Of a stretch of DNA of 52,637 bases, positions 1 to 52,637 are shown one piece after another. Position 1 is the first letter of the stretch. The number at the start of each line of letters is the position of its first letter. The notes under the pieces are model-generated. The model did no database searches, had not been told where the DNA came from, and saw only the letters and a list, made by a program, of their open reading frames with translations. Origin of the DNA: an uncultured Paraprevotella sp. (lineage in GTDB: Bacteria > Bacteroidota > Bacteroidia > Bacteroidales > Bacteroidaceae); assembly GCA_944320775.1 (NCBI GenBank), contig CALUIV010000019.1:1-52637 (forward strand), read 5' to 3'. Made by a program: the position numbers and the translations under genes.

Positions 1-147
1 GCCCTTTTGGTGGAAAAAGAAGCCCACCTGCTGCACCTTATGGAAACTTTCGCCCGTCAGGACAAGGCAGACAGCCTGCTGGTGAACCATCTGCCCGAAG
101 TGGCGAAACGTGCCTGGAAAAGGTTTTCGTCGTTTCTCTCATCTTGA
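1..147 (+). CDS. 3' end of an unidentified gene entering from the left
   Basis: Frame 1 is open from the first base to a TGA at 145-147, about 48 codons. The first 36 or so residues look like a real charged helical C-terminus (for example EKEAHLLHLMETFARQDKAD) and have GC-rich third positions, unlike the AT-rich DNA that follows. The last dozen codons (RFSSFLSS) overlap, in another frame, the start of the protease homology at 110-685, so they probably come from a recombination joint near 110-125. I do not recognise the family. It could be the tail of a mobile-element gene whose excision or insertion truncated the next gene. Confidence 0.35.
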   Translation, partial: ALLVEKEAHLLHLMETFARQDKADSLLVNHLPEVAKRAWKRFSSFLSS

Positions 148-685
148 AATGGATGATGATTTGGATGCTATACGGGAACTTCCGAAATACAAGGAATTAA
201 TCCGGCATTATAAAAGTATCTTTGAAACAGAGATAGAAGATAAAATGCAGGCTACTTCTGTTTATGAAGAGCAGACTGTTGAAATACCATTCAGCAAAGA
301 AGACGGTGTCTGCAAGGTGAAATGTGCAATCAATAATCTGCCCTTGTATTTTGTATTTGACACAGGAGCGTCTGATGTTTCGCTTTCATCTGTCGAGGCG
401 ACATTTATGATGAAAAATGGGTATTTGAAATCATCAGACGTCATCGGGAAACAGAATTATATGATGGCAAATGGCGAGATAAGTGCAGGAACAGTCATTA
501 ATCTTCGCAATGTGAATTTCGGAGGATTGGATTTGGATAATATACGAGCTTCTGTCGTACACAACCAAACAGCTCCTCTTTTATTAGGACAATCAATCCT
601 TGGTCGTTTGGGAAGTATTGAAATCGATAATGCGAAAAGAGTTTTGAGGATTACATATAAAAAGAAAGTAGAAGAATGCAAATGA
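110..685 (+). CDS. Retropepsin-like aspartic protease, probably 5'-truncated
   Basis: The signature DTGAS lies at residues 84-88, inside the FVFDTGAS strand typical of retropepsin-like single-domain aspartic proteases. A second family motif, LLLGQSILGRLG, lies near residues 157-168. These domains usually act as homodimeric proteases. Residues 5-45 resemble the end of a TPR-like helical region, so the full gene probably had more N-terminal sequence. The only start in frame after the upstream stop at 83-85 is a GTG at 110, and no Bacteroidetes promoter precedes it. I infer that the true 5' end was lost at a DNA joint near 110-125. The stop overlaps the ATG of the next gene (ATGA, 682-685), which suggests translational coupling in the ancestral operon. 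The domain call is firm; that the product is made is doubtful. Confidence 0.7.
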   Translation: MPGKGFRRFSHLEMDDDLDAIRELPKYKELIRHYKSIFETEIEDKMQATSVYEEQTVEIPFSKEDGVCKVKCAINNLPLYFVFDTGASDVSLSSVEATFMMKNGYLKSSDVIGKQNYMMANGEISAGTVINLRNVNFGGLDLDNIRASVVHNQTAPLLLGQSILGRLGSIEIDNAKRVLRITYKKKVEECK

Positions 686-888
686 AGCAGGAAATCAATA
701 GGTTAAAAATAGTATTGGCTGAGAAGTAGAGAACTAATCGCTGGCTTGCTGCTCAATTAGGTAAAAACGAAGCTACCATATCCAAATGGTGTACAAACAC
801 AACTCAGCCCAGTTTGGATGATTTGGTTATGATTGCAAAATGCCTGGAAGTTGATACTAAAGATTTGCTTCATTCTATAACCGAATGA
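682..888 (+). pseudogene. XRE-family helix-turn-helix regulator with an internal stop codon
   Basis: A 69-codon frame opens with MKQEINRLKIVLAEK, meets a TAG at 727-729, then continues as RTNRWLAAQLGKNEATISKW and ends in a leucine-rich helix with TGA at 886-888. This is the compact Cro/C1-type HTH common in Bacteroidetes. The helix-turn-helix core (LAAQLGKNEATISKW) comes after the stop. Family members have a lysine at the TAG position (LAEKKRTN), so a single AAG/AAA-to-TAG change explains the break. The start overlaps the stop of the aspartic protease gene by four bases. It is probably inactive unless the TAG is suppressed or translation restarts downstream. Confidence 0.75.
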
Positions 889-969
889 TAAAGCGAGATG
901 CCATCTGCTGAAATATGCGGGTGGTATCTTTTATATTAATGTACATGAAAATAATACTCTGAAAGTCTT

Positions 970-977
970 TATCTTTG
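970..977 (+). promoter_or_regulatory. Bacteroidetes -7 box for the ADP-ribosylglycohydrolase gene
   Basis: TATCTTTG matches the TAnnTTTG consensus and sits 17 bases before the ATG at 995. No clear TTG -33 element lies at the usual 19-21 base distance. Confidence 0.5.
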
Positions 978-994
978 TCTCCAAATCAATTGAT

Positions 995-2257
995 ATGAAT
1001 CCTGCAAAATATAAAGAATACATTTCTCAATACGACATCAGACGTTTTGTGGATGCACATCGTCAGATATATGCTTCTGCCTTGTCGGAAATCCGTAATG
1101 GCAAAAAGCAGTCACATTGGATGTGGTATATATTTCCACAGTTGCGTGGTCTTGGACATAGCCGTAATTCCAATTATTATGGAATAGCCGATCGAGACGA
1201 AGCGTTGATGTTTTTACATGAACCTACACTCGGCAGGAATCTTTGTGAAATAACAATGGAGATGCTGGCAATTGATGACAAACCTATCGAAGAAATTCTA
1301 GGAGAAATCGATGCCTTGAAATTCCGCTCATCAATGACGCTTTTCGATTCTGTATATCCGGATTATATATTTTCAGAAGCCTTGAAAAAATATTATGGAG
1401 GCAAGGCTGACGAGCTTACTCTGAAAATGTTAAAGGAAAAAGCGAACGAAAACGAGGTATTGGTGCGAGGAGGAATCATAGGGGCGATAATTGGAGATAT
1501 TGTCGGGTCTTTTTACGAGTTTTATAATTCCAAGTCAGCAAACATAGCTCTGTTCACCCCAAGTACAACATTTACAGATGACACTGTAATGACCATAGCG
1601 GTAGCAGATTGGCTTCTGAGTGGAGTTCCGCTACAGAACACCATGCCAGACTGGGGGCAGGAATATCCAAACAGAGGATATGGAGGAATGTTCTATGAAT
1701 GGATGTTTTATAATGAAGATAAAAATCCTTATAATAGTTTCGGGAATGGTGCAGGTATGCGTGTAAGCCCATGCGGATATTATGCAAATTCTCTTGAAGA
1801 AACTCTTGAACTCGCCAAACAATCAGCAGAAGTGACACATAATCATCCGGAAGGCATTAAAGGGGCACAGGCTATAGCATCTGCAATCTTTTTGGCACGT
1901 CAACAGAAACCAAAGGATGAAATCCGGGAATATATAGAAAAGACTTTCGGATATAACTTACATCGGACTTGCGATGAAATACGACCGGCATATCGATTTG
2001 ATGTAACATGCCAAGGTTCATGTCCGGAAGCAATAATCGCATTTTTGGACAGTCACGACTATGAATCAGCAATCCGACTGGCAATATCTTTGGGAGGTGA
2101 TAGTGATACAATCGCTTGTATGACAGGAGGTATTGCTGCTGCCTACTATGGTATTCCGACGTGGTTAGTAAAGTATGTAACGGTAGAGTTTCTGCCCCAG
2201 AATATGCTGGACGTTATAGAGAGATTTGACAAGGTGTGCGCAGAACGAATAAATTAA
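995..2257 (+). CDS. DUF1810 domain fused to an ADP-ribosylglycohydrolase
   Basis: The 420-residue protein has two domains. Residues about 12-155 are a DUF1810 domain, with the characteristic KKQSHWMWYIFPQLRGLG stretch at 37-54. Residues about 158-415 are an ADP-ribosylglycohydrolase (DraG/ARH fold): GAIIGDIVGSFYE at 163-175, the metal-binding TDDTVMT at 194-200, and the C-terminal GGDSDTIACMTGG from 367. The acidic residues that coordinate the two Mg ions in this family are all present, so hydrolysis of an ADP-ribose bond is likely. The target could be protein, nucleic acid or a small ADP-ribosyl compound, and the sequence does not say which. The gene has its own TATCTTTG promoter box. No ADP-ribosyltransferase gene is visible nearby. 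It sits among decayed accessory genes, which suggests acquisition by transfer. Confidence 0.85.
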   Translation: MNPAKYKEYISQYDIRRFVDAHRQIYASALSEIRNGKKQSHWMWYIFPQLRGLGHSRNSNYYGIADRDEALMFLHEPTLGRNLCEITMEMLAIDDKPIEEILGEIDALKFRSSMTLFDSVYPDYIFSEALKKYYGGKADELTLKMLKEKANENEVLVRGGIIGAIIGDIVGSFYEFYNSKSANIALFTPSTTFTDDTVMTIAVADWLLSGVPLQNTMPDWGQEYPNRGYGGMFYEWMFYNEDKNPYNSFGNGAGMRVSPCGYYANSLEETLELAKQSAEVTHNHPEGIKGAQAIASAIFLARQQKPKDEIREYIEKTFGYNLHRTCDEIRPAYRFDVTCQGSCPEAIIAFLDSHDYESAIRLAISLGGDSDTIACMTGGIAAAYYGIPTWLVKYVTVEFLPQNMLDVIERFDKVCAERIN

Positions 2258-2303
2258 GAAACAAATTAATAACACGAACTATAACTCCTGAAAAAGTATT
2301 ATT

Positions 2304-3818
2304 ATGATCGATGAAGCCATAATTAAAATGATTGTAACAACATGGAGGATTTGCAAATGGTTCTTTTTGCAAATCTTTCTTATGTACTTGATGCCATATT
2401 TGTGGAACAACCATTATAATGGAGAAACCATTTGCTTAATACTACTTTATACAGTTTCGTATGCAATATATTGGGAGGCTTTACCAAAGGATAAAAGATG
2501 GCATTGGTTACCTCTACCATATTTCGTGTATATTGTTATAATGATTTTACTTTACGGTTTGATTAAAACATGGGATGTCTCTGTGTTTCATTCCCTTTTA
2601 TTACCTATATATGGAGCTGTGTGCGTATTTTTTGTCAAATTTTGCAGAAAACAGTTCGGAAAAATTCACAAGAAGTACAGACTTGGAAAAATAATAACAT
2701 ATACTACTGTCTTTTTATTTTTTGTTGCGCTGAAGTCTATCTCTGTATCATGGGAATGTTCAAAACGTAATTCTTTTGAGAAGGAAGATATTTTAGCGAG
2801 GAAGGATTACTTAGTCGATAAATTACTGGTCAATCCACAGGATGTCTTAAACAAAATGCCAGCATCAATAGGAACACAGTTTCAGGGAGAATGGGCTTTG
2901 TACTCTTGCTCTATGCTATCAGCCTCATTGGTAAACATATCTCAACTATATCCAGAAACAAAAGAAGAAAACATTCAGTACATTGATAGTCTTATCAATA
3001 TAGTGATGTCTTCTGAATTGCGTTATTACGACACGATGCGATGGGATGAGGACCCATTGGAATCTTTAGATGGAGATGAAAGCCATGTATCCTATCTCAG
3101 TCATTTAGCTTGGATGATTTGTGGTTATAAGCAAATAGGAGGTGATTCAAGGTACGACAAGCTATTGTATTCTCTATGTGGTACTATGAACAGAAGGCTT
3201 CTCAATTGTAGTGCTTTGAATTTGCCTACTTACCCCGGAGAGTCAATTTATATCCCGGATATGCTTGTTGCCATTGTCGCTCTAAATCAATATGCTGACA
3301 TGAACAATGGCAAATACCGCAGCACTGTCAAGAAATGGATAAAAAGAGCGCAGAAAGAATGGATTGATAAAAAAACCGGCCTACTGGTTTCATTTCTACA
3401 AGAGAACGGGAATCAGTATGATGGAGTCCCAGTTAAGGGCTCGTATTCGGCCTTAAACTGTTATTACCTGACTTTCATAGATGAAACTTTTGCCAAGCGA
3501 CAATATGAAACGCTCAAATCATTGTTTTGGAAAGACGGAGCTATTTCCGGACTGAAAGAATATTATGACAGAACATGCTATTTAGGATTAGACATAGATG
3601 CCGGACCGATTCTATTTGAATTAAGTCCGTCTGGAACAGCTTTCATGACAGGAAGTGCAACCTATTTTAATGACAATGGAACGAGAAATGATATTTTGAC
3701 AACAGCTGAGATTGCAGGTCATACAGTCAGGCTAAACAATAAACGACACTACCTTTTGGCTAATGTTGCCTTAGTCGGTGAAGCTATTATGTTAGCTATG
3801 CGAACACATTTCAAATAG
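2304..3818 (+). CDS. Membrane protein with a linalool-dehydratase-like alpha/alpha-barrel domain
   Basis: The first ~150 residues hold about five hydrophobic segments (roughly 13-35, 40-58, 67-88, 92-112, 128-148), with basic loops between them. Residues about 180-504 are soluble and helical. They contain motifs such as SHLAWMICGY, GGDSRYDKL and LPTYPGESIYIPDMLVAIVAL, which resemble the (alpha/alpha)6 barrel seen in linalool dehydratase/isomerase-like and glycoside-hydrolase-like proteins. I have not verified this by search. Substrate and reaction are unknown. The gene follows the ADP-ribosylglycohydrolase gene by 46 bases in the same direction and may be co-transcribed. Its last 8 bases overlap the tail of an M23 peptidase remnant on the other strand. 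Confidence 0.6.
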   Translation: MIDEAIIKMIVTTWRICKWFFLQIFLMYLMPYLWNNHYNGETICLILLYTVSYAIYWEALPKDKRWHWLPLPYFVYIVIMILLYGLIKTWDVSVFHSLLLPIYGAVCVFFVKFCRKQFGKIHKKYRLGKIITYTTVFLFFVALKSISVSWECSKRNSFEKEDILARKDYLVDKLLVNPQDVLNKMPASIGTQFQGEWALYSCSMLSASLVNISQLYPETKEENIQYIDSLINIVMSSELRYYDTMRWDEDPLESLDGDESHVSYLSHLAWMICGYKQIGGDSRYDKLLYSLCGTMNRRLLNCSALNLPTYPGESIYIPDMLVAIVALNQYADMNNGKYRSTVKKWIKRAQKEWIDKKTGLLVSFLQENGNQYDGVPVKGSYSALNCYYLTFIDETFAKRQYETLKSLFWKDGAISGLKEYYDRTCYLGLDIDAGPILFELSPSGTAFMTGSATYFNDNGTRNDILTTAEIAGHTVRLNNKRHYLLANVALVGEAIMLAMRTHFK

Positions 3819-3996
3819 TATTATTGGCCAAAGATACCACACACGATTCTTTAACGGAGTTAATATAATCAAGAAATATACGAGGATTGATACATTCTCC
3901 ATTATGACGTATGGTCATATGCAAATGTTCCCCGGTGCTACGCCCCGTATTGCCTGAAATTCCGACTACATTGCCAGTAAGCATCCAAAATTGGCG
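3811..3996 (-). pseudogene. C-terminal remnant of an M23 (LytM-type) peptidase
   Basis: Reading the minus strand gives GNVVGISGNTGRSTGEHLHM, then INPRIFLDYINSVKESC and a TGA at 3811-3813. The SGNTGRSTGxHLH block is the hallmark of M23 metallopeptidases; its HxH supplies zinc ligands. Only about 60 codons remain. Upstream the frame is closed by a TAA at 3997-3999, and the first zinc motif (HxxxD) is missing. The piece is therefore the tail of a lost cell-wall endopeptidase gene. It overlaps the end of the convergent membrane protein gene by 8 bases. Confidence 0.7.
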
Positions 3997-4112
3997 TTAC
4001 AGCAGAAAAAAATATATGCTTGATGATAAAAAGTTCAAACATCATGATAAGCCTCCTTTACATGTATATCGTAACTAATGGATTTTAATTCATAAGATTT
4101 TTTGAAGGACTA

Positions 4113-4455
4113 GATGAACGCAGAAAATATTCTATTGGATAAATTCTTAAATTTAAACAGCATATAAGAATCAATGACAAAAGTAAAATCCTCAAATTTA
4201 GGTTCACGCCTAACAATGTGAATGGTCAACCGTTCAAGCAGAATAAAATTCTGAATAACATCAAAGGAAAGAGAAATATATTCTCAATACGCTGTTTGAT
4301 AACCGTTTTCCTATCGGTATACAGATTGTCATTAAGACTAAAATAACATGAGAAACTCCTTGATGAGTATTATCAACAAATAATACTCAAGAAAAAGGTC
4401 TTGATTGAAATGGGCAATACTGTCTATATCTTCCTGATAATATTTCTTAATATAT
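4113..4455 (-). pseudogene. Decayed, unidentified reading frame downstream of the GNAT remnant
   Basis: The minus strand shows open segments that read like protein rather than noise: YYQEDIDSIAHFNQDLFLEY (about 4346-4450) and FILLERLTIHIVRREPKFED to IFSAFI (4113-4283). They are separated by several stop codons between 4284 and 4345 and closed by TAG at 4110-4112. They look like pieces of a gene that has accumulated nonsense mutations. I do not recognise the family, and chance open frames in AT-rich DNA cannot be excluded. Confidence 0.3.
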
Positions 4456-4928
4456 CTAACTATAACTATCAGTTTTCAATATTAATTCCATTTCATTTGT
4501 TTTACAAATAAAGCCAAAAGAAGAATATAAGTGTTTACCATATTCGCTACTATTCAGCCATATTTTTTTATATTGTGGTTGTTAGCATATTTAATAATTT
4601 CTTGCAATAGCAACTTAGCCAACCCTTGTTCTCTGAATTCTGGACGAGTAAACACATTCAAGATGTATCCCTCTTTCCCTTTTAAATTCTCTGGATAAGG
4701 AATACGATTAAACAAGCACATGGATACAATGGATATTATCTCATTATTATCGATTACTCCGTAACATATAAGACTTTTATTGATACAGGAGAGAAAATAT
4801 TCCTTTGTTGATTTTTCTAAATATTTCAGATTCGTGTTAGTAGAAATCTCTCCGAGTTCTTGCAATAAACAAAGTCTTAATTTCCAAAATTGATTTACAT
4901 CTTTATGATTCAAAGTTATGATATCCAT
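4456..4928 (-). pseudogene. GNAT-family N-acetyltransferase, frameshifted in an A7 run
   Basis: The frame starts at 4928 (MDIITLNHKDVNQFWKLRL) and carries a GNAT acetyl-CoA region: YILNVFTRPEFREQGLAKLLL, with the REQGLA variant of Q/RxxGxG/A. It stops early at 4554 after NNHNIKKYG. In the next frame it continues exactly as expected, WLNSSEYGKHLYSSFGF to ELILKTDSYS, with a TAG at 4456-4458. Adding one A to the seven-A run (minus strand, 4563-4569) restores KKIWLNSSEYG and gives a 157-residue protein, normal for the family. It is a recent single-base deletion, a slippage site, or a sequencing error. Confidence 0.8.
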
Positions 4929-5244
4929 AATTCTGTATTTATTGTAAGTTCTATATAATGACCAATATATTCGTTTAATTATTAGAATTATAGCGAAAAA
5001 ATCATTTAAATCACAACATTAAAACGATTACCACTATAGTTACCAAGTTTAAAACAACAAAGTTTTATATTATAATATATAATTGAAGACAAAAAACTGA
5101 CATTGTAACAAATCAATCACACAAATACTATTATTCTAATCCTGTTTCGTTCTGATTGTTTTCGCTACTTCAAGCATAAATACTAAGAGTATGTGAACAA
5201 ACATTTGAAACACTTTTTTCCACATCTGGTATCCTATAACCATT
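4929..5244. other. AT-rich gap with no recognisable gene
   Basis: This stretch lies between the GNAT start and the SatD-like remnant. It contains only short, stop-rich frames. It probably includes what is left of the missing C-terminal part of the SatD-like gene, but I cannot recognise any of it. I see no convincing hairpin terminator. Confidence 0.4.
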
Positions 5245-5421
5245 TTATGAAAACAGAAAAGAAAGTATTGCTTCCACAGACCAAAGTCCTCTCCAAAAAC
5301 CGGGATACGTACCCTGCAAAATTAGAAAGAGATTTTCAACTCTCTGTTTCAGGGAAATAGTCTCTTCTATTCTTAATGAAGTTGAAGATACAATATCGGC
5401 AGAAATGACAGCATACATCAT
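5245..5421 (-). pseudogene. N-terminal remnant of a SatD-family-like protein
   Basis: A 58-codon minus-strand frame begins MMYAVISADIVSSTSLRIEE and continues with VENLFLILQGTYPGFW before running out of family-like sequence and stopping at 5245-5247. The MxAVISADIVSSTSL opening and the YPGFWGRL-like block resemble Bacteroidetes SatD-family proteins of about 210 residues, in which a KGD-containing core follows. Here the core and C-terminus are missing, so the gene is truncated or frameshifted near residue 42-45. Its promoter (5445-5474) and upstream operator-like repeats (5477-5528) are intact, so the fragment may still be transcribed. Family assignment is from memory of the motif and is moderate. 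Confidence 0.55.
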
Positions 5422-5444
5422 AATCCGTTTTTTATGTTACTGCA

Positions 5445-5474
5445 CAAATATATATAAAGAATTTATTTTTGCAA
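5445..5474 (-). promoter_or_regulatory. Promoter of the SatD-like remnant
   Basis: On the minus strand a TTG (5472-5474) is followed after 19 bases by TATATTTG (5445-5452), a match to the Bacteroidetes -33/-7 pattern. The -7 box ends 23 bases before the ATG at 5421. Confidence 0.6.
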
Positions 5475-5476
5475 TA

Positions 5477-5528
5477 AATTATAAGCTATAAAACTTATAA
5501 TGCCAAATTATAAGCTAATCAACTTATA
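5477..5528. repeat. Two 23-bp direct repeats with internal dyads, probable operator pair
   Basis: AATTATAAGCTA-NNN-AACTTATA occurs at 5477-5499 and again at 5506-5528, identical in all 20 defined bases and 29 bp apart. Each copy contains the inverted repeat TATAAG-N8-CTTATA. The pair lies directly upstream of the -33 element of the SatD-like remnant, where a dimeric helix-turn-helix regulator would bind. The TATxxx-N8-xxxATA geometry resembles HipB-type operators. No matching regulator gene remains next to it. Confidence 0.65.
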
Positions 5529-6170
5529 TTTTCCTCCTCTGTAACATATATCCCCATGTAAATTAATCCGTTTCTTACAAAATGACACTTTGCCATTTAA
5601 CCCCTTCTATACTCCCTAATTTCCGCCCTCACTTCGACCTCATTCCAAATAATGAAATCCTGAGCTATAAAAATCCAGATAAATCACTATCATACAACAA
5701 ATTAAGCAACAAAAAGACGAACTAATACGAAGACAATCTGGAAAGAAAAACACCGGGAAAAGAGCAATAAAAACAAAATCCATTGCTTCTGTTTCACGAG
5801 ATCGGCATCAGATTTTCATGAGTTCGGGAAGAACTTTTCATGTCATCGGCATCACTTCGACGTGTATCCTCGAATATAATCGCATGAAAAACAGTATAAC
5901 AGGACAAAAATAAAGGATCTGAAGGTATAATAAAAGAAAAACAGAACAAAGATTTTTTCTATTTCGCAAAATACTCCAATTAAACAAGAAAGCAAAAGCA
6001 ATGTTTTTAAAGCAAAAAGATAGCAAAAACCCATCAAAGAATATCTTTCAGCAAAATCATGATTAACCATACAGCCACGTACCGAAAGGGAGACAAGCGG
6101 TATCGAATCCTGCCAAAAAAGGCTTCTGCTTGTCAGGATAGCATTCCCGACAGGCAAAAGCCAGTATGCA
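5529..6170. other. Intergenic region, no gene recognised
   Basis: This 640-base AT-rich stretch carries only low-complexity hydrophobic frames on the minus strand that overlap the end of the DUF4112 gene and show no family features. A short direct repeat, ATCGGCATCA, occurs near 5801-5810 and 5841-5850. I see no tRNA, clear terminator or promoter. Confidence 0.4.
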
Positions 6171-6761
6171 TCAGAAACTTGCAAACAGATTGCTGAAAAA
6201 ATCTGCAATCAGGGTGCCAAGGTAAGCCACGAATTTCACTAAATAATAAATGGCCACACAGAACAGGATAATCATGATTCCGGTCCAAATGGCTTTCCGG
6301 TTTACTTCCTGAATCACTTCCTTGTCGTCTTCGACAAAGCCGACAATCAGTCTGCGGTTCTGCGCAAAAGAACGGTTGAACACATCCACGATGTCACCAA
6401 TCCAAAAGGGAATCAGTCCTAAGGCCACATCGCGCAACACATTGTAAATGACGGCAAGGGTCAAAGGCAGGGAACGAACCTTGCACGCGGCCACATAGAT
6501 AAAGGGAAAAACGAAAACCGAAGTCAGCATATCGCCTATTCCCGGGGCAAAGAACCCGACAATTGCATCGAGATAAAATCTATCCATCCATTTGGCTACA
6601 GACTTAGTAACCTTGTAGGACAAAGACCGCTCAATTTCCGTGCGACGCTGTTGCTTTTTCATCTGCCGTTGTTGTTCCGGCTGATCCTTTTCTTTGGTGT
6701 TGTACCGTCCTGAATTCTGCTGAGCCCGACGCCGTCTGTTGCTTTGCATTTCCTCACTCAT
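6171..6761 (-). CDS. DUF4112 domain-containing membrane protein
   Basis: The 196-residue protein has a very basic, glutamine-rich N-terminus (residues 1-45, RRRRAQQ and QMKKQQRR) followed by a DUF4112 core. The core has MDRFYLDAIVGFFAPGIGDM, then a hydrophobic helix, then NVLRDVALGLIPFWIGDIVD and FNRSFAQNRRLIV. The paired PGxGD / IPxxGD turns and two or three membrane helices are typical of the family, whose function is unknown. A last helix (about 160-185) is strongly hydrophobic. The start lies 12 bases after the SDR stop, so it is the last gene of the minus-strand operon that begins with the steroid 5-alpha-reductase homologue. It might be a passenger or assist a membrane-linked pathway; the sequence does not tell. 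Confidence 0.8.
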   Translation of the reverse strand: MSEEMQSNRRRRAQQNSGRYNTKEKDQPEQQRQMKKQQRRTEIERSLSYKVTKSVAKWMDRFYLDAIVGFFAPGIGDMLTSVFVFPFIYVAACKVRSLPLTLAVIYNVLRDVALGLIPFWIGDIVDVFNRSFAQNRRLIVGFVEDDKEVIQEVNRKAIWTGIMIILFCVAIYYLVKFVAYLGTLIADFFSNLFASF

Positions 6762-6773
6762 AATTCGATTTCT

Positions 6774-7634
6774 CTACTCCGTTTTCATCAGCCATCGCGC
6801 CACAATTTGCTCCGTACGCTCCCACAATTCATCCGACTGCGGATGATGCAGGTAATGTGGCGACAGCGTTTTGGGATGACCGCTGGCAAACAGGCAACCC
6901 GTTGTCGCAGCCCATGCGGCATCGAGCAACAGCCGAATGGCCGTATCTGCTCCCTGACGGGGCGTACGGATAAAAGGACGGAAAAAGATGTCGGTCAACG
7001 GATCAAACCATTGATGCATGGTAATGATGTCGGTCGAAACAATACCCGGATCGGCCGCATTCACCATGATGCCCGACGTCCGGCAGATTTCGGCCAGCTT
7101 CAGACTGAAAAGAGTCAGGGCCAGTTTCGTATTGCTATAAATCGGAATGCGCCAGAAACCGCCTTTCCGCCCCATCGTAAAGAAATCGGGGAATTCCAGC
7201 TTACCTATGGCATAGGTGCACGACACCATATTGACAATACGGCTTCCGGACGACATAAGAGGTAACAGTTTTCGGGTCAGCAAATAAGGTCCCACATAGT
7301 TGACACTCACCGTACGTTCCAGACCGTCGGCCGTCGTACGCCGGGCAGTTTCCATCGTTCCGGCATTGTTCATCAACAAGGCTATCGGTTCGGCCCGACG
7401 CAACAAAAAATCGGCCACGCCGGCAACTATATCCAGTGAAGCTAAATCCAAATGCAGACATTCTATCCACGTGTTACCGGTTTCGGCAATAATCTGCTGT
7501 CGTACGTTTTCCGCCTTTTCCATATCCCTGCAGGCCATCACAATGGGATAACCTGCCTGCGCTACGGCGCGGGTAATCTCCGACCCCATACCGCCGTCGG
7601 CCCCCGTAATAACGGCTAAACCTTTTTTATCCAT
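6774..7634 (-). CDS. Short-chain dehydrogenase/reductase, candidate 3beta-hydroxysteroid dehydrogenase
   Basis: This is a classical SDR: cofactor motif TGADGGMG at residues 10-17, NNAG in the middle, catalytic Ser in NMVSC and YSNTK as YxxxK. It also shows features of the retinol-dehydrogenase-like subgroup (VNYVGPYLLTRKLLP). The start at 7634 is preferred over the ATG at 7646, because GGAGGAG lies just before it and MDKKGLAVITG fits the family N-terminus. It sits 29 bases after the OYE gene and in the same operon as a steroid 5-alpha-reductase homologue. SDRs in this position in Parabacteroides merdae and Odoribacteraceae have been reported as 3beta-HSDHs that reduce 3-oxo bile acids. The fold is certain and the substrate is inferred from context. 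Confidence 0.85.
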   Translation of the reverse strand: MDKKGLAVITGADGGMGSEITRAVAQAGYPIVMACRDMEKAENVRQQIIAETGNTWIECLHLDLASLDIVAGVADFLLRRAEPIALLMNNAGTMETARRTTADGLERTVSVNYVGPYLLTRKLLPLMSSGSRIVNMVSCTYAIGKLEFPDFFTMGRKGGFWRIPIYSNTKLALTLFSLKLAEICRTSGIMVNAADPGIVSTDIITMHQWFDPLTDIFFRPFIRTPRQGADTAIRLLLDAAWAATTGCLFASGHPKTLSPHYLHHPQSDELWERTEQIVARWLMKTE

Positions 7635-7663
7635 AATCTCCTCCACTCATCATTTAGATACAT

Positions 7664-8887
7664 TTATCCGCGCTTTTCCAACTCGTCAATTTCCCTCTGT
7701 ACAGCCGGCGGCAACGGTTCCTTCAGATGACAATGACAGGCCATATCGAGGGAATACATCCGGGCGATGCAATAATTGCTGTGCAGACAACCGCAACGGG
7801 CCTGTTCCTCACGCTGCATGCGGTTGACGAAATCGGGTTCGTGAATCAGGGCACGCCCCATCTGGACGGCCTCAAACCCATCATCAAGTACCTCATCAAT
7901 CTTTTCACGGGCCACAAGACCGCCGACATAGACGAGCGGCATCCGGATACGCTCCCGGAATTTCAGGGCATCTTCCAGAAAATAGGCCTCACGGAAAGGT
8001 ACGGTAGGTATCATGAAACGGCCAGCCAGCCGTACGCCATACTTCAGCCACCAGCTATCCATATAATGGGTCATGGTGCGGATCGGCATCTCGCCACGCA
8101 TAACATACATCGGCGCCCGACTGACAAAACCGCCGCTGAGCACCAGGGCATGCGCTCCGCTTTGCGCCAGCCGTTCGGCTACGAGCAGACTTTCGTCGAT
8201 CTCCATACCACCCTTGAATCCGTCGCGCATATTCATCTTGACCAACACAGCCAGATCGTCTCCGGCAGCTTCCATCACTTCCGACATGACCATATCCATA
8301 AAACGCATCCGATTGGCCAGTGAACCGCCGTATTCATCTTTCCGGCGGTTGGTGTAGGGCGACAGAAACTGACTGATCAGATAACCATGACCGGCATGAA
8401 TCTCTACGGCATCAAAACCGGATTCACGGGCCAGCCGCACGGCATCGCCATAGGCCCGGGCCAATCCGGGAAGTTCGGCGGCACGCAAACCGCGGACCAG
8501 CGTGGGCGAATAAAGATTAAAACCGGAACTGGCTCCAACAGGCAGACAGCCGCAAATGCTCTTGTGCGACATATTGCCGCAATGTCCCAGCTGAATGCCG
8601 ACCGCAGCTCCTTCGGTATGAACCGCATCGGTCAACCGGCGCAGACCGGGAACTATCTCCGGACGCATCCAAAGCTGACGGTCGAACGACAGGCCGCTCT
8701 GACAGACTGCGGCATAGGCCACCGTGGTCATTCCGATGCCACCGGCCGCCACCGAACGATGGTAATCTAATAATTGCTGCGAAGGAACATTGCCGGGACA
8801 CATGCTTTCAAAAGCAGCCGAACGAATGGTTCGGTTGCGCAGCGTCAACGGACCGAAAGTCACCGGCGTAAAAAGTTTGGATTTCAT
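7664..8887 (-). CDS. Old-yellow-enzyme family NADH:flavin oxidoreductase, candidate steroid 5beta-reductase
   Basis: The 407-residue protein is a single OYE (TIM-barrel, FMN) domain: LFTPVTFGPLTLRNRTIRSA at the N-terminus, IQLGHCGN, the HAGHGYLISQFLSPYTNRR catalytic and active-site block with EYGGS after it, and YVGGL plus VQMGRALIHEPD for phosphate binding. The C-terminus has a Cys/His cluster (CGCLHSNYC and ACHCH), reminiscent of the 4Fe-4S site of BaiCD/dienoyl-CoA-reductase enzymes but with altered spacing. It lacks the second FAD/NAD domain of those enzymes. The neighbours, 17 bases after the 5-alpha-reductase gene and 29 before the SDR, suggest reduction of the C4-C5 double bond of 3-oxo-delta4 steroids or bile acids. 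The OYE fold is certain; the substrate is inferred. Confidence 0.88.
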   Translation of the reverse strand: MKSKLFTPVTFGPLTLRNRTIRSAAFESMCPGNVPSQQLLDYHRSVAAGGIGMTTVAYAAVCQSGLSFDRQLWMRPEIVPGLRRLTDAVHTEGAAVGIQLGHCGNMSHKSICGCLPVGASSGFNLYSPTLVRGLRAAELPGLARAYGDAVRLARESGFDAVEIHAGHGYLISQFLSPYTNRRKDEYGGSLANRMRFMDMVMSEVMEAAGDDLAVLVKMNMRDGFKGGMEIDESLLVAERLAQSGAHALVLSGGFVSRAPMYVMRGEMPIRTMTHYMDSWWLKYGVRLAGRFMIPTVPFREAYFLEDALKFRERIRMPLVYVGGLVAREKIDEVLDDGFEAVQMGRALIHEPDFVNRMQREEQARCGCLHSNYCIARMYSLDMACHCHLKEPLPPAVQREIDELEKRG

Positions 8888-8904
8888 GATTTCTCTTTTT
8901 CAGG

Positions 8905-9672
8905 TTAATAAATAAATGGTATCAGCCGCTTGCGTCGACCTACCCGACTGCCGAACTCAGCCAAATAGCGTTTGCGGATAGCATGTGCCCGGGGAGCCAG
9001 ATTGGCAAAGGTCCACCAGACGAAAACCCATGCAGCCGGTGAGGCAGTCAGCAGAGCAAAACCGGTCCATTCAACCAGTTCGCCCAAATAATTGGCCGAC
9101 GTCACAAAACGATACAGTCCTTTCTCGGGCAGATAGTGGGCCGTATCGCCCGGCTGGCGCAAATGTCGGATCACGTGATCCGAATGCCAGTTGATAGCCA
9201 TTCCGGCAAAGAATACCAGCAGTCCGATCCAGGCATGCGGTTGCAGAAAATAGCGGAACCCTTCAGAAGCATAATCAACCGAAGGAAAATAGAAAAGGCC
9301 GCCGGCCTGCATCAGTCCGTTCAACACGTTGAACACAATGCCCATGGACATAATCGAAACCGGCATCCTGCTCTTGCCCGTAATCAGAAACGGAAATACG
9401 AATGAACGTTGGAAATAATGCAATTCGAACAACAGAAAAAAAATGAAAACCGGATTGCTACAACCCACTCCACTCAGCCACCACAGAACGAGCATGACGA
9501 CAAATACGGGCATTTCCATCAGCATCCAGGCCCAGCGGTTATCTACAGCATAGCCCCAAGCCGATGTACGGAAAAGCCCGTAGCCGGCACGGACAAAATA
9601 AAGGGCAATAAAAACAAACAGAGCACAGACACTCATGCCCCAAAGAAAAAATTGAAAAGCTGTATGCGACAT
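8905..9672 (-). CDS. Steroid 5-alpha-reductase family membrane protein (candidate 5AR)
   Basis: The protein has about six to seven membrane helices and the C-terminal signature of 3-oxo-5-alpha-steroid 4-dehydrogenases: INWHSDHVIRHLR, YLPEKGLYRFVTSANYLGE, then WTGFALLT and AHAIRKRYLAEF at the end. LHYFQRSFVFPFL in the first half is also family-like. From ATG 9672 it is 255 residues, the normal size. The frame extends to an ATG at 9720, but a -7 box (9695-9702) lies inside that extension, so 9672 is preferred. The known reaction is NADPH-dependent reduction of delta4-3-oxo steroids to the 5-alpha product at the membrane. It is the first gene of an operon with OYE, SDR and DUF4112 genes. Confidence 0.88.
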   Translation of the reverse strand: MSHTAFQFFLWGMSVCALFVFIALYFVRAGYGLFRTSAWGYAVDNRWAWMLMEMPVFVVMLVLWWLSGVGCSNPVFIFFLLFELHYFQRSFVFPFLITGKSRMPVSIMSMGIVFNVLNGLMQAGGLFYFPSVDYASEGFRYFLQPHAWIGLLVFFAGMAINWHSDHVIRHLRQPGDTAHYLPEKGLYRFVTSANYLGELVEWTGFALLTASPAAWVFVWWTFANLAPRAHAIRKRYLAEFGSRVGRRKRLIPFIY

Positions 9673-9694
9673 AACCAATGTTTTTAGGATGAAG

Positions 9695-9702
9695 CAAATA
9701 TA
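9695..9702 (-). promoter_or_regulatory. -7 box of the steroid-reductase operon
   Basis: The minus strand reads TATATTTG, a perfect TAnnTTTG match, 22 bases before the ATG at 9672. It lies downstream of the alternative ATG at 9720 and so argues against that start. It faces away from the helicase gene at 9778, so the two operons are divergent. Confidence 0.65.
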
Positions 9703-9777
9703 ACATTTATTTTCTAACATTTATTGCGTCAATAGAAAGAAAATCTATATCTTTAACTCAGAATAATCATAAAAAAG

Positions 9778-12700
9778 ATGGAAAAATCACCTCAACTATT
9801 AGTATATAAAGCATCGGCCGGTTCCGGAAAAACATTCACACTGGCTGTTCAATACATACTGCAACTCATCGAAGATCCTTTGGCGTACCGACGTATTCTG
9901 GCCGTGACGTTTACCAACAAGGCAACCACGGAAATGAAAGAACGCATACTAAGTCAGCTCTATGGCATTGCGCAGCATGATGCGGCCTCAGAAGGGTATC
10001 TGTCTGCTATCCGAAAAGCAACCGGAAAAGCAGATTCAGAAATCCGACAAGCTGCCCGACAGGCACTGAATAACATCATCCACGACTACAGCCGATTCCG
10101 GATCGAGACCATCGACTCATTTTTCCAGTCTGTCATGCGTAACCTGGCACGGGAACTTGAACTGGGGGCTAACCTCTCAATAGAACTGAACAACGGGGAC
10201 GTGCTGAGTGACGCCGTCGATCTGATGCTGGAAAAACTGGACCGGAACTCCCCCGTGCTGCAATGGCTATTGGAATATGCCGAAGAGCGCATCGCCGAAG
10301 ACAAACGCTGGAACATGGCCGGCGAAATCAAAAGTTTCGGTCTGAATATCTTCAACGAAACCTATCTGGAACAAGGAGGGCCGCTTCGCGAAAAGCTGAA
10401 GGACCCAAAGTTTATTACCATTTATCGTAAGGAGCTGGGCGAACTGCGTGATGAAGCACTGGATCAAATCAAAGGGTTCAGCACCCATTTCCGGGAAGTG
10501 CTGGAGCATCATGGACTGACACCGGAAGACTTGAAAAACGGCAGCCGGGGCATCAGCAGTTATTTCAAAAAACTGGAAACAGGGTCACTTGGCGATGACC
10601 TGGTCAACAAAACAACTACGGACTGCCTGACAGCTGCCGAAAACTGGACCAGCCGGACATCGCCCAACAAAGAGACGATTATCAGTCTGGCCGAAAGCGA
10701 ACTGATGGATATACTGAAAGCTGCAGAACAGATGCGACCGAAAACAAAACTGCTGGTCAATTCGTGCGACCTCTCTTTAAAGTATCTGAACAATCTGCGC
10801 CTATTGTCGTACATAGACTTGGAAGTACACGAACAAAACAACATACACAACCGCTTCCTGCTCTCAGACACCAATGCCCTGCTCCATCGGCTTATCCATG
10901 AAGGTGACGCCTCGTTTATTTACGAAAAAATCGGTACAACCATAGACCGGGTCATGATTGATGAATTTCAGGATACTTCTCGATTACAATGGGAAAACTT
11001 CCATTTGTTGCTTGAAGAATGTTTGGCTCAGAAAGACGGCAGTCTGATTGTGGGCGACATAAAACAGAGTATTTACCGTTGGCGGGGAGGTGACTGGAAA
11101 ATTCTGGCCGGACTGGAAGAAGATCCGGCCTTCCGTGTGAAAACCATACAGCTTGAAACAAACTGGCGCAGTGAAGCCCGTATTATTAGTTTCAACAACA
11201 ATCTGTTCGAAACGGCTTGCCGGATTTTAGACGAACGGATGGCGGAAGAAAAAGACGGTAACGACACAAACGCAGCCGCGCCATTGGTAAACGCTTACAG
11301 CGACGTAAGTCAGCTATGCAACAAAAAGGAAGAAAACGGATATGTCCGACTGTCGTTCATACAAGATTTAAAGGACTTGCCTTACAGCGACACCTTGCTC
11401 CAGCAAATGACTGAAGAAGTGGAACGCCTCATCCAGACTGGAATCAACATCAACGACATCGCCATTCTGGTACGCAAAAAGAAAGTCATTCCAGAAATTG
11501 CCGACTACTTCGACAAGCATACACCTTACCGCATCGTGTCGGACGAAGCATTCCGGCTCGATGCTTCACTGGCCATCTGTATGATGATCGACGGATTGCG
11601 TTATCTGGCGGATCCGGAAGACCACATTGCCTGTGCCCGTCTGGCAGTAGCCTATCAGAAGGAAATCCTGCATCGGGAAACAGACCTCAATACAATCCTG
11701 CTGAATCGTGTAGAGGACTTTCTGCCCGAAGCATTCATCAGCCAAATCAGTACCTGGCGACTCATGCCGCTCTATGAGCTGTTCGAGAAGCTCTTCCTGC
11801 TTTTCGAACTAAAAGAAATTCAGGAACAGGATGCCTACTTATGTGCTTTCTACGACGCCGTAACGGAATATCTACAGAACCAGTCATCTGAACTGACCGC
11901 TTTCCTGACTTACTGGGATGAAACGATGTGTAGCCGAACCATTCCTTCCGGTGAAATGTCGGGCATTAAGATTATGTCCATCCATAAATCAAAGGGACTG
12001 GAGTTCCACACAGTACTGATTCCCTACTGTGACTGGAAAATGGAAAATGAAACAAACAACCATCTGGTCTGGTGTCCGGTACCGGAAAGATATGAAAACC
12101 TGGAACCATTCAATCAACTATGTCTGACTCCGGTGAACTTCAGCAAAAACATGAACGACTCCATTTATCAGGACAGCTATCAGGAAGAACGGCTGCAATT
12201 GTGGGTCGACAATCTCAATCTGCTCTACGTGGCCTTCACCAGAGCCTGCAAGAATCTGATTGTCTGGGCTAAATCAGACACAAAAGGAACGGTAGCCGAA
12301 TTGCTTCAGGAAGCGTTGGGACAGATGGCCGCCCCGAAAATGAATCTTCAGACCATAACCGTAGAACTGTCAGCAGAAAATCTGCAAATGGAGGAACAGG
12401 CAGATACAGACGAACAGGCAGATGTTCCAAATACAGAAATCGAAGTTTATGAATATGGTGTCATAATGCCATCAGGAAGCAGAAAAAAAGATTCTGCCAC
12501 ATCCGGAAACAAACTGAGCCAAACGAGTGAAGATCTGCCTATTTATATCGAATCTTTGGAAACAAACATCGAATTCAAACAGTCTAACCGCTCTGCAGCG
12601 TTTATTGCCGGCGAGGAAGACGAACATTCGCAGGATTTTTATATTAGCCGTGGACAATTGCTGCACTACTTGTTTGCATCGGTCAAAACAGCAGAAGACC

Positions 12701-13086
12701 TGAACCAGGCCGTCGAAAAGCTGAAATTTGAAGGAATCATCGAAACAGCCGAACAAGAAGCTGAAATAACCCGAATCGCCCGAAAGGCACTGACGCAACC
12801 GCAAATCTGCAAATGGTTTGACGGAACGTGGGAGGTCATCAATGAATGCTCTATTATCTATCCTCTGGCCGACGGAACGGTTAAAACGGAACGTCCGGAC
12901 CGCGTGATGCAAAAAGACGGCCAAGTCGTGGTACTCGACTTCAAATTCGGCCGGAAAAAGGCTGAATACCAGCAACAGGTTGCCGGATATATGAAATTGC
13001 TTCGTGAAATGGGTCACAAACAAGTTGAGGGCTATGTCTGGTATGTTTATACCAACGAACTGGACCCCGTCGCTGAAATCTGCTGA
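9778..13086 (+). CDS. AddA/RecB-like UvrD-type helicase-nuclease
   Basis: This 1102-residue SF1A helicase has Walker A ASAGSGKT at residues 12-19, TNKATTEMKERI near 50, Walker B DEFQDTSRLQW near 395, and the helicase motif IMSIHKSKGLEFHTVLIP near 730. It ends in a PD-(D/E)XK nuclease with VLDFKFGRKKAEYQQQVAGY near 1050. This order is that of AddA, which with AddB resects double-strand breaks for RecA loading. The partner gene follows 52 bases later in the same direction. A weak promoter candidate, TATCTTTA (9748-9755), one base off consensus, precedes it. In related genomes it is often labelled simply UvrD-helicase domain protein. Confidence 0.9.
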   Translation: MEKSPQLLVYKASAGSGKTFTLAVQYILQLIEDPLAYRRILAVTFTNKATTEMKERILSQLYGIAQHDAASEGYLSAIRKATGKADSEIRQAARQALNNIIHDYSRFRIETIDSFFQSVMRNLARELELGANLSIELNNGDVLSDAVDLMLEKLDRNSPVLQWLLEYAEERIAEDKRWNMAGEIKSFGLNIFNETYLEQGGPLREKLKDPKFITIYRKELGELRDEALDQIKGFSTHFREVLEHHGLTPEDLKNGSRGISSYFKKLETGSLGDDLVNKTTTDCLTAAENWTSRTSPNKETIISLAESELMDILKAAEQMRPKTKLLVNSCDLSLKYLNNLRLLSYIDLEVHEQNNIHNRFLLSDTNALLHRLIHEGDASFIYEKIGTTIDRVMIDEFQDTSRLQWENFHLLLEECLAQKDGSLIVGDIKQSIYRWRGGDWKILAGLEEDPAFRVKTIQLETNWRSEARIISFNNNLFETACRILDERMAEEKDGNDTNAAAPLVNAYSDVSQLCNKKEENGYVRLSFIQDLKDLPYSDTLLQQMTEEVERLIQTGININDIAILVRKKKVIPEIADYFDKHTPYRIVSDEAFRLDASLAICMMIDGLRYLADPEDHIACARLAVAYQKEILHRETDLNTILLNRVEDFLPEAFISQISTWRLMPLYELFEKLFLLFELKEIQEQDAYLCAFYDAVTEYLQNQSSELTAFLTYWDETMCSRTIPSGEMSGIKIMSIHKSKGLEFHTVLIPYCDWKMENETNNHLVWCPVPERYENLEPFNQLCLTPVNFSKNMNDSIYQDSYQEERLQLWVDNLNLLYVAFTRACKNLIVWAKSDTKGTVAELLQEALGQMAAPKMNLQTITVELSAENLQMEEQADTDEQADVPNTEIEVYEYGVIMPSGSRKKDSATSGNKLSQTSEDLPIYIESLETNIEFKQSNRSAAFIAGEEDEHSQDFYISRGQLLHYLFASVKTAEDLNQAVEKLKFEGIIETAEQEAEITRIARKALTQPQICKWFDGTWEVINECSIIYPLADGTVKTERPDRVMQKDGQVVVLDFKFGRKKAEYQQQVAGYMKLLREMGHKQVEGYVWYVYTNELDPVAEIC

Positions 13087-13138
13087 CCCCCTTGCCTAAA
13101 GAAAACATGACACACCGATTTTAAACTCCAACAACAGC

Positions 13139-16033
13139 ATGGAAACATTCTTAAAACAAGTAGCATACGATTTATACGATAAGACAAGCGGAGATCTGGT
13201 ACGCACCGCTGTGGTCTTCCCAAACAAACGTGCCGGACTCTTTTTCAACGAATATCTGGCCCAGAAAGCCGGACGGCCGATCTGGTCGCCTGCCTATGTC
13301 AGTATCAGCGAACTGTTCCAGCAAGGCTCAACCATGCAGACCGGCGATCCGGTGAAACTGGTCTGCGAACTCTACAAAGTATTCCGAGACGTGACCGGAA
13401 GCAAAGAAACCCTTGATGACTTCTATTTCTGGGGCGAACTGCTCATCAGTGACTTTGATGATGCCGACAAAAATTTGGTCGACACCGATAAACTTTTCAG
13501 TAATCTGCGCGACCTGAACAGTATGACCGACAACGAGACATTTCTGGAAGAGGGACAGAAAGAAGCGCTCAGCCAGTTTTTCCGGAATTTCTCCATGGAA
13601 CAAACTACTGAACTCAAAACCAGATTTACCAACCTTTGGAATGCGCTTGGCCCGATCTATACCCGTTTCAAAAAATGCCTGGAAGAACAGAATCTGGCCT
13701 ACGAAGGCATGCTGTACCGTCATGTCCTGGAACATCTGAACGTCGGCCAATTGCCCTATGAACGCTATGTCTTTGTCGGGTTCAACGTGCTGAACAAAGT
13801 GGAACATGCTCTTTTCAGCAAACTCCACCAATGTGGAAAAACCCTGTTCTACTGGGATTACGACACGTTTTATCTGAACCGGAAGCCACATGAAGCCGGT
13901 GAATTTATCCGGCGAAACCTGCGTGATTTCCCGTCGGAGCTCCCTCTGGAATGTTTTGACAACTTGAGCAGTCCTAAAGAAATCACGTATATCAAATCAC
14001 CGACCGAAAACGGACAGACCCAATATCTGCCTCAATGGATTCGCGAACAACTCACCGAACAGGAAAAGGAAACAGCCGTCGTTCTTTGCAACGAGGCGCT
14101 ACTGCAACCGGTGCTTCATGCGCTTCCGGAAAATATCCGGCACGTGAACATCACCATGGGCTTCCCTCTGTCGCAGACTCCTGCCTTCAGCTTTATTCAT
14201 GCTCTGTTGCAGTTGCACACAAGCGGATATAACCCAAGTAACGGACGTTACCTGTTCGATGAAGTAATCAGTGTGCTGAAACATCCTTATACCCGCCAGG
14301 TGTCCACGGAAACTGTACCACTCTCGGAAGATCTGATCCGGAAAAACCGTTTTTATCCCCTGCCGGATGAATTGGGACGCGATGAAGCCCTCAAGGAGCT
14401 ATTCACGCCCTGCAAAAGCAACGAGGAGATCTGTCGCCTGATTACCACAGCACTGAAACGGGTAGCGAACATCTATCAGACGCAAGCTGCCGATACGGCG
14501 CAGACGGCTTCTGAAACCGACAAGGCCTACGACCAGCTGTATCGCGAAGCGCTGTTCCATGCCTATACCACTGTAACCCGTTTTTATACGCTTGTCGAAA
14601 CCAAGGATCTCATCGTCAGCCAATCTACCTTTGCCCGTTTGCTCGAACGGGTACTGTCGGCATCGAACATCCCGTTTCATGGCGAACCGGCTATCGGTAT
14701 GCAAGTGATGGGGGTACTCGAAACCCGAAACCTGGACTTCCGTCATCTGATTCTGCTTTCAGTCAATGAAGGCCAGTTGCCCAAAGCTGGAAGTGATGCA
14801 TCGTTCATCCCTTACAATTTGCGCAAAGCATTCGGCATGACCACCATCGATCACAAAATAGCCGTCTATGCCTATTATTTCTATCGTCTGCTTCAAAGAG
14901 CAGAACACGTGACACTGCTCTACAATACTTCAAGCGAAGGACTGAACCGAGGCGAAATGTCACGATTCATGCTTCAGTTCCTGATAGAATGGGAACACGA
15001 GATCCAGCTGAAGAACCTAAAAGCAGCACAGTCGCCACAAGATTCAGAACCAATCTGCATTACGAAAACTCCGGAAATCATGAAACGGATGCAGGATATT
15101 TTCGACGTTCGTGTCAATGAAAAAGCTCTGCTTTCTCCTTCGGCCCTGAACTGTTATCTGGACTGTCCGTTACGGTTCTATTATCAATACGTTGCAAGGC
15201 TTTCTGCCCCTGACGAAGTGAATGCCGAAATCGATTCGGCCAAATTCGGTAGCATCTTCCATTACGCTGCCGAACATATCTATAAAGATTTGACCGAAGC
15301 GAACGACACGATAACGGGAAACGACCTGGAAACATTGCTGAAAGACAAAAACCGGCTGCATCAGTATGTCGACAACGGATTCCGGGAACTTTTCTTCCAG
15401 ATACCTCAGAATGAACGACCGGAATACAACGGTCTTCAGCTGCTCAATTCGGAGGTTATCTACCGCTACCTGGTCCAACTGCTACGGATAGACAAAAAGC
15501 ATACTCCATTCCACTTTGTGGCTTCAGAGAAACATGTCGATGAAGAAATCTCCGTTCACACGCCAAAAGGAACGATTAAAACACGTATCGGCGGCATCAT
15601 TGACCGTTTGGATCAAAAAGGAGATACACTGCGCATTGTAGATTACAAAACTGGCGGTCAGGCCAGTTGCCCTACCAATGTAGCCTCACTGTTCATCCCA
15701 GACAAGAAACGGTCGAACTATGTTTTCCAAACCTTCCTCTATGCAGCCATTGTCTGCAACAAGCTCCGTATGGCTGAACGAGATACGAAAGTTGCTCCTT
15801 CGCTTCTCTATATCCATCAGGCAGCAGCAGAAGACTACTCACCGGTAATTACGATGGGCGAACCAAGAAAGAAAAAAGAACCGGTCGAGGATTTCAGTCT
15901 ATACGAGGATGAATTCCGCACGGAACTGAACCGGTTGCTCGAAGAAATCTTCAACCCGGACGGTAAGTTCGAACAAACGGAAATTGAAGAAAAATGCGCT
16001 TATTGCGATTTTAAGGGACTATGCAAAAAATAA
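13139..16033 (+). CDS. AddB-like PD-(D/E)XK nuclease subunit with 4Fe-4S staple
   Basis: The 964-residue protein starts with a degenerate helicase half (VVFPNKRAGLFFNEYLAQ) and ends with a RecB-type nuclease. CYLDCPLRFYYQYVARL lies near 672, the active-site IVDYKTGG near 833, and the terminal CAYCDFKGLCKK has Cys at 953, 956 and 962. One Cys before the nuclease and a C-x2-C-x5-C at the end is the iron-sulphur staple pattern of AddB. It should work with the AddA-like protein just upstream as the second motor-free nuclease subunit in end processing. The start ATG is the first in frame. Confidence 0.9.
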   Translation: METFLKQVAYDLYDKTSGDLVRTAVVFPNKRAGLFFNEYLAQKAGRPIWSPAYVSISELFQQGSTMQTGDPVKLVCELYKVFRDVTGSKETLDDFYFWGELLISDFDDADKNLVDTDKLFSNLRDLNSMTDNETFLEEGQKEALSQFFRNFSMEQTTELKTRFTNLWNALGPIYTRFKKCLEEQNLAYEGMLYRHVLEHLNVGQLPYERYVFVGFNVLNKVEHALFSKLHQCGKTLFYWDYDTFYLNRKPHEAGEFIRRNLRDFPSELPLECFDNLSSPKEITYIKSPTENGQTQYLPQWIREQLTEQEKETAVVLCNEALLQPVLHALPENIRHVNITMGFPLSQTPAFSFIHALLQLHTSGYNPSNGRYLFDEVISVLKHPYTRQVSTETVPLSEDLIRKNRFYPLPDELGRDEALKELFTPCKSNEEICRLITTALKRVANIYQTQAADTAQTASETDKAYDQLYREALFHAYTTVTRFYTLVETKDLIVSQSTFARLLERVLSASNIPFHGEPAIGMQVMGVLETRNLDFRHLILLSVNEGQLPKAGSDASFIPYNLRKAFGMTTIDHKIAVYAYYFYRLLQRAEHVTLLYNTSSEGLNRGEMSRFMLQFLIEWEHEIQLKNLKAAQSPQDSEPICITKTPEIMKRMQDIFDVRVNEKALLSPSALNCYLDCPLRFYYQYVARLSAPDEVNAEIDSAKFGSIFHYAAEHIYKDLTEANDTITGNDLETLLKDKNRLHQYVDNGFRELFFQIPQNERPEYNGLQLLNSEVIYRYLVQLLRIDKKHTPFHFVASEKHVDEEISVHTPKGTIKTRIGGIIDRLDQKGDTLRIVDYKTGGQASCPTNVASLFIPDKKRSNYVFQTFLYAAIVCNKLRMAERDTKVAPSLLYIHQAAAEDYSPVITMGEPRKKKEPVEDFSLYEDEFRTELNRLLEEIFNPDGKFEQTEIEEKCAYCDFKGLCKK

Positions 16034-16109
16034 GCATATTCAATCAGGATTAAAGTAAGACAAACGTGAACAAAAATACAGATTTCAAACAATAAAAAAT
16101 AAAATCATC

Positions 16110-16487
16110 ATGGGAATACTGAATAACATCTTAGGTAATGCAACCGAAGTCAATCTGAACGAATTACAGAAAGAATTTACCCCACTGTTGGCCGACAACG
16201 AACAACTGGAATGTGCCTTCCGCATATTCCGGGACAAATGGGTATTCACCAACAAACGGCTGATTATGCTGAACGTTCAAGGCATTACGGGCAGCAAACG
16301 GGAATACCATTCCATTCCCTATAAATCCATCGCCCATTTTTCCATCGAAACTGGCGGCACTTTCGATGATGACTGTGAAATGAAAATCTGGATTTCCGGA
16401 CAGTCTGAACCTTTCCTACAAGAATTCAAGAAAGGAACAGACCTGAAAAGCATCCAAAAGCTGTTAATAAAACATATTTTCCAGTAA
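16110..16487 (+). CDS. PH-domain (YokE/bPH type) small cytosolic protein
   Basis: A 125-residue single-domain protein. FRDKWVFTNKRLIMLNVQGITG followed by a basic, beta-rich segment (KREYHSIPYKSIAHFSIETG) and a C-terminal helix fits the bacterial PH domain family found in YvbH/YokE-like proteins. No signal peptide or membrane helix is present. Bacterial PH domains of this type bind proteins or lipids; no specific role is known. It lies 76 bases after the AddB-like gene, possibly in the same transcript, which ends at the hairpin at 16578-16627. Confidence 0.8.
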   Translation: MGILNNILGNATEVNLNELQKEFTPLLADNEQLECAFRIFRDKWVFTNKRLIMLNVQGITGSKREYHSIPYKSIAHFSIETGGTFDDDCEMKIWISGQSEPFLQEFKKGTDLKSIQKLLIKHIFQ

Positions 16488-16577
16488 TCTTCTTATACGT
16501 TTCTATTAATGAAACATCAAAACCGTTACCCCAGTTTAACGATCGTTTAGACAAGCAGAAAAAACGAACTTTACAAA

Positions 16578-16627
16578 AAAGGAACCCGCTTTGGACGAAT
16601 AAAATTCATTCCAAAGCGGGTTCCTTT
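16578..16627. terminator. Long bidirectional terminator hairpin
   Basis: AAAGGAACCCGCTTTGGA (16578-16595) pairs perfectly with TCCAAAGCGGGTTCCTTT (16610-16627), and the loop itself can form GAAT/ATTC. A-rich and T-rich flanks serve both strands. It separates the convergent PH-domain gene and the YgbA-like gene. Confidence 0.85.
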
Positions 16628-16642
16628 AAAAATATCATTTGA

Positions 16643-16939
16643 TTATTTTCCCAACAAATGTTTCAGCGCAGCTACCGGCGCATAGAAAAACATACGAGGC
16701 CCCATTGTCCGCATCACCAGGCGGATGCGATCACGCATCTCAGGCTTGTAGCAATGCACGGGGCAGCGTCGGCAGGCCGTTTTCTGCTCACCAAAACGAC
16801 AGCGGTCCAGACGGGCATGTGCATATTCCAACAGCAAACGACACGAAGCACACAGCTCTTTGTTTCCTTCAATATGCTTGCAATAAAGGCGAATCATCAG
16901 TTCGACCGTAGCCTTTTCTTTCTCAATCTTTGTTTTCAT
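16643..16939 (-). CDS. Nitrous oxide-stimulated promoter family (YgbA-like) protein
   Basis: The 98-residue protein matches the YgbA_NO family closely: EKATVELMIRLYCKHIEG, LCASCRLLLEYAHARLDRC, then CRRCPVHCYKPEMRDRIR and VMRTMGPRMF. Its conserved cysteines (about seven, in CxxC and CxxCxxxC arrangements) suggest a metal or Fe-S site. Homologues are induced by nitrosative stress in enterobacteria, but their biochemical role is unclear. It lies 51 bases downstream of pflA on the same strand. A perfect inverted repeat (16962-16978) sits in that gap, so it may have its own regulated promoter. Confidence 0.85.
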   Translation of the reverse strand: MKTKIEKEKATVELMIRLYCKHIEGNKELCASCRLLLEYAHARLDRCRFGEQKTACRRCPVHCYKPEMRDRIRLVMRTMGPRMFFYAPVAALKHLLGK

Positions 16940-16954
16940 AAGTTCCGTAGCCTG

Positions 16955-16978
16955 TCACAATGTGATTGGTACAATCAC
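16955..16978 (-). promoter_or_regulatory. Inverted repeats upstream of the YgbA-like gene
   Basis: GTGATTG-GTA-CAATCAC (16962-16978) is a perfect 7-3-7 inverted repeat 23-39 bases before the ATG at 16939. It overlaps a second dyad, TCACA-A-TGTGA (16955-16965). The TGTGA half-sites recall CRP/FNR-class regulators such as HcpR, but the spacing is not the canonical six bases. It could also act as an RNA hairpin after pflA. Confidence 0.45.
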
Positions 16979-16989
16979 CATTCTTTAAA

Positions 16990-17724
16990 TCACTTCTTCA
17001 CGGGAAAAACATCGCGATAACGCTCGCGGATTTCCCGAATCCGTTCAGCAGAAAGCGGTTCAACACCTTTCAAGGGATAATCCAATCCTAATTCTTCGTA
17101 TTTGAACACACCCATCGTGTGATAAGGCAACCACTCTATCTTCTGAATCACAGTATACGGACGCAGAAAATCAACCAATGCATCCAATGCTGCATCATCA
17201 TCCGTCAGACCGGGTACAACCACATGGCGCAACCAAACCGCAATACCGCGACGTTGCAGCTCATCGAGCAGAAGCAGTGCGTTCCGTCCGTCACTGCCAC
17301 AAACTTTCCGGCAACGGTCCGCATCAAGTGCCTTGATATCCAGTAAGACCAAATCGGTATAATCCAACACGGCCAACGTCTTCTCATTATAAATTGCTCC
17401 AGATGTATCAAGTGCAGTATGTAATCCAGCTTCCTTACAGAGCCGGAAATATTCCCGCGCAAAATCAGGTTGCATCAAAGGTTCACCACCAGTAAGTGTC
17501 ACCCCGCCGCTCTTAATGAAATTTTTATATTTCAACACTTCGTCCAAAAGTTCCTGCGGTGTGTACTCATACTTCACAGCCCGATGCGCATCCCACGTAT
17601 CCGGATTGTGACAATACTGGCAACGAAGCGGACAACCTTGAAGGAACGTCACAAAACGAATTCCGGGACCGTCTACGGTCCCGAAACTCTCTAATGAATG
17701 TATTTTACCTTTAATCAAATTCAT
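16990..17724 (-). CDS. pflA: Pyruvate formate-lyase-activating enzyme (radical SAM)
   Basis: This glycyl-radical-enzyme activase has the radical SAM cluster motif CPLRCQYC (CxxxCxxC) in TFLQGCPLRCQYCHNPDTW, and LTGGEPLMQP for SAM binding. Residues KIHSLESFGTVDGPGIRFVT are the usual N-terminus, so the start is placed at ATG 17724 (MNLIKGKIH); the open frame reaches 17778 but the extra 18 residues are not family-like. It uses S-adenosylmethionine and a 4Fe-4S cluster to put a glycyl radical on PflB, whose gene lies 80 bases upstream in the same operon. Confidence 0.93.
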   Translation of the reverse strand: MNLIKGKIHSLESFGTVDGPGIRFVTFLQGCPLRCQYCHNPDTWDAHRAVKYEYTPQELLDEVLKYKNFIKSGGVTLTGGEPLMQPDFAREYFRLCKEAGLHTALDTSGAIYNEKTLAVLDYTDLVLLDIKALDADRCRKVCGSDGRNALLLLDELQRRGIAVWLRHVVVPGLTDDDAALDALVDFLRPYTVIQKIEWLPYHTMGVFKYEELGLDYPLKGVEPLSAERIREIRERYRDVFPVKK

Positions 17725-17804
17725 TCGTTTGGTCTTTTCAAAAATATTCAATCCTATTTCGGGAACTACACTTGACAAGGCAGTTCACACTATTTTGGAA
17801 TGGA

Positions 17805-20045
17805 TTATAAAGAATGGTTGATCGTACGTGAGATCACATCCAACTGCTGTTCGCGAGTCAATTTCACGAAGTTAACCGCATAACCGGAAACACGGATAGT
17901 CAACTGAGGATATTTCTCAGGATGTTCCATAGCATCGATCAGCAACTCCTTGTCGAATACGTTCACATTCAAGTGCTGACCGCCATCCGGAGTGAAATAA
18001 CCGTTCAACAGGTTCACCAGATTCTCTACCTGCACGTCACGCTCCTTGCCGAGTGTCGCCGGAGAAATGGCGAAGGTATAAGAAATACCGTCGTGTGCAT
18101 GCTGGAACGGTAACTTGGCAACAGAAGCCAAAGCTGCAACCGCACCCTTCACATCGCGTCCGTTCATCGGGTTGGCACCTGGAGCAAACGGAGTACCGCC
18201 AGGACGACCGTCAGGAGTAGTACCGGTCTTCTTACCATAAACCACATTACTTGTAATTGTAAGGATTGACTGAGTCGGAGTAGCATTGCGATAAGTCTCG
18301 TGCTGACGGAGGTAATCCATGAATTTCTCAGTAATCTCTACAGCAATGCGATCGGTACGGTCGTCGTTGTTACCAAACGGAACATATTCGCCTTCACGCT
18401 CGAAATCAACAGCCAGACCACGCTCGTCACGAATAACCTTCACCTTGCAATCGCGGATAGCAGCCAAAGAATCAGCTACGATTGAAAGGCCCGCAATTCC
18501 CGTTGCGCGGATACGTTTCACATCGCCATCGTGCAAAGCCATCTCATAAGCCTCATAGTCATACTTATCGTGCATGTAGTGGATAATCTTCAGAGCGTTG
18601 ACATAAACCTTGGCCAACCAGCGCATCATCTGCTCATACTTCTCCATCACTTCATTGTAATCGAGATATTCGCTGGTAATCGGCTCGAACTTCGGAGCCA
18701 CCTGAACACCACTGCGCTCGTCGCGACCACCGTTGATGGCATAAAGCAAACACTTAGCCAGGTTGGCACGTGCACCGAAGAACTGCATCTGCTTACCGAT
18801 CTTCATCGGAGAAACACAGCAGGCAATTCCGTAGTCATCACCGTAATCAACACGCATCAGGTCGTCGTTCTCATACTGAATAGCAGAAGTGTCGATAGAA
18901 ACCTTAGCACAGAATTTCTTCCAGTTTTCCGGCAACTTATCTGCCCAAAGAACGGTCAAGTTTGGTTCTGGAGCAGGACCGAGATTGTACAACGTGTGGA
19001 GGTAGCGGAAACAAGTCTTAGTCACCAGTGTACGGCCATCTACACCCATACCGCCCAATGATTCAGTTACCCAAACCGGATCTCCCGAGAACAGATCATT
19101 ATATTCAGGAGTACGCAGGAAACGAACGATACGCAACTTGATGATCATCTGATCTACAAGTTCCTGTGCCTCTTCTTCGGTCAGTTTACCTTCCTTAATA
19201 TCTTTTTCAATATAAATATCCAGGAATGTAGCGGTACGGCCGATAGACATTGCAGCACCATCCTGATCCTTTACAGCTGCCAGATAAGCCAGATATACAA
19301 ACTGAACGGCCTCACGAGCATCCTTTGCCGGACGGGTTACATCAAATCCATAAGCAGCACACATCTTTTCGAAATCCTTCAAAGCCTTGATCTGCTCTGT
19401 AATTTCCTCACGGCTACGAATAGTTTCTTCTGTCATCTCCTGAATGTCCAGACGATGCTGGAAATTCTTTTTCTCTTCAATCAGAATGGTAGTACCGTAA
19501 AGCGCAACACGACGATAGTCACCGATAATACGGCCACGACCGTAAGCATCCGGCAAACCAGTAATGATTGCTGAACGACGGGCTGCCAGCATTTCTTCCG
19601 TATATGCAGAGAAAACACCTTCATTGTGTGTTTTGCGGTATTTTGTAAAAATCTCTTTAGTCATCGGATCCAAATGATAACCATAAGCTTCCAAGCTGTT
19701 TTCTACCATACGGATACCACCTTTTGGGAAAATACCACGCTTCAAAGGAGCATCAGTCTGCAAACCGACAATCACCTCATTTTCCTGATCAATATAACCC
19801 GGTCCGTAAGTAGTGATTGTCTGAGGCAATTTGGTTTCTGTATCATAAACGCCTTTCTCACGCTCCACCTTGAACATTTCAGTCAGTTTGTTCCAGACCT
19901 TACGGGTTTTCTCTGAAGAAGGTTTCAAGAACGAATCATCGCCTTCATACGGAGTATAGTTATTCTGGATGAAGTCTCTTACGTTGATTTCCTTCTTCCA
20001 AACATTGCCCTTAAAGCCGGCCCAGCTTTCATGTGTAAATTCCAT
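17805..20045 (-). CDS. pflB: Formate C-acetyltransferase (pyruvate formate-lyase)
   Basis: The 746-residue enzyme converts pyruvate and CoA to acetyl-CoA and formate under anaerobiosis. The active-site cysteine pair is in [10 protein letters not shown] (about residue 410), and the radical glycine is G721 in [10 protein letters not shown] near the C-terminus. Length and start ([13 protein letters not shown]) are normal. pflA follows. A -7 box TAACTTTG (20099-20106) and a perfect inverted repeat (20129-20146) lie upstream. The formate made here can feed purT, encoded about 18 kb away in this window. Confidence 0.97.
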
Positions 20046-20098
20046 ATTGTTAAATCTAATAATGATGAATAGAATATGTTTATCTTTCTTTCACGGCA

Positions 20099-20146
20099 CA
20101 AAGTTACAAAAAATAATTTAAACCTAATATACCTAAAAGCAGGTAT
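20099..20146 (-). promoter_or_regulatory. pflB promoter with operator-like inverted repeat
   Basis: Minus-strand TAACTTTG (20099-20106) is a TAnnTTTG -7 box, giving a leader of roughly 50 bases. ATACCT-N6-AGGTAT (20129-20146), a perfect 6-6-6 inverted repeat, spans the region where a -33 element would be; no good TTTG is seen there. This suggests a regulator binding over the -33 region. Which one is unknown. Confidence 0.5.
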
Positions 20147-20371
20147 TTTCAATAAAAAATTATTTTAAAATAAACTTTGTATCAATTACAGATAATGTTA
20201 GAATGGTCAGATATAATGCTTCTATTGCCTATTGTTCATCAAACAAATTCAAGCAAAAAGAAAGTCTGTTTTTTTATTTAGAAAGATAAACCATATTCTA
20301 TCAATTCTTCATTTTAAAATATATAGCATAAATCAACAATACAAAAAACAGAACAATATGACAATTTAAAA
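20147..20371. other. AT-rich intergenic stretch between pflB promoter and M60 terminator
   Basis: No open frame of interest and no further strong dyad are visible. Confidence 0.4.
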
Positions 20372-20429
20372 GAGTTGCCCAACTGATTCAGATGAGTCGG
20401 GCAACTCATGTAAACCAGTTGGGCATCTC
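20372..20429 (-). terminator. Terminator hairpin, member of a dispersed repeat type
   Basis: GAGTTGCCCAACTG (20372-20385) pairs with CAGTTGGGCATCTC (20416-20429), 13 of 14 positions. An inner stem ATGAGT/ACTCAT (20392-20397 with 20404-20409) fills the loop. Read on the minus strand it ends in CTCTTTTAAATT, so it should terminate the LRR-M60 transcript, whose last stop codon is 19 bases away. Similar GAGATGGGCAACTC words recur at 47826-47866. Confidence 0.7.
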
Positions 20430-20447
20430 AATTTTTCCTGTCAACAG

Positions 20448-23150
20448 CTATTGCTTTTCATAACACTTTACTCTTGTTCCATCCCAGCCCACAGCCATAA
20501 TATAAGCTGCTTGTTCTGTTGCTGTTTCAGGCCACAAAACTTGAGTAAAGTTATACTCCGTTTCACTGTCTTCACCTAATCCACCCATAGAAATACGAAG
20601 TAAATTACCATTAGCATCATAAGTTTCAAATGCCACAGCATTTTGCCATACCTGATGCTGGACCTTAATGCGCTTGCCGTTACCGCCTGACACCATCTCA
20701 CATCCCTCATTCACATTACCGGAAACCAGCGACAGATGATCGCGATAAATTTGCCAGTTTTTACCTGATATATAATTAATTTCTCCTTCAGGAACCGGAT
20801 AACCGGCATCTGCAACATGCTTCTTCAACTCATCTATCATTTGCTGATTAATTTTCAGCCAGTCAGCTCCATAATCCTCAATAAAACTATTGATCGGACG
20901 AAGCATGCCTGCCTTTTCAAAGAACGGAAGGAAATTTAAACCGGTAGAATCACAAACCAAACGCATGAAACGCATCTGATGCATACCGTTGCTCATACCT
21001 TCGTCGGAATCCTTTCGCAATGCTTCGATCACTTTGCCAAATACATTCGGAGAAACTCCTGCTTCATGACAATAGAGCTGAAGTTGCCAGAATGGTACCA
21101 ATTTGACAAAATGGTCATAATTACGTGAATAGACCAAAGTATCCCCACCGACATTTCCAGCATAATCCTGATTTTTTACAGTCTTTTGTTCTGGCTTTGT
21201 CCCATAATAATCCGGACCGTCGGCCAATTGCCAGGAAACGCCCTTACGTACATTTTCTTCTAAATAAGCATTGAAACGTCCTCCTCGAAGACCGCTACAA
21301 TCATTGACACCGCTATGTTCGGATTCTAACCGATGATATCCATAACCCAATTTATGTTCTACCCATACAGCATAAATATTATTGGTTGTCTCACCACATC
21401 CCACCCATTTCAGTCCCGGGCGGACCTGGTTTACATGACCCAATTCATGACCGAATCCCCAAGGCTCAAAATGAGAATTACCACTACGTTGGGGGGTCAT
21501 CCAACCTTGAAGCGAATTGTCGTGAGCAGCAGCCCCAATACCGTCAGCAAACATGAAACCGCCCCATACAACCCGGGCGAACTGACGGTTTTTCGGTTCT
21601 TTATCATAATAAATAAGCCCCATAATATCACGTTCGTAATAAATAGTGCTATCGCTGACCAAGGCCAACTCACGTCCGTTATCCGGACAATACTGACGAC
21701 AACGGGCTACCGGATAAGCCATTTGAATCCGTTTTGTACGGATGTCCATAATATCCGATTTCGCATTGGCTAGCAAAGCTTTCCAATCTTCGTTCGTATC
21801 GCCACGTTCCAGGTCAAAATATCCGTTCTCGGTTGCCATGGCAAAATGTATCTTCACCTTCGGAGCCGTTGCATAATCTGGAGTATAATAAGATACATAA
21901 CCGTTACCTCTGTTTTTGGGCTTAATCACATTGACTCCGTTCTTCAATACATAAGCACTTTCCGACTGCGGCTCGCCTTCATAAGCCTGACCAAAATTTT
22001 TAATGATTAACGAGACACGATCATCTCCTATACCCTCAACAAATGCGACAAGCGTCTTGCCCTCTTCAAAATAGATCCCCGTGGGATTTTCATAGGCATT
22101 GTAACTGCTTGTTTTCAATCGTTGAGCCAAAGACGATACCGGTTCATATGCCTCATATTCTGCAATACGATAACGCGAATTAGTATAATCCGGATTTTGG
22201 AGCAGATTAAGCACCAACTGTTTTACATAGGGATGTTGAATCTGCATAGCCTTCTCTTCCGTAACTTCCGGTTTCAGACGAGTGCATAATCCGTCTTCAA
22301 AATACTGTGCAAACAGATTATCCAAAGAATGATCCTCCTCATATAATTCTATTTCAGCACAACTGGCAAAACCGCCATAACCACTGTTTACTGTAAAACG
22401 AATCTGCTGTACCTGATCTACACCATCTTCGCCCAATTCGATTTGAGAAGCAACACCCGATTCTCCTAAATCGGTATTACAGAACGTAATAAAGTTCTCT
22501 GGATTCTCAGACGTAGCATAAGCAACCTCTATTTTACCGAAATTACCATTTGATCCTCCATTATTACGGGGGGTATAAATCAAATAGTCAACATGAGTCG
22601 GCTCCTCCAACTGATAAGTCAGTGTAACCGGAAACTGGGTATTACTCCACGGCGAATGATAGATCGTACCGTAATCGCTGTCGAAAGTTTTCTCAATACC
22701 CTCACCGGGCTGGGCCTGATTGGCCTGTCCGGATACAATCCGGATTTTCCGGTCGCCACCAATTTCATCTGCGGCACTGTTTCCTGCCTGACGGACACAA
22801 ACCGTTCTGGCTGCACCATCGGGAGCAACAAGCGTAAACGTGCCATCCCTTGAATCCATGGATCGATTATAATCAACAGCAAGCAGCAGATGATCCGGAG
22901 CTTGCTTTTCCAGATGGAAAAAGCCATCCTCAGCAACTGATGCATCATATCCCTTGCTGGTCAATACCGTAAGACCGGCCAGCGAACGCTCATAGCCGAC
23001 CTGCAACGTATCCTTATCAACAAAAATACGTCCCTTGCGTTGTGCATCCAATTCCATCTGTAACGGCCGGTCCTGCCCCCAAGAATGGAATGGAGCTGTC
23101 AGGCACACAGAAAAGAGTAAACCTCTTTGAATACATTTATAAAAACTCAT
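20448..23150 (-). CDS. Secreted M60-like (enhancin/mucinase) metallopeptidase with BACON and F5/8-type C domains
   Basis: The 900-residue protein begins with a signal peptide (MSFYKCIQRGLLFSVCLTAP, ending near HSWGQ). Residues about 30-120 look like a BACON beta-sandwich, often carbohydrate- or mucin-binding. Residues about 135-275 are a discoidin (F5/8 type C, CBM32-like) domain ending in FASCAEIELYE. The M60 catalytic core follows, with the zinc motif GHELGHVNQ near 568 and a downstream Glu in GCGETTNN, matching HExxH-x(8-28)-E. M60-like enzymes of gut Bacteroides cleave mucin glycoproteins. The LRR gene precedes it by 14 bases, so the two form an operon ended by the hairpin at 20372-20429. 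Confidence 0.88.
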   Translation of the reverse strand: MSFYKCIQRGLLFSVCLTAPFHSWGQDRPLQMELDAQRKGRIFVDKDTLQVGYERSLAGLTVLTSKGYDASVAEDGFFHLEKQAPDHLLLAVDYNRSMDSRDGTFTLVAPDGAARTVCVRQAGNSAADEIGGDRKIRIVSGQANQAQPGEGIEKTFDSDYGTIYHSPWSNTQFPVTLTYQLEEPTHVDYLIYTPRNNGGSNGNFGKIEVAYATSENPENFITFCNTDLGESGVASQIELGEDGVDQVQQIRFTVNSGYGGFASCAEIELYEEDHSLDNLFAQYFEDGLCTRLKPEVTEEKAMQIQHPYVKQLVLNLLQNPDYTNSRYRIAEYEAYEPVSSLAQRLKTSSYNAYENPTGIYFEEGKTLVAFVEGIGDDRVSLIIKNFGQAYEGEPQSESAYVLKNGVNVIKPKNRGNGYVSYYTPDYATAPKVKIHFAMATENGYFDLERGDTNEDWKALLANAKSDIMDIRTKRIQMAYPVARCRQYCPDNGRELALVSDSTIYYERDIMGLIYYDKEPKNRQFARVVWGGFMFADGIGAAAHDNSLQGWMTPQRSGNSHFEPWGFGHELGHVNQVRPGLKWVGCGETTNNIYAVWVEHKLGYGYHRLESEHSGVNDCSGLRGGRFNAYLEENVRKGVSWQLADGPDYYGTKPEQKTVKNQDYAGNVGGDTLVYSRNYDHFVKLVPFWQLQLYCHEAGVSPNVFGKVIEALRKDSDEGMSNGMHQMRFMRLVCDSTGLNFLPFFEKAGMLRPINSFIEDYGADWLKINQQMIDELKKHVADAGYPVPEGEINYISGKNWQIYRDHLSLVSGNVNEGCEMVSGGNGKRIKVQHQVWQNAVAFETYDANGNLLRISMGGLGEDSETEYNFTQVLWPETATEQAAYIMAVGWDGTRVKCYEKQ

Positions 23151-23164
23151 AGTCAGTCAATTAT

Positions 23165-24568
23165 TTATTTTCTTACACTTATTTTTTTACCATTCACAAC
23201 ATAAACACCGGGCAGACACGGATACTGATAGCTGCCGGGAGTAACACGACGGTTCATCAGACACGAACCATCAGCAGCAAAAATCCGGACGGTCTGTTCC
23301 ACGTCTGTCTCAACAAGAATCATACCCGGAAGCGCTGACAGACGGACTTCTGATCCGGGAACGGACGCTACCGAAGAAGGATCCGTCACATGAATGGAAT
23401 CAAGACGCAATACCGCATCGGGATAAAGTGCCGACGTAACTTCCGCATAAACCCAACCGACAGGCTCATGGAAAGTATAGGCATAATCCTTGCCTTCTGA
23501 AACCTGTCCTTCCGTCAACTCCTTCCCGTCCGAACCGGTTTTCCAGACAATCTGACAATCCAGACGGTCGCGCCAGGCATTCCGGAACAAATAGTCCTTC
23601 AGAGACAACGGTATATCCACAGACACCTCCCGGTTCAATACGTATGGACGCTGGGGGGTATACTGTAATTCCGCTTTCTTCAAATTCGGACTGGGAAATT
23701 TATGATAGAACAACCGGTTATCCTGAATATAAATGGATTCCACGAAAGAAGATATTGAAGGAGAAAGTGTCAGATCATCCAGTTCGTTGTGGTCCGCATT
23801 CAGATTCCTGATCTGTTTGCAGTCCGCAAGATCCAGAACACGGATCCGGTTGTCGGATGCCCAAAGTTCGGTCAGACCGGTTGCCGCATGCACATCCAGT
23901 GTCTCAATCTCATTACCATAAGCCAGAACCTCACGCAAGGCTGCATTCCGGGACAGGTCCAAAGTCCTGATCCGGCTGTCCTGACACCAAAGCTTTTCCA
24001 AACGGACCATCTTCCGGCCGTCGACCGTCTCAAGCAGCGTTTCAGAAGCTACCAGACTTTTCAAGGCAGGCAATACCGAAAGATCCAGATACTCCAGCGG
24101 ATTCTGCGCACAATTCAGATATTCCAGATCCTGACACTTATAGATACTCAATTGTTGCAGTTCATTGCGCTGACAATTGAGTTCCACCAAACGGGAAGCA
24201 CGGTCCAGATGCAGCTCTTTCAGTTCATTGTCAGAACAGATTATGGTCTCCAGCCGGGGCGCCTGTACAACATCCAGCCGGGTCAACCGGTTCTCCGGAC
24301 AATAAAGAAAGGTCAGCGTCTGGTCTGTTTCCAGGACAAGCGAACTGCCCTTGACCGGAAGCGACAAGACACCGCCGTAAAAATCCACCGTATCCGGCTC
24401 CTGATCATCCCACAGCAATCTAGCCTGAACTCCGGCATTCAATGCAATACCGATTTCTTCTCCGACGTCTTTTGCCGTACTCAATTCGATGCGGTCAGCC
24501 CACACAGGAAAAGCCGAAAAGGAACAGACAAAGACGGTCACACTAGTTTTCCAATTTTGTAACAACAT
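23165..24568 (-). CDS. Secreted leucine-rich-repeat protein with a Por-like C-terminal tail
   Basis: The 467-residue protein has an N-terminal signal (VTVFVCSFSAFPVWA) and about nine LRR units from roughly residue 80 to 285 with the pattern LexLxCxxNxLxxLdl, for example LVELNCQRNELQQLSI and LEYLNCAQNPLEYLDL. The Cys-containing Bacteroidetes LRR consensus is clear. An Ig-like segment follows. The last ~70 residues (VRIFAADGSCLMNRRV, then GVYVVNGKKISVRK) resemble the type IX secretion C-terminal signal. The LRR part probably binds a host or bacterial surface protein. It is the first gene of an operon with the M60 peptidase, suggesting a shared extracellular task. Confidence 0.85.
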   Translation of the reverse strand: MLLQNWKTSVTVFVCSFSAFPVWADRIELSTAKDVGEEIGIALNAGVQARLLWDDQEPDTVDFYGGVLSLPVKGSSLVLETDQTLTFLYCPENRLTRLDVVQAPRLETIICSDNELKELHLDRASRLVELNCQRNELQQLSIYKCQDLEYLNCAQNPLEYLDLSVLPALKSLVASETLLETVDGRKMVRLEKLWCQDSRIRTLDLSRNAALREVLAYGNEIETLDVHAATGLTELWASDNRIRVLDLADCKQIRNLNADHNELDDLTLSPSISSFVESIYIQDNRLFYHKFPSPNLKKAELQYTPQRPYVLNREVSVDIPLSLKDYLFRNAWRDRLDCQIVWKTGSDGKELTEGQVSEGKDYAYTFHEPVGWVYAEVTSALYPDAVLRLDSIHVTDPSSVASVPGSEVRLSALPGMILVETDVEQTVRIFAADGSCLMNRRVTPGSYQYPCLPGVYVVNGKKISVRK

Positions 24569-24600
24569 AGAATAATTCGTATTAGATTAATAATCTGTTT

Positions 24601-24608
24601 CAAAATTA
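24601..24608 (-). promoter_or_regulatory. -7 box of the LRR-M60 operon
   Basis: The minus strand reads TAATTTTG (TAnnTTTG) 32 bases before the ATG at 24568. No convincing -33 TTG is seen. Confidence 0.5.
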
Positions 24609-24694
24609 CGTTTTTTTTTATTTTCACACACCCTGCTTTATCGAATTAACACGGTATTAACACTTAAACTTTTATTTTATTATCAAATAAAGTA

Positions 24695-24702
24695 TATATT
24701 TG
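24695..24702 (+). promoter_or_regulatory. -7 box of the GNAT gene at 24733
   Basis: TATATTTG lies 30 bases before ATG 24733. It also overlaps an upstream in-frame TTG at 24700, which argues that translation begins at 24733. Confidence 0.55.
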
Positions 24703-24732
24703 TCGAACCAACATATTATTGATAAACATAAC

Positions 24733-25158
24733 ATGATTAAGGAAATAACCCAAATATCAGCAGCAGATATCCCATCTCTGCAATTGCTGCTCAAGACGTT
24801 AAGTCCGAATTGTATTTTTTCAGAAAACGATATAGAAAAAACTATCCAATCTCCGAACTGTCATTTATATGGCCTTTATCAGGAAAATTCATTGGTAGGT
24901 ATGTACACATTAGGCATATACCACAGTCCGACTGGCTCAAAAGCATGCCTGGAAGACTTTGTCGTTCATCCAGATTTTCAAGGTAAGGGATATGGAAGAC
25001 TGATGATAGAACATCTCCAAGAACAAATAAAGAAATTACAGATAAAACAATTACTCTTTACATCCAAACCTTCCAGAACTGCAGCAAACCATCTATATGT
25101 AAAAATGGGATTTAAACGTAAGGAAACGAACGTATACATTATGAACAACAAAGAATAA
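24733..25158 (+). CDS. GNAT-family N-acetyltransferase
   Basis: The 141-residue protein carries the acetyl-CoA-binding motif A of GNATs, LEDFVVHPDFQGKGYGRLMI (QGKGYG is the Q/RxxGxG/A loop), and the C-terminal FTSKPSRTAANHLYVKMGFK segment with the usual A-N-x-LYxKxGF end. The substrate is unknown. ATG 24733 (MIKEITQISAADIPSL) is chosen because the frame upstream of it overlaps the promoter. It is divergent from the LRR-M60 operon and upstream of lysS with a 180-base gap. Confidence 0.88.
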   Translation: MIKEITQISAADIPSLQLLLKTLSPNCIFSENDIEKTIQSPNCHLYGLYQENSLVGMYTLGIYHSPTGSKACLEDFVVHPDFQGKGYGRLMIEHLQEQIKKLQIKQLLFTSKPSRTAANHLYVKMGFKRKETNVYIMNNKE

Positions 25159-25281
25159 AATTCTCATATACAGAATGTTATTTTACAAGAAGCACCTCAT
25201 TTAATCAGGCAGAAATAATCATGTCTGTTTTTCGGGAACACAAAAAACATCCACCAAAAGAAAGAACAAAACCAAAAATCA

Positions 25282-25312
25282 TTGGAACACTCGGAAAACT
25301 TTTGTATTTTTG
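25282..25312 (+). promoter_or_regulatory. lysS promoter
   Basis: TTGG (25282-25285), 19 bases of spacer, then TATTTTTG (25305-25312): a good Bacteroidetes -33/-7 pair, 26 bases before the lysS ATG. Confidence 0.65.
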
Positions 25313-25338
25313 CCCTAGAATAGCAATATTATAAAATC

Positions 25339-27069
25339 ATGAATATTTTAGAGTTAAGCGAACAAGAGATTGTAAGACGTAACAATCTGAATGAAATGCG
25401 AGCTTTGGGCATTGACCCATATCCTGCTGCTGAGTATCCCACAAATGCCTTTTCTACCGACATTCGTGACGGTTTCTCTGAGGAGGGCGAAAAACGTCAG
25501 GTATGTATTGCCGGACGTATGATGAGCCGACGCATCATGGGTAAAGCCTCTTTCATCGAACTACAAGACTCTAAGGGTCGAATCCAAGTGTATATCACCC
25601 GCGACGATATTTGCCCGGATGAGAATAAAGATATGTATAACGTTGTATTCAAGAAATTACTGGATTTGGGTGATTTCATTGGTATCAAAGGTTATGTATT
25701 CAGGACACAAACGGGAGAAATCAGCGTTCATGCACAAGAATTGACCGTTCTGGCAAAAAGTATCAAACCGCTTCCAATCGTCAAGATGAAAGACGGTGAA
25801 GTTTATGACTCTTTTGATGACCCGGAACTGCGCTACCGCCAGCGTTATGTGGATCTTGTTGTTAACAATGGTGTTAAAGAAACCTTCCTGAAACGTTCAA
25901 AGATCTACAAATCCATGCGTGATTTCTTTGACAATGACGGTTATACAGAAGTAGAGACACCAATTCTGCAATCCATTCCGGGAGGTGCATCTGCCCGTCC
26001 TTTCATTACCCATCACAATGCGCTCGATATCGACTTGTATATGCGTATTGCCTGTGAGCTTTACCTCAAGAAACTGATTGTCGGCGGTTTTGAAGGTGTT
26101 TATGAATTCTCCAAGAATTTCCGTAATGAAGGAATGGACCGAAACCATAATCCGGAATTTACTTGTATGGAGCTATACGTTTCCTATAAAGACATCTACT
26201 GGATGATGAATTATACGGAAAAACTACTTGAGAAGATCGCTCTCGATGTCAATGGAACTACTCAGGTCAAAGTTGGCGATAACATTATTGACTTCAAGGC
26301 TCCGTATAAACGTATCAGCATTTTGGATGCCATTAAGGAAAAAACCGGTTATGATCTGAACGGTAAGACAGAAGAAGAAATCCGTGAAGTCTGCAAGGCC
26401 TTGAATATGGAGGAAGTAGATGAGACATTCGGTAAAGGTAAAATGATTGATGAGATCTTCGGCGAATTCTGCGAAGGCACTTTCATACAGCCAACATTCA
26501 TTACGGATTACCCGATCGAAATGTCGCCACTGACTAAAAAACATCGGAATAATCCGGAACTGACCGAACGTTTTGAGCTGATGGTCAACGGTAAAGAGTT
26601 GGCAAATGCCTATTCAGAGTTGAATGATCCGATTGATCAGGAAGAACGTTTCCAAGAGCAGTTGCGCCTGAGCGAAAAAGGTGATGACGAAGCGATGTTC
26701 ATCGATCAGGATTTCTTGCGTGCATTACAGTATGGTATGCCTAACTTGGCTGGTATCGGTATCGGTATGGACCGTCTGACCATGTTGCTCACCGGACAGA
26801 CCACCATTCAGGAGGTTTTGTTCTTCCCGCAAATGCGCCCGGAAAAGAAAATTCCAAAAGACAATGCTGCCAAATATGCAGAAATCGGTATCGCAGAAGA
26901 TCTGGTACCTATCCTGCAAAAAGCCGGTTATAATCTCGTAAGCGACCTTCAGGGTATCAACCCCCAGAAAGTGCAACAGCAGATCGGCGAAATCATCAAG
27001 AAGTACAAACTGGAAATCGTCAAACCTTCTGTCGATGAAGTGGCAGTCTGGATTGAAAAACTGAATTAA
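25339..27069 (+). CDS. lysS: Lysyl-tRNA synthetase, class II
   Basis: The 576-residue class II enzyme has an N-terminal OB-fold anticodon-binding domain (about 55-170, VCIAGRMMSRRIMGKASFIE), motif 2 in EFSKNFRNEGMDRNHNPEFT, and motif 3 in GIGIGMDRLTMLLTGQ, followed by a C-terminal extension of about 65 residues (from about 512) beyond the usual ~500, as is common in Bacteroidetes. It charges tRNA-Lys with lysine. gpsA follows 18 bases later and pgi after that, so the three are probably one operon from the promoter at 25282-25312. Confidence 0.97.
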   Translation: MNILELSEQEIVRRNNLNEMRALGIDPYPAAEYPTNAFSTDIRDGFSEEGEKRQVCIAGRMMSRRIMGKASFIELQDSKGRIQVYITRDDICPDENKDMYNVVFKKLLDLGDFIGIKGYVFRTQTGEISVHAQELTVLAKSIKPLPIVKMKDGEVYDSFDDPELRYRQRYVDLVVNNGVKETFLKRSKIYKSMRDFFDNDGYTEVETPILQSIPGGASARPFITHHNALDIDLYMRIACELYLKKLIVGGFEGVYEFSKNFRNEGMDRNHNPEFTCMELYVSYKDIYWMMNYTEKLLEKIALDVNGTTQVKVGDNIIDFKAPYKRISILDAIKEKTGYDLNGKTEEEIREVCKALNMEEVDETFGKGKMIDEIFGEFCEGTFIQPTFITDYPIEMSPLTKKHRNNPELTERFELMVNGKELANAYSELNDPIDQEERFQEQLRLSEKGDDEAMFIDQDFLRALQYGMPNLAGIGIGMDRLTMLLTGQTTIQEVLFFPQMRPEKKIPKDNAAKYAEIGIAEDLVPILQKAGYNLVSDLQGINPQKVQQQIGEIIKKYKLEIVKPSVDEVAVWIEKLN

Positions 27070-27087
27070 AATCATTAAAAATCAGAC

Positions 27088-28083
27088 ATGGAGAATTGCG
27101 GAACCATAGCCATTATGGGAGGAGGTAGCTGGGCTACTGCCATTGCCAAAATGATGCTGGAGCGAAATGACTCCATATATTGGTATATGCGACGGGATGA
27201 CCGAATCGAGGAATTCCGTCGCCTAGGCCATAATCCGGCCTATCTGACCAGCGTTCACTTCGATGTAGACCGCATCAAATTTTCTTCAGATATCAATAAA
27301 GTGGTAGAGAATTCGGATACATTAGTATTTGTAACTCCATCTCCTTATTTGAAGAGCCACTTGAAGAAGCTGAAGACAAAACTCCGGGATAAATTTATCG
27401 TAACGGCAATCAAAGGAATCGTTCCAGACGAAAATCTAATTTGCTCGGAATATTTTCATCAAGTGTATAATGTTCCTGATGAAAATCTGGCCGTACTTGG
27501 CGGACCAAGTCATGCAGAAGAAGTCGCTTTAGGACGACTGACCTATCTCACAGTAGGTTGTGCTGATACAGAAAAAGCCCAATGCTTTGCCGATATGATG
27601 GCCAGTGAATATGTAAAAACGAAAATCAGCGAAGATGTTATCGGAATAGAATACGCCTCTGTTCTCAAGAACGTATATTCCATTGCCGCCGGTATCTGTA
27701 ACGGATTGAAATATGGCGATAACTTCCAATCGGTACTGATGTCGAACGCCGCACAGGAAATGGACCGTTTCCTGAAAACAGTACATCCTATAGAACGGAA
27801 TATCATTGACTCGGTTTATCTGGGCGACCTGCTTGTAACAGGTTATTCCAACTTCAGCAGAAACCGAGTATTCGGAACCATGATCGGAAAAGGATACAGC
27901 GTAAAAAGCGCCCAGATCGAAATGGAAATGATTGCAGAAGGATTCTACGGAACCAAATGCATGAAAGACATTAACAAGCACTATCATGTTAACATGCCGA
28001 TTTTGGATGCCGTCTATAATATTTTATATGAAAGAATATCCCCGAGTATTGAAATCAAACTGCTTACAGATTCATTCCGATAA
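27088..28083 (+). CDS. gpsA: Glycerol-3-phosphate dehydrogenase [NAD(P)+]
   Basis: The 331-residue protein has the Rossmann loop IMGGGSWATAIAKMM (GGGSWATA) near residue 10, AVLGGPSHAEE, GIEYASVLKNVYSIAAG with the catalytic lysine, and GDLLVTGYSNFSRNR. It makes sn-glycerol 3-phosphate from dihydroxyacetone phosphate for phospholipid synthesis. It lies between lysS and pgi with short gaps. Confidence 0.95.
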   Translation: MENCGTIAIMGGGSWATAIAKMMLERNDSIYWYMRRDDRIEEFRRLGHNPAYLTSVHFDVDRIKFSSDINKVVENSDTLVFVTPSPYLKSHLKKLKTKLRDKFIVTAIKGIVPDENLICSEYFHQVYNVPDENLAVLGGPSHAEEVALGRLTYLTVGCADTEKAQCFADMMASEYVKTKISEDVIGIEYASVLKNVYSIAAGICNGLKYGDNFQSVLMSNAAQEMDRFLKTVHPIERNIIDSVYLGDLLVTGYSNFSRNRVFGTMIGKGYSVKSAQIEMEMIAEGFYGTKCMKDINKHYHVNMPILDAVYNILYERISPSIEIKLLTDSFR

Positions 28084-28127
28084 ACACAAAACAGATTTTA
28101 TTCTAACAGATTAAAAAACTAGAAAAA

Positions 28128-29477
28128 ATGAAGAACATTCAATTAGACATTACAAAAGCTGCCCAGTTTCTGAGCGCTGATGCCATTGCTGCATTTGAAC
28201 CGAAAGTTATGGCTGCACAGGAAGCTTTGGAAAAAGGCACCTGTCCGGGTAATGATTTCTTGGGATGGTTACACCTCCCCTCTTCAATCACCAAAGAATT
28301 TATTGCCGAACTGAACGCAACAGCTCAGGTAATCCGTGAAAACTGCGAAGTAGTTGTCGTAGCAGGTATCGGAGGCAGTTATCTGGGTGCTCGCGCCGTA
28401 ATTGAGGCATTGGGCAACAGTTTTGAATGGCTTGTCAATGACGGTAAGAATCCGGTTATCCTTTTTGCCGGAAATAATATAGGAGAAGACTATTTGGCAG
28501 AACTTTGCGCTTATTTGAAAAACAAGAAGTTCGGTGTCATCAATATTTCCAAGAGTGGTACAACGACAGAAACAGCACTCGCATTCCGTCTGCTTAAGAA
28601 ACAATGTGAAGATCAGCGCGGTAAAGAAGAAGCAAAGAAAGTAATTGTTGCTGTGACAGATGCCAAGAAAGGTGCAGCCCGTACTACTGCTGACAAGGAA
28701 GGTTACAAGAGCTTTATCATTCCCGATAATGTTGGCGGACGTTTCTCTGTGCTGACTCCAGTAGGATTGCTTCCTATTGCTATTGCAGGCTATAACATCG
28801 AACAATTGGTTGCCGGTGCTGCAGATATGGAAAAAGCGACAAGCGTTGATGTTCCATTTGCAGAAAACCCATCTGCCATTTATGCGGCTTGCCGTAATGC
28901 ACTTTATCAGAATGGTAAAAAAATCGAGATTCTGGTAAACTACCAGCCTAAATTACATTACATGAACGAATGGTGGAAACAGCTTTACGGAGAATCTGAA
29001 GGTAAAGACGGAAAGGGTATTTTCCCTGCAGCTGTAGATTTTACAACTGATCTCCACTCTATGGGACAATGGATTCAGGAAGGCGAACGTACCATTTTCG
29101 AAACCGTTATCAGCATAGAACAATCTAACCATACCCTCCTCTTCCCTAGCGATGAAGAGAATCTGGATGGACTGAACTTCCTGGCCGGAAAACGGATTGA
29201 CGAAGTCAACAAGATGGCTGAACTTGGAACTCAGCTGGCTCATGTTGACGGTGGTGTGCCTAATATGCGCCTGATTGTACCGGTTCTGAACGAATACTAC
29301 CTGGGACAAATCATTTATTTCTTCGAAAAAGCTTGCGGTATCAGCGGTAATCTGCTCGAAGTAAACACTTTCAACCAGCCGGGTGTAGAAGCATACAAGA
29401 AAAATATGTTTGCCCTGCTTAACAAACCGGGATACGAGAAGGAAAGTGAAGCTATCCGGGCTAGACTGAATAAATAA
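28128..29477 (+). CDS. pgi: Glucose-6-phosphate isomerase
   Basis: At 449 residues this is the short bacterial form. Signatures are [19 protein letters not shown], the sugar-phosphate SIS loop [15 protein letters not shown], and [16 protein letters not shown]. It interconverts glucose 6-phosphate and fructose 6-phosphate. The HAD hydrolase gene starts 9 bases after its stop, so the two are likely co-transcribed. Confidence 0.97.
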
Positions 29478-29486
29478 CAAACAAAA

Positions 29487-30215
29487 ATGTTCGAAAAAGA
29501 AAAAGAACAATATTTAAAAGAACACGGCTTTGAGGAAATGCACCTCAAAGCCGTACTCTTTGATATGGATGGAGTCTTGTTCGACTCTATGCCAAATCAT
29601 GCTTATGCTTGGAGTCATTCCATGACCCAGTTTGGTCTAAAGATGACTCCTGAAGAAGCCTACATGCACGAAGGACGCACCGGAAATGGCACGATAAACA
29701 TTCTGACTCAAAGATATTGGGGACGAGATGCGACACCGGAAGAAATGGACGAAATTTATCGAGCAAAAGCGGATGTATTCAATCAATGTGCCGAACCGCC
29801 CCAAATGCCCGGAGCGGCTGATATACTAAACAAAGTAAAGAAGAGCGGATGTACTCCTGTGCTTGTAACCGGTTCCGGTCAATTATCTTTATTGGATCGG
29901 TTGAATAAAAACTTTCCGAACATTTTTACAAAAGATAAAATGGTAACCAGTTTCGACGTGAAATTCGGAAAACCAAATCCGGAACCTTATCTGATGGGCT
30001 TGGAAAAGGCACAAATACGTCCCTGGGAAGGTTTCGTTGTTGAGAATGCTCCATTAGGCGTGGAAGCTGGATCCAGAGCAAACATCTTTACGATTGCAGT
30101 CAATACCGGTCCATTGCCAGATCAAGTACTATGGGATGCCGGAGCAAATCTTCTATTTCCATCTGTTCAGGCTCTTTGCGATAACTGGGAAGAGCTATTA
30201 AAAACATTCAGTTAA
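29487..30215 (+). CDS. HAD-superfamily phosphatase, beta-phosphoglucomutase-like
   Basis: The 242-residue protein has HAD motif I in AVLFDMDGVLFDSM (nucleophile Asp near residue 25), a cap domain, motif II in VLVTGSGQ, the motif III lysine in FGKPNPEPYLMG, and motif IV in VVENAPLGVEAG. The ENAP variant replaces the more usual EDS/DS. It belongs to the subfamily that dephosphorylates sugar phosphates. The position directly after pgi suggests a hexose-phosphate substrate, but this is an inference. Transcription probably ends at the hairpin at 30371. Confidence 0.9.
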   Translation: MFEKEKEQYLKEHGFEEMHLKAVLFDMDGVLFDSMPNHAYAWSHSMTQFGLKMTPEEAYMHEGRTGNGTINILTQRYWGRDATPEEMDEIYRAKADVFNQCAEPPQMPGAADILNKVKKSGCTPVLVTGSGQLSLLDRLNKNFPNIFTKDKMVTSFDVKFGKPNPEPYLMGLEKAQIRPWEGFVVENAPLGVEAGSRANIFTIAVNTGPLPDQVLWDAGANLLFPSVQALCDNWEELLKTFS

Positions 30216-30370
30216 CGATCATCTCCCCAAAAAGATTTAACCAAAACCATCAAAAGTGCAAATAAAAATCTGTTGTTCGTGCTTGAATATTTTTGGGCAA
30301 GAACAACAGTATTTTTATCTTATAACATAGTCCTGCCAATCAGACGAAGAACATCCAATTTTCAACTTTA

Positions 30371-30410
30371 CAGAAAGAGCCTGTTCGTTGTTACGAACAG
30401 GCTCTTTCTG
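30371..30410. terminator. Perfect 18-bp terminator hairpin
   Basis: CAGAAAGAGCCTGTTCGT pairs with ACGAACAGGCTCTTTCTG around a TGTT loop. It lies between the convergent HAD gene and the DUF4488 gene and can serve both. Confidence 0.85.
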
Positions 30411-30434
30411 TATTACTATAATTTCAAACCAGCA

Positions 30435-30884
30435 TTATTCACGATCCGGCATAACAACCCGTTCCCAAACTTCCTGGCAATTAAGTACTTCCCCCTTATT
30501 ATCAACTATTTGGAAAGTAATCATTAACACATTCTCATCTAAAAACTCATACGTCATCTCATTGTCACGACCATCCATTGCAGAAGAAACCAGCAACTTT
30601 CCAATATGCTCCACATAAGAAGTATCAGATTTGAGATCATAACTTCCTTCCATAGTCAAAAAGACTTCGCCTTTCGGTGATATCATCAAATTTGTAAGAG
30701 ACCCTTTCGGACTAAAGACCTTCAGATATGGCACACGTTCCATTTTCGGTGAAGTTCCAAATCCTATATCTGTCATATTGCATAATTGCCATACACCTAC
30801 AAGCTTATTTTCTTTCATCGCATTTTGAGCGGAAAGCGTTGTTAGTCCAAAGAAGAGAGACAACAACAAAAATAACTTCTTCAT
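30435..30884 (-). CDS. DUF4488 lipocalin-like exported protein
   Basis: The ~149-residue protein opens with a signal peptide (MKKLFLLLSLFFGLTTLSAQ) that ends at an alanine-glutamine cleavage-like site. The mature part has LVGVWQLCNM, FSPKGSLTNLM and MEGSYDLKSDTSYVEHI, typical of DUF4488 / lipocalin-like Bacteroidetes proteins with a LxGxW start. Periplasmic or surface location is likely; ligand unknown. An ATG one codon upstream (30887) is equally possible. Confidence 0.8.
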   Translation of the reverse strand: MKKLFLLLSLFFGLTTLSAQNAMKENKLVGVWQLCNMTDIGFGTSPKMERVPYLKVFSPKGSLTNLMISPKGEVFLTMEGSYDLKSDTSYVEHIGKLLVSSAMDGRDNEMTYEFLDENVLMITFQIVDNKGEVLNCQEVWERVVMPDRE

Positions 30885-31058
30885 CATATACTTTCTAGTT
30901 TATAAGGTTAGTAATTGGTTATCGCACGAAATTTACAAAAAAAATAATTATGAAGCTAATTTTTATAATAAAATATGAAGGAAAAAAACAAAATATTTGC
31001 TGTATAAAAAATCAAAAATGAAAAAGCAAAAACAAAACAACAAAAAGTAGAAATGAGA

Positions 31059-31089
31059 TTGTATGAATGGATATTCTTCATTATATTTG
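31059..31089 (+). promoter_or_regulatory. Promoter of the YrpB-like gene
   Basis: TTG (31059-31061), a 20-base spacer and TATATTTG (31082-31089) match the Bacteroidetes consensus, 39 bases before ATG 31129. Confidence 0.65.
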
Positions 31090-31128
31090 TATTTGGTCAT
31101 CATCGTATCCTAAATAAAAACTAAAGAT

Positions 31129-32076
31129 ATGCAAAATAGAATTTGTTCCCTTTTCAACATTGACTATCCAATCATATCCGGAGGCATGGTATGGTGCAGT
31201 GGATGGCGTTTGGCTTCCACCGTTAGCAATGCCGGAGGTCTGGGATTAATTGGGGCAGGTTCCATGCACCCGGAAACCTTGCATGAACACATTGTTAAAT
31301 GTAAAAAAGCAACAAACAAGCCTTTCGGCGTAAACATACCCTTACTTTATCCGGAAATTGAAAAAGTAATCCCAATCATTCTAGAAGAGAAAGTGCCAAT
31401 TGTTTTTACGTCTGCAGGAAATCCAAAAACCTGGACACCACTGCTACAGGCGCATGGAATAAAAGTAGCTCATGTAGTGAGCAGTTCAAAATTTGCCCGA
31501 AAATGCGAAGAAGCAGGAGTTGACGCAATTGTAGCAGAAGGTTTTGAAGCTGGCGGACATAACGGACGAGAAGAGACCACTACATTATGTCTGCTTCCGG
31601 CTGTTCGACAAGCTACGTCATTACCATTAATTGCAGCCGGTGGTATCGGAACAGGAGCTGCTATGGCTGCCGTTATGGCACTTGGTGCAGAAGGAGTACA
31701 AATTGGAACCAGATTTGCACTCACTGAAGAAAGTTCTGCACACCCAAACTTCAAGAATCTTTGTTTGAACCTGAACGAAGGTGATACACAACTGGTCCTT
31801 AAAAAATTAGCACCGACCCGTCTGGCCAAAAGTAACTTTCTGAATAAGATACGCTCTGCAGAAGACGCAGGAGCATCAGCAGACCAATTAAAAGAAATAT
31901 TAGGAAAAGGCAGAGCAAAAAAGGGAATTTTTGAAGGAGACCTGCAAGAAGGCGAAATGGAAATCGGACAAATAGCGGCTCTCTTTCACGAATCACAATC
32001 TGCGACAGAAATCATACAGGAAATTATTACGGATTACAGAAATACGGTAATAACATTAAAACAGGATCTTTTCTAA
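31129..32076 (+). CDS. FMN-dependent nitronate monooxygenase / YrpB-FabK-like oxidoreductase
   Basis: The 315-residue TIM-barrel flavoprotein starts MQNRICSLFNIDYPIISGGM and has GVNIPLLYP, VAEGFEAGGHNGRE (the His used by nitronate monooxygenases) and LIAAGGIGTGAAM plus GAEGVQIGTRFALTEES for FMN phosphate binding. Members either oxidise alkyl nitronates or, like FabK, reduce enoyl-ACP; sequence alone does not separate them here. It is a single-gene unit with its own promoter and a following hairpin. Confidence 0.85.
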   Translation: MQNRICSLFNIDYPIISGGMVWCSGWRLASTVSNAGGLGLIGAGSMHPETLHEHIVKCKKATNKPFGVNIPLLYPEIEKVIPIILEEKVPIVFTSAGNPKTWTPLLQAHGIKVAHVVSSSKFARKCEEAGVDAIVAEGFEAGGHNGREETTTLCLLPAVRQATSLPLIAAGGIGTGAAMAAVMALGAEGVQIGTRFALTEESSAHPNFKNLCLNLNEGDTQLVLKKLAPTRLAKSNFLNKIRSAEDAGASADQLKEILGKGRAKKGIFEGDLQEGEMEIGQIAALFHESQSATEIIQEIITDYRNTVITLKQDLF

Positions 32077-32125
32077 AAAGCCTGTTTTAACAACATGACA
32101 AATCTTCTGAAAGGAATATTGAAAA

Positions 32126-32149
32126 GTCAGGGAACAAATGCACCCTGAC
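32126..32149. terminator. Terminator hairpin between convergent genes
   Basis: GTCAGGG and CCCTGAC flank an 10-base loop, with CTTATTGTTTTT after it on the plus strand and TTTTC on the minus strand. It serves the YrpB-like gene and possibly tilS. Confidence 0.7.
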
Positions 32150-32162
32150 CTTATTGTTTTTA

Positions 32163-33506
32163 TCAAAAACCGACAATCTTTATTTCTACGACTCGCTGCG
32201 TTTGATTGTCAATCGCAAAACGCCGGTCAGAACGTTCACCGATCACCCATACAATAGAATCGCCACAAGTCAATACGAACTGATTTTCCTTTTGAAATCT
32301 GTTCTTTTTGCAATCAGTCAGAAAATCACTAACCAGTTTCGAGCCTTTCATACCATATGGACAGAAACGATCACCTTGTTCACAGCGTCGAACACGCAGA
32401 GGCTCTTTAATCTTATCTGCGTCCAGACATAAATAGGACTTATCTTTTTGAATGACATAAGAATCAGCCCGAAACAGACCAATCTGCAATACCAAATCGT
32501 CTGTTATAGTAACCAGCCCCGGCTTTACAGGTAATTCTTCAACCGAGATTGGTGTTAAAATTTGATTCTTCTGTCGGAATATCAAATAATCCCTGTCATA
32601 CAATAGAACCCATTCCTGACTCTCAAATATCTTTCCAGTAGCATCCGGATCAAGTTCATATACAGACCTAACCTGAGCTGCATTGAATCCTTTTGGAGCA
32701 AGTATCTCATAAAGAACAGTCTCAGCCCCAGACTCCTCTCTTAAAGCTCGTAACGACAGTTTGTCCCCATGGAACACCCTGGCAACAGCTTCTTCGACAG
32801 CACGACGATAAAGAACTTCAGTATCTGACATTCGCTGCGCCAATTCATGTAATGTCTGCTTGACAACAGGGTTTATCTGCTGCAAAAGTGGAAGCACATC
32901 CAAACGAATTTTATTCCGGGTCGCATCACGTTCCCAATTTGTACTGTCTGTCACATATCCCTGTCCCAACTCAGCCAGATAACTTTCTATTTCTCCACGC
33001 GACAAATCCAACAGAGGACGAACCACGTCATCATTCTTGTATCTCATACCGCAAAGTCCTCGAATGCCGGTTCCACGAATTAAATTCAGCAAAACGGTCT
33101 CTGCATTATCGTCGCGATGGTGAGCAACAACAATGGCAGATGCATTTCGCTCAGTCAACAACGCACGGAACCACTGGTAACGTAAGTCTCGTGCCGCCAT
33201 TTCTATACTAACATGATGATTTGAAGCATAAGTCCGAGTCTGAAAATGACGGACGTGCAACAATATGTTTTGCTTCTTACAAAAATCACGCACAAAAATT
33301 TCGTCACGATCAGATTCTGTTCCCCGAAGTTCGAAATTACAATGCACAGCCTCTAACTGGTATCCTAATGCCTTGAGACAACAAACTAAAGCAATAGAAT
33401 CTGCTCCACCGCTTAATCCGACGAGATAACGTTTCCCATATAACAAAAGCTGATGCTGATCTATCGTTTGCGCAACACGCTGTTCAAAGATTCCTTTCCT
33501 TTTCAT
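32163..33506 (-). CDS. tilS: tRNA(Ile)-lysidine synthase
   Basis: The 447-residue protein is an N-type ATP pyrophosphatase with the PP-loop LVGLSGGADSIALV, VVAHHRDDNAETVLLNLIRG and GLCGMRYKNDDVVRPLLDLS, plus the C-terminal substrate-binding domain (RRCEQGDRFCPYGMKGSKLV). It adds lysine to C34 of the CAU-anticodon tRNA-Ile so that it reads AUA. A TATCTTTG -7 box ends 4 bases before the ATG, implying a nearly leaderless mRNA. Confidence 0.95.
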   Translation of the reverse strand: MKRKGIFEQRVAQTIDQHQLLLYGKRYLVGLSGGADSIALVCCLKALGYQLEAVHCNFELRGTESDRDEIFVRDFCKKQNILLHVRHFQTRTYASNHHVSIEMAARDLRYQWFRALLTERNASAIVVAHHRDDNAETVLLNLIRGTGIRGLCGMRYKNDDVVRPLLDLSRGEIESYLAELGQGYVTDSTNWERDATRNKIRLDVLPLLQQINPVVKQTLHELAQRMSDTEVLYRRAVEEAVARVFHGDKLSLRALREESGAETVLYEILAPKGFNAAQVRSVYELDPDATGKIFESQEWVLLYDRDYLIFRQKNQILTPISVEELPVKPGLVTITDDLVLQIGLFRADSYVIQKDKSYLCLDADKIKEPLRVRRCEQGDRFCPYGMKGSKLVSDFLTDCKKNRFQKENQFVLTCGDSIVWVIGERSDRRFAIDNQTQRVVEIKIVGF

Positions 33507-33510
33507 AACA

Positions 33511-33518
33511 CAAAGATA
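33511..33518 (-). promoter_or_regulatory. tilS -7 box immediately before the start codon
   Basis: Minus-strand TATCTTTG lies 4 bases before the ATG (33504-33506). Transcription would begin at or within a few bases of the start codon. Confidence 0.5.
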
Positions 33519-33586
33519 AAAAAGATTTTGCGATAACTGCAGATAATCCTAAATTTGCCTATTAAAACAATCAAAACAATTAATAA

Positions 33587-33793
33587 ATGATCCAAGAAAT
33601 CCTTGTTGGGCTAATATTCCTGTTTATTGTGTTTCTGGCTGGTCGTAAATTATATCGGATAATTCGTTACCCAGAACAAAGTAATCCATGTGCTCATTGT
33701 TCTGCTTCATGTACTTTGCGCAATAATCCACAACGAACGAAGTGTAAAACCACCCAAGATGAAGAAAAAAGTAAATTGAAACAAGAAAAGTAG
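33587..33793 (+). CDS. FeoB-associated Cys-rich membrane protein
   Basis: The 68-residue protein has one N-terminal membrane helix (EILVGLIFLFIVFLAG), then a short basic linker and the Cys motif CAHCSASC with a further Cys in TKCK. This is the FeoB-associated Cys-rich protein type, thought to assist ferrous iron handling. No feoB lies nearby in this window. The C-terminus is rich in Lys and Glu. It is divergent from tilS. Confidence 0.8.
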   Translation: MIQEILVGLIFLFIVFLAGRKLYRIIRYPEQSNPCAHCSASCTLRNNPQRTKCKTTQDEEKSKLKQEK

Positions 33794-33851
33794 CATAAAA
33801 CATTTGTGTATTAAAAAAATTATTGTACCTTTGCAAACGCAAACGAGAAAC

Positions 33852-33922
33852 GGTGCCCTGACCGAGAGGCTAGGTAGCGGTCTGCAAAACCGTCCACAGC
33901 AGTTCGAATCTGCTGGGCACCT
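33852..33922 (+). tRNA. tRNA-Cys (GCA), first copy
   Basis: Acceptor stem GGTGCCC/GGGCACC with discriminator T, anticodon loop CTGCAAA giving anticodon GCA, and T arm AGCAG-TTCGAAT-CTGCT. Length 71 nt, no encoded CCA. Confidence 0.95.
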
Positions 33923-33940
33923 CTTCTCAAAAGCAATAAC

Positions 33941-34011
33941 GGTGCCCTGACCGAGAGGCTAGGTAGCGGTCTGCAAAACCGTCCACAGCAGTTCGAATCT
34001 GCTGGGCACCT
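33941..34011 (+). tRNA. tRNA-Cys (GCA), second copy
   Basis: Sequence identical to the copy at 33852-33922, with the same GCA anticodon and cloverleaf. Followed directly by a strong terminator. Confidence 0.95.
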
Positions 34012-34014
34012 CGA

Positions 34015-34050
34015 AGAAGCGGAATGAATTATTAAATTCATTCCGCTTCT
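34015..34050. terminator. Perfect 16-bp terminator after the tRNA pair
   Basis: AGAAGCGGAATGAATT pairs with AATTCATTCCGCTTCT around an ATTA loop, followed by TTCTTAT on the plus strand. Confidence 0.85.
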
Positions 34051-34189
34051 TTCTTATATCAGCACAAAAATTGGTATCAGCGGATATTGGATCAGGACTT
34101 TACACTAAAAACAAACAGACAACGAAGACGGCGAATAAAACGTCTAATCTGCATTGTCTGTTCAGCTATTCTTTAAGATATTTGGCTTC

Positions 34190-36403
34190 CTAATTCCGGG
34201 TCACTTGTTTTACTCCTTTGATCGTCTTGAGTTTTTTTATCAACAGATCCAGTTTTGCCGTATCATCAATCATTACCGTCAAATTACCGGCAAACAAACC
34301 ATCATGCGAATCAATACTGATATTGCGCAACGAGATTTTTTCCTCTTTACTGATAATAGAAGTAATGTTGTTGATAATACCCAAATCATCATTACCAATC
34401 ACTTTCAATCGAATGGAATACTGACTGCCGCGTTTACCTGCCCATCTGGCCTTGACTATACGGTAACCAAAACGTTTACGCATTTCTTCAGCATTAGGAC
34501 AATCACAACGATGAATCTTAATTCCTCCATTCACTGTAACAAAACCAAATACATCATCACCATAAATCGGCTGACAACATTTTGCCAAAGTAAAATCCAA
34601 ACCTTTTAGATTTTGGTCTATCACGAGTACATCATCATGGGCACGATTTTTCACATCCGGTTCCTGCACCATATTGTATGCTTCTGCGCTTGGAGCAGGC
34701 ACATGTTCCATTTGTCCATTCGTGAATTTCAGCATCTCTACATACATATCGATGACTTTATTCACATCCAAAGCCTCATCTGCTATACTCTTATAAAAAT
34801 CGGTCACGACCTTAAAGCCAAGCTTCTTGATCACATGCATCAAAGTAGGCTCATCGTATTCTATCTTTTTGTTTTTAAACTTACGTTCCAAAAGTTCCTT
34901 GGCAAATGCTCCCTGACGAGCCTGCATTTCCTTCAACGCCAGTCTGATTTTAGACTTCGCCTTACTCGTAAGCACGAATTTCAGCCAGTCCTGTTTCGGA
35001 GTCTGGTTTGCCGATGTCAGAATCTCCACCTGATCTCCACTCGTCAGCTGTTGTCTTACCTGAACATTCTTTCCATTAATCCGGGCTCCGATACAATGAT
35101 CACCCACATTCGTATGAATGGCATAGGCAAAATCAAGCACGGTAGCACCTTTCGGCAATTTAAAAAGATCCCCCTTTGGAGTAAAAACAAAGACCTCATC
35201 TTCATACAGATCCATCTTAAACTGATCCATCAGTTTAAGATCATCATTATTTTCCAATGCACTCCGAATACTGTTCAGCCATTCATCAACACCGGCTTCA
35301 CCGCCTTTTATTCCTTTATAACGCCAATGGGCAGCCAAACCACGCTCTGCAATTTCATCCATACGTTCTGTACGAATCTGCACTTCCACCCATTTCTGTT
35401 CCGGACCTAGTACGGTTATATGCAAACTTTCATACCCATTACTTTTCGGGATAGACAACCAGTCGCGCAAACGTTTTGGATTCGGCTGATACATATCCGT
35501 AACAATGGAATAAACCTGCCAACACTCCATTTTCTCCTTTGCCGGTTCCGAATCCAGGATAATACGGATGGCAAACAAATCATAGATTCCTTCCACGCCA
35601 CATTTCTGACGCTTCATTTTCTGCCAGATCGAATGAATACTTTTCGTACGCCCTTTCATGTGGAATTTCAATCCAGCAGCCTCCAACTTTTCCTGTATCG
35701 GCCGGATAAAGTTTGCGATATACGCATCACGCGCCTTTTTAGTTTCGTTCAGTTTGTCCTTAATCAGATAATAAGCGTCATGCTCCATATATTTCAGGGA
35801 CAAATCTTCCAGCTCACTTTTCAATTTATATAGTCCCAGTTTATGCGCCAGTGGTGCGTACAAATAAGCAGCCTCCTGTGCCACCTTCAATTGGGCTTCC
35901 TTATGTTCTGTATCCTTGATCTTGCGCATGATATACACTCTATTGGCAATCATGATCAAGATTACACGCATATCCTCTGCAAACGACAGCAACAGACTTC
36001 GAAAGTTTTCGCTCTCTATACTTGGATTTTTATCATACAATTCCTGAATCCGGTTCAACCCACGAATGATACCGGCCACATCTTCCCCAAAATCCGCATG
36101 AACTTGTTCAGGTGTACAATAGCCGCTTTTGACACAAGAATGCAACATAACTCCCAATATCGCCGCACGAGTCAATCCGATTTCCTCTGCAACAATCAAG
36201 GACGTCTCCATATCCGTTATCACCGGGTGCATCCCAAAAATATCTCGATGCAAGAAATCATTCTGACTGGCCTGAGTCAAATACTGTTTCAGCCGTGCAC
36301 AATCATTGGCACGAAGTGCATTCCCCGACAATCCCAATAAAGAACGATATAAATGCTTTAACTGTAACTTTTCAGCAGAACTAAATGAAAGATTCGTGTT
36401 CAT
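34190..36403 (-). CDS. RelA/SpoT homologue with degenerate hydrolase domain, (p)ppGpp synthetase
   Basis: The 737-residue protein has the full long-RSH order. The HD domain (about 50-190) is altered: LHDxxEDT reads H88-S-C-V-K-S, and the later DRLHNMR reads NRVYIMRK, so metal and substrate residues for ppGpp hydrolysis are lost. The synthetase domain (about 225-370) keeps YDLFAIRIIL, IPKSNGYESLHITVLGP, EVQIRTERMDEIAERG and AAHWRYKG. A TGS domain follows (VFVFTPKGDLFKLPKGATVL) and a C-terminal ACT domain (about 660-735). I infer a synthetase-only enzyme, similar in role to RelA, that needs a separate hydrolase elsewhere. Its -7 box is at 36421-36428. Confidence 0.93.
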   Translation of the reverse strand: MNTNLSFSSAEKLQLKHLYRSLLGLSGNALRANDCARLKQYLTQASQNDFLHRDIFGMHPVITDMETSLIVAEEIGLTRAAILGVMLHSCVKSGYCTPEQVHADFGEDVAGIIRGLNRIQELYDKNPSIESENFRSLLLSFAEDMRVILIMIANRVYIMRKIKDTEHKEAQLKVAQEAAYLYAPLAHKLGLYKLKSELEDLSLKYMEHDAYYLIKDKLNETKKARDAYIANFIRPIQEKLEAAGLKFHMKGRTKSIHSIWQKMKRQKCGVEGIYDLFAIRIILDSEPAKEKMECWQVYSIVTDMYQPNPKRLRDWLSIPKSNGYESLHITVLGPEQKWVEVQIRTERMDEIAERGLAAHWRYKGIKGGEAGVDEWLNSIRSALENNDDLKLMDQFKMDLYEDEVFVFTPKGDLFKLPKGATVLDFAYAIHTNVGDHCIGARINGKNVQVRQQLTSGDQVEILTSANQTPKQDWLKFVLTSKAKSKIRLALKEMQARQGAFAKELLERKFKNKKIEYDEPTLMHVIKKLGFKVVTDFYKSIADEALDVNKVIDMYVEMLKFTNGQMEHVPAPSAEAYNMVQEPDVKNRAHDDVLVIDQNLKGLDFTLAKCCQPIYGDDVFGFVTVNGGIKIHRCDCPNAEEMRKRFGYRIVKARWAGKRGSQYSIRLKVIGNDDLGIINNITSIISKEEKISLRNISIDSHDGLFAGNLTVMIDDTAKLDLLIKKLKTIKGVKQVTRN

Positions 36404-36420
36404 AGGCGTTCATTTTTCTT

Positions 36421-36428
36421 CAAAGTTA
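36421..36428 (-). promoter_or_regulatory. -7 box of the RelA/SpoT homologue
   Basis: Minus-strand TAACTTTG, 17 bases before ATG 36403. It is divergent from the TATATTTG box at 36471. Confidence 0.55.
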
Positions 36429-36470
36429 CATATTTTTTGGATTTAGCATACCAACTACACATTTTTTTCT

Positions 36471-36478
36471 TATATTTG
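36471..36478 (+). promoter_or_regulatory. -7 box of the DUF4301 gene
   Basis: TATATTTG lies upstream of ATG 36494 and ATG 36518 and inside the frame extension from TTG 36437, so that upstream start is not real. Confidence 0.55.
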
Positions 36479-36517
36479 AGCATTGATAATATTATGTTGA
36501 ACATTAATTATAATGCC

Positions 36518-38035
36518 ATGTTAACAGCATCAGATTTAGAACAGCTCGCCCATAAAGGCATCACGGAAACGCAAATAGAAGCACAGTTAAAAAAGTTTAA
36601 AACCGGTTTTCCGTTTCTTAAATTAAAAGATGCAGCTTCTATCGAAAATGGTGGTATCCTCGCCCCAACTGCCGATGAATGCAAACGTTATATTGCCCAA
36701 TGGTCTGACTATAAGAACGAAGGACACCAGATTACCAAGTTTGTTCCGGCTTCGGGAGCAGCCAGCCGTATGTTTAAGAATCTTTTCGAATTTCTCGATG
36801 CCGCCTACGAGGAACCGTCCACCGATTTTGAAAAGAAATTTTTCGACCACATTCATCTGTTCGCATTTTATGATGACCTGAACCAGGTTTGTTTGAAAAA
36901 TCAGGGTAAGGATATCGACACCTTAAAACAGGAAGGTCAGTATAAGCCGATTGTTGCCAATCTGTTAAAAGCCGAAGGTTTGAACTATGGACAATTGCCT
37001 AAAGGACTTCTGAAATTCCACAAATACGATGATTCCTCCAGAACACCTGTAGAAGAACATCTGGTAGAAGCCGCACAATACGCAGAAAGCAATAAGAAAA
37101 GTCACGTACACTTCACAGTAAGCGCAGATCATAAGGAACTCTTCAAAAAACTGGTTGACGAGAAACTCAAAACATACGAAGAACGGTTCGGCATTGAATA
37201 TACAGTAGATTTCTCTGAACAGAAAGCTTCAACCGACACGATAGCCGCAACCATGGAAAACGAGCCGTTCCGTGTCGACGGCAAGCTGTTATTCAGACCG
37301 GGTGGACATGGTGCTCTGATTGAGAACCTGAACGATCTGAATACGGAGATTGTATTTATAAAGAACATCGACAACGTAGTACCCGACCGTCTGAAAGCCG
37401 ATACGGTTACTTACAAACAAGTTATTGCCGGCATTTTGGTCAACTTACAGAAACAAGCATTTGCCTATTTGGAATTCCTCGATTCTGGTAAATACAGTCA
37501 TGCAGAACTGGAAGAAATCATTCGCTTCGTACAGCAAAAGCTCTGCTGCCGGAAAGAAGATATCAAAGATATGGAGGATGCCGATCTGGTTATTTACCTG
37601 CGCAAAAAGCTCAATCGTCCGATGCGCGTCTGCGGTGTCGTAAAAAATGTGGGCGAACCGGGTGGAGGACCGTTCCTGGCTTATAATCCCGACGGTACAA
37701 TTTCATTGCAAATTCTGGAAAGCAGCCAGATCGATACCAAGAATCCGGAATACATGAAGATGTTTACCAACGGCACCCACTTTAATCCTGTCGATCTAGT
37801 TTGTGCCGTAAAAGACTACAAAGGCAAGAAATTCGACCTGACTCAATACGTAGACCAAAACACGGGTTTCATTTCTTACAAGAGTAAAAACGGTAAAGAT
37901 CTCAAGGCTTTGGAACTCCCCGGACTTTGGAACGGTGCCATGAGCGACTGGAACACGGTCTTTGTTGAAGTTCCGTTGAGCACATTCAACCCTGTAAAAA
38001 CCGTCAACGACTTGTTGCGTGAACAACATCAATAA
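36518..38035 (+). CDS. DUF4301 family protein
   Basis: The ~505-residue protein matches DUF4301, a long Bacteroidetes family of unknown function: MLTASDLEQLAHKGITETQI at the start, FKTGFPFLKL, FVPASGAASRMFKNLFEFL near residue 75 and CGVVKNVGEPGGGPFLAYN near 400. The glycine-rich ASGAASRM and RPGGHGAL stretches could bind a phosphate or nucleotide, but no function is established. Start 36518 is chosen because it aligns with the family N-terminus; ATG 36494 is possible. Transcribed divergently from the RelA/SpoT homologue. Confidence 0.85.
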   Translation: MLTASDLEQLAHKGITETQIEAQLKKFKTGFPFLKLKDAASIENGGILAPTADECKRYIAQWSDYKNEGHQITKFVPASGAASRMFKNLFEFLDAAYEEPSTDFEKKFFDHIHLFAFYDDLNQVCLKNQGKDIDTLKQEGQYKPIVANLLKAEGLNYGQLPKGLLKFHKYDDSSRTPVEEHLVEAAQYAESNKKSHVHFTVSADHKELFKKLVDEKLKTYEERFGIEYTVDFSEQKASTDTIAATMENEPFRVDGKLLFRPGGHGALIENLNDLNTEIVFIKNIDNVVPDRLKADTVTYKQVIAGILVNLQKQAFAYLEFLDSGKYSHAELEEIIRFVQQKLCCRKEDIKDMEDADLVIYLRKKLNRPMRVCGVVKNVGEPGGGPFLAYNPDGTISLQILESSQIDTKNPEYMKMFTNGTHFNPVDLVCAVKDYKGKKFDLTQYVDQNTGFISYKSKNGKDLKALELPGLWNGAMSDWNTVFVEVPLSTFNPVKTVNDLLREQHQ

Positions 38036-38073
38036 GAATATTACATTTTTTAAGAATACAAACGATGTTTAGC

Positions 38074-38117
38074 AAAAAACTCCTGCAGAAATCGAAAGCA
38101 TCTGTGGGAGTTTTTTT
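38074..38117 (+). terminator. Terminator of the DUF4301 gene
   Basis: AAAAAACTCC-tGCAGA pairs with TCTGt-GGGAGTTTTTTT across a 10-base loop and ends in seven Ts. Confidence 0.75.
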
Positions 38118-38118
38118 C

Positions 38119-38126
38119 TATCTTTG
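38119..38126 (+). promoter_or_regulatory. purT -7 box
   Basis: TATCTTTG lies directly after the preceding terminator, 23 bases before ATG 38150. It makes the frame extension to TTG 38141 unlikely. Confidence 0.55.
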
Positions 38127-38149
38127 CAGAAAACAATAACTTGACCGTT

Positions 38150-39316
38150 ATGACAAAAAAGATTCTTTTATTAGGTTCTGGCGAACTCGGCAAAGAGTTC
38201 GTGATTGCCTGTCAGCGCAAGGGCCAGTACGTGATCGCTTGTGACTCCTACGCACATGCTCCGGCCATGCAGGTGGCAGATGAATGCGAAGTGTTTAATA
38301 TGCTCGACGGCGAAGCACTTATGAAGGCCGTTGAAAAACATCATCCCGATATCATCGTTCCCGAAATTGAAGCAATCCGTACAGAAAAATTGTACGAATG
38401 CGAAAAAATGGGTATTCAGGTTGTTCCAAGCGCACGTGCTGTGAATTTCACCATGAACCGTAAGGAAATCCGTGAACTGGCTCATACCGAACTCGGTCTG
38501 AAGACAGCCAACTATCTATATGCCAATACTTATGAGGAATTGTGCGAGGCTGCTGAGAAAATTGGTTTCCCATGTATTGTAAAACCGTTGATGAGTTCAT
38601 CCGGCCACGGACAAAGCAAAGTGGATCATGCCGGAGAACTGGAAGCAGCGTGGGCCTGTGCCTGCGGCGGTGCCCGCGGCGACATCAAGGAAGTCATCGT
38701 CGAACAGTTCATTCCGTTCGATAGCGAAATTACCTTGCTTACGGTGACTCAGAAAAACGGTCCTACCCTCTTCTGTCAGCCGATCGGCCACGTACAGAAA
38801 GGCGGCGACTACCGCGAAAGTTTCCAGCCGGCAGCCATCACCCCCGAAATGCTTCATGACGCTCAGGTCATGGCCGAAAAAATTACACGGGCCCTTGGCG
38901 GCGCCGGATTGTGGGGTGTAGAATTCTTCCTGAGCAACAAGGAAGGCGTCATCTTCTCCGAACTGAGCCCGCGTCCACACGATACGGGTATGGTCACTTT
39001 GGCCGGAACACAGAACCTGTCAGAATTTGAGTTGCATTGCCGCGCCGTTCTCGGTTTGCCGATTCCGGAAATCACTCAGGAACGTATGGGTGCCAGCGCA
39101 GTCATTCTCTCCGGTGTAGAATCCGACCAACCGCAATACGACGGCATGGAAGATGTCTGCGCTGCAACAAACACTTATCTGCGTATTTTCGGCAAACCAG
39201 TTGCTCACGTTGGCCGTCGTATGGGTGTTGTCGTTTGCTGGGACAAGCTGGATGCCGACCAGACAGCTTTGCGCGACAAGTGCAAGTCACTGGCTGCTAA
39301 AGTTCAAGTTAAATAA
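38150..39316 (+). CDS. purT: Formate-dependent phosphoribosylglycinamide formyltransferase
   Basis: The 388-residue ATP-grasp enzyme has [20 protein letters not shown] at its N-terminus, [15 protein letters not shown] as the ATP-grasp loop, and [13 protein letters not shown] with the metal ligands. It joins formate and GAR to give formyl-GAR with ATP in purine synthesis, replacing the folate-dependent PurN. Its formate can come from PflB, encoded at 17805-20045. Single-gene unit with its own promoter and terminator. Confidence 0.96.
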
Positions 39317-39404
39317 ACAAGACCAGATCAAACACAGGCTGACTCATTGGAGAAGCAACAACCCTAAAAGGAAACTCCCAATAAACAGACCTGAAAACCA
39401 ATAA

Positions 39405-39454
39405 AAGAGCGTCCTATCCGGACTCTGATGCACAGAGTTCGATAGGACGCTCTT
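39405..39454. terminator. Long hairpin between purT and copA
   Basis: AAGAGCGTCCTATC (39405-39418) pairs with GATAGGACGCTCTT (39441-39454), continued by ACTCTG/CAGAGT inside. T-rich on both outer sides, it serves both convergent genes. Confidence 0.85.
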
Positions 39455-39480
39455 CTTTTATTTCTTCTTCTCTACCTGCG

Positions 39481-42021
39481 TCAGCATTCCTCCACTTCAT
39501 ATCGTCCTGCCCGACGCACAGCCTCCCGCACTTGCTCGATTGGAAGGGTTTCGCCCGTAAGGTATTCAATTTCGGCAACAGGCGGTTCCAGCGTGACCGT
39601 AGCCCGAACCTGAGGCAACGTGTTCAACGCCTCTTCCACATGTTTGCGACAATGGTCGCACATCATTCCTTTTACTGTATAACGGACCTGCACCCCCATC
39701 GTTTTTTCCACCGGTTTAACAACAGTCGTCGAGTCACCGGGCAGAAACGTTTCTGCCGCTTTTATTTCACAGTTCAAGGAGCATCCGTCAGCCTCGTCAG
39801 ACACAGCTATCGACGGCGCTCCAAGACGAATCCGTTTCAGGCGCAAACTATTGCTCACCACGCTCACACTGCTCAAAGCCATTGCCGCCCCGGCTATCAT
39901 CGGATTGAGCAAGAATCCCCAAATCGGATAAAGCACTCCGGCAGCAACGGGTACCCCGATCAGATTATAAATAAAGGCCCAGAAAAGATTTTGCCGGACG
40001 GTACGTACGGTACGTTGCGAAAGTACGATAGCCTCCGCTATTTTATTCAGGTCGGACGACATCATCGTCATGCCCGCCACATCCATGGCTATATCGCTTC
40101 CCTGTCCCATAGCCACACTCAGATCAGCCTGAGCCAGCGCGGCACTGTCGTTGATCCCGTCGCCAACCATTGCCACGCAATGCCCTGCTTCCTGCAATTG
40201 TCTGACGTATGCCACCTTATCCTGTGGCAGGGCACCGGCCTTCACTTTTCCGATACCAGCCTGACGGGCAATCTCCTGTGCTGTTTCCTCCTGATCGCCG
40301 GTGAGCAGATGCACCGTACAACCCAGTTCTTCCAGTCGCTCCACAGCCTTTTTCGAAGACGGTTTCATCCGGTCTGTTATACCACAAACGGCACGGACAC
40401 GCCCGTCAACCGCCATGCAGATGACCGTCTTCCGTTCTGCAGCCAACCGTTCCACCGTCCGTTCCAGTTCACTTCCCATATCTATGTTCCGGTCTGCCAT
40501 AAGTTTCCGGTTACCGATCAGACACACATGCCCGTCCACCCGGCCGGACAGACCATAACCGGTAATACTCTCAAAACCGACAACCTCTTTTCCATCCCCC
40601 ACTTTCAGATAATCCACAATGGCTCCCGCAAGCGGATGCTCGGAGCAACGCTCCAATGCTGCAAACCAAGGTTTCACCAATTCGGCGTCGCCTTCCCATA
40701 CGCCATCCGTCACCACAGGTTTTCCTTCCGTCACGGTTCCGGTCTTGTCCAGAACAATCGTATCGACCTTACGGGCCATTTCCAAACTTGCGGCATTTTT
40801 AATCAGAATGCCTCTTCCGGCCGCTTTTCCAATCGCCACCGTAATGGCTGTCGGAGTAGCCAGTCCTAAGGCACACGGGCAGGCGATAATCAAGACCGTC
40901 ACTAAAGCCAAAATGCCATGGGTGAATCCATTCTCCGGCGCCCAGATCCACCAGCCCAGAAAAGCCAAAACCGCAATCGTCATAATTGCCGGAACAAACA
41001 CAGCCGCAACCCGGTCGACAAGCCGCTGCACAGGCGCCTTGCTCCCCTGCGCTTCCTGCACCATACGGATAATGTGCGCCAACAGGGTGTCTTCACCCAC
41101 CTGACTGGCACGGAAACAGAAACTGCCTTTTTGATTGATGGTTCCGGCAAACACCTGGCTCCCGGCTGATTTGCCTACCGGTATCGGTTCACCACTCAAC
41201 ATACTCTCATCGACATACGACTGCCCGTTCACAACCACGCCGTCCACTGCAATTCGTTCTCCCGGCTTCACCTGAAGCAACATCCCCGAAGTCACCTGAG
41301 CCAGCGGCAAAGTCACAACCGTCCCGTCCTCACGCACACAGCAGACGGTGTCCGGCCGCAAGCCCATCAGTTTACGAATTGCGTCCGACGTCTGTCCTTT
41401 GGCCCGATCTTCCAGCAATCGTCCGAGCAGAATAAAAGCAATGATTACGCTGGCCGCCTCGAAATAAACATGCGGCTCCACACCACGTGCCAGCCAGAAT
41501 TCAGGATAAAAGAGGTTGAACACACTGAACAGATAAGCAATCCCCGTGCTGTTAGCCACCAACGTATCCATATTGGCCGTTCCATGACGCAACTGTTTCC
41601 AGGCATTGATATAAAAATCGCGTCCAAGCCAGAACACCACCGGTGTGGCCAGCAGCCACATCACCCAACCGGCATACGCCCAGTCCATAAAAAACATCGA
41701 CAACAGCATCACCGGAAAAGCAAGAATCACCGCCCAAAGCGTGCGCCGCTTCAACGAACGGTAATGGGCCTGATGTTCCGATTCGGCCATCCTTTCATTG
41801 GTCTCCGCATCTCCGCCTATCACCAAATCATAACCGGCCGACCGCAAGGCATCGCGCAACTGTTCCGGACTGCACTGTCGGGAATCGTAATCGACAGTAG
41901 CCGTAGCCGCCGCAAAATTGACCGCAGCCTGCTTCACACCGGGCAACCCGTTCAAGGTCTTATCCACACGTGCGGCACAAGCGGCACAACTCATTTTCAA
42001 AACAGGAAAAGTTTGTTTCAT
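39481..42021 (-). CDS. copA: Copper-translocating P1B-type ATPase with HMA domains at both ends
   Basis: From ATG 42021 the protein is 846 residues. It has an N-terminal HMA domain (LKMSCAACAARVDKTL, Cys 12 and 15), about eight membrane helices, the transport motif IIACPCALGLATP, phosphorylation site DKTGTVTEGKP, SEHPLAGAI, and GDGINDSAALAQADLS. These define CopA-type Cu(I) export. A second HMA domain sits at the C-terminus (TVKGMMCDHCRKHVEEALNT, about 775-846), which is uncommon. The frame reaches 42060, but a -7 box at 42058-42065 makes 42021 the likely start. The AraC-type HMA regulator lies directly upstream on the same strand. Confidence 0.95.
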   Translation of the reverse strand: MKQTFPVLKMSCAACAARVDKTLNGLPGVKQAAVNFAAATATVDYDSRQCSPEQLRDALRSAGYDLVIGGDAETNERMAESEHQAHYRSLKRRTLWAVILAFPVMLLSMFFMDWAYAGWVMWLLATPVVFWLGRDFYINAWKQLRHGTANMDTLVANSTGIAYLFSVFNLFYPEFWLARGVEPHVYFEAASVIIAFILLGRLLEDRAKGQTSDAIRKLMGLRPDTVCCVREDGTVVTLPLAQVTSGMLLQVKPGERIAVDGVVVNGQSYVDESMLSGEPIPVGKSAGSQVFAGTINQKGSFCFRASQVGEDTLLAHIIRMVQEAQGSKAPVQRLVDRVAAVFVPAIMTIAVLAFLGWWIWAPENGFTHGILALVTVLIIACPCALGLATPTAITVAIGKAAGRGILIKNAASLEMARKVDTIVLDKTGTVTEGKPVVTDGVWEGDAELVKPWFAALERCSEHPLAGAIVDYLKVGDGKEVVGFESITGYGLSGRVDGHVCLIGNRKLMADRNIDMGSELERTVERLAAERKTVICMAVDGRVRAVCGITDRMKPSSKKAVERLEELGCTVHLLTGDQEETAQEIARQAGIGKVKAGALPQDKVAYVRQLQEAGHCVAMVGDGINDSAALAQADLSVAMGQGSDIAMDVAGMTMMSSDLNKIAEAIVLSQRTVRTVRQNLFWAFIYNLIGVPVAAGVLYPIWGFLLNPMIAGAAMALSSVSVVSNSLRLKRIRLGAPSIAVSDEADGCSLNCEIKAAETFLPGDSTTVVKPVEKTMGVQVRYTVKGMMCDHCRKHVEEALNTLPQVRATVTLEPPVAEIEYLTGETLPIEQVREAVRRAGRYEVEEC

Positions 42022-42057
42022 CTTCTTTGTCTTTACATCAAAAATCCAATATGGATG

Positions 42058-42065
42058 CAAAACTA
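42058..42065 (-). promoter_or_regulatory. copA -7 box
   Basis: Minus-strand TAGTTTTG, 36 bases before ATG 42021. A TATCCGGA word at 42121-42128, 56 bases further upstream, is also found twice before the regulator gene. Confidence 0.5.
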
Positions 42066-42141
42066 CAAAGAATCATCAGTACAGCGCTTACACAATTATG
42101 GGTGAATCTTACAACTTTCGTATCCGGACACGCTGGTCTGC

Positions 42142-42711
42142 CTAACCGATCTGGTCGAGCGGCCGCCTGTCGGGACATCCTTTTGCCCGATATGCACTCG
42201 GCGACATGCCGGTCACTTTCTTAAACTGCGCACTGAGATGTGCCGTACTCGAATAATGCAAACGGTCGGCAATCTCCTTGAGTGAATAAGCATCATAAGC
42301 CAACAGTTCCTTGACGCGCTCAATACGCTGGGCAATAAAATAACGTTCAACCGTTGTCCCAACCTGTTCCGAAAACAGTTTGCTCAGCACGCTGTATTCC
42401 TGATGGAACACCTCGGCAAGATAATTGGAGAGATTCGTGGGTAAAGGCTCCTGACGATGGCGCACCAGATGAATCAGTTCCCGTTTGATAGCCTCCACAA
42501 GCTGCTGTTCCCGCGTATCAAGCAATTCAAAACCCAATTCCTCCAGGCCCTTCCGGAACTGAATCAGCCGGTCGGACGCAAGCGGTTCGGACAGGACGAC
42601 GCGTCCGAGTTCCACCCGTACGGGTACAACTCCGATTTCATCAAGCAACCGATTGACAGCCAGCCGGCACCGGTCGCAAACCATATTCTTTATCCCTATA
42701 CTGATCTCCAT
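42142..42711 (-). CDS. AraC-family regulator with N-terminal HMA-like domain, candidate copper sensor
   Basis: The 189-residue protein starts with an HMA-like fold: ISIGIKNMVCDRCRLAVNRL with Cys 12 and 15 as CxxC, then VRVELGRVVLSEPL and FRKGLEELGFELLD. The C-terminal ~100 residues are an AraC DNA-binding domain: TVERYFIAQRIERVKELLAY, LKEIADRLHYSSTAHLSAQF and KKVTGMSPSAYR. This fusion, placed directly upstream of copA, suggests direct metal sensing through the CxxC site. That function is inferred. The -7 box (42716-42723) ends 4 bases before the ATG, so the mRNA may lack a leader. Confidence 0.88.
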   Translation of the reverse strand: MEISIGIKNMVCDRCRLAVNRLLDEIGVVPVRVELGRVVLSEPLASDRLIQFRKGLEELGFELLDTREQQLVEAIKRELIHLVRHRQEPLPTNLSNYLAEVFHQEYSVLSKLFSEQVGTTVERYFIAQRIERVKELLAYDAYSLKEIADRLHYSSTAHLSAQFKKVTGMSPSAYRAKGCPDRRPLDQIG

Positions 42712-42715
42712 AATG

Positions 42716-42723
42716 CAAAAATA
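42716..42723 (-). promoter_or_regulatory. -7 box of the AraC-HMA regulator, nearly leaderless
   Basis: Minus-strand TATTTTTG lies 4 bases before the ATG at 42709-42711. Confidence 0.5.
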
Positions 42724-42731
42724 AAGGAATT

Positions 42732-42760
42732 TATCCGGATTAGGAATAACGATATCCGGA
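42732..42760. repeat. Two TATCCGGA direct repeats 21 bp apart, possible operator
   Basis: TATCCGGA occurs at 42732-42739 and 42753-42760, two helical turns apart, just upstream of the regulator's -7 box. A third copy lies at 42121-42128 upstream of copA. AraC-type proteins often bind such direct repeats. The word is not rare in this window, so this is tentative. Confidence 0.35.
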
Positions 42761-42924
42761 AAAACAGGCCAATTATTTGCTCATCCCACCCTATTTTATT
42801 AATATTGCCCTGCTTGAAACGAAACTTAAACTAATTTACAGAAATAAAATCTTAGGTAGTGTTTCACTGAGTGTGTCTGAGGCCAGTTTGCCTTAGAAGT
42901 GATGATGCAAAGTTAATAGACAAT

Positions 42925-42955
42925 TTTGTATTTCATATCAAAAAAGCTAATTTTA
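42925..42955 (+). promoter_or_regulatory. Possible promoter inside the IS, facing the transposase gene
   Basis: TTTG (42925-42928), 19 bases, then TAATTTTA (42948-42955), one base off TAnnTTTG. It would drive the candidate small RNA at about 42962-43075. Confidence 0.35.
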
Positions 42956-42961
42956 TGTTGT

Positions 42962-43075
42962 AGTCGGACGAGGAAATGGACTCTGTAGAGAGGAGCAACC
43001 CGTCAGCAACATGGGTACGCCTATACTGATAGCAAGAACAATCCGGGAGTCGTCATTGTGGCGACTCCTTTTTTG
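42962..43075 (+). ncRNA. Candidate small RNA in the IS left end
   Basis: A ~110-base region without a coding frame ends in a textbook rho-independent terminator: GGAGTCG (43046-43052) pairing with CGACTCC (43062-43068), then six Ts. It is preceded by a near-consensus promoter. Internal pairing is possible between ATGTTG (42955-42960) and CAACAT (43011-43016). Its 3' end points at the 3' end of the transposase gene. I do not recognise an Rfam-type family; it may only be a terminator that blocks read-through out of flanking DNA. Confidence 0.35.
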
Positions 43076-43113
43076 CTTTCAGGCAGGCTTTTCTGCTAAA
43101 AAGAACTATTCCA

Positions 43114-44258
43114 TTAGTCAGGAAACAGAGTCTCGTCGCAGGTTATGTTGGGTAGCAACCGGTCAAAAGCCTTGTGTTCCATGGCGACACTGCCCATGAG
43201 CGTCAGTACTGATTCTTCGTTAGGCATGGCTGTACGCATTCTTGTCACTCTCCTGAAGTCCCGGTTGAGACGCTCGATCCAATTAGTGGTATATATCATG
43301 GACTGAATCTCCGGAGCATAGTTCAAGTAAGTCATATATGCCTTATAGTCGGCGTTGTTACGCATGAGTTTGAATGTCCGGTAGTCTTTACCCCACCTCT
43401 CACACATATCTTGCCATTTCTTCCATGCCAACTCAATGGTGTAATCGCGCTGTCCGGTACGGAATATATCACGCAGATCAGAAGCCAAAGCACCCTTGTC
43501 TCCATGACTGACCTTGGCAAACATATTGCGTTTGAGATGGGTTACGCATCTCTGAAGCGGAGTACCAGGGAATTTCTCTCCCACAACGGCATCAAGCCCC
43601 TTAATACCGTCTGCAACCATGAGCCCAATCTTTTGGACGCCCCTTTCTTTTTATCACTCCATCCTGTTGCGCTCTCTGTAGGAATATTGAATATACCCAG
43701 TACATCACGGCGGCCTTCCTCTGTAACGGCCAATGCGACATAGAACGCTTCACTGGATACCGAACGTTTACGGTGAATCTTAATATGCACACAGTCTACG
43801 AACATGACCGGGTAGTAACTCTCAAGACTGCGCTCCAGCCAGGCGTTTACCTGAGTACGAACGCTATCGACCATCCGACTGATGCTGGACTTGGAATAGT
43901 ACTGGCCATAAATCTGCTCAAAGACATCTCCGACCTGTTCCTGCGTAAGCCCTTTAGTATATAAGACTCCGGCCAACCGGTCACATTCCTCTTCCTGATT
44001 GCGAAGAATGGCAAGTATCTGGGGATGAAAGTTGCCATAACGGTCACGGGGAATACGGAATTCCTATTTTCTTCCTTGACCATAGGCATGCCCAATACGA
44101 TAGCCATTGCCCTTATTTTGAGGATTTTCATGCAGGAACTCACTGCGTTCTGCTACCTTCATGCTTTCGAGCATGATTTCCATCAGGTCGTGTAGACCAT
44201 TTTCTTTCTCTGCATGCTTGCGCATGAGCTCAGAAATTTGTACTTTCGTGAAGTGCAT
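43114..44258 (-). pseudogene. IS256-family transposase, broken by a stop codon and a frameshift
   Basis: The frame starts MHFTKVQISELMRKHAEKEN (ATG 44256-44258). A TAG at 44064-44066 interrupts GQGRK-stop-EFRIPRDRYGNF; the reading continues in the same frame through LTQEQVGDVFEQIYGQYYSK, MFVDCVHIKIHRKR (with the first DDE Asp) and IFNIPTESATGW. A frameshift with a small deletion near 43645-43660 follows, after which KERGVQKIGLMVADGIKGLD, CVTHLKRNMF and YTTNWIERLNRDFRRVTRMR (the N-x-IER block with the catalytic Glu) appear in another frame. Order and motifs are those of IS256/mutator-type DDE transposases, about 380 residues when intact. It cannot make a full protein. Confidence 0.88.
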
Positions 44259-44304
44259 AGTTTGTATATTTAGTGGTTTGGTCACTCCTAAATTACAAAC
44301 TTCG

Positions 44305-44333
44305 GGGCTGACACGCAAGGGTCAGCCCTTTTT
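44305..44333 (+). terminator. Hairpin in the IS right end
   Basis: GGGCTGAC and GTCAGCCC flank an 8-base loop, followed by TTTTT. It lies upstream of the transposase start and may block transcription out of, or translation from transcripts entering, the element. Confidence 0.6.
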
Positions 44334-44386
44334 ACTGCTTATCAGACACACTTTTTGAGACAGTATCATATCTTAATCTGAAAACC

Positions 44387-44536
44387 ATGAAAAAAACATT
44401 ATGGATGTACGCTGTACTTATTTTTCTTTCAGCGTGTTCTTCCGGTTCGAAAATACCGGATGGCGACAGTCAGTATCTGCCTTTTGCTCCAGATGGTATA
44501 CCATTCGTTGAGGCCGACTCTTTATGGCAGGCCTGA
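44387..44536 (+). CDS. Small lipoprotein of unknown function
   Basis: A 49-residue frame, MKKTLWMYAVLIFLSACSSG, has a signal peptide with lipobox LSAC (Cys 17), followed by a short acidic tail rich in Pro, Asp and Phe ending SLWQA. The start lies only 12 bases after the IS target duplication, so its native promoter may have been separated by the insertion. It may be a complete small lipoprotein or a truncated larger one. No relatives are recognised. Confidence 0.5.
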   Translation: MKKTLWMYAVLIFLSACSSGSKIPDGDSQYLPFAPDGIPFVEADSLWQA

Positions 44537-44591
44537 CAATATCGTCTATTTTTAATAAATTTGATTATTACTCTATTTTTTTCATGTATAA

Positions 44592-44623
44592 TTTGCAATT
44601 TAATTGCATTTTAATTACTTTTG
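44592..44623 (+). promoter_or_regulatory. Promoter of the DUF4234 gene
   Basis: TTTG (44592-44595), 20-base spacer, TACTTTTG (44616-44623): full consensus. It implies a leader of about 80 bases before ATG 44711. Confidence 0.65.
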
Positions 44624-44710
44624 CCTAAAATTAAGAGCTGAACTTAACAAACAGGGCAATATTCGCAAAGCCAAAAGAGCGATAGTAACTTTAACTTTAT
44701 TATTATCATC

Positions 44711-45115
44711 ATGGAAAAACTTACATCTAATCGGAGTTTTTGGTTGGCCATACTTTTATCAATTGTCACACTGGGAATCTATCCTTTGTATTTAATTTAT
44801 GCATTTGCTAAAGAAACTAACATTGCTTGTAAAGAAGACGGAAAGAGTACATCTGGATTGATTGTTTTCATACTTCTTTCCATCATAACTTTAAATATTT
44901 ATTCAATAATCTGGTGGTGTAAATGGATAAATAGATGTAATTTTTATTTAGCAAAAAATGGAAAACCTGAAGGATTACAAATTTCCACATATCTCCTTAC
45001 ACTCTTTTTCGGTTGGATCACTCTCGGCATCATGTATTTTGTTGTATTCTATAAAATTATTAATCTTCAGAATTCAGTAAATGCAACTTATAACGAAATA
45101 AATAACATACAATAA
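44711..45115 (+). CDS. DUF4234 membrane protein
   Basis: The 134-residue protein has about four hydrophobic helices. The repeated pattern SIVTLGIYPLYLIYAF, SIITLNIYSIIWWCKW and GWITLGIMYFVVFYKI is the T-x-GIY motif of DUF4234, with N-terminal SNRSFWLAILLS. Function is unknown. Monocistronic, with a strong promoter and an ~80-base leader. Confidence 0.8.
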   Translation: MEKLTSNRSFWLAILLSIVTLGIYPLYLIYAFAKETNIACKEDGKSTSGLIVFILLSIITLNIYSIIWWCKWINRCNFYLAKNGKPEGLQISTYLLTLFFGWITLGIMYFVVFYKIINLQNSVNATYNEINNIQ

Positions 45116-45196
45116 TTTTATTATAATGATTTCCAATATTTTTATGTTGTGAATCTTTATTTTTAATATACTGACTCAAACGTAACCTTTCTTTTT

Positions 45197-45871
45197 TCAG
45201 AACCTCCGCAGTATCCCGTCCAACGTATGTTCCGGCACATCCGGTAAAATCATCCTGAAGTGACTCAGCAAGCGTTCGTGGGATTCTTCGGGGGTTCGTT
45301 CTGTACGACAAGCATCCCGGCCAAAAAGCTTTTCGGGCGTTGTCAGTAACGACCATCCCCAACCATAAGGCCGGTTATGCCGGTCGTGCGGATAAACAAA
45401 ATCTTCGGTCACGATATATCCGGCCATCTCCAGACGGGTCAGATAAGCATCAAACCTGCTCCGCATCTTCGGACCGGTAAAACCGCAGGCTGCACGCAAC
45501 TCGCGCGTAATCAGGCTGCCATATTCCTTCAGCGTGGCCAGAATCATTTCTTCGACACTTCCCTCCTCCGGCTGAGGACAAATACTGCGGCGATAATTAC
45601 AGAAATCCGGCCACCAGGCTCTACTGACAAAAGCCGCCTTACGTTTGAAGAATTTACCATAGGCACAACCGCTTTCCTGCAAAATAGGTCCTTTCCAGGA
45701 CCAGAGCGGCCATTCCCAACCGCCATCCGGAAGTTTCACATACTGGCAGTCTTCATCCATAATTTCATCGGCTGACCATCCCGGAATGCCCATCGGCAAC
45801 AAAGGCAAAAAGCCTATTTCTTCAATATAAGCCATCAGTTCCTGGCAAGAATGTAACTTCATTGTATCCAT
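45197..45871 (-). CDS. AlkZ-related winged-helix protein
   Basis: The ~224-residue protein resembles a short Bacteroidetes family related to AlkZ/YcaQ DNA glycosylases: MAYIEEIGFLPLLPMGIPGW, WEWPLWSWKGPILQESGCAY, SRAWWPDFCNYRRS, then a winged-helix segment ITRELRAACGFTGPKMRSRF and YGWGWSLLTTPEKLFGR. It is about half the length of a full YcaQ protein, so glycosylase activity is uncertain. The frame is open to 45946, but the first 25 residues are unlike the family; ATG 45871 or 45862 is likelier. Confidence 0.7.
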   Translation of the reverse strand: MDTMKLHSCQELMAYIEEIGFLPLLPMGIPGWSADEIMDEDCQYVKLPDGGWEWPLWSWKGPILQESGCAYGKFFKRKAAFVSRAWWPDFCNYRRSICPQPEEGSVEEMILATLKEYGSLITRELRAACGFTGPKMRSRFDAYLTRLEMAGYIVTEDFVYPHDRHNRPYGWGWSLLTTPEKLFGRDACRTERTPEESHERLLSHFRMILPDVPEHTLDGILRRF

Positions 45872-45949
45872 TTTTCCAACCTGCATTATTATTTCTGAAA
45901 AATACAATTCTTTATTGATACAAACAAGAAAGCAGACAGAATTCATACA

Positions 45950-45999
45950 AAAACAGTTTCGTTCTCATATCGTCAAAAATATGAGGACGAAACTGTTTT
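45950..45999. terminator. Terminator between the PatB-type and AlkZ-related genes
   Basis: AAAACAGTTTCGT-t-CTCATAT pairs with ATATGAG-g-ACGAAACTGTTTT over a short loop. On the minus strand it follows the C-S lyase gene. Confidence 0.8.
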
Positions 46000-46022
46000 A
46001 AATATTCAAGCCGGAGCCGATT

Positions 46023-47192
46023 TTATTTCTTCCGGTCTTGATAGAACTTCAGGAAGCGGTTGAGTCCTTCTTCCAAAGTCACGCGCGGACAAGCCAGATT
46101 CCAACGCAGGAAACCGTCACCCTCCGGACCATACATAGTACCCGCATTCAGCCACAACTGATAATCGCGCTTCAGCTGTTCGATCATCTCATTAGAAGTC
46201 ATATGCAGCACCTGGCAGTCCAACCAACCCAAATAAGTACCTTCAAGCGGTACCAGATAAAGGTCGGGCATCTCGCGTTCCACAAAATCCTTCATGAAGA
46301 GGTAATTGTCATAGATATACGCATTCAACTCATCCAGCCAGTCCTCGCTTTCATTGTAAGCGGCTATCAAAGCCTCAACCGCAAAACAATTCAGACTCGA
46401 AATGTCCATTCCATGAAGCACGGCCTCGATTTTATCGTGTACCTCCTTGTTCGGTGCAAAAATATTGGCCACCTGGAAACCGGCCAGATTGAATGCCTTG
46501 CTCGGCGATGCACAAAAGGCAGAATGCATGCGGAGTTCTTCCGAGAGCGATGCAAAAGGTGTATATTCAAATCCCGGCGACATCAGTTCACAATGGATTT
46601 CGTCGGACAGGATAAACACATTGTTACGCATACAAATCTCACCCATACGGAGCAATTCTTCGCGGGTCCATACACGGCCAGCCGGATTGTGCGGGTTGCA
46701 GATAATCATCATTTTGACGTTCGGGTCGGCAGCCTTACGTTCCAAATCCTCCCAGTCCACGGAGTAACGGCCGTTCTCGTAACGCAAAGGATTGGACACA
46801 AGCCGACGGTTGTTTCCCTCAATACAATTAAAGAAACAGTTATACACCGGCGGCTGGATCAAGATGCCGTCACCGGGTTTTGTCATGGCATGGATGACCG
46901 TTGCAATAGCCGGCACCACACCAATGGTATACAGAATCCATTCGCGCTCGACGTGCACTTTATGGCGACGGTCGAACCAATTGATAATGGCATCATAAAA
47001 AGCATCGGGAATATGTGCATAACCGAAAACGCCCTGAGCCAGACGACGCTCTACTGCTTCCTTGATTTTCGGTGCCAGACGGAAATCCATATCGGCAATC
47101 CACATAGGCAACATTGCTGCACTCGAATCTGTGTCCCATTTAATGGAATTACTTCCACGACGAGGAATCACTTCGTCAAAATTGTATTTCAT
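46023..47192 (-). CDS. PatB/MalY-type PLP-dependent C-S lyase (cystathionine beta-lyase)
   Basis: The 389-residue fold-type I aminotransferase-like enzyme starts MKYNFDEVIPRRGSNSIKWD. It has WIADMDFRLAPKIKEAV, ICNPHNPAGRVWTREEL, ILSDEIHCELM and CASPSKAFNLAGFQVANI, where the lysine in SPSKAFN binds pyridoxal phosphate. The family cleaves cystathionine or cysteine conjugates to release thiols or sulphide. Single gene with a following terminator; a near-consensus TAATATTG lies upstream. Confidence 0.92.
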   Translation of the reverse strand: MKYNFDEVIPRRGSNSIKWDTDSSAAMLPMWIADMDFRLAPKIKEAVERRLAQGVFGYAHIPDAFYDAIINWFDRRHKVHVEREWILYTIGVVPAIATVIHAMTKPGDGILIQPPVYNCFFNCIEGNNRRLVSNPLRYENGRYSVDWEDLERKAADPNVKMMIICNPHNPAGRVWTREELLRMGEICMRNNVFILSDEIHCELMSPGFEYTPFASLSEELRMHSAFCASPSKAFNLAGFQVANIFAPNKEVHDKIEAVLHGMDISSLNCFAVEALIAAYNESEDWLDELNAYIYDNYLFMKDFVEREMPDLYLVPLEGTYLGWLDCQVLHMTSNEMIEQLKRDYQLWLNAGTMYGPEGDGFLRWNLACPRVTLEEGLNRFLKFYQDRKK

Positions 47193-47566
47193 AAGTTTTT
47201 ATTAATTATTTAGGTTTTCTACCACAATATTACAAATTAATATGGAGATAGACGTCTATTGAAGCACTTTTTCTAATTCAGTTCCTTTTCTTTCCGTCTC
47301 ACAACAGAAACCAAATGTAATCCTTCTGAATCATATGAAACAGCTAAGCATACAAGACAGACGAATCTGATAAACAAATACTGCATTTTTGCAGTTATTT
47401 AGAACTTTTTGACTTTTAGCTAAATTTTGTTACGCAATCATTCTTTCCTTTCTTAAAAGACCAGCTAACAGGCATCAGGCGGTTTAACAATAATTATGCA
47501 GCAGCTTTATAATGTTCCAATGAAACCATTTATCTTTGGCTTTAGAAATATTCATAACGTGTCATT
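47193..47566. other. Intergenic region with a small palindrome
   Basis: About 370 bases without a recognisable gene. The one notable feature is ACTGCA-TTTT-TGCAGT (47380-47395), a perfect 6-bp hairpin with T-rich surroundings, possibly a weak terminator or operator. No clear promoter box was found for the gene at 47567. Confidence 0.4.
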
Positions 47567-47803
47567 ATGGAAAGTGATCATAAACGAACCAGAATATTAA
47601 GTCTCATCGGGACAATTATGTTGGTTTCAATCATCTTTTTGGGCTTTTTTGCGGTTCCTGTCGGAATTACGTTATCTTCCTTGGTTGGCCTCATCTACGG
47701 TATCCGGACTAAAGACCAGAAATTCCGGAAATGGTCCACCATTTTTCTGGTCATCGGTCTGCTGTGTTGTATCTATTTTTTCATGAATCTTCAAAGTATG
47801 TAA
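47567..47803 (+). CDS. Small two-helix membrane protein of unknown function
   Basis: The 78-residue protein has a basic N-terminus (ESDHKRTR) and two hydrophobic helices (LIGTIMLVSIIFLGFFAVPV and IFLVIGLLCCIYFFMNL) joined by a basic loop GIRTKDQKFRKW. The composition and start codon look like a real gene. I recognise no family. Confidence 0.55.
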   Translation: MESDHKRTRILSLIGTIMLVSIIFLGFFAVPVGITLSSLVGLIYGIRTKDQKFRKWSTIFLVIGLLCCIYFFMNLQSM

Positions 47804-47825
47804 ATGGGATCACGAACTGATATTT

Positions 47826-47866
47826 ACGAGATGGGCAACTCGTTGTCACGAGATGACCAACTCGTT
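47826..47866. repeat. Tandem palindromic 19-mers, same type as the 20372-20429 hairpin
   Basis: ACGAGATGGGCAACTCGTT (47826-47844) and ACGAGATGACCAACTCGTT (47848-47866) agree at 17 of 19 positions. Each is an imperfect palindrome and the two can also pair with each other. They lie 22 bases after the stop of the small membrane protein gene and may terminate it. Confidence 0.55.
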
Positions 47867-48108
47867 CAAAGCAGTTTACCATCTCATTTCGCAGTAATTA
47901 ACTTTCTAAGAATCAGTCTATAATACAACAGCTACAGGATTTATTTTTGTTGATTTTTTCTAAATATAAAAAAGACACATCCGCCGGAAAAGATATAAAA
48001 TTATAACAGACGAAGAAGGATTACTAACAATTATTTATAAAAACGATGAACGTAAATTAAAAGATTAATGATCTTTTCAGAATTATTCTGAATATCCTGC
48101 TCATAACA
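47867..48108. other. Intergenic stretch with a possible coding remnant
   Basis: Bases 47970-48068 (plus strand) are open without an ATG and read RYKIITDEEGLLTIIYKNDE to KLKD-stop, which looks protein-like. It may be the C-terminus of a decayed gene that preceded the small membrane protein gene at 48109. Confidence 0.25.
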
Positions 48109-48282
48109 ATGGCTATCTCCAGCCTGATTCAGGCATTCAATGGTGAACGAACAATTTCGGCTATATGTTTTCATTTGTTGATTGTGGTTTTATGTGTTTT
48201 TAGTGTATTAAACAAGAAATACAGATATGTTGGAACATCCATCCTGTTACTCCTGATCATCGCTGCCTATCTTATCCTATAA
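48109..48282 (+). CDS. Small two-helix membrane protein
   Basis: A 57-residue frame, MAISSLIQAFNGERTISAIC, has two hydrophobic segments (ICFHLLIVVLCVFSVL and SILLLLIIAAYLIL) around a KKYRY loop. The same frame continues upstream as hydrophobic LFRIILNILLIT before a stop, so the true start could be a non-ATG codon or the N-terminus may be frameshifted. It ends 12 bases before the DUF4932 gene and may be co-transcribed with it. Confidence 0.45.
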   Translation: MAISSLIQAFNGERTISAICFHLLIVVLCVFSVLNKKYRYVGTSILLLLIIAAYLIL

Positions 48283-48294
48283 ATATTAAGTCAA

Positions 48295-49392
48295 ATGAAA
48301 AAATATATATTCTTTATACTACTGTCTGTTATATGCTTTCACACAAAAGCACAGTCTGTAACTCCGCAGGTAAATGAACAAGTAGAATTGATGAGTATCC
48401 TGTCCCGTATGGCCGGATTTCCGGAATATCGCATGGACATTGGTGGTCAATACATTAAGGATATGGACAATTATTTTAAGGATCACACCGAACATCCGGC
48501 AGTGCTGTATATGAAAGAACTTAGGAAAGCATATGGCATTTCTTTTGATGCGGTCATGTCTATGGCCATACATCTGAACAATCAGAACAACACCCTTTCA
48601 TTAATAGAAGAAGATGTCCCTACCCTGGAAAAAAGATGGAAGGAAGTAGACAAGGAAGAATTTCTATCCCACCTCAACAAATTCTATAAAGATACCAAAT
48701 TCAAGGAGTTTTTCAATGCTCATCAAAGCCTTTACGAAAAAGGCATAAAATCTTATCAGGAAAATGTCATCAGACATTTTAATCAGAACTGGTATTCCGA
48801 ATTCTACGGCAAGGAACCTCAGGAAACTTTTTCTGTTATCATCGGTTTCTGTAATGGAGGTGGGAACTATGGAGTAAACCGACAAATAAAAGGTCAGAAG
48901 AAAGAAGTGTTTGCCATCGTAGGCTATTATGTTGACGAACGGGATACCCCCATGTACAACAAAGAATATCTGCCAACGCTCATCCATGAATTCAACCATT
49001 CGTTCATCAATTATCTGCTTGATGAGAAACACTATCCCGATCATACGAAGGAGCTGGAACCGGCTGCAACAGAACTATTCCGATCTTCCCAATGGGCCAT
49101 GTCGAAACAGGCATACGGAAACTGGAAGACCATGATTAATGAATCGCTTGTCCGCGCAGCCGTCATCTGCTATATGCTGGATATGGATTACGATTTAGCA
49201 ACAATTGAAAATGAACTTTCTGAACAGATACAACGCAATTTCAGATGGATGCCGGAATTGGTCAGCCTACTTCGGAAATACGAAAAGAAACAACAGAAAT
49301 ATATAACCTTTGAAAATTTCTATCCGAATATCATGGATTTCTTCCAAGAATATGCCAGAAGAGACAAAAAACAGTATAAAGTATTAAAATAA
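48295..49392 (+). CDS. DUF4932 exported protein, candidate zinc metalloprotease
   Basis: The 365-residue protein has a signal peptide (MKKYIFFILLSVICFHTKAQ). The mature part contains LPTLIHEFNHSFINYLLDE, an HExxH zinc motif near residue 228, followed about 50 residues later by MINESLVRAAVICYMLD, which could supply the third ligand. This matches DUF4932. The family is not biochemically defined, but the motif supports a periplasmic or surface metalloprotease. The flanking genes are a small membrane protein upstream and a TetR regulator 132 bases downstream. Confidence 0.8.
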   Translation: MKKYIFFILLSVICFHTKAQSVTPQVNEQVELMSILSRMAGFPEYRMDIGGQYIKDMDNYFKDHTEHPAVLYMKELRKAYGISFDAVMSMAIHLNNQNNTLSLIEEDVPTLEKRWKEVDKEEFLSHLNKFYKDTKFKEFFNAHQSLYEKGIKSYQENVIRHFNQNWYSEFYGKEPQETFSVIIGFCNGGGNYGVNRQIKGQKKEVFAIVGYYVDERDTPMYNKEYLPTLIHEFNHSFINYLLDEKHYPDHTKELEPAATELFRSSQWAMSKQAYGNWKTMINESLVRAAVICYMLDMDYDLATIENELSEQIQRNFRWMPELVSLLRKYEKKQQKYITFENFYPNIMDFFQEYARRDKKQYKVLK

Positions 49393-49488
49393 TACGTCCT
49401 ATTTGGTATATCGCTCTGAAAATAGATGATATTTGTTATGTTTTTCTCAGAAAAAGAACAAATAATTTGTTGCGCAATTCCTGTTTTT

Positions 49489-49509
49489 GTAATTTTATAC
49501 ACAAATTAC
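49489..49509. promoter_or_regulatory. Inverted repeat, probable TetR operator
   Basis: GTAATTT-N7-AAATTAC is a perfect 7-7-7 inverted repeat ending 15 bases before the TetR start codon, where an autoregulatory operator would lie. Confidence 0.55.
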
Positions 49510-49524
49510 CAAACTATCTGACCG

Positions 49525-50133
49525 ATGAACAAGAATAACAGGATGGAGCATTTATATGCCGTGGCTTTTAAGTTGTTTCTTATGAAGCGTTACGATGCAG
49601 TCAGCATTTCAGACATAGAAAAAGAGTCTGGTATGACCCGGGGTGCAATCACCTATTACAGCAAGGACAAAAGAGGCCTGTTTTACAATGTCGTACGTCA
49701 TTACCTGATCGACACCCAAAATCCGGAACTTAAAATACAAAAACAAGATTGTGAAAGCCTCGGCGATTTCATTGAAGAATATGTACGAAGTTGTCAGGAA
49801 ACCATGGCTAAGCTTCAAAAAATCGACACGACGATAGAAAACGGGAGTCGAGCTTATATGGCTCTGATTCTGCAAATCTGCGACTTTTTTCCGGATTTAC
49901 ACCTGCAATACCTTGAAAACCGCAACAAGGAACTGCTGATATGGACCGAGGTGATCCAGGGAGCCATCAGTCACAAAGAAATCAAAGAAGATATTAACGT
50001 CATATCCACGGCAAAACTGTTTATGAATGTTTTCTACGGACAGTCCTATCTGGACGCATTAAACCCAGGGCTGAATACAACGGAATTAAAACTGCAATTC
50101 CAGAACATCTACTCATTACTCAAGAATCAATAA
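49525..50133 (+). CDS. TetR/AcrR-family transcriptional regulator
   Basis: The 202-residue protein has a TetR N-terminal DNA-binding domain: HLYAVAFKLFLMKRYDAVSI and SDIEKESGMTRGAITYYSKD, then KRGLFYNVVRHYLI. The rest is an all-helical ligand domain of unknown specificity. A perfect inverted repeat upstream suggests autoregulation. The lipoprotein gene starts just after its stop, so it may be in the same operon and be controlled by it. Confidence 0.9.
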   Translation: MNKNNRMEHLYAVAFKLFLMKRYDAVSISDIEKESGMTRGAITYYSKDKRGLFYNVVRHYLIDTQNPELKIQKQDCESLGDFIEEYVRSCQETMAKLQKIDTTIENGSRAYMALILQICDFFPDLHLQYLENRNKELLIWTEVIQGAISHKEIKEDINVISTAKLFMNVFYGQSYLDALNPGLNTTELKLQFQNIYSLLKNQ

Positions 50134-50151
50134 CCATGAAACGATATGACC

Positions 50152-51242
50152 ATGAAAAAACTATGCTATATTTTAGTTTTGTTCGTCTTAGCCTCCTGCA
50201 ACAGAAAAAGTCAGGATACCGACATTTTCAATGGAGAGATCATCAGTATTGAGGACCATGCACCGGAGAAAGAGGTAGAGTTTAAGGAACTCACATTAAA
50301 AGGTCTGAACTTTGGGTATCTTGCCATGCACGATTCCCTTGCATTTTTTATGAATCCAAAATTACAAACAAAATGGTTCCAACTATTCAATTGTCATACG
50401 CTTGACGAAGTTGGAGAATTTGTCGGAAAAGGAAACGGACATGAAGAATTCGTTGCAGTAGGACCTATCTGGAACTTCTACACAGAAAATAACGATGTGA
50501 AGACATTGATCTTTGATGCGAACAAAGAATCTGTGAGCGTTTGGAACATAACCAAAAGCCTTATGGACAGTTCGACCGTAATTGAACAGCAAATCAGACT
50601 GCCATGGAAGGAAGCAAATAACGGGGCTGTTTTAAAGAACTTTTCATGAAAAACCCGAATACCTTATATGCACAAGTATCTCCCGTCGAAATAAATGAAC
50701 GTGAGGCTACATTACCTTATTACCAGCAATGGGACCTGAAAAATGAGAAAAAGATATCAGACATACATATCTACACAAAAACAATCATCAATAAGTACAA
50801 AAAATATATACCCGAAGCTTTTTTATACTCATCCAATGCCATGAAACCCGACGGAAGCAAGATTGTACAGGCAATGTTGCATGTTCCACAATTAAACATC
50901 ATAGATACGGAAACCCGCAAGGTTGTTGCTTATCAATTGGATTACGGAATGAGTTTATCTGACTTAGAGACAAAGAAAGACCTGAAGACATACTTTGTCC
51001 GTGTGTGTGCTGATGATGACCATATATACGCCGCCTATTATGGAAACATTTGGAACGACAATGACATTCCTTGTATCAACCAAATATACATCTTCGACTG
51101 GAATGGCCAACTTGTCCGTAAAATCAACACCAAGCATTGCATCAACGAGATTGCAGTGGACGGTATTAACAAAATCCTGTATACCACATCCCCTATGGAT
51201 GAAAAGTTGTATTACATCAAAACGAACGAACTGACAGAATAA
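50152..51242 (+). pseudogene. 6-bladed beta-propeller lipoprotein, split by a frameshift
   Basis: The first part (to 50649) has a lipoprotein signal, MKKLCYILVLFVLASCNRKS (lipobox LASC), and propeller-like sequence such as KWFQLFNCHTLDEVGEFVGK. It stops at TGA 50647-50649. The second part (ATG 50646 to 51242) continues the same fold: QVSPVEINEREATLPYYQQW, ISDIHIYTKT, IPEAFLYSSNAMKPDG. Adding one T to the four-T run at 50641-50644 joins them as KNFFMKNPNTLYAQV, giving about 365 residues, close to the intact neighbour at 51460. The two halves overlap by ATGA, so separate translation is not excluded. Probable loss of function, slippage-controlled switching, or sequence error. Confidence 0.75.
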
Positions 51243-51336
51243 GTTCTCTGAAAGCAAAGAACAGACGGTTGAATTTCCAACCAGACAACCACCAACCAAA
51301 CTTATTCGCCCTAAACGTAAAATTACAACATAACAG

Positions 51337-51367
51337 TTGCAAAAATCTAATTATTTTCTTTTCTTTG
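51337..51367 (+). promoter_or_regulatory. Promoter candidate for the second beta-propeller gene
   Basis: TTG (51337-51339), 20-base spacer, TTTCTTTG (51360-51367), one base off the TAnnTTTG box. The leader would be about 85 bases. Confidence 0.45.
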
Positions 51368-51459
51368 CAAAAGAATAACGAGCGTTATGTAATTTAATAT
51401 CCGCTATCTGTTTATTCAAACCTGAATAAGACCCCAATGAACTAAAAAGAGATGTTTAC

Positions 51460-52635
51460 ATGAAACGGACAAAAATTATATGGTTCACATTACCAGCCTT
51501 TCTGGCCTTCATGTACTCATGTACAAAAAGTGCCGACAAATCAACCTGTCATGTGACGGTCAAATGTGATATTGACGGTTCCTGCCGAATAAACAGGCTG
51601 TCTCAGGTTTGTGACAGTGTGACCGCGATACCATTGCAACCAAATGAAAAGGCACTATTAGGAGTAATAGACAAAATTCAGATGGACGACCACCATATCT
51701 GCATCTTAAGCAACAACAAATGCTTCATATACGACTCCGAAGGGCATTTCAAGAATCTAATAGACAAAATGGGGCATGCAAAATTTGAATACGTTTATAT
51801 TGATGATATTTGTCTGACATCAGGCAACATCATATTGGCAGATGCGCAATCAAAAAAGATCTTGGTATTTTCCCAAAACGGCAAACCCCTTGAAGAAATT
51901 AAAGTCGACTTCTTTCCCGAACGCATTATGGCTGTAAATGATTCTATCGTAGCGGTCAGTTGTGGTGGGAATCAAGGAAGTCGTTTGATCGTGTATCACA
52001 TCAAGAACAGAAAAGTGCTACAAGAACATTTTGAATATGACGACAGGTTTTTATGGCCTATTCCCCAAACATTCGTAAAATCTGCTCAAGGAGTTTTATA
52101 CAAACAGCCATATTCTAATATTTATTACAGTATTGCTCCCCAAGGAAATGTTGCCAAGGCCTATTGTATTGACTTCGGCAAATACCGGTTCAGCGCCGCT
52201 GATCTAAAAGAAACAGATTTGCTCGGAAACAAGATATTGCAAGACTCAAAAGGAAATGCACAGATTCTTCGTTTGTTAGAAACAAAACACTATTTTTGTG
52301 TGGAGTTTGTATGCACAAGATTGTCAGAAGACGGTCAATTTATAATTTTAGTCAATAAGACAACCAATAAATGTCTGTTGCTGGACAGTGAGACTTATAA
52401 AGATGACTTGTTGCATGGTAATTATCGCGTCTTGCCTGATTTTTCAGAATCATACGGCGAAAGTTTTGTTGGTGTCATAGACCCGCAATTATGGAAGGAA
52501 AACTTAAAGAAAGAAGGTACGCCGATAAAGGACAAAAATGATCTTAAACTGACGTCCGTATTGCAGCACTGCGATGATTTAACCCCGATCATATGTGTTT
52601 ATCACATAAAACAGGAAATTTCCGCTCAAAATTAA
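51460..52635 (+). CDS. 6-bladed beta-propeller lipoprotein
   Basis: The 391-residue protein has a lipoprotein signal (IWFTLPAFLAFMYSC, Cys 21) and repeating beta-propeller blades: DKIQMDDHHICILSNNKCFI, YVYIDDICLTSGNIILADAQ, KILVFSQNGKPLEEI and INDSIV-type strands. This is the Bacteroidetes 6-bladed beta-propeller (NHL-like) lipoprotein family, often encoded in tandem. Ligand unknown. Complete: it ends with TAA at 52633-52635, two bases before the window ends. Confidence 0.85.
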   Translation: MKRTKIIWFTLPAFLAFMYSCTKSADKSTCHVTVKCDIDGSCRINRLSQVCDSVTAIPLQPNEKALLGVIDKIQMDDHHICILSNNKCFIYDSEGHFKNLIDKMGHAKFEYVYIDDICLTSGNIILADAQSKKILVFSQNGKPLEEIKVDFFPERIMAVNDSIVAVSCGGNQGSRLIVYHIKNRKVLQEHFEYDDRFLWPIPQTFVKSAQGVLYKQPYSNIYYSIAPQGNVAKAYCIDFGKYRFSAADLKETDLLGNKILQDSKGNAQILRLLETKHYFCVEFVCTRLSEDGQFIILVNKTTNKCLLLDSETYKDDLLHGNYRVLPDFSESYGESFVGVIDPQLWKENLKKEGTPIKDKNDLKLTSVLQHCDDLTPIICVYHIKQEISAQN

Positions 52636-52637
52636 AT

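Follow-up and report, generated by a model that had tools for sequence, protein, structure and literature searches.

This locus raises the question of whether four closely spaced genes in an uncultured Paraprevotella sp. form a steroid-transforming pathway, and which of the four belong to it. The window, that is the whole stretch of 52,637 nucleotides that was analysed, carries 5AR, OYE, SDR and DUF4112 as one minus-strand run with intergenic gaps of 17, 29 and 12 bases (Table 1). A sequence-only reading had described this run and its four protein families, and the open reading frame coordinates and the Pfam matches agree with it on both counts. Taking the analyses together, we consider it very probable that 5AR, OYE and SDR make up a Bacteroidales cassette for epimerisation of the steroid A/B rings, with DUF4112 incidental and the reactions drawn from published relatives.

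Table 1. Features of the putative steroid cassette and its immediate surroundings in the window.
Feature	Position	Strand	Evidence
5AR, SRD5A-family membrane steroid 5-alpha-reductase, 255 aa	8905..9672	-	Pfam Steroid_dh PF02544, 119 bits, E 2e-34
OYE, single-domain old-yellow-enzyme relative, FMN-dependent-type, presumed 5BR (5-beta-reductase/delta4-dehydrogenase), 407 aa	7664..8887	-	Oxidored_FMN PF00724, 174 bits, E 6e-51
SDR, presumed 3-beta-hydroxysteroid dehydrogenase, 286 aa	6774..7634	-	adh_short PF00106, 97 bits, E 1e-27
DUF4112 membrane-like protein, 196 aa	6171..6761	-	PF13430, 46 bits, E 6e-12
TATATTTG, candidate Bacteroides-type -7 box	9702-9695	-	22 bases 5' of 5AR ATG

A single promoter had also been proposed ahead of the operon. 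The word TATATTTG does stand before 5AR, and its count in the window is 6 versus 3.07 expected, with 13 of 100 shuffles reaching 6; its role as a Bacteroides-type -7 box is plausible, this being weak evidence when taken alone. Neither the sigma-70 scan (2 versus 5.3 in shuffles) nor the terminator scan (8 versus 6.7) gave an excess, and at Rfam gathering scores the matches were tRNAs only (two). Repeats near the cassette consist of short two-copy families and of three copies at 5792-5854 with a spacing of 22 bases. Among the flanking proteins, the one encoded at 149-685 matches a gag-type aspartyl protease family and the one at 2304-3818 matches nothing.

The three-gene block is also seen in relatives. 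All three genes were matched at 70 of the 80 best named 5AR loci, with identities, where matched, of 55-71% for 5AR and 65-84% for OYE; these loci present many differing gene settings, the order 5AR-OYE-SDR is kept in relatives and the catalytic residues are largely intact. A family search matched 5AR in 20 of 151 genomes, 17 of them at full length, and at these 17 loci (window included) OYE was found in 16 and SDR in 13 within a 1.5 kb flank. The full set is present in Parabacteroides (L082, L097 and L099) and in Phocaeicola (L048 and L095), and the Odoribacter locus (L101) has 5AR and OYE together with an SDR that is just 39% identical and lies behind a second SDR-like ORF. In the named relative Parabacteroides sp. 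An277 (L082), 5AR, OYE and SDR are 64, 79 and 62% identical to those of the window; a published listing assigns An277 to 'Parabacteroides merdae' and gives it a value of 92, read here as 16S identity (PMC6069880). The window's draft genome holds one Steroid_dh gene and one Oxidored_FMN gene, both inside the cluster, and other SDR genes in it gave three weak matches (29-32% identity). Because the block is kept across Bacteroidales, a chance arrangement is ruled out, and the earlier identification of a Bacteroidota 5AR, OYE and SDR cluster holds.

The 5AR protein belongs to the SRD5A homologues, its Pfam score lying well above the gathering score of 22.6, and phmmer aligned it with PbSRD5A (7c83, E 2e-44, residues 6-254) and human SRD5A2 (7bw1, E 9e-33). 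A longer in-frame ATG lies at 9720; the start chosen, 9672, is the one that most of the 17 relatives in the alignment support. E53 and Y86 are equivalent to E57 and Y91 of SRD5A2, so that two residues of the QEY signature are kept, and the Gln position is occupied by M52. In human SRD5A2 the changes Q56A/L are reported to abolish activity (PMC7815742). Met nevertheless stands at this position in all 99 readable 5AR rows (from 103 loci, a few being repeats of one gene), those of Parabacteroides and Odoribacter included, and for this reason M52 is probably compatible with 5AR activity. The Bacteroidota 5ARs examined are thus MEY in place of QEY.

For OYE, the predicted model (mean pLDDT 87.6) found as its ten best PDB fold matches only OYE-superfamily enzymes (TMq 0.72-0.78). 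H164, H167 and Y169 are invariant in 42 of 42 rows and align with YqjM and GkOYE; we take the two histidines to be the substrate-binding pair and the tyrosine to be the proton donor, and with the barrel these residues place the protein in the OYE superfamily. SDR carries the cofactor motif TGADGGMG, and S138, Y166 and K170 are invariant in 25 of 25 rows, which corresponds to what we take as the classical SDR signature, TGxxxGxG with Ser-Tyr-Lys. Its start was set at the ATG at 7634, and an in-frame GTG upstream at 7646 is also possible.

From published relatives, a three-step scheme for these enzymes can be proposed (PMC10672800). OYE, acting as 5BR, would start from a 3-oxo-5-beta steroid, for example 3-oxo-LCA, and oxidise it to the 3-oxo-delta4 compound, or would work in the reverse direction. 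The membrane 5AR, with a nicotinamide cofactor, would then reduce delta4 from the alpha face to a flat 3-oxo-5-alpha product, whose 3-oxo group SDR would reduce to give the 3-beta-hydroxy 5-alpha ('isoallo') form. In published work, 5AR lies in a cluster with an NADH:flavin oxidoreductase and a gene predicted to encode a 3beta-HSDH; conversion of 3-oxo-delta4-LCA to isoalloLCA is described for P. merdae, O. laneus and B. dorei, and a P. merdae 5AR knockout lost the alloLCA products (PMC10382948). By analogy we infer the substrate, the direction and the 3-beta stereochemistry in the present strain, which would convert 3-oxo-delta4 compounds; whether these are bile acids, hormones or other sterols is not readable from the sequence. 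A list of gut species with the full cassette is useful because regulatory T cells are reported to be promoted (PMC12697870), and Gram-positive pathogens to be inhibited (PMC10382948), by flat 3-beta bile acids of the isoalloLCA type.

One alternative concerns the nature of the substrate. Possibly, although we consider it the less probable reading, the cassette serves mainly steroid hormones or dietary and plant 3-oxo-delta4 sterols, with bile acids as side substrates. Where structures of SRD5A relatives have been solved, the enzymes are reductases of the steroid-hormone type, and gut OYE reductases are described as dividing into hormone and bile-acid clades (PMC12238238). Further indications came from the OYE tree, in which 18 of 75 rows form one clade (SH-aLRT 100, branch 0.54). 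Of the loci placed in the tree, all five with rumen, omasum or reticulum in their titles fall in this clade, and none of the five titled as ruminant colon, caecum or rectum. Its fixed changes lie in the catalytic loop (S172D, S176N and T179F) and at F254L. A match to CBAH (bile salt hydrolase family) was found in 0 of 18 genomes of this rumen-type clade versus 19 of 24 others; among the ruminant hindgut genomes, three of five are without one (L058, L066 and L099). The existence of a rumen clade suggests that the substrates of the cassette are not bile acids alone. On the other side, the published Bacteroidota work that we found concerns bile acids (PMC10382948), the window's genome has a CBAH gene, so that a bile-exposed habitat fits, and the window's OYE falls outside the rumen clade.

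The window's own cassette is of the gut type. As to the rumen branch, 5-alpha-epimerisation (alloCA formation) has been reported in bile-acid-dosed rumen (PMC11193847), and we tentatively raise a separate foregut cassette type, with feed or plant sterols and not host bile as its natural substrate, as a candidate for this activity, an idea we hold with low confidence. The branch makes the native-substrate question testable, and is a more surprising lead than the window's cassette.

Recent acquisition of the cassette by horizontal transfer in this strain was likewise considered, and appears rather unlikely. The first three genes had been thought richer in G+C than their flanks, and the computed profile confirms it: 5AR, OYE, SDR and DUF4112 have values of 0.500, 0.559, 0.530 and 0.467, compared with a mean of 0.440 (sd 0.048) over 27 listed genes that lie to the right of 9700. 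Four genes on the left side of the operon, at 0.301-0.410, do not enter this mean. The further step of taking this as a sign of transfer fails, because the cassette is commonly richer in G+C than its flanks wherever it occurs (37 of 47, mean +2.4 points). In favour of transfer, OYE occurs in 3 of 18 genomes of the genus (2 of the 11 more complete ones), each time in a different setting, and the family distribution given above points the same way. However, gene-order shuffling and losses would yield the same pattern, the window's OYE groups with that of same-genus genome G159 (support 95, 85% identity), and nine flanking proteins scanned gave no transposase or integrase family match. To look for an insertion of the cassette between conserved neighbours, the genes for DUF4112 and the AddA-like protein were compared within the genus; in the three retrieved relatives whose AddA is most similar, different genes adjoin it, so that no clean empty site was seen.

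A functional role for DUF4112 as a fourth member of the system, for example as a membrane partner of 5AR, is very improbable despite its 12-base gap, shared strand and membrane-like sequence, since tblastn (E 1e-5) of the stretches around the 80 best named 5AR loci gave 0 of 80 matches, no clustered homologue was found near them, and the four other genomes of the genus that carry a DUF4112 gene gave no OYE match and no cassette gene in the stretch around it. For the same reasons it is a chance neighbour outside the conserved system, perhaps read through from the operon here. The comparison thus corrects two tempting additions to the cassette, DUF4112 membership and G+C as a transfer sign.

Compared with known systems, 5AR resembles PbSRD5A (7c83) and human SRD5A2 (7bw1) in near full-length homology, in the catalytic Glu and Tyr and in 7 of 8 listed NADPH positions, and differs in having Met for the QEY Gln and Ile at the H231 position. 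OYE shares the N-terminal barrel of BaiCD and the 2,4-dienoyl-CoA reductase Fe-S flavoenzymes, which are of a two-domain type, whereas its 407 residues lack the Pyr_redox half, and it scores 175.9 bits against the 825 cut-off for BaiCD (NCBIfam NF041087). Its C-terminal Cys/His pattern is unlike what we take to be the BaiCD-type 4Fe-4S spacing; C367, H369, C373 and C384 of OYE are invariant. With the score far too low and the second half missing, the name 5BR is based on linkage and the published hypothesis. BaiCD is described as oxidising C4-C5 of a 3-oxo bile acid CoA (PMC7371122). The gut steroid-hormone 5-beta-reductase ci2350, which reduces delta4-3-ketosteroids, is of the same OYE-type flavoenzyme family, and its N166 and S171 would, judged by offset from the catalytic Tyr, correspond to G168 and Q173 of the window's OYE (PMC12238238). 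The closest likeness is with the Bacteroidota 5AR/5BR/3beta-HSDH cluster of P. merdae, Odoribacteraceae and B. dorei, in which the same three families adjoin on one strand; in the window DUF4112 follows. As in that cluster, an SRD5A-type 5AR, an NADH:flavin oxidoreductase and an SDR occur together, and the same block in Parabacteroides, Phocaeicola and Bacteroides has a gene order equal to the window's. The recurrence of all three genes in relatives and the published P. merdae cluster therefore support, at the level of gene content, the assignment of the window's cassette as a further example of an already described Bacteroidales gene set.

Family and ORF calls confirmed the arrangement proposed in the sequence-only reading: four minus-strand ORFs, separated by 17, 29 and 12 bases, encode a steroid 5-alpha-reductase (5AR), an OYE, an SDR and a DUF4112 protein. 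The draft genome (2.82 Mb, 91% complete) carries them on its contig 19. The main interpretation, a steroid cassette formed by the first three genes, was also supported, as the families match and the three-gene block is kept in relatives. In this genome one gene lies above the Steroid_dh cut-off and one above the Oxidored_FMN cut-off, both inside the cassette, and the SDR has three weak matches elsewhere (29-32% identity). A promoter had been placed in front of the operon, and TATATTTG is indeed present 22 bases upstream of the 5AR start. It is a plausible candidate promoter box but no proof of a promoter, because the word occurs six times in the window against 3.07 expected.

Coordinates of the cassette, its neighbour and other features observed in the window
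Feature	Position	Strand	Basis
SRD5A-type steroid 5-alpha-reductase (5AR)	9672-8905	-	ORF + family match
Single-domain OYE	8887-7664	-	ORF + family match
SDR	7634-6774	-	ORF + family match
DUF4112 protein	6761-6171	-	ORF + family match
DUF1810 and ADP-ribosylglycohydrolase domains fused in a single ORF	995-2257		
AT-rich stretch with few genes, G+C as low as 0.26, containing a 124-aa GNAT-like ORF	3819-6170		
Threefold repeat with 22-base spacing, within the AT-rich stretch	5792-5854		
Pyruvate formate lyase family glycyl-radical enzyme and, next to it, a radical SAM protein likely to be its activase	16990-20045		
Tandem pair of tRNA genes of equal Rfam score	33852-34011		

The conserved unit is of three genes, not four. 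The 5AR query matched 20 of 151 family genomes, 17 at full length, and in these 17 loci (window included) the OYE adjoins the 5AR in 16 and an SDR starts within the 1.5 kb flank in 13. In the order a 5AR profile at E 0.001 matched 99 of 344 genomes, and in the phylum 25 of 395, with many weak partial matches among these; matches above 300 bits were found in 42 of the 344. From a scan of named genomes we took the best 80 of 593 confirmed stretches, which are the most similar ones and no random sample: 70 matched all three genes, three 5AR and OYE, two 5AR and SDR, and five 5AR alone, one of them (L036) because its contig stops there. Among the 70, an extra gene separates OYE from SDR in two loci (L044, L081) and a gap precedes the OYE in another (L088). 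In L085, L096, L100 and L101 the SDR match has just 32-40% identity and a further SDR-like ORF intervenes. The OYE of these four loci is followed by two tandem SDR-like ORFs, the first of which, in L085 and L101, has only 22% identity to the window SDR and misses a central stretch of it. In L092 and L093 the 5AR adjoins the SDR and an OYE match is absent; L060, L061, L071 and L098 have a 5AR with neither OYE nor SDR matched. Flanking genes vary widely among carriers.

The DUF4112 protein, which had been listed as a fourth co-transcribed gene, found nothing at E 1e-5 when searched against the stretches fetched for the best 80 named loci (0/80). It was found in five of 18 genus genomes; the four besides the window's gave no OYE match, and no cassette genes were seen near DUF4112 in their fetched stretches (in the L148 stretch the DUF4112 ORF itself was missed by the ORF caller). 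It follows that DUF4112 is a local neighbour.

Alignment of the 5AR to PbSRD5A and to human SRD5A2 places its E53 and Y86 on SRD5A2 E57 and Y91, which are described as the catalytic pair in PMC7815742. The same paper terms the QEY signature highly conserved; Q56 of SRD5A2 corresponds to M52 in the window. Methionine (MEY) occupies this position in 99/99 readable Bacteroidota rows, from 103 loci examined, some rows being one gene fetched twice. Since relatives in Parabacteroides, Odoribacter and Phocaeicola likewise have it, we infer that MEY would work in 5ARs of this phylum. At the H231 position the 99 rows have I (91), H (4), L (2), T (1) and N (1). The SDR has the TGADGGMG motif and S138/Y166/K170.

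The OYE could be modelled well (mean pLDDT 87.6), and its ten best PDB folds (TMq 0.72-0.78) are single-domain OYEs save rank 8, a two-domain 2-naphthoyl-CoA reductase. H164, H167 and Y169 are unchanged in 42/42 rows, as are C103, C367, H369, C373 and C384; the pattern C367-x-H369-x-N371-Y372-C373-x10-C384 (window 7736-7795, residues 365-384) is invariant in all 42. This C-terminal Cys/His set presumably differs from the 4Fe-4S spacing of dienoyl-CoA reductase. Compared with BaiCD, the two-domain bile acid CoA flavoenzyme, the window OYE is missing the second half, and it scores below the cut-off of the BaiCD model.

The first three genes are richer in G+C than their flanks, as had been judged by eye: 5AR, OYE and SDR have 0.500, 0.559 and 0.530, where the 27 listed genes right of 9700 average 0.440 (sd 0.048), giving z of 1.3, 2.5 and 1.9. 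As a sign of transfer, however, this did not hold, an excess over the flanks also occurring in 37 of the 47 relatives' loci that passed our filters (compact cassette, >3 kb flank; mean +2.4 points). The OYE is present in 3/18 genus genomes (2/11 among the more complete ones), in three different gene settings. The nearest relative, G159 of the same genus, has 78/85/78% identity (5AR/OYE/SDR), and the two OYEs pair at support 95. The cassette has likely been gained and lost, or has moved, across the history of the group; a recent transfer into this strain is less probable.

A quick maximum-likelihood tree of 75 OYE rows, with SH-aLRT as its sole support measure, sets 18 rows apart as a single clade (support 100, branch 0.54): L043, L045, L047, L050, L051, L052, L054, L055, L059, L064, L065, L067, L072, L073, L075, L080, L089 and L094. 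Of the placed loci, it includes 5/5 with rumen, omasum or reticulum in the title and 7/7 labelled RUG or RUI, labels which we take to denote ruminant genomes; of its other six, one is from horse faeces, one from red deer, and four name no site in their titles. L061, a sixth rumen-titled locus, has a 5AR and no OYE match. Loci with ruminant colon, caecum or rectum in the title are absent from the clade (0/5; Fisher p 0.008, ignoring relatedness). A clade-difference filter passed 27 OYE positions, four in 5AR and two in SDR; at S172D, S176N, T179F and F254L, among the 27, one residue is fixed within the clade and the other is fixed in the remaining rows. Catalytic-loop residues of the OYE are changed in this mainly ruminant foregut clade. 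The 5AR tree puts these 18 together with five more loci, a grouping that has no support; 17 of the 18 join L060, L061, L071 and L098 at support 91.

CBAH, the bile salt hydrolase (BSH)/penicillin acylase family, was found in 0/18 clade genomes versus 19/24 others (Fisher p 1e-7, relatedness ignored), the latter hand-chosen from 57 other rows, mostly MAGs of unstated completeness; the window's genome and G159, within the 57, have one each. A clean foregut reading is countered on two sides. Of five ruminant hindgut genomes searched, three (L058, L066, L099) also have no CBAH match, so host or lineage may partly account for the split. According to PMC11193847, bile-acid-dosed rumen contents showed raised alloCA (a 5-alpha epimer) and rumen MAGs have BSH genes, so bile acids, when supplied, may still be substrates of the foregut branch. 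Judging by titles and the beginnings of abstracts, none of the papers found by searches that joined rumen with 5-alpha-reductase, allo-bile acids or BSH describes the cassette in the rumen. The rumen branch is the finding to follow up.

In the scheme of a review (PMC10672800), the OYE as 5BR would convert 3-oxo-LCA to 3-oxo-delta4-LCA, the 5AR would reduce this to 3-oxo-alloLCA, and the SDR as 3beta-HSDH would yield isoalloLCA. PMC10382948 attributes formation of isoalloLCA from 3-oxo-delta4-LCA to P. merdae, O. laneus and B. dorei, and records the loss of alloLCA products when the 5AR of P. merdae is knocked out. It also describes 5AR as lying in a cluster with two other genes, a predicted 3beta-HSDH and an NADH:flavin oxidoreductase, the latter proposed as the 5BR. 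Isolate An277 (our locus L082) is listed under Parabacteroides merdae in PMC6069880. The window has the same three families adjacent, which supports its cassette as a further example of the already known Bacteroidota 5AR/5BR/3beta-HSDH cluster.
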